A stretch of DNA of 33,340 nt from Patescibacteria group bacterium. GTDB taxonomy: Bacteria > Patescibacteriota > Minisyncoccia > Phycocordibacterales > UBA918. Location of the stretch: the NCBI GenBank assembly GCA_015485575.1, contig WFTF01000001.1, positions 1-33,340 on the forward strand, read 5' to 3'. The number at the start of each line of letters is the position of its first letter. Within the stretch, counting starts at the first letter, position 1. The translations under genes and the position numbers were made by a program. The notes under the pieces are model-generated. The model was not told the DNA's origin and did not search any database. It saw nothing but the letters and a program-made list of their open reading frames with translations. Positions 1 to 33,340 of the stretch are shown here, one piece after another.

Positions 1-94
1 AAGAGCGACTGAATAAAATAAATAGTGAAACGACCAATCCAATAGCCGCAACTACGGCAAGAATGGTGCGAAACGAATGAAAGATAAGGGGCAT
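1..94 (-). CDS. N-terminal fragment of a membrane-anchored protein
   Basis: This minus-strand reading frame starts at ATG (94-92) and runs off the left edge. The 31 visible residues begin MPLIFHSFRTILAVVAAIGL and continue with a hydrophobic stretch ending FILFSRS. That is a typical single N-terminal membrane anchor or uncleaved signal. No Shine-Dalgarno sequence is seen upstream. The family cannot be named from this fragment. It diverges from the plus-strand gene at 288. Confidence 0.55.
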   Translation of the reverse strand, partial: MPLIFHSFRTILAVVAAIGLVVSLFILFSRS

Positions 95-287
95 AAAAAC
101 TTACAAGAACATTACATTACGCTATGTGCTAAACAGCATACTGACAATGCGCTACAACGTTCACAACATATACACGGCGCATATCATTATAGTACACTCT
201 CATGTATGATATCATATACACGGTACAAATGTGACCCTCATCAATGATGCAAAACGGGATACACGCTGTATCGCAGAGATCACTATC

Positions 288-812
288 ATGAATACCACAA
301 GCACCTTTCAAAAATACCCGACAGCCCTCACGCAACTCCGCCATTCTGACGGGGTGTGGAGCATGCTTGTATCCTCCATATACCTTTTGCTCGGTGTCGG
401 ATTTGCATTTATAACACTGTACACACTCTTGCGAACAATCAGCTTCATAGATATGCAGCTGCCACCCATCACCTTCTTGATTTCAGGTGCTTTTGTGGTC
501 TCACAAGGAGTTCCGGCGTACGGTTTTCTCTACATGAAAAAGTGGATCACTTCCATCGCGGTGCTTATGATACTGATTGACGTGCTTGTGTTTGTATTCC
601 TCTACAGTCTTTCGTACGGTGATTTGGCGCTGTCCGTACTTACGCAAGTGTTCATACTCGCTCCCGCTGTTACTTTCTTTGTGCTCACCCGCAATCATTT
701 GACAGGGTCGTACGTGCAGCCACTGCCAATTGCGCTGTACGCAATAAGTGCAGCACTGACCGTCACACTTGGGCTGTCAAACGTTGTATTACAAAACAAT
801 TTCATAGGTTAA
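288..812 (+). CDS. Hypothetical multi-pass membrane protein
   Basis: The product has 174 residues and is mostly hydrophobic. About five membrane segments can be seen, including stretches around IYLLLGVGFAFITLY, ITFLISGAFVV, IAVLMILIDVLVFVFLY, VFILAPAVTFFVL and IALYAISAALTVTLG. I chose ATG 288 over the in-frame upstream start at 231 because it begins a normal cytoplasmic head (MNTTSTFQKYP) and avoids a low-complexity leader. The stop is 5 nt before the next gene, so the two are probably co-transcribed. I do not recognise the family. Its place beside secreted proteins suggests an envelope role, which is inference only. Confidence 0.7.
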   Translation: MNTTSTFQKYPTALTQLRHSDGVWSMLVSSIYLLLGVGFAFITLYTLLRTISFIDMQLPPITFLISGAFVVSQGVPAYGFLYMKKWITSIAVLMILIDVLVFVFLYSLSYGDLALSVLTQVFILAPAVTFFVLTRNHLTGSYVQPLPIALYAISAALTVTLGLSNVVLQNNFIG

Positions 813-817
813 ATATC

Positions 818-1339
818 ATGTTCTTAACGCACAAAAAATTTATCGCAAGCATTCTCATGAGCGCCATGCTCTTTTTTGCCCCGCCGAAACCGGCGGAAGC
901 GGTTTTCATACCGGTACTGGCAAATGCACTGAATGTCGTAACCGTTCTTGCAGACCTTATCATCTTGTGCGCAATACAATCAGCAAACGGAGTGGGATTT
1001 TGTGGGGGCTCTTCGGGAGGAGGCGCATCTGCATGTGGCAGCATACCCCCACCAAACTCAACCTGCACCAACTTCCCGCTGGACGATAACTCGCTTGTTT
1101 TAAACCCAGAAGTGGTGCGCGAGGGGGATGACTTTGATATCAGCTGGAACACCGGACAAAACTTCCCCGCCAATTGTACCCTCACAGGACCGAACATAGA
1201 GGTTACCCTCTCCTCCATAGATGACCTCACCGGTACCGTCACCACCACCGCAACAGGGCCACATGTCTACACGCTTGCCTGCGGCACGGAGTCCATCACA
1301 AAAGCACTGAAGATACTGCCAACAATAACCGAATCATAA
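818..1339 (+). CDS. Secreted protein with Ig-like domain
   Basis: The 173-residue product starts with a basic head and a hydrophobic core (FIASILMSAMLFF) followed by PAEA-V, a credible signal-peptidase site near residue 28. A Gly/Ser/Cys-rich stretch follows at about 58-75. The C-terminal ~90 residues carry a pattern common in CPR surface proteins: an entry strand (LVLNPEVVREGDDFDISW), Cys in NCTLTGPN, then GPHVYTLACG. The two Cys in this last part could form a disulfide. The same type of module closes the protein encoded at 25226-26176. It probably acts outside the membrane; the function is unknown. Confidence 0.75.
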   Translation: MFLTHKKFIASILMSAMLFFAPPKPAEAVFIPVLANALNVVTVLADLIILCAIQSANGVGFCGGSSGGGASACGSIPPPNSTCTNFPLDDNSLVLNPEVVREGDDFDISWNTGQNFPANCTLTGPNIEVTLSSIDDLTGTVTTTATGPHVYTLACGTESITKALKILPTITES

Positions 1340-1355
1340 ACCGTTGTGTCGGTTT
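1338..1355 (+). terminator. Weak hairpin after the Ig-like protein gene
   Basis: AAACCG and CGGTTT pair across a 6-nt loop directly at the stop codon of the preceding gene. There is no proper U tract, so it may only stabilise the 3' end rather than terminate. Confidence 0.3.
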
Positions 1356-1378
1356 GTGAATAAATCACCCTAGCTACC

Positions 1379-1618
1379 ATGAGTAAAAAAATGTACCATA
1401 GTCACAACATGCAAAAATATACGATGCCTATTGCGGTAACCATATTGTTCTTTTCTCTGGTCATAAGTGCCTTTATCCTCTACGGACTGCAGCAGGTGCA
1501 GGCAGTGTTCCAAAAAGGTGTCGCACAAGGAAAAGATGTCCGCCTTGCCGAGTTAAATGCATGTCCTATTCCTTCCGAAGATCAACCAAACTTCAGTGGC
1601 TGTAACTCGGTTTTGTAA
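1379..1618 (+). CDS. Small single-span membrane protein
   Basis: The product has 79 residues. A short polar head (MSKKMYHSHNMQKYT) precedes one membrane segment (MPIAVTILFFSLVISAFILYGL) and a hydrophilic tail that holds two Cys (NACPIPSED, FSGCNSVL). The paired Cys in a tail that would face outward suggest a disulfide, but this is inference. It follows the secreted Ig-like protein by 39 nt on the same strand. I cannot assign a family. Confidence 0.6.
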   Translation: MSKKMYHSHNMQKYTMPIAVTILFFSLVISAFILYGLQQVQAVFQKGVAQGKDVRLAELNACPIPSEDQPNFSGCNSVL

Positions 1619-1714
1619 CCCGTCCTTCCTAAAACAAGGATGTGCCCCGCACCATATCGCTAAACCCGTCATAGTGCGGTGTCCGGTTGTGACACATACG
1701 AAACACCCGACACC

Positions 1715-1743
1715 TTGAAAGACGCAAAAGGGCGTGTTATATT
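1715..1743 (+). promoter_or_regulatory. Promoter of the infC operon
   Basis: TTGAAA (1715-1720) and TATATT (1738-1743) are separated by exactly 17 nt. This is a good sigma-70-like promoter, and it predicts a transcript start near 1750 and a leader of about 110 nt before infC. Confidence 0.7.
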
Positions 1744-1746
1744 TTG

Positions 1747-1863
1747 CACTACCAATTGTAGTGTATTGGTGAGGTGTTGGTTAGGGTAACACCTCTGCAA
1801 CATGCACTCTCCCCGTAGTGCACGTGTCGCTTGGCACGCTTTATTCAATAAGCGCAATCATAC
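1747..1863 (+). promoter_or_regulatory. Hairpin-rich infC leader
   Basis: The leader can form CACTAC/GTAGTG (1747-1763), GAGGTGTT/AACACCTC (1771-1795) and a weaker CGTG/CACG stem near 1823-1838. In other bacteria the infC-rpmI-rplT leader is controlled by IF3 or L20. A comparable role here is plausible from position and structure but not shown. Confidence 0.45.
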
Positions 1864-2535
1864 TTGAAACAACAAAAAAGACGTTACCATTCAAAAGACC
1901 GTACCCGCATCAATGATGCGATTACCGCACGCGAACTGCGTGTGGTGGGTCCCAATGGTGAAAACCTTGGTGTGCTCTCACTTGCAGACGCACGCAAGGC
2001 CGCTGAAGAGGCGAAACTTGACCTTATTGAAATATCCCCCAAAGCAAAACCTCCCGTTGCCAAAATCATGGACTACGGGCAGTACCGCTATGAAACAAAA
2101 CGCAAAGCAAGCGAAATAAAGGCGAAGTCGCACGTTACCGAAACCAAAAGTGTACAGGTAAAAATCGGCACCAGCGAACACGACCAGCAGCTGAAAGCAA
2201 AGCGTGCAGCCGGATGGCTCCACGAGGGACACCGAGTAAAGGTAGACCTCTTTCTATGGGGGCGCTACAAATATATGGAGCCTGCATTCTTAAAAGAACG
2301 ATTGGAACGCTTCTTGAAAATCATTCCCGCTGAGTATAAATTGGCGGATGAAATCAAAAAAAGTCCAAAGGGCTTCACCTGTATCATTGAGCGGGTGGGC
2401 AAGAGCGTCAAAGGACCGAAAATAATCCAAGACGAGCAGCCATCCGTGAAAAGAGAGAAAGCAACCAAGAAAAAAGACGTAGCAAAATCAAAGAAAAAAT
2501 CACTGGACGAGCTACTGGAGACGGGCATGGTATAG
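1864..2535 (+). CDS. infC: Translation initiation factor IF-3
   Basis: IF3 binds the 30S subunit, blocks early joining of 50S and checks the start codon. The product begins with the family N-terminal pattern (RINDAITARELRVVGPNGEN, then DLIEISPKAKPPVAKIMDYG) and continues with the C-domain (KSVQVKIGTSEHD, GHRVKVDLFLWGR). At 223 residues it is longer than the usual ~175 because of a Lys-rich tail from about residue 180. The only start before the first conserved residues is TTG at 1864; an in-frame stop lies at 1849. No Shine-Dalgarno sequence is visible. A non-ATG start is typical of infC and fits autoregulation by IF3. It heads the infC-rpmI-rplT operon. Confidence 0.95.
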   Translation: MKQQKRRYHSKDRTRINDAITARELRVVGPNGENLGVLSLADARKAAEEAKLDLIEISPKAKPPVAKIMDYGQYRYETKRKASEIKAKSHVTETKSVQVKIGTSEHDQQLKAKRAAGWLHEGHRVKVDLFLWGRYKYMEPAFLKERLERFLKIIPAEYKLADEIKKSPKGFTCIIERVGKSVKGPKIIQDEQPSVKREKATKKKDVAKSKKKSLDELLETGMV

Positions 2536-2606
2536 AGGTGGACTTTTGTTGAGAAATAGGTTATATTTTGCTGACTTTTTGCCTTATAAAAGCGAAGAAA
2601 ATTATC

Positions 2607-2798
2607 ATGAAAACAAACAAATCATACACAAAGCGCCTGAAGGTGACGAAAAACGGCAAGATCATCGCACGCAAGCCCGGTCAGAACCACTTTAATGCAA
2701 AACAGAGCGGACAGCAGCGACTTGCTCGAAAGCGCACCCAGAACCTCTCACTGTCAAAACGGGTGACACGACGCTTTTTGCCGAAAACGGGTGCATAA
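2607..2798 (+). CDS. rpmI: Ribosomal protein bL35
   Basis: The 63-residue basic product matches bL35 in length and pattern: KTNKSYTKRLKVTKNGKI near the N-terminus and a Lys/Arg-rich C-terminus (RKRTQNLSLSKRVTRRFL). It is a 50S subunit protein. ATG 2607 is preferred to the upstream in-frame start at 2568 because the family begins M-K-T-x-K. It sits between infC and rplT as usual. A weak internal promoter (TGGACT, 17 nt, TATATT at 2562-2567) may give extra expression. Confidence 0.93.
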   Translation: MKTNKSYTKRLKVTKNGKIIARKPGQNHFNAKQSGQQRLARKRTQNLSLSKRVTRRFLPKTGA

Positions 2799-2846
2799 CG
2801 TATACCGATGATACATTCATTCATTACAAAACTCTAATAACGAACT

Positions 2847-3191
2847 ATGGCACGAGTAAAAGGAGGAATCATGGCGAACAAACGCCGCAAATACATTCTG
2901 CAACAAGCAAAGGGATACCGTTTTGCGCGCTCCAAGAAGGTCGCAGCGGCACGCGAAGCGATTTACCACGCACAGCTGCACGCCTTTGATCACCGAAAAG
3001 ACAAGAAGGGAGACTTCCGCCGCTTGTGGATTGTGCGCATCAACGCGGCACTACGCCCCTTTGACATGAAGTACAGTCGCTTTATTAAGGCACTCGCGGA
3101 AAAAAACATAAAACTTGACCGAAAGGTTCTCGCAGATCTTGCCATGAACCGTCCCGATGACTTTAAACGAGTTGTAGAAGCGGTGAAATAA
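2847..3191 (+). CDS. rplT: Ribosomal protein bL20
   Basis: The 114-residue product shows the bL20 signature: MARVKGG at the start, then RRKYILQQAKGYRFARSKK, the long basic helix, and DFRRLWIVRINAALRP. bL20 binds 23S rRNA early in 50S assembly and in many bacteria also represses its own operon by binding the leader mRNA. It is the last gene of the infC operon and is followed 22 nt later by a strong hairpin. Confidence 0.96.
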   Translation: MARVKGGIMANKRRKYILQQAKGYRFARSKKVAAAREAIYHAQLHAFDHRKDKKGDFRRLWIVRINAALRPFDMKYSRFIKALAEKNIKLDRKVLADLAMNRPDDFKRVVEAVK

Positions 3192-3212
3192 CCACCAAGG
3201 TGTACAAAATAT

Positions 3213-3249
3213 AAAAACAATCGATTGCTTTTGGCAATCAATTGTTTTT
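3213..3249. terminator. Bidirectional terminator between rplT and the RNase gene
   Basis: AAAACAATCGATTGC and GGCAATCAATTGTTTTT form a long stem around a short TTTT loop. There is an A tract on one side and a T tract on the other, so it can stop both the rplT transcript and the converging minus-strand gene that ends at 3280. Confidence 0.85.
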
Positions 3250-3279
3250 CTTCGTTGCCTAATTGTGTGCACAGAGACA

Positions 3280-4644
3280 CTAGAAGTCTATCTCTATTTC
3301 TTGGTTTTCGCTTGGAGCTATGGCGGGAGCTCCCAGGTAATCCCGCAGGCGTTGTACCAAAAACAGCGAGGATCGTTCTTCTCCCATGGTGACGAAAATC
3401 TGCTTCGCTTTATCACCGCCTTGTGCCACAAAATCCACCAGCTGATCACGATCCGCATGTCCCGAGTAGCCGCGTATGCGCGCTATCTTTGCGCGTACTT
3501 TCACATACTCTCCATCTATCTGCACCTTCTTTGCGCCATCATGCAGCACCCTGCCCAGGCTCCCCACCGCTTGATAGCCAACCAAAAGCAATGTGGTTGC
3601 AGGGTCGTCCAGGTAGTTCTTTTCATGTCGGCGAATACGCCCTCCATGACTCATACCACTTCCCGCAATGATTACTTTTGCACCCTTATGCGCTTGGATC
3701 TCGTGAGAGTCCTTTACCGTGCGGGTAAATGATAGACCTTCAAAATCAAAAATATCATCCCCCGCTTTAATCTGCTCCTGTACGTCGGTTTTCAGATACT
3801 GCGGGTATTTACGATACATTTCCGTTACCGCAATAGCCAAAGGGGAATCCAGAAAAACGGGCAGGGCTTCAATCTGCCCCGATTCCACCAGGTTGTTAAT
3901 CTCCAAAAGCATTGCCTGTGTGCGTTCCAGTGAAAAAGCGGGGATGATGAGTGTGCCGCTCTTATGCTGTGTTTCCAATATGTACTGCGTAAGCAGCTGT
4001 GTGCGTTCCTCTACCTCTTCATGTACCCGATCCCCGTAGACACTTTCCATAAGCAGGTAGTCATAGTCTGTCGGTATAACAGGTGGATTCAAGAGCGGTT
4101 GTGGAACATTTCCAATGTCTCCGGTGAACACTATTTTTTTACCATTGCGCTCCAGATGAACCATGCCGGATCCGAGTATATGTCCCGCGTCTGTAAAATA
4201 GGCGCGTATGTCTTTGAGAGCTATGTCCTGCTGGCAGGAAACTACTTTCCACTGTGACAGTGCTTGATCTATATCGCGCTCACCATACAACACCTCTGTA
4301 CCGTAGCGCTCTTTCTCGTACCGCATCACCTTCAGCGCATCGCGGAGCATAATATTCGCAAAATCTCGCGTGGGTTCTGTGGAATAAATCACCCCGGTAA
4401 ATCCATCCTTCACCAGCTTTGGAATACGTCCGATATGATCGGCATGGGCATGGGTAACCAACAGCACATCCACATCAGCCGGATTGTAAGCAAAGGGTTC
4501 GGCATTGACTTGCTGTGCAAACCGATCCCCCTGCACCAGTCCGCAGTCAATCAATATAGCTTGATCTCCACAGTCAAGCATAAAGTTTGCTCCGGTCACA
4601 TTTCCCACTCCCCCGTAAAATCCAAGTGTTGTTGCCATACCCAT
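3280..4644 (-). CDS. Beta-CASP metallo-beta-lactamase RNase
   Basis: The 454-residue product is a zinc-dependent nuclease of the MBL-fold, beta-CASP group (YSH1/CPSF73-like, COG1236), expected to process RNA in the cytoplasm. The MBL motifs are clear: HAHADH at 65-70, DAGHILGSG with His154, and TGDIGN with Asp176. The beta-CASP parts follow: MESVYGDRVH near 199-208, IPAFSLERTQ near 234-243, IIAGSGMSHGG, and the late GYSGHADRDQL motif. The start at 4644 has an AAGGAG sequence 11 nt upstream; a second ATG lies two codons later. It converges on rplT and follows the small membrane-protein gene (4661) by 16 nt. Confidence 0.88.
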   Translation of the reverse strand: MGMATTLGFYGGVGNVTGANFMLDCGDQAILIDCGLVQGDRFAQQVNAEPFAYNPADVDVLLVTHAHADHIGRIPKLVKDGFTGVIYSTEPTRDFANIMLRDALKVMRYEKERYGTEVLYGERDIDQALSQWKVVSCQQDIALKDIRAYFTDAGHILGSGMVHLERNGKKIVFTGDIGNVPQPLLNPPVIPTDYDYLLMESVYGDRVHEEVEERTQLLTQYILETQHKSGTLIIPAFSLERTQAMLLEINNLVESGQIEALPVFLDSPLAIAVTEMYRKYPQYLKTDVQEQIKAGDDIFDFEGLSFTRTVKDSHEIQAHKGAKVIIAGSGMSHGGRIRRHEKNYLDDPATTLLLVGYQAVGSLGRVLHDGAKKVQIDGEYVKVRAKIARIRGYSGHADRDQLVDFVAQGGDKAKQIFVTMGEERSSLFLVQRLRDYLGAPAIAPSENQEIEIDF

Positions 4645-4660
4645 ATCTTGATTATCTCCT

Positions 4661-5053
4661 TCAGAGTCTACGCAGTGCGCGTCCCACTATGTACCCGAAC
4701 ACCGCACCAGTAACACCCATGGCAAGATCGGTGGCGGTATCCACCGCATAATCCTCTTCTATGGGTATACCAATTGCCAACTCAAACACTTCCCACAGAA
4801 GTCCTACGGTAAGCACTAAGAGTACAACGGAGAATAGTCGCAAGTAGCGATCCGGTACCAAAAAACGTATATCATTGAGGGTATACAGCCCCAACGCCAC
4901 TACTATACCTCCCAAAATATGCATGGGAATATCAAACCACGTATACTTCCAATATAAAAATAGTTTCAATGCAATAATGTGCACCACCGCAAGCAACGTA
5001 AAAGAGATAAAAAAGAAAATGGTCGGCAATTTAAGCATGATGATGTATATCAT
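4661..5053 (-). CDS. VanZ/DUF2238-like small membrane protein
   Basis: The product has about 130 residues and four membrane segments: IFFFISFTLLAVVHIIAL, IPMHILGGIVVALGLYTL, LRLFSVVLLVLTVGLLWEVFEL and AMGVTGAVFGYIVG. The WEVFE motif followed by a spaced Asp series (EEDYAVDTATDLAMGVTGA) resembles the VanZ and DUF2238 families, whose biochemical role is unclear. I start it at the ATG of MIYIIMLKLP (5053), with 5038 as an alternative. The longer frame from 5119 would run through a perfect palindromic terminator and is rejected. Confidence 0.65.
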   Translation of the reverse strand: MIYIIMLKLPTIFFFISFTLLAVVHIIALKLFLYWKYTWFDIPMHILGGIVVALGLYTLNDIRFLVPDRYLRLFSVVLLVLTVGLLWEVFELAIGIPIEEDYAVDTATDLAMGVTGAVFGYIVGRALRRL

Positions 5054-5074
5054 ACCATGTGTCAGTGTTGTATG

Positions 5075-5113
5075 CCGACGAAAAAAACTCGCATAGCGAG
5101 TTTTTTTCGTCGG
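5075..5113. terminator. Perfect 18-bp palindromic terminator
   Basis: CCGACGAAAAAAACTCGC (5075-5092) and GCGAGTTTTTTTCGTCGG (5096-5113) are exact inverse complements around an ATA loop. The stem has T tracts on both strands. It lies just upstream of the minus-strand membrane-protein gene, so it may also act as a leader attenuator for that gene. Confidence 0.7.
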
Positions 5114-5155
5114 AATCACAACCGTATGCTCCTGGAAAAATCCAGGTGGGCATCC

Positions 5156-5287
5156 TTACTGACTTGATTGTTCGAAATCTCTTGCAAGTTCTCGGCACAA
5201 GCCACGTCTACAGACAGCCCTTGCTATATATTTAGTCGGAACATACGTTACAGTGATTCCATCTTTGAGTATAGCATCAAGACTGTT
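5156..5287 (-). pseudogene. Short coding-like remnant without a start codon
   Basis: Minus-strand codons give SLDAILKDGITVTYVPTKYI, continuing for about 20 residues to a TAA at 5158-5156. The reading is protein-like but no ATG, GTG or usable TTG opens the frame, and the ndk terminator lies just upstream. It may be a gene fragment or a chance ORF. The family is not recognised. Confidence 0.2.
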
Positions 5288-5293
5288 GTGTGA

Positions 5294-5337
5294 AAAAGGA
5301 TAAACTCACCCGCTCATCGGGGCAGGTGAGTTTATCC
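5294..5337 (-). terminator. ndk terminator
   Basis: GGATAAACTCACC and GGTGAGTTTATCC pair perfectly over 13 bp around a 14-nt loop. A TTTTT run follows on the minus strand, 15 nt after the ndk stop. Confidence 0.85.
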
Positions 5338-5352
5338 AACACAGTGACAGCG

Positions 5353-5958
5353 CTATTCGTTCGTACCATCCAGGTTTACGTCGTACATAATGCGCTCTTG
5401 TGCGGTCACATAACACATCACCTCCTCATCTTTAAACCAGAGCTCGATTTCTCGCTCCGCTTCAGACACCTCATCAGAACAGTGAACCAGGTTACGTACC
5501 GCCCTATCCTCTACAGCAGCATGTGAGTAGGAGTCCACCGTATAGTCACCTCGTACGGTACCCACATCCGACGTTGCCGGCTCGGTTGAACCAACCAGTT
5601 TTTTAATAACCGCAACCGCCTGGTTCCCCTCCCAGACCATTGCTACCACCGGTGCCGACATCATAAACTTCGCATTTGCGCGAATGATATCCTTACCGTA
5701 CTCAATGGGCTCCTTTTCCACCGCCTTCCCCTGCGCTTTGAGGTCTTCCACAATACGATTGCCTTTTGCCAGGAACCATTCATCATCTTTGTTGTAGTGC
5801 TCAAACAGACGTTTTTCGTCCGCGTTAAACATTTTCATGGCACTGCACTTGAGTCCCGTTGCCTCAAAACGTTTGATGAGGTCACCCATAAGTCCCCGCT
5901 GTACCGCGTCGGGTTTCAGCATCACAAAAGTACGCTCTTGGTGTGGTTGTCGTTCCAT
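5353..5958 (-). CDS. ndk: Nucleoside diphosphate kinase, extended form
   Basis: Ndk moves the terminal phosphate from ATP to other NDPs through a phospho-histidine. The N-terminus is typical (ERTFVMLKPDAVQRGLMGDL), and the active-site His is His159 in RNLVHCSDE, where most enzymes have HGSD(S). At 201 residues it is well above the usual ~140. About 35 extra residues lie near 58-97, between the helical lid and the SAPVVAMVWEG strand, and more lie near the C-terminus. Extended Ndk of this kind occurs in archaea and CPR bacteria. It has its own promoter and terminator, so it is a single-gene unit after map. Confidence 0.92.
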   Translation of the reverse strand: MERQPHQERTFVMLKPDAVQRGLMGDLIKRFEATGLKCSAMKMFNADEKRLFEHYNKDDEWFLAKGNRIVEDLKAQGKAVEKEPIEYGKDIIRANAKFMMSAPVVAMVWEGNQAVAVIKKLVGSTEPATSDVGTVRGDYTVDSYSHAAVEDRAVRNLVHCSDEVSEAEREIELWFKDEEVMCYVTAQERIMYDVNLDGTNE

Positions 5959-5992
5959 ACTATCTCTATTTTTAGCTGTAAATTATGGGCAG

Positions 5993-6020
5993 AGTATACC
6001 GCAGTCGCAACTTTATGCAA
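5993..6020 (-). promoter_or_regulatory. ndk promoter
   Basis: On the minus strand TTGCAT (6020-6015) and TATACT (5998-5993) are 16 nt apart, in the gap between map and ndk. The TTGC-type -35 with a 16-nt spacer recurs upstream of rplC and tuf. Confidence 0.6.
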
Positions 6021-6024
6021 GTAT

Positions 6025-6804
6025 CTATTTCCGGCTTTGGGTTAGTTTCTCAGGACCGTTTTCGGTAATAAGCACTGTGTGTTCCATATGTGCGGCAAGT
6101 GACCCGTCTTCGGTTACCGCAGTGTAGCCATCTCGCAAAACCATAACCTCTTTGCTTCCAAGGGTAATCATCGGTTCAATGGCAAATACCATACCGGGCT
6201 CTATTTTCGCTCCTCTGTTTGCAGTGGCAACGTTTGGTATCTGTGGCTCCTCATGCAGATCATATCCCACTCCATGACCACAAAACGATTCAATAATCCC
6301 ATACTGCTTTGGAACCACCTTTTCAATTGCTCTTCCTATGTCTCCTACATAGTTGCCCGCCTGTGCCGCCTTCACACCTGCCTCCAGTGCCTTTTGAGTA
6401 ACCTGCAAAAGTTGACGCGCCTCGGGTGAACCCTCTCCCGCAATCACCGTTCGCGCCGAATCCACCACCATCCTATGGTGAGCAATCACCACGTCCAGCG
6501 ACACCACATCACCCTCTTGAAATGTGATCGGATCTTCGTTAGGAATACCATGCACCACTACGTCATTAACCGATACACAACTTGCCGCCGGATAGGGACG
6601 GGGAGCAAAACTCGCGTGGTACCCGAGTGTCATCGGTTCCACACCGTAGCACTCAATAAGCTCCATTGCCCTATCGTCCACATCCAAAGATGTATTGCCC
6701 GGCTGTACCACAGTCTCAAGTTCATCTAAAATGTCGGCAAGTATCTTACCCCCCTCCCGCAAATGTGCTATGTCTTCTTCTGTTTTAATGGTTATATGTG
6801 CCAT
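6025..6804 (-). CDS. map: Methionine aminopeptidase type I
   Basis: Map removes the initiator Met from new proteins in the cytoplasm. The 259-residue product has the five metal ligands of the family in order: Asp104, Asp115, His177 (in FCGHGVG), Glu210 (in FAIEPM) and Glu241 (in MEHTVLI). Substrate-site His85 (VVHGIP) is also present. The region between the two Asp ligands reads VIAHHRMVVD, less conserved than the usual Gly/Tyr-rich loop. It follows adk by 12 nt; the secY-adk-map order is classic, although here the adk-map part is separated from secY by the cmk-like gene. Confidence 0.95.
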   Translation of the reverse strand: MAHITIKTEEDIAHLREGGKILADILDELETVVQPGNTSLDVDDRAMELIECYGVEPMTLGYHASFAPRPYPAASCVSVNDVVVHGIPNEDPITFQEGDVVSLDVVIAHHRMVVDSARTVIAGEGSPEARQLLQVTQKALEAGVKAAQAGNYVGDIGRAIEKVVPKQYGIIESFCGHGVGYDLHEEPQIPNVATANRGAKIEPGMVFAIEPMITLGSKEVMVLRDGYTAVTEDGSLAAHMEHTVLITENGPEKLTQSRK

Positions 6805-6816
6805 GTTGTGCTGTAC

Positions 6817-7425
6817 TTACTGCGTTATTCCCAACGAGCGAATAATATACCGGGTAATCTCTTCAATACTGTGGGTCCCATCAATATGTATAAAATTCAC
6901 ATCATCGCGCATCTTATATGCTTCAATAATCGGTAGTGTGTTCTGTCTGTATAAGCGTAAACGTTCGTCAATTAGTTGCGGAGTATCGTCACTGCGCTTA
7001 CGTCCTGCCATACGCACTCGTACCACCTCCTCGGGCACATCCAGGTATACTACCGACAACCCTTCACGCTTATAAAACTCCATAAGGTCATCAATAAACT
7101 TCACCTGCACCAAATTGCGCGGGAACCCGTCCATGGTCAGATGCGTCTGGGGTGTCAGGTTGCGAATCAAAAACTTCACCACAAATGCTTTAGTTAAAAA
7201 GTTGGGTACCATTTTCCCCTCGGCCAGCAGCTCCTTCACTCGTTGAGCGGTATATCCACCTTCTTGTGCCAACCGACGAAACGCCTTGCCCGTTTCAATG
7301 TTAGTCACCGGCTGCTGTGAATGCTCCCGAAGGTACTCACTGATCCTCTGTACCTGCGTACCCTTACCACTCCCCTGCGGACCGATAAAAATAATTGTTT
7401 GCGGTTTCATAACTCGTACACTCAT
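6817..7425 (-). CDS. adk: Adenylate kinase
   Basis: Adk interconverts AMP + ATP and 2 ADP. The 202-residue product has a full P-loop (GPQGSGKGTQ, 15-24) and the AMP-site motif DGFPR at 99-103. The LID is short: GRKRSDDTPQ at 141-150, with no zinc-binding Cys. This is a short-LID enzyme. The start codon overlaps the stop of the upstream paralogue by 4 nt (ATGA), which points to translational coupling; the internal Met6 is a weaker alternative start. The map gene follows after 12 nt. Confidence 0.9.
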   Translation of the reverse strand: MSVRVMKPQTIIFIGPQGSGKGTQVQRISEYLREHSQQPVTNIETGKAFRRLAQEGGYTAQRVKELLAEGKMVPNFLTKAFVVKFLIRNLTPQTHLTMDGFPRNLVQVKFIDDLMEFYKREGLSVVYLDVPEEVVRVRMAGRKRSDDTPQLIDERLRLYRQNTLPIIEAYKMRDDVNFIHIDGTHSIEEITRYIIRSLGITQ

Positions 7426-8036
7426 TCACTGTCTAAGTGGGTTTGAATAATTGCGGTCACCTCATCAATGGAGAGCGTACCGTCAATATCCACCACCTTC
7501 CCCGCTCTCCGGAACACATCCAGAGACTTTATGGTATAGGTAGAAAACTCTTCCAAACGCTTCTCCACCGCTTTCTCCTGATCGACCACATCGCGATTGC
7601 GAACAGCACTTCGCTCTCTCACTACAGTGTCGGGAATGTCCAGATGAAACACGATATACGGACGATCCGTCCAATCGTGAATTTCATGGAAGATTTCCGC
7701 TTCATCGGGCTTGCGAGCAACCGCTTCAAAGATCAGTAAATCACTCCCATGTCGGTGCAACAGTGCATGCATCATCCAATAGGATGCAAGCCAATTCGGT
7801 GCCAGCAACCCCGATTCATACGCCTGCTTCATGCGTCGCCCCAGCGGTGTATCAAGCTCTGCCAATTCACGCACCTTATTGCCAATGGAAAAAACAGTGC
7901 CTCCGTAACGCTTGAGAATACGCTCGGATTGAGTACCCTTGCCGCAGGTCACTTTACCCATCAGTACTACACTTTCATAGTGCGTTTTTGCTTCCATGCA
8001 CGCTAAGCGTATCAAGTTTTTGAACTTCTGCAACAT
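7422..8036 (-). CDS. Divergent adenylate-kinase-like NMP kinase
   Basis: The 204-residue product is an adk paralogue placed directly before adk. The Walker A is retained but unusual (GKVTCGKGTQ, 27-36). The NMP-site motif DGFPR of true Adk is replaced by LIFEAVARKPDEAE near 101-114, while a LID-like RNRDVVDQEKAVEKRL remains near 146-161. This suggests a different nucleotide substrate or a regulatory role; neither is shown. Start 8036 gives the full ORF; Met14 (7997) is possible because the family usually begins just before the P-loop strand. It diverges from the gene at 8065 with 28 nt between the starts. Confidence 0.8.
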   Translation of the reverse strand: MLQKFKNLIRLACMEAKTHYESVVLMGKVTCGKGTQSERILKRYGGTVFSIGNKVRELAELDTPLGRRMKQAYESGLLAPNWLASYWMMHALLHRHGSDLLIFEAVARKPDEAEIFHEIHDWTDRPYIVFHLDIPDTVVRERSAVRNRDVVDQEKAVEKRLEEFSTYTIKSLDVFRRAGKVVDIDGTLSIDEVTAIIQTHLDSE

Positions 8037-8064
8037 CAGTCATGCATGGTATTCTTAACAACGT

Positions 8065-8697
8065 ATGAAAAAGAAACACATTATTACCATTTCCGGCAAG
8101 CCCGGAAGCGGCAAATCTTCCACTGCAGACAAAGTGGCTGAGTTGCTTGGCTATACCCGATATTCATCGGGTGATATTGTGCGAAAATATGTCCGCGAGC
8201 ATGGAATGACTTTAGATGAATTTAATCGCAAAGCGGCGGTAGATCACTCTCTTGACGAAGCGATTGATGAAGAATTACGTAAGCTACGTAACGAAAAGGA
8301 TATAGTGATTGATTCTCGTCTGGGATTCTACTGGATTCCCGAATCCTTTAAGGTGTATTTGGATTTGGATATAGAAGTGGCAACCGCCCGTATATATAAA
8401 GACAGCATCAGCAATAAAGGACGCGGAGTAGGGGTGGGACATGCGACATCCATTGTAGAAGCTGCACGCCAAGTCCAAAGCCGACTACGTGCGGAAACAC
8501 GCAGGTTTAAAAGTATCTATGGCGTAGACCCCTACCAGAGCGATCATTTTGATCTGGTTATCAACACATCGCGACACAGTCCACAAACAGTTGCACTTAC
8601 TGTTTTTGACAATTACAAGAAGTGGCTTAGAAGCGACGAGTGGCAGCAAGTATATAGTGAGGTCCCTATCGGCTACTCCTTTGATACAAAGTACTAA
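8065..8697 (+). CDS. Cytidylate-kinase-like P-loop kinase
   Basis: The 210-residue product has the P-loop GKPGSGKSS at 11-19, followed by YSSGDIVRKYV, a hallmark of the (d)CMP kinase-like family. An aspartate strand is also present (DIVIDSRLGFYW, then VYLDLD). Such kinases phosphorylate CMP or dCMP. The LID region (RIYKDSISNKGRGVG) differs from E. coli Cmk and looks like the archaeal type. It diverges from two adenylate-kinase-type genes, so three NMP kinases lie together. No clear promoter was found in the 28-nt gap. Confidence 0.75.
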   Translation: MKKKHIITISGKPGSGKSSTADKVAELLGYTRYSSGDIVRKYVREHGMTLDEFNRKAAVDHSLDEAIDEELRKLRNEKDIVIDSRLGFYWIPESFKVYLDLDIEVATARIYKDSISNKGRGVGVGHATSIVEAARQVQSRLRAETRRFKSIYGVDPYQSDHFDLVINTSRHSPQTVALTVFDNYKKWLRSDEWQQVYSEVPIGYSFDTKY

Positions 8698-8882
8698 GAG
8701 ATGGAATATACCTGCAAAACGCACTTGCTCACACACAAGGGGGAATCCTTATATTGATGAGAGGCATGACACCCGTCACACCTTTCTTTCGAAAGAAAGA
8801 TTGGGGAGTATTCTTGCAACCAACATAATATGCCACAGTGCCACACCGGGCACTGCAACTGTCACAGTTCACTAACACAAAA
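8698..8882. other. Intergenic region with a perfect 18-nt palindrome
   Basis: No gene is seen between the cmk-like gene and the secY terminator. CTTTCTTTCGAAAGAAAG (8782-8799) is an exact palindrome without a loop, more like a protein-binding site than a terminator. GTGCC near 8838 pairs with GGCAC near 8848 as a short hairpin. Confidence 0.4.
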
Positions 8883-8911
8883 ACGAAAAGACCCGATACG
8901 GGCCTTTTCGT
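8883..8911 (-). terminator. secY operon terminator
   Basis: CGAAAAGACCCG and CGGGCCTTTTCG pair around an ATA loop. On the minus strand the stem is followed by a T-rich run. It lies 37 nt after the secY stop and closes the ribosomal protein operon. Confidence 0.8.
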
Positions 8912-8947
8912 GCTTCGCAAAAGTTGCAGTGACTACTTCATACACCT

Positions 8948-10225
8948 CTAGTACTCACGAAGTGACACCTGCGCGTCAATGCGGCGAATAAGATCGAGTA
9001 CCACGTTCACCACAATGAGCAATGCCGTACCACCGATTGCAAGTGAGGCAATACCGGTAAATACAGTCATTCCAACAGGAAATACGGCTACAAAGCCGAG
9101 GAATGCCGCCCCTACCAGAGTCAAACGTGTGATGACATTTGCCAAGTACTGCGAAGTGTGACCTCCCGGGCGAATGCCGGGAATAAAGGCACCACTTCGC
9201 TGCAAGTTTTTTGCAATCTGATCCGGATCAAAAGTGACCGCCGTATAGAAGAAGGTAAACAACACCACTAAGATAAAGTAGGATGCGCCATAGATTACTT
9301 GATTTGCGGTTATCTGACTCACATAGGACAGCGCAGTTGGCACCCATGTCAGTGAGGGAAAGGCGGAGAGGATATTGAGTATCATCTGCGGAAACAGCAA
9401 AATGGACAGTGCAAAGATGATAGGAATCACTCCCGCTTGGTTCAATCTAAGCGGCAGATACGAAGTGCTTCCGCCGTAGGTTTTCGTACCGCGACTTTGC
9501 TTCGCATAGGTTATGGGCACCGGACGTTCCGCTTCGGTCATAACCACCACCGCATAGATAATAGCCAACGCGATGAAGATAAATCCGATGTACAGTGGTA
9601 GCTGAGAAGGATCGGAAAACGCAAACAATAATTGACTGATAGTTTGAGGAATGGTTGCCACAATACCGGCAAAAATAATGATGGATACACCGTTTCCGAT
9701 ACCAAACTCAGTAACCAGCTCCCCAATCCACATCAGCAACATTGAACCGCTCACCACAAGGGTGACATTTACCGCAAATTCAAAGGGAGACAGTCCGGCA
9801 ATCACCCCCTGACTTTGCAAGAGAGTCAAGAAACCAAAGCCCTGCAAAATAGCAAGTGGCAACGTCAGCATGCGCCCATACTGCTGGAACTTCGCCCGTC
9901 CGGTTTCCCCTTCCTCAGAATACAATGCTTTTATCTTAGGAGACATAACCGTCAAAAGCTGCATAATGATGGATGCGGTAATGTACGGTCCTACACCAAG
10001 CATCACCAGCGACAAATTGGCAAGCCCTCCTCCTGAGAAAATGTTCAGTAACCCAAGAAATTGGTTGTTCTCAAAAAATTGCGCAAGGACCGCCTGATCC
10101 ACTCCGGGAATGGGAATTGCTGCAAGTGCTCGAAAAAGTACCAGTGCGCCCAACACAAACAAAATCCTGTTGCGAATTGCAGCGTCGGTAAAGGCAATTT
10201 TGAGTTTGTGAATAAAAGTCTGCAT
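8948..10225 (-). CDS. secY: Protein translocase subunit SecY
   Basis: SecY is the channel of the Sec translocon in the cytoplasmic membrane. The 425-residue product has about ten membrane segments and familiar blocks: RILFVLGALVLFRALAAIPIPGVD at segment 1, the plug-region sequence LLNIFSGGGLANLSLVMLGVGPYI, ERPVPITYAKQ, and PLRLNQAGVIPIIFA. It follows rplO by 80 nt, with a hairpin between them, and is the last gene of the operon. Confidence 0.97.
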   Translation of the reverse strand: MQTFIHKLKIAFTDAAIRNRILFVLGALVLFRALAAIPIPGVDQAVLAQFFENNQFLGLLNIFSGGGLANLSLVMLGVGPYITASIIMQLLTVMSPKIKALYSEEGETGRAKFQQYGRMLTLPLAILQGFGFLTLLQSQGVIAGLSPFEFAVNVTLVVSGSMLLMWIGELVTEFGIGNGVSIIIFAGIVATIPQTISQLLFAFSDPSQLPLYIGFIFIALAIIYAVVVMTEAERPVPITYAKQSRGTKTYGGSTSYLPLRLNQAGVIPIIFALSILLFPQMILNILSAFPSLTWVPTALSYVSQITANQVIYGASYFILVVLFTFFYTAVTFDPDQIAKNLQRSGAFIPGIRPGGHTSQYLANVITRLTLVGAAFLGFVAVFPVGMTVFTGIASLAIGGTALLIVVNVVLDLIRRIDAQVSLREY

Positions 10226-10271
10226 ATAGTTTCAGTTTACCTAGTAGTACGAACAGTGTGATTGTAGCACA

Positions 10272-10295
10272 CAAAGCGCAGGTGCCTGCGCTTTG
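10272..10295 (-). promoter_or_regulatory. Hairpin between rplO and secY
   Basis: CAAAGCGCAGG and CCTGCGCTTTG pair perfectly over 11 bp around a 2-nt loop. There is no U tract on the minus strand, so a full terminator is unlikely. It may protect the upstream mRNA or reduce read-through into secY. Confidence 0.45.
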
Positions 10296-10305
10296 CCACA
10301 TTTGT

Positions 10306-10755
10306 TTATGCCACTGTTCCGCCCGCCTTTTCAATCTTCTCTTTGGCAGACTGTGACACCTGGCATTCGGTCACCGTCAACTTCTTGCTGAGGTCTCCGT
10401 TGCCAAGAATTTTCACAGCTGGAGCCTTCTTACGTCGCGTAGCAACAACACCCGATGCAACCAGTGTTTTTGGATTCACCTCCGCGCCCGAATCAAAGGC
10501 CGCCTCCAATGTAGCGACATTCACCACCACCGGTCGTACCTTGTCGGCATTTACCGTCTTCGCGCGGTTCACACCATGCCCGCGCAACTTTGGTAATTTC
10601 TTAATCATATCGCGCATTTCCGGACGCATACTGTTTCCGGCGCGTGCTTTCTGACCCTTATGTCCGCGACCGGAGGTCTTGCCCCGCTTACCGCCACGTC
10701 CCACACGCTTTGCGCTCTTGCGAGGTATAGTGGGTTGAAGTTCATGTAATTGCAT
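10306..10755 (-). CDS. rplO: Ribosomal protein uL15
   Basis: The 149-residue product has the uL15 N-terminal pattern (MQLHELQPTIPRKSAKRVGR, then GGKRGKTSGRGHKGQKAR) and the C-terminal KLTVTECQVSQSAKEKIEKAGG. It binds 23S rRNA in the 50S subunit. The stop of rpsE is 9 nt upstream. In most bacteria rpmD (L30) sits between rpsE and rplO; there is no room for it here, in keeping with the absence of L30 in CPR bacteria. Confidence 0.96.
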   Translation of the reverse strand: MQLHELQPTIPRKSAKRVGRGGKRGKTSGRGHKGQKARAGNSMRPEMRDMIKKLPKLRGHGVNRAKTVNADKVRPVVVNVATLEAAFDSGAEVNPKTLVASGVVATRRKKAPAVKILGNGDLSKKLTVTECQVSQSAKEKIEKAGGTVA

Positions 10756-10764
10756 AGTCCTGCA

Positions 10765-11475
10765 TTATCCTTTTAGTTGCTTAAGCGCCTCTATCGCCGC
10801 CCTTGCATTGTTAAGTTTGTTTTTAGATCGAGAAAAAATCTTCGCGGTTACATCTTTTACTCCCGCAAGTTCCAGTACCGTACGCACTGATGAACCTGCA
10901 ACAAGTCCGCGCCCGGGTGCGGGCATAATCATCACCTCACTTGAGGCATACTTGGTGTGTACGTCGTGAGGGATGTGGCTATCCTTGTTCATCGGTACCA
11001 CAATAAGATTTTTCTTTGCGTTGCGTGCCGCTTTCTCTATGGCAAGCTGGGTGTCTGCTGCTTTTCCGACACCGACACCAACACGTCCTTTCTTGTCCCC
11101 AATAACCATTGAGACGGAAAAAGAGAATCGTCGTCCCCCCGCCATAACTCGAGTTACGCGGCGGATACTGACAATCTTCTGCTCAAACTCCTGTCGCGGA
11201 CGTTCATTGCGTCCACCACGTCGAGATCGGCGCGGGTTACGTCTGTTATTGTTGCGAGCACCGCCGCGCCTGATGCCGGATCCGCGCGCCGGACGATCTG
11301 TCTGTGCGCGTCGTTCTTGTGCGTCAGTAGCCGGTGCATCGGTTGAAGTCTCTGGAGAGGTTGTCTCTTCAGTAGCTTCAGGAACTGTTGTGTCGTCGGC
11401 TGAAGCAGATGTTGCCTCTTGCGTAGATACCTCAGTCTCATCTGTTGTAGCTTCCTGCTTTTTTTCTTCTGACAT
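10765..11475 (-). CDS. rpsE: Ribosomal protein uS5 with long N-terminal extension
   Basis: The conserved S5 body begins near residue 96 (FEQKIVSIRRVTRVMAGGRR, then GDKKGRVGVGVGKA) and ends with the usual dsRBD-like and C-terminal parts (MPAPGRGLVAGSSVRTVLEL). It acts in 30S decoding accuracy. In front lies a 95-residue extension: acidic and Thr/Glu-rich at 1-54, then Arg/Gly/Asn-rich at 55-95. At 236 residues it is much longer than the usual ~165. ATG 11475 is the natural start, 24 nt after rplR; a later start would leave the basic part unexplained. Confidence 0.93.
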   Translation of the reverse strand: MSEEKKQEATTDETEVSTQEATSASADDTTVPEATEETTSPETSTDAPATDAQERRAQTDRPARGSGIRRGGARNNNRRNPRRSRRGGRNERPRQEFEQKIVSIRRVTRVMAGGRRFSFSVSMVIGDKKGRVGVGVGKAADTQLAIEKAARNAKKNLIVVPMNKDSHIPHDVHTKYASSEVMIMPAPGRGLVAGSSVRTVLELAGVKDVTAKIFSRSKNKLNNARAAIEALKQLKG

Positions 11476-11499
11476 AAATTACTTAGTTTATACTAAATT

Positions 11500-11850
11500 T
11501 TAGATGGCAAGTCCCGCTTCACGTGCCCCGTCTGCAACTGCAGCGATCACACCCTGGTACTTAAACCCACCTCGGTCAAACACCGCACGTTCAATACCCG
11601 CCTTTTTGGCAAGCTCAGCGATGGTTTTACCTACCACCTTCGCACGTTCAGTCGGATTTGCACCACTGACTTTACGAGAGTCCGCTGCAGCGAGTGTTTT
11701 ACCCGTTGCGTCATCAATCAACTGTGCATATACGAAGCGATTGCTGCGAAATACGGAAAGTCGCGGCTTTTCTGCGGTCCCTGAGACACGTGCGCGTATG
11801 CGGTTATGACGACGCATGCGTGTATATGTTTTTTGTTGTGTTTTGTTCAT
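11500..11850 (-). CDS. rplR: Ribosomal protein uL18
   Basis: The 116-residue product matches uL18: RMRRHNRIRARVSGTAEKPR, LSVFRSNRFVYAQLIDD, and FDRGGFKYQGVIAAVADGAR near the end. It binds 5S rRNA in the central protuberance. It lies between rplF (66-nt gap) and rpsE (24-nt gap), the standard order. Confidence 0.96.
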   Translation of the reverse strand: MNKTQQKTYTRMRRHNRIRARVSGTAEKPRLSVFRSNRFVYAQLIDDATGKTLAAADSRKVSGANPTERAKVVGKTIAELAKKAGIERAVFDRGGFKYQGVIAAVADGAREAGLAI

Positions 11851-11916
11851 GATAAGTGTTCACTTGGTTTAATGACTAAAAATTGTTTCGGGGTAGAAGA
11901 AATAATTTTTACGTTA

Positions 11917-12450
11917 TTAAACCGCCTTTTTACCTTGTTTGCGTATGATGTACTCCCCTTGGTAGCGAATGCCTTTCCCTTTATACGGCTCCGGCTTCTT
12001 TACCTTGCGCACATTTGCCGCGAATTGTCCGACCGCATGTTTATCAATACCGGCAATGGTAATGACATTTTTCTCAACACTTGCACTTAATCCTTCCGGT
12101 ACTTCAAGTACCACCGGGTGTGAAAAACCGACGTTCAGTGTGAGTGTCTGCCCCTGTGCTTCAGCACGGTATCCCACCCCTTCGATTTCAAGCTTCTTCT
12201 CAAAACCATCGGTCACTCCGGCAATCAAGTTGCGAGTGAGTGCTGCGTAGGTACCCCATAGTGCGCGTGCTTCTTTTGAATCATTTGCCGGTGCAAGTGT
12301 GATGGTGTTATCCGCGATAGTTACCGTCACGTCATCACGCATAGCTTGTGTCAGTGTCCCTTTCGGACCTTTCACCGTCAGTGTGCCATCCGCAAATGTT
12401 GCTTCCACACCGCTGGGGATGATCACTGGCTGTTTTCCTAATCGACTCAT
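11917..12450 (-). CDS. rplF: Ribosomal protein uL6
   Basis: The 177-residue product begins MSRLGKQPVIIPSGVEATF, the standard uL6 start, and contains two repeated folds with VKGPKGTLTQAM and the C-terminal GKGIRYQGEYIIRKQGKK motif. It binds the 23S rRNA near the factor-binding site. The ATG at 12450 is chosen; the frame could be extended to a TTG at 12462, but that would overlap the rpsH stop and add non-family residues. Confidence 0.96.
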   Translation of the reverse strand: MSRLGKQPVIIPSGVEATFADGTLTVKGPKGTLTQAMRDDVTVTIADNTITLAPANDSKEARALWGTYAALTRNLIAGVTDGFEKKLEIEGVGYRAEAQGQTLTLNVGFSHPVVLEVPEGLSASVEKNVITIAGIDKHAVGQFAANVRKVKKPEPYKGKGIRYQGEYIIRKQGKKAV

Positions 12451-12455
12451 ACGTA

Positions 12456-12851
12456 TTACCAAATCATAAAGAGTTGCTCACCACCAACATTTGCCTTTCG
12501 TGCTTCCTCACCGGTGAGAATGCCCGCAGGTGTTGAAAGGATGATGCGCCCTTTACCAAACTTTACCGGATAAATCTCTGTTGCCTTTGCATACAGACGT
12601 CGACCTGGTTTTGACACGCGCTTCACGTCAGCGATACGATGACGTCCGTGTTCGTCATACCGTAGTTCCACCTCAAGTGTGGTGCGCGCTCCGTCTCCTT
12701 TTTTCTCTGCTGAAGCGATAAACCCCTCCTGTACGAGCTTGTCCGCAATCGCATGCTTGAGCTTTGAGTACGGAAGTGATACGCTCCGGCGTTTTGCCAT
12801 TCCCGCATTCTTCAACTGAATGATGAAATCTCCTACTGTATCGCCTACCAT
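12456..12851 (-). CDS. rpsH: Ribosomal protein uS8
   Basis: The 131-residue product matches uS8, with GDFIIQLKNAGMAKRRSVSLPYSKLKHAI at the start and the conserved C-terminal STPAGILTGEEARK. It is a primary 16S rRNA binder; in E. coli S8 represses this operon. Its start overlaps the rpsN stop by 7 nt, which suggests translational coupling. Confidence 0.96.
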   Translation of the reverse strand: MVGDTVGDFIIQLKNAGMAKRRSVSLPYSKLKHAIADKLVQEGFIASAEKKGDGARTTLEVELRYDEHGRHRIADVKRVSKPGRRLYAKATEIYPVKFGKGRIILSTPAGILTGEEARKANVGGEQLFMIW

Positions 12852-13030
12852 GATGATTTTTTAATACCTGGTATATGTCCTTCGTTCGCCGCCTCACGGA
12901 AGCAGATGCGACAAAGGTCAAAGTCACGCATATATCCACGCTTGCGACCGCATTGGTTGCAACGTCGAACCACACGAGACTTGAACTTCGGTGCGCGAAG
13001 CGCCCGAATGATTATTGACTTTCGTGCCAC
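12845..13030 (-). CDS. rpsN: Ribosomal protein uS14, zinc-binding type
   Basis: The 61-residue product is the short type Z form, with two CxxC pairs (CNQC and CRIC) that bind zinc, in the standard ending FREAANEGHIPGIKKSSW. It sits in the 30S head. It is the first gene of the downstream block after the 13.0-13.85 kb interruption, so it needs a promoter or read-through from rplE. No convincing promoter was found upstream. Confidence 0.97.
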   Translation of the reverse strand: MARKSIIIRALRAPKFKSRVVRRCNQCGRKRGYMRDFDLCRICFREAANEGHIPGIKKSSW

Positions 13031-13340
13031 AATTGTTTTGATTGTTAATGTGGAGCTGTCTCACCGCGAATCGGTGACCTATCTCCCTTATAATCCCCCG
13101 GCATTCCGTTTCGTTTTACGTACTCAAAAACAAAACAGAGTACTGGGTTTTGCATATACCTTGTGCATAGCACAAAACACGCCTTCTGTTGCAAACCCTG
13201 AGACTCTTGTTGAGAGTATCTCGTAGTCTGTGTACAACAGCGCGGTCCTCTTTCACTTTTATTCGGGTAACAGTACCCGTAATCGTGAGAGATGCGTATA
13301 TAGCTTCGCGCAGTACTATACCAAACCTAAAATAAAATAC
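13031..13340. other. Non-coding interval upstream of rpsN
   Basis: No coding sequence is supported here. Small inverted repeats are present: TCACCG/CGGTGA (13061-13077, just ahead of rpsN), TTGTGC/GCACAA (13161-13175) and CGGGTA/TACCCG (13264-13279). It should hold the rpsN promoter or leader. On the minus strand a TTGCAA lies 16 nt before TGCTAT, but that -10 match is poor. Confidence 0.4.
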
Positions 13341-13344
13341 AACC

Positions 13345-13372
13345 CAACCGGGTCATTACATGACCCGGGTTG
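13345..13372. repeat. GGTCATT palindrome, copy 1
   Basis: CAACCGGGTCAT and ATGACCCGGGTTG pair with one bulged base around a TAC loop. It shares the GGTCATT-N-ATGACC core with copies at 13535-13577 and 19073-19103. Confidence 0.65.
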
Positions 13373-13409
13373 CTCTATACACTCAATGTATAAACATCCC
13401 CCCATAGTT

Positions 13410-13425
13410 AGATATATCGAAACAT
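13410..13425 (+). repeat. CGATATATCG-type site 1
   Basis: AGATATATCGAAACAT is a slightly degenerate copy (first C replaced by A) of the GCGATATATCGAAA motif found at 13491, 18786, 18911 and 18981. It could be a binding site for a dimeric protein. Confidence 0.55.
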
Positions 13426-13490
13426 TTATTCAACCCCTACTCCTACAACCAATCTCCTTTCAGACGCACAAAACGAGATAACAAAATAGT

Positions 13491-13507
13491 GCGATATATC
13501 GAAACAT
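13491..13507 (+). repeat. CGATATATCG site 2
   Basis: GCGATATATCGAAACAT has a perfect 10-bp palindromic core. Together with the upstream AAATAGT it matches the copy at 18911 over about 20 nt. Confidence 0.65.
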
Positions 13508-13534
13508 GGTGACAAACTGTACACCCCACATCAT

Positions 13535-13577
13535 AATCAACAAACCTAGGTCATTGAATGACCTAGGTTTGTTGATT
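13535..13577. repeat. 43-nt perfect palindrome, GGTCATT copy 2
   Basis: The 21-nt left arm (13535-13555) is the exact inverse complement of the right arm (13557-13577), with a single G between them. The centre reads CCTAGGTCATTGAATGACC. With no room for a loop it is more likely a DNA site or cruciform than an ordinary terminator. Confidence 0.8.
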
Positions 13578-13615
13578 GTGCTTTGTTCTTGCGAAGTGAC
13601 GTTAGGTCACTTCTC

Positions 13616-13697
13616 ACGCTCCGCCTTTTGCCGTTGCCGGACAAGACGCAGGTCTTGTCCTAGAAACAAGACTAGACGTCTTGTTTCTGCAACGGCA
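13616..13697. repeat. Folded element A, 82 nt
   Basis: This copy is identical to element B (13798-13879) over all 82 nt, 182 nt away. It can fold as a three-way junction: outer stem TGCCGTTGC/GCAACGGCA, hairpin 1 GGACAAGAC-GCAG-GTCTTGTCC, hairpin 2 AGAAACAAGAC-TAGAC-GTCTTGTTTCT. It stands free of rplE but carries the same end sequence. Confidence 0.8.
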
Positions 13698-13756
13698 CCC
13701 ACTAGTTTCTAAGTGACATTTCTTCTCCGAAGAAATGCACACTAAGAACTATCGGG

Positions 13757-13809
13757 CCCGGCTCGCGGTTCGCAGCCCTAGGAAAGGGCTGCTCACAACG
13801 CTCCGCCTT
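13757..13809 (+). repeat. 53-nt linker repeat, copy 1
   Basis: It matches 19259-19311 with only two differences, both in the loop of a GCAGCCC/GGGCTGC hairpin. It leads directly into folded element B, just as the other copy leads into element C. Confidence 0.8.
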
Positions 13810-13879
13810 TTGCCGTTGCCGGACAAGACGCAGGTCTTGTCCTAGAAACAAGACTAGACGTCTTGTTTCTGCAACGGCA
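13798..13879. repeat. Folded element B, overlapping the end of rplE
   Basis: The outer stem is 13811-13819 with 13871-13879, hairpin 1 is 13821-13829 with 13834-13842 around GCAG, and hairpin 2 is 13844-13854 with 13860-13870. The right outer arm and hairpin 2 hold the last codons and the stop of rplE. The element is thus part of the rplE mRNA end. Confidence 0.8.
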
Positions 13880-14402
13880 AACCAATATATCGTAATAGTG
13901 CCTCAGCTTCGGACGCAGTCTTTGCGGTAGTAACAATCGTTATCGCAAGACCAAACACATCTTTCAGTTCTTCATCTGCTGTCTCCGGGAACACAGTATG
14001 CTCTTTCACACCAATGGTAATATTCCCCATCTCATCAATAGCGGTTACTTTAATACCTCTGAAATCGCGCGTCTGTGGGAGTGCAATGTGTATGAGTTTA
14101 TCTAGAAACGTAAGCATACGTGCTCCGCGTAGTGTCACCTGATAGCCCACAATATCTCCCTCACGGAGCTTAAACTGAGCAATGGACTTCTTTGCCGGCT
14201 TTGGGGATGCCTTTTGTCCGGTAATGCGCGCCAAGCGATCCTGAATAAGTGCAATTTTTTGCCTGTCATCAATCTTACCGATACCGGTTGAGACAACCAC
14301 CTTTTCAATCTTCGGTGCCTGCATGGGATTGGTGTATGAAAACGTATCTTTCAACGCCTCATACGTCCCCGCAAGCTTGGTTTTCATATCTTGTGTCGCC
14401 AT
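13854..14402 (-). CDS. rplE: Ribosomal protein uL5
   Basis: uL5 binds 5S rRNA and contacts the P-site tRNA. The 182-residue product has typical blocks: PKIEKVVVSTGIGK, ITGQKASPKPAKKSIAQFK, REGDIVGYQVTLRG, and LPQTRDFRGI. I start it at MATQDMKTKL (14402), 1 nt after rplX; an upstream TTG extension is rejected. The C-terminus reads LRYIGLPLQKQDV. The family normally ends at the equivalent of LPLQK, and the final codons plus the TAG lie inside folded element B. The next gene in the usual order, rpsN, is 823 nt away. Confidence 0.95.
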   Translation of the reverse strand: MATQDMKTKLAGTYEALKDTFSYTNPMQAPKIEKVVVSTGIGKIDDRQKIALIQDRLARITGQKASPKPAKKSIAQFKLREGDIVGYQVTLRGARMLTFLDKLIHIALPQTRDFRGIKVTAIDEMGNITIGVKEHTVFPETADEELKDVFGLAITIVTTAKTASEAEALLRYIGLPLQKQDV

Positions 14403-14403
14403 G

Positions 14404-14715
14404 TTAGATTGCCTTACCTGAAGCACGTGAAATCCGTGTCTTCTTTATCTGATCACCGTCTTTTTCGACCTTATACCCCACACGTACCGGCTTGTTTCCC
14501 TCAAGGAGAGAAACATTTGATACATGAATGGGCATGCTCTTTTCAATAATTTGCCCCTGTGATCGCGTACGTCGGTTCTTCTGATGGCGGGTCACCACAT
14601 TGATGCCGTCAATGAGTACCTGATCCTTTTTTGGAAACGTTTCCAAAACAGTTCCGGTTTTTCCTTTGTCCTTTCCGGCGATCACAATGACAGAGTCTCC
14701 TTTTTTGATTTTCAT
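14404..14715 (-). CDS. rplX: Ribosomal protein uL24
   Basis: The 103-residue product has the KOW motif of uL24 (MKIKKGDSVIVIAGKDKGKT, then GTVLETFPKKDQVLIDGINV) and starts 50S assembly by binding the 5' domain of 23S rRNA. The ATG at 14715 is chosen; the longer frame would begin at a TTG that overlaps the rplN stop. Gaps of 13 nt to rplN and 1 nt to rplE show a tight operon. Confidence 0.95.
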   Translation of the reverse strand: MKIKKGDSVIVIAGKDKGKTGTVLETFPKKDQVLIDGINVVTRHQKNRRTRSQGQIIEKSMPIHVSNVSLLEGNKPVRVGYKVEKDGDQIKKTRISRASGKAI

Positions 14716-14728
14716 AATACTGTACGTG

Positions 14729-15100
14729 TTAGACAACCTCAGGTGCTAATGAAACAATCTTCTGGAAACCGGCTTCCGCAAGTTCTCGCGGAATGGGACC
14801 GAACACACGGTTAGCACGCGGTTCTTTCTTTTCCTTATCAACAAGCACAACCGCATTGTCGTCAAATGAGACATACGATCCGTCCTTGCGTCGGTATGCT
14901 TTCTTTTGACGTACTACCACGCCACACACCACATCTTTCTTCTTTACCCCTTTGCGCGGTTCTGCAGTCTGCACGGATAGAATCACCAGCTCACCCAGTT
15001 GCGCATAGCGCTTCTTTGATCCGCCCAGTACCTTAAATACGCGACCTATTTTACCTCCTGAGTTGTCGGTAATCTTTACAATTGTTTGTGGTTGAATCAT
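14729..15100 (-). CDS. rplN: Ribosomal protein uL14
   Basis: The 123-residue product begins MIQPQTIVKITDNSGGKIGR and shows the uL14 blocks VVVRQKKAYRRKDGSYVSFDDN and ANRVFGPIPRELAEAGFQKIVSLAPEV. It is part of the 50S bridge with the 30S subunit. It lies 4 nt after rpsQ. Confidence 0.97.
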   Translation of the reverse strand: MIQPQTIVKITDNSGGKIGRVFKVLGGSKKRYAQLGELVILSVQTAEPRKGVKKKDVVCGVVVRQKKAYRRKDGSYVSFDDNAVVLVDKEKKEPRANRVFGPIPRELAEAGFQKIVSLAPEVV

Positions 15101-15104
15101 ACGC

Positions 15105-15392
15105 TTATGCTTTTACCAACTCAAAGTACTTTCGCTTTGAGATGGGACGTGTCTCTTTAATTTCGACCTTGTCTCCTACCTTTGCAGTGTTACCCGCATC
15201 GTGTACGAGATACTTCTTGGTGCGACGTTGATACTTTTTGTACTTTGGGTGCTTCACGTACCGTTCCACCGCCACCGTACAGGTATCCGTCATTTTCGTG
15301 GCAACAACAGTGCCGCGCAGTACGCGACCTCCCGTTGTGCGACGCTCTGTGTTCACCGATACTTCGGTTGTTGTTTTCTTTTTACCAAACAT
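15105..15392 (-). CDS. rpsQ: Ribosomal protein uS17
   Basis: The 95-residue product has an OB-fold core: LRGTVVATKMTDTCTVAVER, HPKYKKYQRRTKKYLVHD, and GDKVEIKETRPISKRKYFELV. It is a primary 16S rRNA binder. A short basic head (MFGKKKTTTEVSVNTERRT) precedes the core. It is spaced 5 nt from rpmC and 4 nt from rplN. Confidence 0.95.
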   Translation of the reverse strand: MFGKKKTTTEVSVNTERRTTGGRVLRGTVVATKMTDTCTVAVERYVKHPKYKKYQRRTKKYLVHDAGNTAKVGDKVEIKETRPISKRKYFELVKA

Positions 15393-15397
15393 ACAAG

Positions 15398-15610
15398 TTA
15401 TGCGCTTTTGTTAGCTTCTTTTCGCTTTCGTGCGTTCAGTTCAGTCAGGCAACGTGCAATTTCCTTCTTTGCGGTACGCACTTTACCAACGTCCGCGCTG
15501 CCCGCGCCGGCTGTGCCAAAGCGTGCCGTACGAAGTGCTTCGCGGTTTTCTTGTACCAGTTTGACCAACTCCGCGTCGCTCTTCTTCTGAATTTCTTTGT
15601 AATCACTCAT
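15398..15610 (-). CDS. rpmC: Ribosomal protein uL29
   Basis: The 70-residue helical protein carries the uL29 pattern: EIQKKSDAELVKLVQENREA, LRTARFGTAGAGSADVGKVR and TAKKEIARCLTELNARK. It lies at the polypeptide exit site of the 50S subunit. It is between rplP and rpsQ as expected. Confidence 0.93.
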   Translation of the reverse strand: MSDYKEIQKKSDAELVKLVQENREALRTARFGTAGAGSADVGKVRTAKKEIARCLTELNARKRKEANKSA

Positions 15611-15621
15611 AGTCGCTTTGC

Positions 15622-16056
15622 TTACACACGAGTCTCTTCACGCTTGACGAACTTCGCTTTCAGTGGAAGTTTGCAAGCTGCCTTACGAAGTGCTTCTCGT
15701 GCCACTTCTTCAGAGACGCCGTCAATTTCGAATAAAATACGACCTGGGCGCACTTCAAACATGAAGTATTCTGGGTCACCCTTACCCTTTCCCATGCCTA
15801 CCTCGGCAGGCTTCTTGGTTACCGGTCTGTCGGGAAAAATACGAATCCAAATTTTACCGGTCTTACCAAGCGTGCGTGAAATCACGCGTCGTGCAGCCTC
15901 AATCTGGTTGCTACGTACGCGTCCGTTGGTGGTCGCCTTCAGACCGTATGCTCCAAATGCAACCGTAACCCCTCGCGTTTCCGGACGCATGAGTTTTTGC
16001 GGACTCTTGCGCAGCACTTGCCACTTGCGGTGTTTTACTTTCTTAGGAAATAACAT
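15622..16056 (-). CDS. rplP: Ribosomal protein uL16
   Basis: The 144-residue product begins [16 protein letters not shown] and has the uL16 blocks [40 protein letters not shown] and [20 protein letters not shown]. It helps position tRNA in the A and P sites. It lies 5 nt after rpsC. Confidence 0.96.
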
Positions 16057-16061
16057 AGGCC

Positions 16062-16772
16062 CTATACTCGGTTACTGCGACGTGCTCGCTTTCCTTCAGA
16101 TGTTTCACCCTTTCGGTCTTCAAACACATCACCTCGATAAATCCAAACTTTGATTCCAATCACTCCATAGGGGAGATTTGCACGCTCACGCGCAAAGTCA
16201 ATGTCTGCACGAAGTGTCTGGAGCGGGATACGACCTTTCTTCTGCTCCTCACGGCGTGCCATGTCAGCCCCGCCCAGTCGTCCGGAGACACTGATGCGAA
16301 CCCCCTGCACGTCTCGGTTTGCCATACATTTCTCAACGGTCTGCTTGAGCACTCGCCGAAACGGCATGCGCTTCTCCAGACCCTCGGCAACCATCTGTGC
16401 TACAATGGTAGCACTGGTCTCAACCGAACGCACTTCCTCAATATCAATCTTGATTTCCGGTTTCTCGGACAATTTGAGTGTGCGCAGCAATTGATCAACA
16501 TCCTTGCGAAGTTGTGTGGCTCCTTCACCACTGCGACCGATCACCAAACCGGGTCGCGCGGTTTTGATGAGAATGCGCAACGCTTTCTCATCTCGCTCTA
16601 TTTCCACTGCGGCAACAGACATGCCCTTGAGCTTCTTTGCGAGCAATTTGCGGATAGCCGCGTCAGTGCGGAGATACTCGCGATACTTTTTCGGGTCTGC
16701 CGCAAACCAGCGACTCTTCCAGTCTCGGTTGATCCCCAGTCGCTGTACGTATGGATGTGCTATGTGTGTCAT
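16062..16772 (-). CDS. rpsC: Ribosomal protein uS3
   Basis: The 236-residue product has the uS3 N-terminal pattern ([15 protein letters not shown]), the KH domain ([20 protein letters not shown]) and the C-terminal domain ([32 protein letters not shown]). It forms part of the mRNA entry channel. The tail is basic (KRARRSNRV). It lies between rplV and rplP with gaps of 12 and 5 nt. Confidence 0.96.
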
Positions 16773-16784
16773 AGTATGTTTCCG

Positions 16785-17108
16785 TTACTTCACGCCGAGT
16801 TCAACGGCAATGTGACTGTTGCGCTTGTTAATGCGTGATGCACTTCCCCGTGCACGAGCGCGAAAACGCTTGAGTGTCGCCGCTTGGTCGACCGTTACTG
16901 TTTTAATAAATAGTTTGTCTGCATCCATGCCTTTCTGCACCGCGTTTGCGCGTGCAGAAGCAATGAGCTTTGCAAACGGTCCTGCTGCGCGCTTGTCCAC
17001 AAAGCGGAGCATATACAGCGCATCGGACACTTTTTTCCCTCGAACCAGATCTGCGATAAGGCGCACCTTACGTGGAGACTGTCGGTAGTTTTTCAAAACT
17101 GCTTTCAT
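16785..17108 (-). CDS. rplV: Ribosomal protein uL22
   Basis: The 107-residue product shows the uL22 pattern: NYRQSPRKVRLIADLVRGKK, ALYMLRFVDKRAAGPFAKLI, and the hairpin tip RFRARARGSASRINKRNSHI. It lines the nascent peptide tunnel. It follows rpsS by 14 nt. Confidence 0.96.
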   Translation of the reverse strand: MKAVLKNYRQSPRKVRLIADLVRGKKVSDALYMLRFVDKRAAGPFAKLIASARANAVQKGMDADKLFIKTVTVDQAATLKRFRARARGSASRINKRNSHIAVELGVK

Positions 17109-17122
17109 AATCGTACGTTAGG

Positions 17123-17452
17123 TTATGCCGAAGCTTTGGCAGCGCGAGCTGCTGCAATCTCCGCTTCTTTTTTCTTCTGGTCAAGTTCCTTCTGCATCTT
17201 ACCTCCATGTCGGTAAAACTTCTTTGTTGGTGAAAATTCACCAAGGCGATGACCGACCATATCTTCGGTAACGAGTACCTCAATATGATCCTTCCCGTTA
17301 TGGACACCAAAGGTGAAGCCGACCATTTCCGGTGAAATCATCGATGCACGAGCCCATGTTCTGATTACTCCTGTTTCCTGCGGCTTTTTGCCGGCAATTT
17401 TTTTCAGAAGTTTCTCATCAACATACGGTCCTTTATATAGTGATCGTGACAT
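17123..17452 (-). CDS. rpsS: Ribosomal protein uS19
   Basis: The 109-residue product has the uS19 pattern [39 protein letters not shown] and [19 protein letters not shown]. It sits in the 30S head. An Ala/Lys-rich tail of about 20 residues ([20 protein letters not shown]) extends the usual ~92. It is the first gene after the rplB-rpsS interruption, 34 nt after a terminator-like hairpin that may attenuate it. Confidence 0.96.
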
Positions 17453-17484
17453 GTATGTATATCTTAACGAAGATCAGCGACAAG

Positions 17485-17505
17485 AAAAAACCGATAAACG
17501 GTTTT
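17485..17505 (-). terminator. Terminator or attenuator ahead of rpsS
   Basis: On the minus strand AAAACCG and CGGTTTT pair around a 5-nt loop and lead into six T residues. It would end the structured RNA that starts near 17816. Because rpsS starts 33 nt later it could also work as an attenuator. Confidence 0.7.
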
Positions 17506-17821
17506 AGCCGCATAGTTTAATAATTATTCTGCCCCCGATGCAGCTCACACGTATGTGTGACCATCGGTTCGTGTAACGGTATGTTGTTTGAGATTGCCCT
17601 GCCAGGGGCGAATCACGAACAGAGCCAAAGTTTGAGCACAGTAACGGTTGAATGAAACTGCTTCGCATCGTCGTCTTTAAAAATAAGGCTGCATTTCCTT
17701 TTCTGCTCGTCACTGAATGTATATTCAGTTCCTCTCATTAAAAGAAATTCGCTCTTATTTTTAAAAACTTTTGATTGCGATCAAACTTCGCCCCTGTTCT
17801 TGAACGAGGTTAGAACGGGGC
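17487..17821 (-). ncRNA. Candidate structured RNA or rpsS leader
   Basis: Between a near-consensus minus-strand promoter and a terminator lie many exact inverted repeats. From the 5' side of the RNA they are: GCCCC-GTTCT/AGAAC-GGGGC (17790-17821), TTTGAT/ATCAAA (17770-17785), a long rod with a 12-bp base (17676-17687 with 17754-17765), a second stem with one bulge and an ACTGAAT/ATTCAGT tip (17712-17729), CACGAAC/GTTCGTG (17567-17620) enclosing CCCT/AGGG, and a nested CCGATG-TCACAC/GTGTGA-CATCGG (17535-17567). No motif of RNase P RNA, tmRNA or SRP RNA was recognised. It could be a free RNA or a leader that senses a ribosomal protein. Confidence 0.55.
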
Positions 17822-17822
17822 A

Positions 17823-17851
17823 ATAATACGGGAAAGAGGAAGATAAGTCAA
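17823..17851 (-). promoter_or_regulatory. Strong promoter for the structured RNA and rpsS block
   Basis: On the minus strand TTGACT (17851-17846) and TATTAT (17828-17823) are separated by exactly 17 nt. This is among the best promoter matches in the window. It lies back to back with the plus-strand promoter at 17863. Confidence 0.72.
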
Positions 17852-17862
17852 CAGGTCACCCC

Positions 17863-17890
17863 TTGCGTTTTACTTTAAAAAGGGTACAAC
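17863..17890 (+). promoter_or_regulatory. Promoter of the inserted small-ORF unit
   Basis: TTGCGT (17863-17868) and TACAAC (17885-17890) are 16 nt apart, about 30 nt ahead of the start at 17922. The TTGC-type -35 and 16-nt spacer match those of tuf, rplC and ndk. Confidence 0.5.
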
Positions 17891-17921
17891 AAAATAAGAC
17901 CAGTAACCATAGGTGGTGGTC

Positions 17922-18137
17922 ATGGTAGACCCAAAGTACTTCTTTTCACAAGAAGAACGCGCAAAAATCATAGCTGAGTCACGTTTGCCAAATGGCGACT
18001 TCAGCTACCAGCGTTTTTTGGAGCTGTTGGAAGCGGCACGCACCGCAAAAATGGGAGGGACTGATGCAACAACTAATGCGCCTGCTGCGCGCACTCTTCA
18101 ACAAAACAGAGGAAGTGATGAACGGGGTGCAAAATGA
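17922..18137 (+). CDS. Small protein in the split S10 operon, upstream ORF
   Basis: The 71-residue product begins MVDPKYFFSQEERAKIIAES and looks helical and charged up to about residue 45; the rest is low-complexity Ala/Thr/Asn/Gln. ATG 17922 follows AGGTGGTGGTC, a fair ribosome-binding site; the in-frame GTG at 17913 is less likely. The last 74 nt overlap a second ORF in another frame. It is on the opposite strand to the ribosomal genes around it. No family is recognised. Confidence 0.6.
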   Translation: MVDPKYFFSQEERAKIIAESRLPNGDFSYQRFLELLEAARTAKMGGTDATTNAPAARTLQQNRGSDERGAK

Positions 18138-18267
18138 CATCGGCACTCTGCCCCCGTCACACACCCCGCCGTCCAACGCCGACCGGGCAACCGACGAAGT
18201 CGCACGCCACGTTGCAGGCAAAGAAGCTATCGTTCGTGCCGCACAACTGGCAGGTACCGGCCACTGA
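18064..18267 (+). CDS. Small protein in the split S10 operon, overlapping ORF
   Basis: The 67-residue product begins MQQLMRLLRALFNKTEEVMN, likely an amphipathic helix, then a Pro/Ser stretch and an Ala-rich helical end (ATDEVARHVAGKEAIVRAAQ). ATG 18064 has GGGAGGG just upstream. It overlaps the previous ORF by 74 nt in the +1 frame. The two may be coupled genes, or one gene read by a +1 shift or broken by an indel. A rho-independent terminator follows directly. The function is unknown. Confidence 0.45.
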   Translation: MQQLMRLLRALFNKTEEVMNGVQNDIGTLPPSHTPPSNADRATDEVARHVAGKEAIVRAAQLAGTGH

Positions 18268-18272
18268 AACAT

Positions 18273-18302
18273 ACCGAGGGCGCAGCAGCATCCTCGGTTT
18301 TT
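18273..18302 (+). terminator. Terminator of the small-ORF unit
   Basis: ACCGAGG (18273-18279) and CCTCGGT (18292-18298) pair around a 12-nt loop, followed by TTTTTT. It ends the plus-strand transcript 6 nt after the stop of the second ORF. Confidence 0.85.
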
Positions 18303-18370
18303 TCGTTTCTGTAATAAAGTGATTTTGTATACCACTGTTCTCCCACTTACAAATCTGATGGCTATTTGAT

Positions 18371-18386
18371 ATGGTACATATACCAT
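18371..18386 (+). promoter_or_regulatory. Operator-like palindrome at a start codon
   Basis: ATGGTA and TACCAT face each other around CATA and end 4 nt before the ATG of the next gene. A -10-like TATACC lies inside the site. A dimeric repressor could bind here, or the mRNA hairpin could hide the start. Both are inference. Confidence 0.5.
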
Positions 18387-18390
18387 CTGT

Positions 18391-18711
18391 ATGGCAAAAC
18401 CCCGCGGCAATGAACACACTACTCTGACCGAAACCGCACAAGAGGTGGTTCGGGTGCTTGCGCGTATGCCCGGGGTGAAAATGATTGCCCCGGGTGAAAT
18501 AAAAACAAACAGCAAAAAAGGGTCGGGAAACCGTTTTGTCACCGCTGTATATACCACCGCCGGCATGGAACTTTTGATCTCGGGACAAAGTGTGCAAAAG
18601 GTGGCGGTACACACCACCACAGACCCGCACGAGCTGTTTTTACAGCTGCAGACACACAAAAAACTAAAGCATTTCCATTTCAAAACCCGTGAGCGCAAAC
18701 CGGGGATATAA
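18391..18711 (+). CDS. DUF2103-like putative metal-binding protein
   Basis: The 106-residue product has the order seen in DUF2103 proteins: a polar N-terminus with His and Thr (GNEHTTLTETAQEVVRVLAR), a hydrophobic strand and PG turn (MPGVKMIAPGEIK), a basic loop, then VTAVYTTAGMELLISGQSVQ and a final TTTDPHEL. DUF2103 proteins are described as predicted metal binders of unknown role. The C-terminal end is basic (KLKHFHFKTRERKPG). It is a plus-strand gene placed between rplB and rpsS, probably acquired or moved there. The family match is from memory of the pattern. Confidence 0.55.
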   Translation: MAKPRGNEHTTLTETAQEVVRVLARMPGVKMIAPGEIKTNSKKGSGNRFVTAVYTTAGMELLISGQSVQKVAVHTTTDPHELFLQLQTHKKLKHFHFKTRERKPGI

Positions 18712-18785
18712 AAAGCACCACCGAGCAGTCTCATTTCTCGTCATCACTCTTGAAAAAATCTGCGCAGACAACACAGAACATTGTT

Positions 18786-18800
18786 GCGATATATCGAAAT
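18786..18800 (+). repeat. CGATATATCG site 3
   Basis: GCGATATATCGAAAT is one of five copies of this motif in the two arrays, always in the same orientation with a trailing GAAA. Confidence 0.65.
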
Positions 18801-18910
18801 ATGCATAAAAATAGCATTGTGTACCGTGGTGTGCATATACACAATGCAAGTGTATACACTGTCGCTACGCCAAGTGTGTAGGACTTTCTGCAACAGAACT
18901 GGTAAATAGT

Positions 18911-18925
18911 GCGATATATCGAAAT
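18911..18925 (+). repeat. CGATATATCG site 4
   Basis: GCGATATATCGAAAT with a preceding AAATAGT matches the copy at 13491 over about 20 nt, including sequence outside the palindrome. Confidence 0.65.
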
Positions 18926-18980
18926 AAAAACCCCGCATCATCAACACACGGTAGAAGCAGTCTTCGTGTATACCGTATGT

Positions 18981-18994
18981 CGATATATCGAAAT
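18981..18994 (+). repeat. CGATATATCG site 5
   Basis: CGATATATCGAAAT lies 70 nt after site 4 in the same orientation. Confidence 0.6.
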
Positions 18995-19072
18995 ACATAA
19001 ATCACTGTACGCAATGTGTATACGATATCCTCCTATGCCATGGTTTGGGGTATGTGTGAACATACCAAACTA

Positions 19073-19103
19073 GCAACCTAGGTCATTCAATGACCTGGGT
19101 TGC
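19073..19103. repeat. GGTCATT palindrome, copy 3
   Basis: GCAACCTAGGTCATT and AATGACCTGGGTTGC pair around a single C. The only non-Watson-Crick pair would be U-G in plus-strand RNA and A-C in minus-strand RNA. Confidence 0.65.
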
Positions 19104-19153
19104 AAACATCCCGCCTCCTTCGTTTGTTATTCTTTCCCCCATCAGTCTGCCTG

Positions 19154-19207
19154 GGCAAAAGGTCGCCTGTGACGCAGGGCAGCTGCTGGTACCTTTTTCG
19201 TCACAGG
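19154..19207. repeat. Rearranged folded element C'
   Basis: The first 25 nt (19154-19178) are identical to the start of element C. Two stems interleave: AAAAGGT (19157-19163) with ACCTTTT (19191-19197), and CCTGTGACG (19166-19174) with CGTCACAGG (19199-19207). They cannot both form as simple nested hairpins, so they could be a pseudoknot, alternative folds or the product of a rearrangement. Confidence 0.6.
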
Positions 19208-19258
19208 TTACTAACTACAACTGTTCGCTCCGCTCCAGTTCTAGTAAGTACCTGCGAC

Positions 19259-19311
19259 CCCGGCTCGCGGTTCGCAGCCCCAGGGAAGGGCTGCTCACAA
19301 CGCTCCGCCTT
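19259..19311 (+). repeat. 53-nt linker repeat, copy 2
   Basis: It differs from 13757-13809 at two positions, both in the 7-nt hairpin loop; the stem GCAGCCC/GGGCTGC is unchanged. It ends where element C begins. Confidence 0.8.
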
Positions 19312-19400
19312 GGCAAAAGGTCGCCTGTGACGCAGGTCACAGGCTAAAAGTAAAAAGGTTCACGCTGCCGCATGAACCTTTTTACTTTTACCTTTTGCCA
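19311..19400. repeat. Folded element C, overlapping the end of rplB
   Basis: The outer stem is TGGCAAAAGG (19311-19320) with CCTTTTGCCA (19391-19400). Hairpin 1 is GCCTGTGAC-GCAG-GTCACAGGC (19323-19344). Hairpin 2 is an 18-bp perfect stem (19345-19362 with 19373-19390). The right outer arm is the last codons of rplB and hairpin 2 starts inside its stop codon. Hairpin 2 is U-rich on the minus strand and may also terminate rplB transcription. Confidence 0.8.
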
Positions 19401-20251
19401 CCCATCAGGGGGCCGGGTTTTCGCCTTGAAACGATAAACTTGTTTGAGTATTTCTTTGGTGAGCGGGTCTTCTGTCCCTTTCCGGTTGGGCGACCCTGCT
19501 TGGTGCGTGATCGCTTGTGACCGCGAGGAGCACGTCCTTCACCACCACCATGTGGGTGATCTACCGCGTTGCGTGCAGTACCACGGGTCTTTGGTCGCAA
19601 GCCCATGTGTCGTGCACGTCCCGCCTTACCGATACTGACCAGACGATGCTCTTCGTTGGAGACCGTTCCCACGGTCGCCCAGCAACTGGAAAGTACCTTT
19701 CGTATTTCCGTGGAAGGCATCTTGAGCGTTGTGTAGCCCGCGTCATGCGCAACCACCTCCGCGGCAATTCCCGCAGCGCGTGCAATACGTGCGCCACCGT
19801 TGGGTTTCATCTCCACCGCATACACAAAGGTTCCCACGGGAATCTTCGCAAGCGGCAGACGATTACCTTTGCGTGGCTTTGCTGTTTCCGACACGATAAA
19901 CGTGTCACCTTCTTTCATCTCCTGTGGCACCAAAATGTATCGGCGCGCACCATCGGCATAGAGCACCAACGCGATAAAGCCGGAGCGATACGGGTCGTAC
20001 TCTATGGTTTCAATCTTTGCGGGTATATCTTTCTTGTCAAACTTGAAGTCTATATCGCGATACTTTCGCTTATTTCCCGCACCTCGGTACCAGTTGGTAA
20101 TGCGCCCTGCGCTGTTGCGTCCACCGGTTGCCTTCTTACCTTTGGTCAGTGCTTTATGTGGCTTGCTCTGTGTTGAGGTAAGGTATTTCTTATACTCAAT
20201 AACAGACGCATCACGTCGCCCCGGTGAAGTTGGATTATATTTCTTTACCAT
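19388..20251 (-). CDS. rplB: Ribosomal protein uL2
   Basis: uL2 is close to the peptidyl-transferase centre and is needed for subunit joining. The 287-residue product has the family blocks: KKYNPTSPGRRDASVI, ALTKGKKATGGRNSAGRITN, HRLVSIGKAGRARHMGLRPK and the essential DHPHGGGEGRAPRG motif. Its end (RRKPGPLMGGKR) is longer than the common FIVRRR-type end, and the last codons form part of folded element C. It follows rplW by 18 nt. Normally rpsS comes next within about 20 nt; here it is 1.9 kb away. Confidence 0.97.
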   Translation of the reverse strand: MVKKYNPTSPGRRDASVIEYKKYLTSTQSKPHKALTKGKKATGGRNSAGRITNWYRGAGNKRKYRDIDFKFDKKDIPAKIETIEYDPYRSGFIALVLYADGARRYILVPQEMKEGDTFIVSETAKPRKGNRLPLAKIPVGTFVYAVEMKPNGGARIARAAGIAAEVVAHDAGYTTLKMPSTEIRKVLSSCWATVGTVSNEEHRLVSIGKAGRARHMGLRPKTRGTARNAVDHPHGGGEGRAPRGHKRSRTKQGRPTGKGQKTRSPKKYSNKFIVSRRKPGPLMGGKR

Positions 20252-20269
20252 ATGCTATCAACTGCAAGG

Positions 20270-20650
20270 TTATACCAGGCTGATTGAGTCACCGTCTTTG
20301 AGATAGACGTATGCCTTTTTCATACCCTTTTCTGTTAAACGACGACCTTTTGCCCGCGACATGTACCGTCGTGGAGTTTTGTTCACGATGTTTACTTTCA
20401 CCGGCGTCACATTGAAGAATGCCCGCACCGCATCACGCACGTCATACTTGGTGGCATCGCGGCGAACAATAAATGTGTAGACATTTTTTTCGCCCAATCC
20501 CACCGCCTTTTCGGTAATACGTGGCTGGATGAGTACCGAGGCAAGGTCGCGGTCGGTCGGTAGCGCGTTGTTTACCGACGGCTTTGCGGACTTTTCCCGC
20601 ACCACGTCCTGTTCTTCGGTTTTTGATTCTTTTCGACTAAAGAGTGCCAT
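20270..20650 (-). CDS. rplW: Ribosomal protein uL23
   Basis: The 126-residue product has the uL23 core from about residue 37: LASVLIQPRITEKAVGLGEK, YTFIVRRDATKYDVRDAVRA, and VNIVNKTPRRYMSRAKGRR. It sits at the tunnel exit and docks SRP and trigger factor. A 35-residue charged N-terminal extension (MALFSRKESKTEEQDVV...) precedes the core. It is 18 nt from both neighbours. Confidence 0.95.
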   Translation of the reverse strand: MALFSRKESKTEEQDVVREKSAKPSVNNALPTDRDLASVLIQPRITEKAVGLGEKNVYTFIVRRDATKYDVRDAVRAFFNVTPVKVNIVNKTPRRYMSRAKGRRLTEKGMKKAYVYLKDGDSISLV

Positions 20651-20668
20651 ATGTGTATTGTTAATTGA

Positions 20669-21346
20669 CTATGCCGTTGTCTGCATACCGGTGCGTGACA
20701 CAAGCGTTTGCAGTGCATCGTTCGGATTGGCAATGACAACGTATTTGTAGGTCAACAGATCAAGGGTATTGATATCCTTTACCTGTGAGACTTCTATGTT
20801 TCCGAAGTTTCGGAAACTCTTTTCCGTATTCTCGTCTCGCTGCGTTAAGACGATCAGCGCAGCATTTTTTCGCTTGGTTGCAAGCTCCTCTACGCCACTT
20901 CCTTTTGCAAGTGCGCACAGTGATGCCTTTGCCTCTGCGGTCTTTGGTGCGTCGAAGGTAAACGAGTCAACGAAAATAATTTCTCCATCTGCAAATTTCT
21001 TTGCAAGTGTGGATGCCAGCGCCTTTGCGCGTACTTTTTTGTTGATCTTTTTTGCGTAGCTTTTTTCACTACGTGGTCCAAAGGTCACACCACCACCGGT
21101 CCAGATCGGTGAACGTCGTGAACCGTGCCGTGCACGACCGGTTCCCTTCTGTCGCCATGGCTTTTTACCGCCACCGCGCACCTCACTGCGGTCTTTGGTG
21201 TGTGCAGTGCCCGCACGTGCATTGCTCTGCATTGACACGACCACCTCATGTACGAGGTTTGGATTCCACGCGGTGCCAAACAGTGCCTCCGGAAGAGTCA
21301 CGCTGCCGCTTTCTTTCCCGTCTTGGGAGTATACTTTTGTATCCAT
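20669..21346 (-). CDS. rplD: Ribosomal protein uL4
   Basis: The 225-residue product has the uL4 hallmark loop (GGGKKPWRQKGTGRARHGSR, then RSPIWTGGGVTFGPRSEKSY) that reaches into the exit tunnel, and the C-terminal Rossmann-like part. In many bacteria L4 represses its own operon by binding the leader. ATG 21346 is chosen; the TTG at 21352 is an unneeded extension. The rplC stop is 10 nt upstream. Confidence 0.96.
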   Translation of the reverse strand: MDTKVYSQDGKESGSVTLPEALFGTAWNPNLVHEVVVSMQSNARAGTAHTKDRSEVRGGGKKPWRQKGTGRARHGSRRSPIWTGGGVTFGPRSEKSYAKKINKKVRAKALASTLAKKFADGEIIFVDSFTFDAPKTAEAKASLCALAKGSGVEELATKRKNAALIVLTQRDENTEKSFRNFGNIEVSQVKDINTLDLLTYKYVVIANPNDALQTLVSRTGMQTTA

Positions 21347-21356
21347 ATGCAAGCTA

Positions 21357-21977
21357 TTACACGTTTCGTACTGCTACTAATGTGCCTTTTCGACCCGGTA
21401 CCGCACCTGAAACGAGGAGTACGTTTTCCTCCGCGTTCACCTGCAGCACCTGCAAGTTCTTAACCGTCTTCTGATCGGAACCCATACGTCCCGCCATGCG
21501 TGTTCCTTTGAAGACGCGTGCCGGTCCGGTTGCACCGATAGATCCCGGTGCGCGTGCGGTGTGCTTTTGCCCATGTGATGCTTTGTTTCCGGCGAAGTTG
21601 TATCGTTTTACCACCCCTTGGAAACCCTTCCCTTTGGACAGTGCGGTCACTGCAACTTTGTCTCCCGCATCAAATACTGATGCATCAACGGTCTGCCCCT
21701 TCTCCAACCCCTCAACGGAGTCATCGTAGTTTATCCGAGTGCGAAACTCTTTTACATACTTGAAGGAAGCACCTGCATGTCCCTTTTGCGCCTTGCCGGA
21801 ACGGTGCTCTTTTTGCGCAACTGATGCAACCTGCACCGCCTCGTACCCATCTTTCTCCACTGTTTTCACCTGTGTGATAGTTGCCGGAGAAACACGAAGA
21901 ATGGTCGCCGCCTTGCAGGTACCGTCGTCGGCAAACACCTGGGTCATGCCTTCTTTCGTTCCTAAAATAAACTTCAT
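21357..21977 (-). CDS. rplC: Ribosomal protein uL3
   Basis: The 206-residue product begins MKFILGTKEGMTQVFADDG and carries the uL3 blocks VTALSKGKGFQGVVKRYNF, ASHGQKHTARAPGSIGATGP and KGTRMAGRMGSDQKTVKNLQ. It starts 50S assembly. It is the first gene of the rplC-rplD-rplW-rplB block and has its own promoter and leader; rpsJ, the usual first gene, lies upstream behind a terminator. Confidence 0.96.
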   Translation of the reverse strand: MKFILGTKEGMTQVFADDGTCKAATILRVSPATITQVKTVEKDGYEAVQVASVAQKEHRSGKAQKGHAGASFKYVKEFRTRINYDDSVEGLEKGQTVDASVFDAGDKVAVTALSKGKGFQGVVKRYNFAGNKASHGQKHTARAPGSIGATGPARVFKGTRMAGRMGSDQKTVKNLQVLQVNAEENVLLVSGAVPGRKGTLVAVRNV

Positions 21978-21992
21978 CTATTTTTGAACTAA

Positions 21993-22014
21993 CTGATAAC
22001 AATCGCTTTATCAG
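21993..22014 (-). promoter_or_regulatory. Hairpin directly upstream of rplC
   Basis: CTGATAA and TTATCAG pair around an 8-nt loop and end about 15 nt before the rplC start. It could affect ribosome access. Confidence 0.4.
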
Positions 22015-22026
22015 ACCTCAAAACGT

Positions 22027-22088
22027 GAAACTGCGCCACATGATGTCGGCACAGACAGAAGTCCGCCCACAACATGTGACGCAGTTTC
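22027..22088 (-). promoter_or_regulatory. Long stem in the rplC leader
   Basis: Arms 22027-22042 and 22073-22088 are complementary over 16 positions. The one exception is C-A on the plus strand but G-U on the minus strand, so the stem is complete only in the RNA that runs into rplC. The loop is 30 nt. A site for feedback control by a ribosomal protein such as L4 is plausible. A further AAGCGG/CCGCTT hairpin lies near 22105-22120. Confidence 0.6.
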
Positions 22089-22189
22089 TGCCCATTGGTT
22101 CTCAAAGCGGCATACCGCTTATCACCGAACGTAGGTCTTACACTCACCGTACACCACACACGCGGTGCTGATGAATCAAAGCTCACGCT

Positions 22190-22217
22190 AGTATACGTAT
22201 TTGTGACACTTTTGCAA
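22190..22217 (-). promoter_or_regulatory. rplC operon promoter
   Basis: On the minus strand TTGCAA (22217-22212) and TATACT (22195-22190) are 16 nt apart. It predicts a start near 22183 and a leader of about 205 nt. Confidence 0.68.
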
Positions 22218-22267
22218 GCGCTGGTGTATATCAGGCGCGATACATCACCACAGAACGTCACCCTCAT

Positions 22268-22298
22268 AAGAAAAAGTCCCCCAGAGGGACTTTTTCTT
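22268..22298 (-). terminator. rpsJ terminator
   Basis: AAGAAAAAGTCCC and GGGACTTTTTCTT pair over 13 bp around a 5-nt loop, with A and T tracts on either side. It separates tuf-rpsJ from the rplC block, which is not the usual continuous S10 operon. Confidence 0.88.
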
Positions 22299-22325
22299 TG
22301 ACAACATACCTGCGTCGGTGTGACA

Positions 22326-22679
22326 CTACATCATCTTCACGTCAATGTTCACCCCCGACGGCAAAGAGAGATTGGTAAGCGCCTCCACCACCTTTGCACT
22401 CGGATTCATGATGTCGATAACACGCTTATGCAAACGCATCTCGTATTGTTCTCGCGCATCCTTGTGCACGAATGATGAACGGTTGACCGTGTACTTTTTG
22501 ATCTCCGTTGGAAGTGGAATGGGACCGACCACCTTTGCGTCAAAACGCAGCGCGGTGTCAATAATCTGCTTCACGGACTGATCAAGGATTTTGTGCTCGT
22601 AGGCACGTACGCGTATCCGCAGTTTTTGGATTTCTCCAGCAGACGCTTTCTTCGTCTCTTTTTTTGATTCTGTTGCCAT
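22326..22679 (-). CDS. rpsJ: Ribosomal protein uS10
   Basis: The 117-residue product has the uS10 core from residue 19: QKLRIRVRAYEHKILDQSVK, GPIPLPTEIKKYTVNRSSFV and RLHKRVIDIMNPSAKVVEAL. It is part of the 30S head and, as NusE, also takes part in antitermination in other bacteria. A short Lys/Glu N-terminal extension precedes the core. It follows tuf by 29 nt. Confidence 0.96.
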   Translation of the reverse strand: MATESKKETKKASAGEIQKLRIRVRAYEHKILDQSVKQIIDTALRFDAKVVGPIPLPTEIKKYTVNRSSFVHKDAREQYEMRLHKRVIDIMNPSAKVVEALTNLSLPSGVNIDVKMM

Positions 22680-22708
22680 AGTTTGCCTTGAGTTTAATGC
22701 ACGTGTGC

Positions 22709-23899
22709 CTACGCAATAATCTTTGTTACCACACCGGCACCGACAGTCTTACCACCTTCGCGAATCGCAAAGTTTGTCTGCTCTTCAAGTGCAACAGGTG
22801 CAACAAGTTTTACCTTAAAGGTAGCGGTGTCACCCGGCATCACCATCTCGACTCCTTCCGCAAGGGTTATATCACCGGTAACATCCGTAGTACGGATGTA
22901 GAACTGTGGCTTGTAGCCGGAGAAGAATGGTTTGTGTCGTCCACCTTCTTCCTTTGAAAGGACGTATACTTCAGCTTCAAACTCAGTGTGCGGGGTTACC
23001 GAACCCTTTGCCGCAAGCACCTGACCTCGGTGTACGTCTTCCTTCTTGGTTCCGCGAAGCAAGATACCGGCATTGTCTCCCGCTTGTGCTGAATCAAGAG
23101 ACTTGTTGAACATTTCCACACCGGTAACGGTTGTAGAAGTGGTCTCCTTGATACCGACAATTTCAACTTCTTCACCTACTTTAATCTGCCCACGTTCCAC
23201 ACGACCAGTTACCACCGTACCGCGTCCCTCAATTGAGAAAATATCCTCAACCGGCATAAGGAATGGCTTATCAAGATCACGCTCAGGAAGCGGGAAGTAT
23301 TCATCCATGGCGTTCACCAATTCAAGAATCTTCTTGCCCCACTCTCCTGCAGGGTCCTCAAGAGCCTTCAATGCGGAACCTTGTATGACCGGAGCGTTTT
23401 CTCCGTCAAATCCGTTTTCGGTAAGCATCTCTCGTAGCTCCTCTTCCACAAGCATGAGCATTTCCTCATCGTCCACCATGTCACACTTGTTCATGAAGAC
23501 GATCATTTTTGGAACACCAACCTGCTTTGCAAGCAGTACGTGCTCTCGAGTCTGAGGCATGGCACCGTCGGTTGCGGCAACCACAAGCACCGCACCGTCC
23601 ATCTGTGCCGCACCGGTAATCATGTTCTTGATGTAGTCGGCGTGACCCGGCGCATCAATGTGTGCGTAGTGCCGGTTTGGCGTCTCGTACTCTGAGTGAG
23701 AAAGAGAAATGGTAATACCGCGCGCCTTTTCTTCCGGCGCCTTGTCAATATCTTCTACTGCCTTTAGGTTTGCTTGATAACCATCGCCGGCTTGTGCCAG
23801 CACGTTAAGAATCGCAGCCGTCAACGTCGTCTTACCGTGGTCCACGTGACCAATGGTACCTACGTTGATGTGCGGCTTTGAACGATCAAATTCTGCCAT
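22709..23899 (-). CDS. tuf: Elongation factor Tu
   Basis: EF-Tu brings aminoacyl-tRNA to the ribosome in a GTP-dependent way. The 396-residue product is of normal length with a full set of GTPase motifs: GHVDHGKTT (17-25), the RGITI switch, [13 protein letters not shown] and SALKALED. Domains 2 and 3 follow, ending [19 protein letters not shown]. It is the first gene of a short tuf-rpsJ unit. Confidence 0.98.
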
Positions 23900-23976
23900 A
23901 ATTTGTTAGGTTTACTGTTATTAAATAATACCGCACACGGCCGCTTCTTACTTTTGTATAAAAATAAAAAGCATCT

Positions 23977-24035
23977 CTTGAGTGCAAACGTAGAGCCGCG
24001 AGAACAAAGTCGCGCTACGCTTTGCTTCACTCAAG
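23977..24035 (-). promoter_or_regulatory. Long nested hairpin in the tuf leader
   Basis: Three stacked stems form one rod: CTTGAGTG/CACTCAAG (23977-23984 with 24028-24035), CAAACGTAG/CTACG-CTTTG (one bulged base) and CGCGA/TCGCG, around an 8-nt loop. It covers much of the ~190-nt leader. It may protect the highly used mRNA or serve in feedback. Confidence 0.6.
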
Positions 24036-24098
24036 ACTAAGTGTAAAGGAGCAAAATATGTATGCCCCACTACGACTTACAGCCATAGCGGTGCGGCT

Positions 24099-24126
24099 AT
24101 ACTACCAGAGTGAGTAGTTTTTGCAA
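24099..24126 (-). promoter_or_regulatory. tuf promoter
   Basis: On the minus strand TTGCAA (24126-24121) and TAGTAT (24104-24099) are 16 nt apart. The arrangement is the same as at rplC. The rest of 24036-24207 holds only a short ATAGC/GCTAT hairpin around the expected start. Confidence 0.6.
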
Positions 24127-24207
24127 GCACATGGATGCGTCTTTGAGCTACGCAGTCCCTCCGCATGCCTTCTTCCACATTTTGCACCGATACGGCAGGC
24201 GGTCTCA

Positions 24208-24630
24208 CTAGAGTGACTCAAACAACCTGTCCAACTCTGCTTGTGTATCTTCTATTTTTTGTTGTAACTCCTCGGGAATGAGAGTATCGTCTCCATACGC
24301 ATCCGCTTCCGCGTAGAGCCGGTTCAACTCCTCTTCTACCTTAAAGTACTCCTGCGTTATCTCCTGGGTGCGTTGCGAGACCTGTTGTGCCCTCTCAGGA
24401 AGAATTGACGGATCGCGCTTCTGATCCAAAGTGGCCTCTGACCCACTTGCAGTGACAGCGTCTATTTGATTTTCCACCACTTCGATTGCTATTTCAGTCG
24501 CCATCTTCTCTAACAGACCCGATCCGAACATCATATAGTAAGTAGTACCCGCAGCAACCAATATTGCGGTGATGATTTGTGTAACGAAAAATATTGCGTA
24601 TGTGAGGTGTATTTTTTTAGAACTATCCAT
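24208..24630 (-). CDS. Membrane-anchored helical protein
   Basis: The 140-residue product has one membrane segment (LTYAIFFVTQIITAILVAAG) followed by a hydrophilic helical region. The last 60 residues are strongly heptad-like and acidic (QRTQEITQEYFKVEEELNRL, then EELQQKIEDTQAELDRLFES), suggesting a coiled coil. The topology with a short cytoplasmic head would place the coiled coil outside. The family is not recognised. It follows the secreted-protein gene at 24657 by 26 nt. Confidence 0.65.
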   Translation of the reverse strand: MDSSKKIHLTYAIFFVTQIITAILVAAGTTYYMMFGSGLLEKMATEIAIEVVENQIDAVTASGSEATLDQKRDPSILPERAQQVSQRTQEITQEYFKVEEELNRLYAEADAYGDDTLIPEELQQKIEDTQAELDRLFESL

Positions 24631-24656
24631 GATGTACTTATATTAATTTAAACTTA

Positions 24657-25178
24657 CTATTTACATACGGCATTACAGTATGTGGTCACATTTTTACGAG
24701 CAATCGCCCTTAAAGTCCACTCACCGATAGAGGTATCGGTTGACTTAACCTCGCAACCTCCCCCGTAGTTATACCTCCAACCACCACGCTTCTTGATGTC
24801 GTTTTTCGTCAGCGCACAAGTGGAATAGCCGGAAACAGTCACCAGACTCGGGTCACCTCCACCTGCAGTATCAGCTCCTATAATAACAAAGCCACCACTT
24901 GTCAATTTAGGTACCGGAGCACAATTCTGTCCCGCTTCATCACAGTACTCCGTAGACCATACCTGATTGGTTGCCCGAAGATTCGCTGCGGTAATATCCC
25001 CCGCTTTCGTTTGATTGTCCGGTCCCACATTCAAAGGAGTTGGGGTATTGGTTGACTCCGACGGTCCACCAGACGGTACCGACCATGCCGCAAAGAGCAG
25101 GTTTGTTGCCACCAGTAGAGAGAAGAGTGCTGCAAAAGCAGCGGTTATGGTAATTGGTTGTGTCCATTTCATACGCAT
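24657..25178 (-). CDS. Secreted Cys-containing surface protein
   Basis: The 173-residue product has a long signal-like head (ITITAAFAALFSLLVATNLLFA), then W-S-VPSGGPSESTNTPTPLN with GPDNQTKAGDITAANL, a pattern I associate with CPR surface or pilin-like proteins. Six Cys follow: two early (YCDEAGQNC) and four in the C-terminal half (STCALTKND, GGGCEVKST, YCNAVC), likely in disulfides. It could be exported by Sec. The role is not known. Confidence 0.65.
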   Translation of the reverse strand: MRMKWTQPITITAAFAALFSLLVATNLLFAAWSVPSGGPSESTNTPTPLNVGPDNQTKAGDITAANLRATNQVWSTEYCDEAGQNCAPVPKLTSGGFVIIGADTAGGGDPSLVTVSGYSTCALTKNDIKKRGGWRYNYGGGCEVKSTDTSIGEWTLRAIARKNVTTYCNAVCK

Positions 25179-25225
25179 TGTCTTATTATGATTGTTAACT
25201 TATATATAACTGTACACATCACCCG

Positions 25226-26176
25226 CTATGTTTCAAAAACGCTCGGAATGGTCTTCACCTCCACACTATCCACCTCCAACTCAAGTCCTCCTCCCGCAGG
25301 TGTACAGTATAACGTAAATATATTGACGTTGTACGAAAGCGGATCCGAGACAAACGGATTATCCGTCCAACTGCCTCCGGCATTGCTGGCTACCCGACAA
25401 TCCTGCGCGGTGTTGGGGTCACTCAGTGTCCAGCTGATAGTGATAGCGTCCCCCTTCCTTGCCACTTGCGCCGAAGTACTTATGACACCATCTATCACCC
25501 GCTCCTTGCATACCGGATCCAGATTGGTGCAGGATTCATTGCCTGTGCAGGTGGTTGCCAGTGCCGGCTGTTCATCACCCCACATATCTATATATATCGT
25601 ACCCAGGTAGTCTGAGGTACAAACATTGCCGGGATTTGGATTCGGAGGGCTAAAGTAAGTTGGAGAGAAGTTCACCCAACCGACCACATCCGCACCCCAC
25701 GCATATGCATCTGCTGCAAGGTATCCATATTGATTGAATGTAAGACCGTATGAAACCCCATCGGCCGCAATACCGGAAAGTGAGATCCATCCATCCCACC
25801 CATCTCCATATGCCAGCGCCCGCACCCAGCCACTAAAACCCCAGCCGGTGTAGTCACCGGACACCGCCGCGTTACCTCCGGAGTCAGGGAAACCGCTGAG
25901 ACCTCCAAACTGAATCCAGCCGACATTGGGGCTCCATGCGTATCCCGATAATGTTTTATCGGGATTAATCACTACCTTGTAGTTTGAAATGCCACAATCA
26001 CCGGCATTGTTAGAACAATTCATGGAAATCCAACCCACATTGGGGCTCCAGGCATAGCCCTGTAGCTCTACCGTGGAAAATGCTTGAAGCGTGCCATACC
26101 CCCACCAAAAAACCAGTGCCACAAAAAACACACCAAAAAGAGCTGTGAGAGATCTTCTAAGTAGATATGTATACAT
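25226..26176 (-). CDS. Surface protein with GYAWSPNVGWI repeats and Ig-like end
   Basis: The 316-residue product starts with a signal or anchor segment (LFGVFFVALVFWWGYGTL). The repeat GYAWSPNVGWI occurs at 40-50 and 78-88, with a third looser copy AYAWGADVVGWVNF near 157-171, and related W-G rich strands between. A Cys-containing stretch follows (GNESCTNLDPVCKE) and then an Ig-like module with DAITISWTLSDPNTAQDCRV and FTLYC. This architecture is frequent in CPR surface proteins of unknown role. It has its own promoter. Confidence 0.72.
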   Translation of the reverse strand: MYTYLLRRSLTALFGVFFVALVFWWGYGTLQAFSTVELQGYAWSPNVGWISMNCSNNAGDCGISNYKVVINPDKTLSGYAWSPNVGWIQFGGLSGFPDSGGNAAVSGDYTGWGFSGWVRALAYGDGWDGWISLSGIAADGVSYGLTFNQYGYLAADAYAWGADVVGWVNFSPTYFSPPNPNPGNVCTSDYLGTIYIDMWGDEQPALATTCTGNESCTNLDPVCKERVIDGVISTSAQVARKGDAITISWTLSDPNTAQDCRVASNAGGSWTDNPFVSDPLSYNVNIFTLYCTPAGGGLELEVDSVEVKTIPSVFET

Positions 26177-26190
26177 AAGAACTGTACTTC

Positions 26191-26218
26191 AGTATATAAG
26201 GGTTCCTCCCTCACACAA
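26191..26218 (-). promoter_or_regulatory. Promoter of the surface-protein cluster
   Basis: On the minus strand TTGTGT (26218-26213) and TATACT (26196-26191) are 16 nt apart, giving a very short leader for the gene that starts at 26176. Confidence 0.58.
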
Positions 26219-26286
26219 ACCGTTTATACACAGTGGAGTGTAAAAGCACCCATGGTGATAAACAAGGATCGCAGGTCATCAAAATA

Positions 26287-26314
26287 CACGCAACCCGCGA
26301 AAGCGGGTTGCGTG
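26287..26314 (-). terminator. fusA terminator
   Basis: CACGCAACCCGC and GCGGGTTGCGTG form a 12-bp perfect stem with a GAAA tetraloop (TTTC on the minus strand), followed by TATTTT on the minus strand. It lies 63 nt after the fusA stop. Confidence 0.8.
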
Positions 26315-26376
26315 CATTTTTTATGGTGACTGAACTATGTTTAGTTCTATCTTATCTACACAACGCAGGTTACGTT

Positions 26377-28551
26377 TTAAGCATTATCTTCATCACTTTT
26401 GACTCCACGGGCTTTTTTGATTTCCTCGGCAACGTTTGGAGGTACCACCTCGTAGTGGTCAAACTCCATGGTCATACTTGCGCGCCCTTGAGTCATGGAA
26501 CGCAATGTGTTGGTATAGCCGAACATCTCCGATAGCGGTACTTTTGCTTTAATAATAGTCTTGCCTCCTATTTCTTCAGTACCTTCCACCTGTCCGCGCT
26601 TTGAAGAAATGTTACCATTGATATCACCCATGTACTCCTCGGGAGTGCGAACCTCAACTTTCATAATCGGCTCAAGAATAACCGCGTTTGCTTTCTGTGC
26701 CGCCTCCTTAAAAGCGTTGATACCCGCGAGCTTAAAGGCGATTTCGCTGGAGTCAACCTCGTGGAAGGAGCCGTCAAACAGCTCTACCGACACATCTTCC
26801 ATTTTGTAGCCGGCAACCTGTCCGCGTGCCATTGCTTCCTTAACCCCCTTCATAACCGCAGGAATATACTCCTGTGGAATGGCACCACCTTTGATAGAGT
26901 TGATAAACTCAAAGTGATCTTCTCGAATGACGTTCTTTGCTGGTTCTTCACCTTCGGCAAGCATTTCAAGAGGCTTGATGCGAATTTTCACGTGACCATA
27001 CTGTCCACGTCCACCTGACTGCTTGACATACTTATGTTCCGCCTCCGCTTCCTTCTGAATGGTCTCTCGATATGCTACCTGTGGCTGACCTATGTTCGCC
27101 TCCACACCAAACTCACGCTTCATGCGGTCTACAATAATATCCAGGTGCAGCTCACCCATACCGGCAATAATCGTCTCAAGCGTTTCCTCGTCGGTGGACA
27201 CCTTGAAGGTTGGATCTTCATCTGACAGACGCTTGAGTGCGGTGCTCATCTTTTCCTGGTCTTGCTTGGTCTTCGGCTCCACACGCACCGCCACCACCGG
27301 CTCGGGGAAGGTGATGGTTTCAAGCAGAATAGGATTATCAATGTCACACAACGTGTGTGAAGTTTTCACTTCCTTAATACCCACCGCTGCGGCAATCTCA
27401 CCTGCGTACACCTCTTCCACCTCTTCTCGCTTATCCGCCATCAACCGTACGATGCGTCCGATACGTTCCTTCTTACCAGTTGAAGAGTTTAGTATGTAGG
27501 TACCGCTTTTGACGGTTCCCGAGTACACGCGGAAGAACGCCAGCTGCCCGACAAACTTATCGTCCTGCAACTTGAACACCAGTGACGCCATCGGCTCATC
27601 GTCTGACGGTTTTCGTTCCAGCACCACCGATTCATCGCGCGGATCGGTTCCCTGTACCGGTGGCAGGTCAAGTGGTGACGGGAGGTAGTCAACCACAGCG
27701 TCCAGCACCAGCTGTACACCGATATTCTGCAGTGCCGTACCGGTCATAACCGGAAAGATCTCGTTTGCAATCACCGCCTTGCGCAACGTTGCCTTCAGTT
27801 GCTCAATACTTGGCTCTTCCCCGCCAAGATAGGCTTCCATGAGCTCGTCATCATGTTCCACCACGCGCTCAATGAGCTCTGCTCGACGTTTTTCCGCTTC
27901 TTCTTTAAACTCATCGGGGATCTCAGCCTCTTTTACATCCATTCCCATCTCACCTTCAAAGGTGTATGACTTCATGGTAATCAAATCTATCACCCCGCGC
28001 ATGTTGCTTTCCGCTCCCATGGGGATCTGGATGCGGCACGCCTTCTTGGACAAACGATCCTCAATAGACTGCACCGAAGCATCAAAGTCTGCACCGAGCT
28101 TGTCCATTTTGTTAATAAAGCAGATGCGTGGCACGTTTGCCTCGTCTGCATAACCCCAGTTGGTCTCGGTCTGCGGCTCTACGCCGGCAGCACCGTCAAA
28201 CACCACCACCGCGCCATCAAGCACGCGCATGGAGCGCTTCACTTCTGCGGTAAAGTCAATGTGTCCGGGAGTGTCAATGATGTTAAAGGTGAATTGCTTG
28301 TCTTTGTTCTTGCGATCGGTTTCAAGGGTCTTCGCCCAGTTACAAGAAATAGCCGCGGCGGTAATGGTAATACCGCGCTCTCGCTCCTGCTCCATCCAGT
28401 CGGTGACAGTTTCCCCGTCATGCACCTCGCCAATCTTGTGGCTCATACCCGTATAAAACAGGATACGCTCAGATGTTGTGGTTTTACCGGCATCAACGTG
28501 TGCAACAATTCCGAAGTTGCGCAATCGATCCAGTGGAAATGCTCGTGCCAT
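26377..28551 (-). CDS. fusA: Elongation factor G
   Basis: EF-G drives translocation on the ribosome and helps recycle it. The 724-residue product is of normal length. The GTPase motifs are AHVDAGKTT (17-25), [17 protein letters not shown] and NKMDK. Domains 2-5 follow, with [20 protein letters not shown] and [12 protein letters not shown]. Near the C-terminus is the [20 protein letters not shown] stretch typical of EF-G. It is not linked to rpsL, rpsG or tuf; it forms its own unit. Confidence 0.98.
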
Positions 28552-28979
28552 AATAAATTGCTGTATTTTCTAATGGTTTAATAAATGACATCTACACATA
28601 GATTATGTGTGTATATATGTGTGATGCTATTTGTCCTCCCTAGCGTATACTACGAAACTGCGTGATACAGTCCCTTCTTTTCTCCAAAAAGAAAAGCGCC
28701 TCACTAGGCAAATCGCGCATACTATACCCTACCCGTATCCATTTGTCACCTGTTTTTTTGTGTGTGTAACGACACTGTGAAAGAAATGACTCGCTTTGCC
28801 GTATACATAATCCAAGCAATCGTTCTTCCGCTCTCTCAATACAAGATACTGGCTGCAACACACCGAAGCGCGGCGTATGTGCACGAGACAGTATGTTACC
28901 TATACACCGGCCACTGCAAGTAATCCGCCCCTGCACTAGTTGTGATATCAATATCCGTGATTTTCATGTACAAACACTT
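28552..28979. other. Intergenic region with the fusA leader
   Basis: No gene is supported in this stretch. It contains the fusA promoter (28721-28749), a leader of about 160 nt with a CTTTTCT/AGAAAAG hairpin near 28677-28696, and no clear Shine-Dalgarno sequence. The plus-strand side should hold the promoter of the gene at 28980, which I could not locate. Confidence 0.5.
28721..28749 (-). promoter_or_regulatory. fusA promoter
   Basis: On the minus strand GTGACA (28749-28744) and TATAGT (28726-28721) are separated by 17 nt, close to the standard sigma-70 pattern. Confidence 0.65.
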
Positions 28980-29720
28980 ATGAAAAGTTTTTTTATACAA
29001 ACGCAGTTGTTGCAAACGAACCGTTTCCCTGTACTGAAAAAATCTGCACCCAAAATTGTCGCACTTATCTTTTGGATTGCAATCATAACCGTCTTTCACC
29101 ACTACCGTATAGAGAACAACCTCTCCTATCGAGATATGCTCTGGCAGGGACTATACTTCTTTACCGACACCATGTATGGACCCCTGGTGTACATGGCACT
29201 GTATGCGATACGTCCCATACTACTCTTTCCCGCAACCTTACTAACTGCACTATCGGGAGCTCTATTTGGGTTTTGGTGGGGAGTATTCTATACCGTATTG
29301 GGAGAGAATATATCGGCAAACCTCGCCTACTGGATTGGGCGCTTTTTTGGCACCGGTATACGCTTGGAAGATACGATTATCGGCAACTGGGTGGAAGCAT
29401 TGCGTAAAAATACCTTTGCTGCAGTGCTCTTACTACGCCTGTTTTACGCCCCATTTGATCTGACCAACTACGCTTCAGGTATGCTGCATGTGCGCTGGAG
29501 TCAATATACACTGGCAACACTCATTGGCATTATGCCGGGCCTCATCACTTTTGTCGCTCTGGGTGCTGCGATAGATATGGATACTTTACAAACGAGAGGA
29601 CTTTCCCTTGCTGTCTTTGATTCTAAGTTACTTATCTTATCAGCTGTCATCTTTGTGTCGTCTCTCACACTGTCAAAACTGCTGCATCGCTGGAATGAAA
29701 AGCGACGAGCAGGTTTGTAG
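28980..29720 (+). CDS. TVP38/TMEM64 (VTT-domain) family membrane protein
   Basis: The 246-residue product has about six membrane segments. The VTT-domain signature is visible: RPILLFPATLLTALSGALFG followed by FWWGVFYTVLGENISANLAY, then IGRFFG, and later LLLRLFYAPFDLTNYASGML and GIMPGLITFVALGAAI. Relatives such as DedA and TMEM41B are linked to lipid transport or scrambling. ATG 28980 (MKSFFIQTQLL) is preferred to the long frame from 28893. It is a single gene with no visible terminator. Confidence 0.8.
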   Translation: MKSFFIQTQLLQTNRFPVLKKSAPKIVALIFWIAIITVFHHYRIENNLSYRDMLWQGLYFFTDTMYGPLVYMALYAIRPILLFPATLLTALSGALFGFWWGVFYTVLGENISANLAYWIGRFFGTGIRLEDTIIGNWVEALRKNTFAAVLLLRLFYAPFDLTNYASGMLHVRWSQYTLATLIGIMPGLITFVALGAAIDMDTLQTRGLSLAVFDSKLLILSAVIFVSSLTLSKLLHRWNEKRRAGL

Positions 29721-29858
29721 TGAACACTTCTCTCCCTTTTGCATAGACGGCACATACTACAGTCCCACCAGGTGCTCTATTTGTAGGTATGTACTTTTTA
29801 TGCAATTGCGATAGAGTACTGCCGGAACTTATAAACGCTCTTTGAAAGGATAAGTGGT

Positions 29859-30866
29859 ATGGCAAAAAAGGCAAAACCACAGATACTGCATCCCGGTGGG
29901 ATCGCACTGGTATCCACACCCAGTTTGGAGTACATGGCGAAGACCGCCTACAAAGAACTGCAACGCTGTGCAAAGAAAAGGTATCTGGACTTTCACGTGG
30001 TGAAGTACCAAAAGTTTTCACGGGAGGAAATACTTCCGCAAATCCAAAAAAATGTACGCCTGCGCAGTGTCTACCTGTTTTATGATTTCAACGGAGACAC
30101 CTGCCACGACGCCTTTGTGTTGCAGCTGACCGTCAGTGCGTTACAGGATGCCGGTGCACAGAGCATCACACTCATGATGCCCTATATGCCCTTTTTGAGG
30201 CAAGACCGCAAAGACCGCTCACGCGTCCCTATTTCTGCACGTGACTTCATCCACGGCTATGAGCGCTACGAAAAAGTGGAGCGTACCATTACCGTGGATA
30301 TGCACGCCGACCAGACACAGGGGGTTTTTGACAAAAGGTCAGACCACCTGCCCGGGCACGTGATTTTCGTACCGTGGATCAAGCAGCACTTTGGAAACTG
30401 TTTGGAGCAAGTGGTTATCGTCGGACCGGATGCGGGAAGTGAAAAGCGTGTCAAGGGTATTGCCAAACGTGTCGGCTGTGAACGAGCCTTCTTCACCAAG
30501 GAACGCAACGGCAGCTCCATTGAGGTGCAAGAGCATCATGGCGCTTCGGTGAAGGATAAGATATGCGTCCTCAACGACGACATTATTGATTCCGGCAATA
30601 CCATCATCAAAGCTGCCGATGCCCTGATGCAGCTGGGAGCACAGAAGGTGTATATTACCGGTACCCACGCGGTGTTTGGCAAAGGTATCTACAAGCGCCT
30701 TGCGCAAGTAGGATATCCGGTTGTGGTCACCGACTCGCTGCATGTAAAAGCAAAGCCCTACATTAACGTACTGCCTTTGGGACGTCTGATGGGACATGCC
30801 ATTTTGCAGAACGTCATTGAAAATGGCAGTGTCAGCACCATCATTGAAAACGGGTTGCCAAAGTAG
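29859..30866 (+). CDS. prs: Ribose-phosphate pyrophosphokinase
   Basis: Prs makes PRPP from ribose 5-phosphate and ATP, for nucleotide synthesis and salvage. The 335-residue product has the ATP-site loop MMPYMPFLRQDRKDRSRVPI (106-125), the DMHADQTQGVFD motif (147-158), GPDAGSEKR (189-197) and the PRPP loop DDIIDSGNT (240-248). The N-terminal region is divergent from common Prs. GAAAGGATAAG upstream is a ribosome-binding site (GAAAGGA, about 9 nt to the ATG). A strong terminator follows. Confidence 0.9.
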   Translation: MAKKAKPQILHPGGIALVSTPSLEYMAKTAYKELQRCAKKRYLDFHVVKYQKFSREEILPQIQKNVRLRSVYLFYDFNGDTCHDAFVLQLTVSALQDAGAQSITLMMPYMPFLRQDRKDRSRVPISARDFIHGYERYEKVERTITVDMHADQTQGVFDKRSDHLPGHVIFVPWIKQHFGNCLEQVVIVGPDAGSEKRVKGIAKRVGCERAFFTKERNGSSIEVQEHHGASVKDKICVLNDDIIDSGNTIIKAADALMQLGAQKVYITGTHAVFGKGIYKRLAQVGYPVVVTDSLHVKAKPYINVLPLGRLMGHAILQNVIENGSVSTIIENGLPK

Positions 30867-30886
30867 TAGCTCCCGCTTGCCTAACA

Positions 30887-30916
30887 CCGCCGCCCCCTGC
30901 GGGGCGGCGGTTTTTT
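30887..30916 (+). terminator. prs terminator
   Basis: CCGCCGCCCC and GGGGCGGCGG pair perfectly over 10 bp around CTGC, followed by TTTTTT. It is the most GC-rich terminator in the window. Confidence 0.93.
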
Positions 30917-30969
30917 CTTTAGTAATATGATACACAGACTTCACTCCGAACCACTTTACCATCCTCTAA

Positions 30970-30994
30970 AAAACCGCCACACTGTGACGGTTTT
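30970..30994 (-). terminator. Terminator of the anchored-protein gene
   Basis: AAAACCG and CGGTTTT flank a stem whose single mismatch on the plus strand becomes a U-G pair on the minus strand. A T run follows on the minus strand, directly after the stop at 30996. Confidence 0.75.
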
Positions 30995-30995
30995 A

Positions 30996-31478
30996 CTATG
31001 TCGGAGTACCCGGACTCGGCATCCACTGACACAAATCCTCAATAACCCGATAAGATTGGCGAATAGAGTACAGCGCCTGAAGCCACACGTCTGCATCTTG
31101 CAGATAACCGGTATACGAGCGTAGTACAGATACATCCGAAAAAGGAAGTGTTGCCTCAAAGCGATACCCCTCCGTTGCCAAGGAGCGTATCTGTTGTGCT
31201 GTCACGATTGCACTTTGCACCACGTCAAGTACCTCCTTGCTCGCCCGAATACACGTGTCCACGTCCTCCCGAGACCAGTACCGGAAACGTTGCTCATACG
31301 CATCCATACGCCAGGTGAGCAACGACATGGTACGTGCATACTCACCACGCAGTTCCTGCAAACGAGTCTGTGTTTCAGATGCAAACCGCTCCTGTTTTTG
31401 AGATAAGAGCACCGTGATCGACGCCAAAATCAGTAATAAATACACAGTTACAACCAGTAAGGTCCGCACGGTTTTCAT
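30996..31478 (-). CDS. Membrane-anchored helical protein
   Basis: The 160-residue product has one N-terminal membrane segment (LLVVTVYLLLILASITVLL) and then an almost entirely helical, charged body (QKQERFASETQTRLQELRGE, then MSLLTWRMDAYEQRF). Two Cys are present (DTCIRASKE and DLCQW). It is likely a small surface or periplasm-side protein. The family is not recognised. It is a single gene facing the prs terminator. Confidence 0.65.
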   Translation of the reverse strand: MKTVRTLLVVTVYLLLILASITVLLSQKQERFASETQTRLQELRGEYARTMSLLTWRMDAYEQRFRYWSREDVDTCIRASKEVLDVVQSAIVTAQQIRSLATEGYRFEATLPFSDVSVLRSYTGYLQDADVWLQALYSIRQSYRVIEDLCQWMPSPGTPT

Positions 31479-31623
31479 TGCTTCCTCCCACGCTATTCCA
31501 CTCCCACTTTACCGCAATGATACATTTTGTCTAGAACTACCTGGTGTGCCGATAAATACAACTTGATATCACCTATGCAATGGAGTAAGACACAGATATG
31601 GAAAACTATGGCATAATCAACTT

Positions 31624-32343
31624 ATGCAGCAAGTACCGCTTTTATCACTCTTTATCGCTCTGCTTGCGGGAACAGGTTTCGCCTTAAGTGCACTGCTGAC
31701 AAGTAGCACCACGGTAGACATGTACCTGTCTCCCACACAAGCGCGCGTCACCACCGGTGACACACTGACGGTTTCGGTCATGCTCTCTTCCACCATTCCG
31801 GTAAATGTATTTCAAGGAGACATTCGCTTCAATCCGGAGGTGCTCACCGTGCAAAAGATTGACTACAACACTTCCATTGCCGATCTCTGGGCGGAAAAAC
31901 CATGGTACAGCAACGGCGCAGGGACACTCAACTTCATCGGGGGCACCACCCAACAGGGTGGCTTTACCGGAAAGGGTACGTTAGTCACCATCACCTTCCG
32001 GGCGCGCGCTGCGGGCAATGGAAACATTGTGTTTGAGAACGCCCGCGTGCTGCAACATGACGGCATCGGCAGTGACACCAATGTCCGCACTCCGCTTGAC
32101 AATTTATTTGTGGTCACCAACGCCATTGAGGAACAAAACATAAAACTGATTAAGCAAAATCAGGTCAGCGACATTGCCATTGTAAAACAGTATGCCGCAA
32201 CTGATCTAAATAAAGACGGCAGGCAAACTATGGCGGACATCAGTATTTTCATGGTGGCACTGGCAAAACAGGATTTACGCGCGGACTTTAACAACGATCA
32301 AAAGGTTTCCATGGCTGACTTGAGTATTCTCATGGGTGCGTAG
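31624..32343 (+). CDS. Secreted cohesin-like and dockerin-like protein
   Basis: The 239-residue product has an N-terminal signal (LLSLFIALLAGTGFALSALL). A cohesin-like beta domain covers about 30-165, with LSPTQARVTTGDTLTVSVML, VFQGDIRFNPEVLTV, FIGGTTQQGGFTGKGTLVTI and FENARVL. The end has two calcium-loop repeats of dockerin type: DLNKDGRQTMADISIFM (from 194) and DFNNDQKVSMADLSILM (from 221). Such pairs mediate protein-protein docking on surfaces. A CATAAT box lies only 6 nt before the ATG, so the mRNA may be leaderless. The next gene converges on it. Confidence 0.82.
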   Translation: MQQVPLLSLFIALLAGTGFALSALLTSSTTVDMYLSPTQARVTTGDTLTVSVMLSSTIPVNVFQGDIRFNPEVLTVQKIDYNTSIADLWAEKPWYSNGAGTLNFIGGTTQQGGFTGKGTLVTITFRARAAGNGNIVFENARVLQHDGIGSDTNVRTPLDNLFVVTNAIEEQNIKLIKQNQVSDIAIVKQYAATDLNKDGRQTMADISIFMVALAKQDLRADFNNDQKVSMADLSILMGA

Positions 32344-32353
32344 CACACCGGAG

Positions 32354-32821
32354 CTACTGTGCGGTGATGGCGCTCATAATGTCGGTGATGGTACCCTCGC
32401 CAGATAAATCAATACCGGTGCGTGTCGCCACATTATTCAAAAGTGTCTGTATGCCATCACGGGTAATCGCTTTTGCCGCACTGTGAATCAGTTGTGTGTC
32501 GTCCAGCTTGTGTACCAGGCGACCCTCTTCTATGGTGTAGTAGCCAATGCTTGCCTGCACACCCTCAAAATCCGTTTCCACCAGTCCGGGAAATACCGCT
32601 AGAAACATATACGGTTCATACCCATCCGTTGGTCTGCCGTCTTTTTTATCAACCGCCTCTTCAAGTGTGTAGCGAAAGACATCCACCACATCGGGTCGCA
32701 GCGAAACAGTCCGCTCTTCTTGTTTTTTGGTTTGCTGCAGCAGTGCCAAACCGCCAGAAAATACAAACACGGCATTAAACACAATCACCGCCGTTGTTGC
32801 AATAAGTATCTGTTTTAACAT
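32354..32821 (-). CDS. Membrane-anchored protein of unknown function
   Basis: The ~155-residue product starts at the ATG of MLKQILIATTAVIVFNAVFV, a single membrane anchor, followed by a charged region (KKQEERTVSLRPDVVDVFRY) and a globular part with ASIGYYTIEEGRLVHKLDD. The long frame from 32962 would cross the promoter and is rejected. A TATACT box (32838-32833, minus strand) sits about 12 nt before the ATG, so the leader is very short or absent. The stop is 10 nt from the converging gene. The family is not recognised. Confidence 0.62.
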   Translation of the reverse strand: MLKQILIATTAVIVFNAVFVFSGGLALLQQTKKQEERTVSLRPDVVDVFRYTLEEAVDKKDGRPTDGYEPYMFLAVFPGLVETDFEGVQASIGYYTIEEGRLVHKLDDTQLIHSAAKAITRDGIQTLLNNVATRTGIDLSGEGTITDIMSAITAQ

Positions 32822-32832
32822 ACGTCGCACAT

Positions 32833-32874
32833 AGTATAGCACCCCACACAAAACATGTCGTTTCGGTATATAAT
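32833..32874. promoter_or_regulatory. Divergent -10 elements for two envelope genes
   Basis: TATACT on the minus strand (32838-32833) serves the gene at 32821, and TATAAT on the plus strand (32869-32874) serves the gene at 32882, whose ATG lies 7 nt after the box. Both -35 regions are poor. Both transcripts would start at or next to the start codon. Confidence 0.5.
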
Positions 32875-32881
32875 GAAATAT

Positions 32882-33340
32882 ATGAAATGGGGTATCGTTG
32901 CACTGCTTTTTCTGTTGCCACTTACGACATTTGCGCAAAACTTCAGTGCAGGATTTGTTCAAGGATTGTGGTACACACCGGATTCGTTCTTTGTCGGTGA
33001 CACAGTACGCATCTATGCCGCCATTCGCAACAACACCGGCAGCGACTTAAGCGCCACGGTCACCTTTTACGACAACCAAGAGCGTATCGGCAGTGCCACA
33101 ATTTCCGCACTTGACGGAAGGATTATAGAGGGGTGGGTTGACTGGGTGCCCCGCTACGGAGAACATACCATCACCGCAAAAATCACCCGTTTGGAGCTAT
33201 ATGAAATTGGCAAAGAGGCACAAGAAGTGGACACATCTGATATAGTAGCGAAAGACCTACTCTTCGTTGACTATGACACTGATGCAGACGGCGTGGGAAA
33301 CAGAGAAGATGTGGACGATGACGGAGATGGTATTAGTGAC
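32882..33340 (+). CDS. Secreted protein with Ca-binding repeats, 3' end missing
   Basis: The visible 153 residues start with a signal peptide (MKWGIVALLFLLPLTTFAQN, cut probably after TFA). A CARDB-like beta domain follows: DSFFVGDTVRIYAAIRNNTG, SATVTFYDNQERIGSATISA and VPRYGEHTITAKIT. After a linker come thrombospondin type 3-like calcium repeats (YDTDADGVGNREDVDDDGDG) at the window edge. It is likely a cell-surface protein whose C-terminal part, perhaps a membrane anchor, is outside the window. Confidence 0.78.
   Translation, partial: MKWGIVALLFLLPLTTFAQNFSAGFVQGLWYTPDSFFVGDTVRIYAAIRNNTGSDLSATVTFYDNQERIGSATISALDGRIIEGWVDWVPRYGEHTITAKITRLELYEIGKEAQEVDTSDIVAKDLLFVDYDTDADGVGNREDVDDDGDGISD

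Follow-up and report, generated by a model that had tools for sequence, protein, structure and literature searches.

The window, which is the whole 33,340-nt stretch of Patescibacteria DNA analysed here, contains on its minus strand the 5′ untranslated leader of the operon that begins with rpsS, rplV and rpsC, the second half of a split S10-spc cluster. With moderate confidence, we propose that this leader acts in cis, is probably ribosomal-protein-sensing and carries one domesticated palindrome of MITE-like nature.

Gene order and layout of the leader

The source genome of the window is ∼0.8 Mb in size. The order of the genes on the minus strand is tuf, rpsJ, rplC, rplD, rplW and rplB, followed by one ∼1.9-kb interruption and then by rpsS, rplV, rpsC and the rest of the S10-spc cluster; rplB, rpsS and rplV were confirmed by Pfam, the other names of the cluster genes were read from the translations. 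The cluster is split after rplB in the relatives too, with gaps of 0.3 to 3.8 kb among the stretches that contain both rplB and rpsS. Upstream of rpsS, the split of the window contains one DUF2103 gene (PF09876, E 2.3e-8) at 18391-18711 on the plus strand, and a DUF2103 gene is also located upstream of rpsS in many family genomes. The interruption after rplB contains, at 18790-19400, three CGATATATCG palindromes and two copies of one CTGCGTCACAGGCGACCTTTTGCC piece, as well as one strong terminator-like inverted repeat at 19341-19393. The leader and its first gene have the following features.

17823-17851, minus strand: sigma-70-type promoter TTGACT-17-TATTAT (TTGACT at 17851-17846, TATTAT at 17828-17823); at the same place in 36 family genomes, then GTTC
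17806-17816, minus strand: 5′ motif GUUCUAACCUC near the inferred transcription start; a GUUCC/U-AACCUC-like motif occupies this position in nearly all leaders of the family
17616-17801, minus strand: rod, a 186-nt copy of one dispersed ∼190-nt palindromic element with three-way junction; 12-bp base, R2 model match at 17661-17781
17592-17614, minus strand: P1 hairpin with CUGGCA hexaloop; loop motif in a stem of at least 4 pairs in 16/36 leaders
17574-17579, minus strand: invariant CCGUUA (36/36 leaders), the P2 hairpin loop in relatives; unpaired in the window
17535-17567, minus strand: lineage-specific hairpin CCGATG...CATCGG, the nested stem of the earlier note; fold -13.8 kcal/mol, not conserved in the sister genome G041
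17485-17505, minus strand: terminator-like hairpin AAAACCG-UUUAU-CGGUUUU ending in six U; 7 bp, -6.1 kcal/mol, ends 32 nt before the rpsS ATG
17123-17452, minus strand: rpsS (ribosomal protein S19), first gene of the downstream operon; Pfam PF00203, E 6.7e-33, ATG at 17452

The earlier note, made from the window alone, had described this region as dense in inverted repeats. Both the rod and the CCGATG/CATCGG stem (17567-17535) are present, and the fold goes far beyond dinucleotide shuffles: a 346-nt region of the minus strand folds with -115.5 kcal/mol (z -6.3), and the z value of its plus strand is -4.8. The promoter of that note is also present at 17851-17823 and is kept in the relatives. 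The promoter scan of the window is by itself at chance level (3 found vs 2.6 expected); the promoter rises above chance because it is conserved at the equivalent place in the relatives. Different from the promoter, the terminator-like hairpin has no support from conservation. It is present just before rpsS, 32 nt rather than 33 nt from the ATG, and was not found in the leaders of G041 or the related G021; the terminator scan of the window is at chance level as well (3 found vs 2.6 expected).

A conserved leader in the family

The DNA upstream of rpsS was read in 42 family loci, two of which were cut off by contig ends. Among the 40 family genomes with usable upstream DNA, 38 contain the leader. 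In 36, TTGAC...TAnnnT (or a close form) is directly followed by GTTC or GTTG; two more (G005 and G006) have GTTC and CCGTTA with a weaker promoter, and the remaining two (G007 and G010) have one short hairpin only, like the other families of the order. The conserved components are the promoter, the 5′ motif GUUCYAACCUC, the CUGGCA-loop hairpin and the invariant CCGUUA, and the window's leader has retained the promoter, the 5′ motif as GUUCUAACCUC, the P1 hairpin with CUGGCA in its loop, and CCGUUA. All 36 pattern-extracted leaders contain CCGUUA, compared to 1.4 expected in shuffles and 1/35 upstream controls. As a hairpin loop with at least 4 closing pairs, CUGGCA, CUAUCUA or a close variant was found in 16/36 leaders, compared to 0.16 in shuffles and 0/35 upstream controls. 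Most of the leaders are without obvious terminator. Outside the family, CCGUUA is missing from the rpsS leaders of the order, which show a promoter and a short hairpin. In these other families (L101-L128), a promoter of its own often stands before rpsS, and a short AGCUC...GAGCUUUU-like hairpin comes next, perhaps representing a more ancient version of the leader.

In 24 canonical leaders, CCGUUA forms the apical loop of one long hairpin, P2. Ten of the 18 P2 pairs were changed on both sides, and 91% of the P2 cells are paired, compared to 46-65% when the partner was slid. The covariation score of P2 is 0.418 vs 0.251 in shuffles, which never attain it, and part of this covariation may reflect relatedness. 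The P2 model matched one locus per genome in 27 of the 49 family genomes at about E <= 1e-9, and the matches precede rpsS wherever rpsS could be located; such searches could miss reduced P2 forms, including the window's own. No credible P2 match was identified among the class genomes sampled outside the family, where stricter filters were used and weak matches were lost. One class-level match, in G207, is located among pilin-like genes and was taken as chance.

The window's genome (G000) forms one clade with G041, G021, G025, G018, G043 and G022 in the tree, in which G000 and G041 are sisters (support 0.99). The long P2 stem is reduced or lost in this clade and CCGUUA is retained; in the window, it lies outside any stable stem. 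The P2 stem of this clade shrank and was lost while CCGUUA persisted.

The conservation of base pairs that the earlier note had asked for in relatives was found for P2 and for the stems of the rod, both of which covary; it was not found for the CCGATG...CATCGG stem, which G041 does not share. The Rfam search that it proposed gave no match to any known RNA class: at the gathering threshold, neither the window nor the leader and rod relatives in 19 loci had a match (the sole hit among these loci is one tRNA in L154, away from leader and rod), and at a permissive threshold there was only weak miRNA-type noise. Its failure to find hallmarks of RNase P RNA or tmRNA is also borne out. No tRNA or tmRNA was found in the window, and RF00010 matches elsewhere in the genome (contig C50, E 2.2e-20, below the curated cut-off), so that RNase P RNA was rejected as a candidate. 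For the small bacterial SRP RNA (RF00169), five family genomes (G000, G041, G047, G016 and G019) gave no match, and 11/14 control genomes did; the lack of a match in the family genomes does not speak for the leader being SRP RNA. When a second copy of the leader was searched for in the window's genome, only the rod's own palindrome matched, and there was no match in the phage and plasmid collections or IMG/VR. Being a structured RNA that is kept in the 5′ UTR of genes for ribosomal proteins, the leader is a candidate member of the ribosomal-protein leader class.

The rod, a dispersed palindromic element

The rod, the main structural evidence of the earlier note, is no part of the conserved leader. 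It is an inserted dispersed element that is absent from the leaders of G021 and all other relatives read except G041. One rod model, R2, was built from an alignment of 21 copies from which the window and G041 were left out; it scores the window with 76.9 bits (E 2.7e-20) and G041 with 70.9 bits. Two-sided changes are present in 22 of the 40 pairs of the alignment, and 96% of its cells are paired, compared to 35-46% when slid. R2 matches were found in 22/384 class genomes, with up to seven per genome, and the weakest of them may be chance. A pattern scan of 85,462 genomes identified 27 rod-like stretches. Most of them, with cores 119-122 nt long, are from Patescibacteria, some genomes of which hold more than one copy; five stretches come from outside Patescibacteria and look like chance. 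Among the named records with a copy of the element, most belong to Parcubacteria-type Patescibacteria. The G007 rod sits between glycosyltransferase-like genes, with exactly equal 115-nt spacing between the conserved ends. The G016 rod, with matching core length and near-perfect terminal repeats, is located between one promoter-like site and the 16S rRNA gene (L129, around 1500); such a 16S-leader position is a single case and no pattern. The rod has no family in Rfam.

MITEs and the palindromic intergenic repeats of bacteria are short, non-coding and multi-copy, and they have terminal inverted repeats. The rod is likewise short, non-coding and multi-copy, with near-perfect terminal inverted repeats; TA or TTA, a possible target-site duplication, flanks both sides of many copies, not all, and the orientation to the neighbouring genes is not fixed. 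From these sequence features, we read the rod as a MITE-like dispersed palindrome. Different from MITEs, it has conserved internal-loop letters, a fixed 119-122-nt core and two-sided covariation of its stems; its terminal repeats differ between the copies of one genome, yet both ends of each copy match. No autonomous partner was seen in G088, the one genome searched by terminal repeat, where the inverted pairs are 74-190 bp apart and none spans a transposase-sized gap. In contig C1 of this genome, inverted pairs of the terminal repeat AGAGCCTGTTNAAAATCTC at 185-190 bp correspond to rods; pairs 163 bp and 74 bp apart form smaller palindromes with the same ends. The low G-U content of dispersed rods (2.7% of the pairs in their cores, compared to 15% of those in leader P2) was set aside as proof of selection at the DNA level, because the window's own rod has 5/67 G-U pairs.

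The rod of G041 is at the same place as that of the window, whereas the G021 leader passes straight from the 5′ motif to P1, and no other relative read has the rod in its leader. The rod entered the leader between 5′ motif and P1 in an ancestor shared by G041 and the species of the window. Since its dispersed and palindromic nature, the lack of fixed orientation to neighbouring genes and its absence from all other leaders read would suit a neutral leftover of one mobile element, the rod might have no function, and only the promoter and P1/CCGUUA would matter. However, the rods of G000 and G041 are 88% identical (164/186) with 64/67 pairs kept, compared to 48% identity (116/243) at the fourfold sites of rpsS, rplV and rplB. 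An insertion this old would be expected to have decayed if it were neutral, which argues for constraint since the insertion; we regard a neutral rod as unlikely, and this one species pair indicates that the rod is now kept by selection.

Proposed control of the operon and its significance

Ribosomal-protein operons are commonly controlled by an operon-encoded protein that binds to the leader; the S10 operon leader of Escherichia coli is a long structured 5′ UTR with one possible terminator and is controlled by the ribosomal protein uL4, and the spc operon is controlled by uS8 with a cis RNA element as the target (PMC10931766). The window's leader resembles the E. coli S10 leader: it, too, is a long structured 5′ UTR that precedes genes of this cluster and may contain a terminator. 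However, the E. coli leader precedes rpsJ, whereas the window's leader precedes rpsS, has other hairpins and loops and has no match in Rfam. With the spc/uS8 system, it shares genes of the same downstream cluster and a cis RNA element. The uS8 site mimics helix 21 of 16S rRNA; different from this, CCGUUA and CUGGCA of the window's family occupy the loops of two distinct hairpins, and inspection by eye revealed nothing like a helix-21 core. A literature search on riboswitches and the control of ribosomal-protein genes in Patescibacteria found no description.

The region might also be an ordinary 5′ UTR: a split operon needs a promoter, the hairpins would merely protect the mRNA without any ligand, and other families of the order have the rpsS promoter with a short hairpin only. 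This is improbable in our opinion, as the loop letters are invariant (CCGUUA in 36/36; CUGGCA or CUAUCUA) on changing stems, a combination that points to specific recognition.

The earlier note had left open a new ncRNA or a leader with controlled termination. A stand-alone small RNA ending at the hairpin 17485-17505 and acting in trans would be a plausible 330-nt transcript, given the promoter, the strong fold and the terminator-like hairpin. However, the P2 part is found at a single locus per genome, ahead of rpsS in every case in which rpsS could be placed, the end hairpin was not seen in G041 or G021 and does not exceed chance in the scan, we saw no further conserved promoter ahead of rpsS, and the RNase P RNA gene of the genome is elsewhere. 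We consider such an RNA very unlikely. The attenuated leader stands in part: the structured leader before rpsS is borne out by the conserved promoter, the loop motifs and the covarying P2, but its terminator-like hairpin is without conservation. That the leader senses free 16S rRNA is highly improbable: a short motif search against 16S/23S of relatives established no mimic of an rRNA site and gave, as a weak lead, one complementary 9-mer only (P2 GCCGUUACC, whose reverse complement GGUAACGGC belongs to the helix 11/12 region of 16S rRNA, exact in the G016 16S gene), a match of 9 bases to two rRNAs in either orientation is expected by chance a few percent of the time by rough estimate, and the letters next to CCGUUA differ among the leaders.

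We return to the cis-acting leader. Its layout fits control by a protein of the operon itself, as is common in ribosomal-protein operons elsewhere, and we infer cis control of the operon from the conserved cis element, the covarying hairpin and the invariant loops. One downstream-encoded ribosomal protein would most likely bind to the CCGUUA/P1 part, and the bound protein would lower translation or elongation, in the manner of other leaders of this class. The rod would probably be a stable spacer, or a processing or stability element. The last hairpin may add partial attenuation, in the window's species only.

The leader is a family-wide RNA with invariant loops that are open to direct test, and the rod is a structured repeat family new to Rfam. 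As a tentative further reading, an undescribed, widespread and structured mobile element of Patescibacteria, which may move by copying one arm onto the other, could have been exapted as a working regulatory RNA domain of the ribosomal-protein leader. If true, a selfish palindrome became an RNA domain controlling a large block of ribosomal-protein genes. Captured under selection within an essential operon, the rod would clearly exemplify, for bacteria, how a mobile palindrome becomes part of a regulatory RNA.
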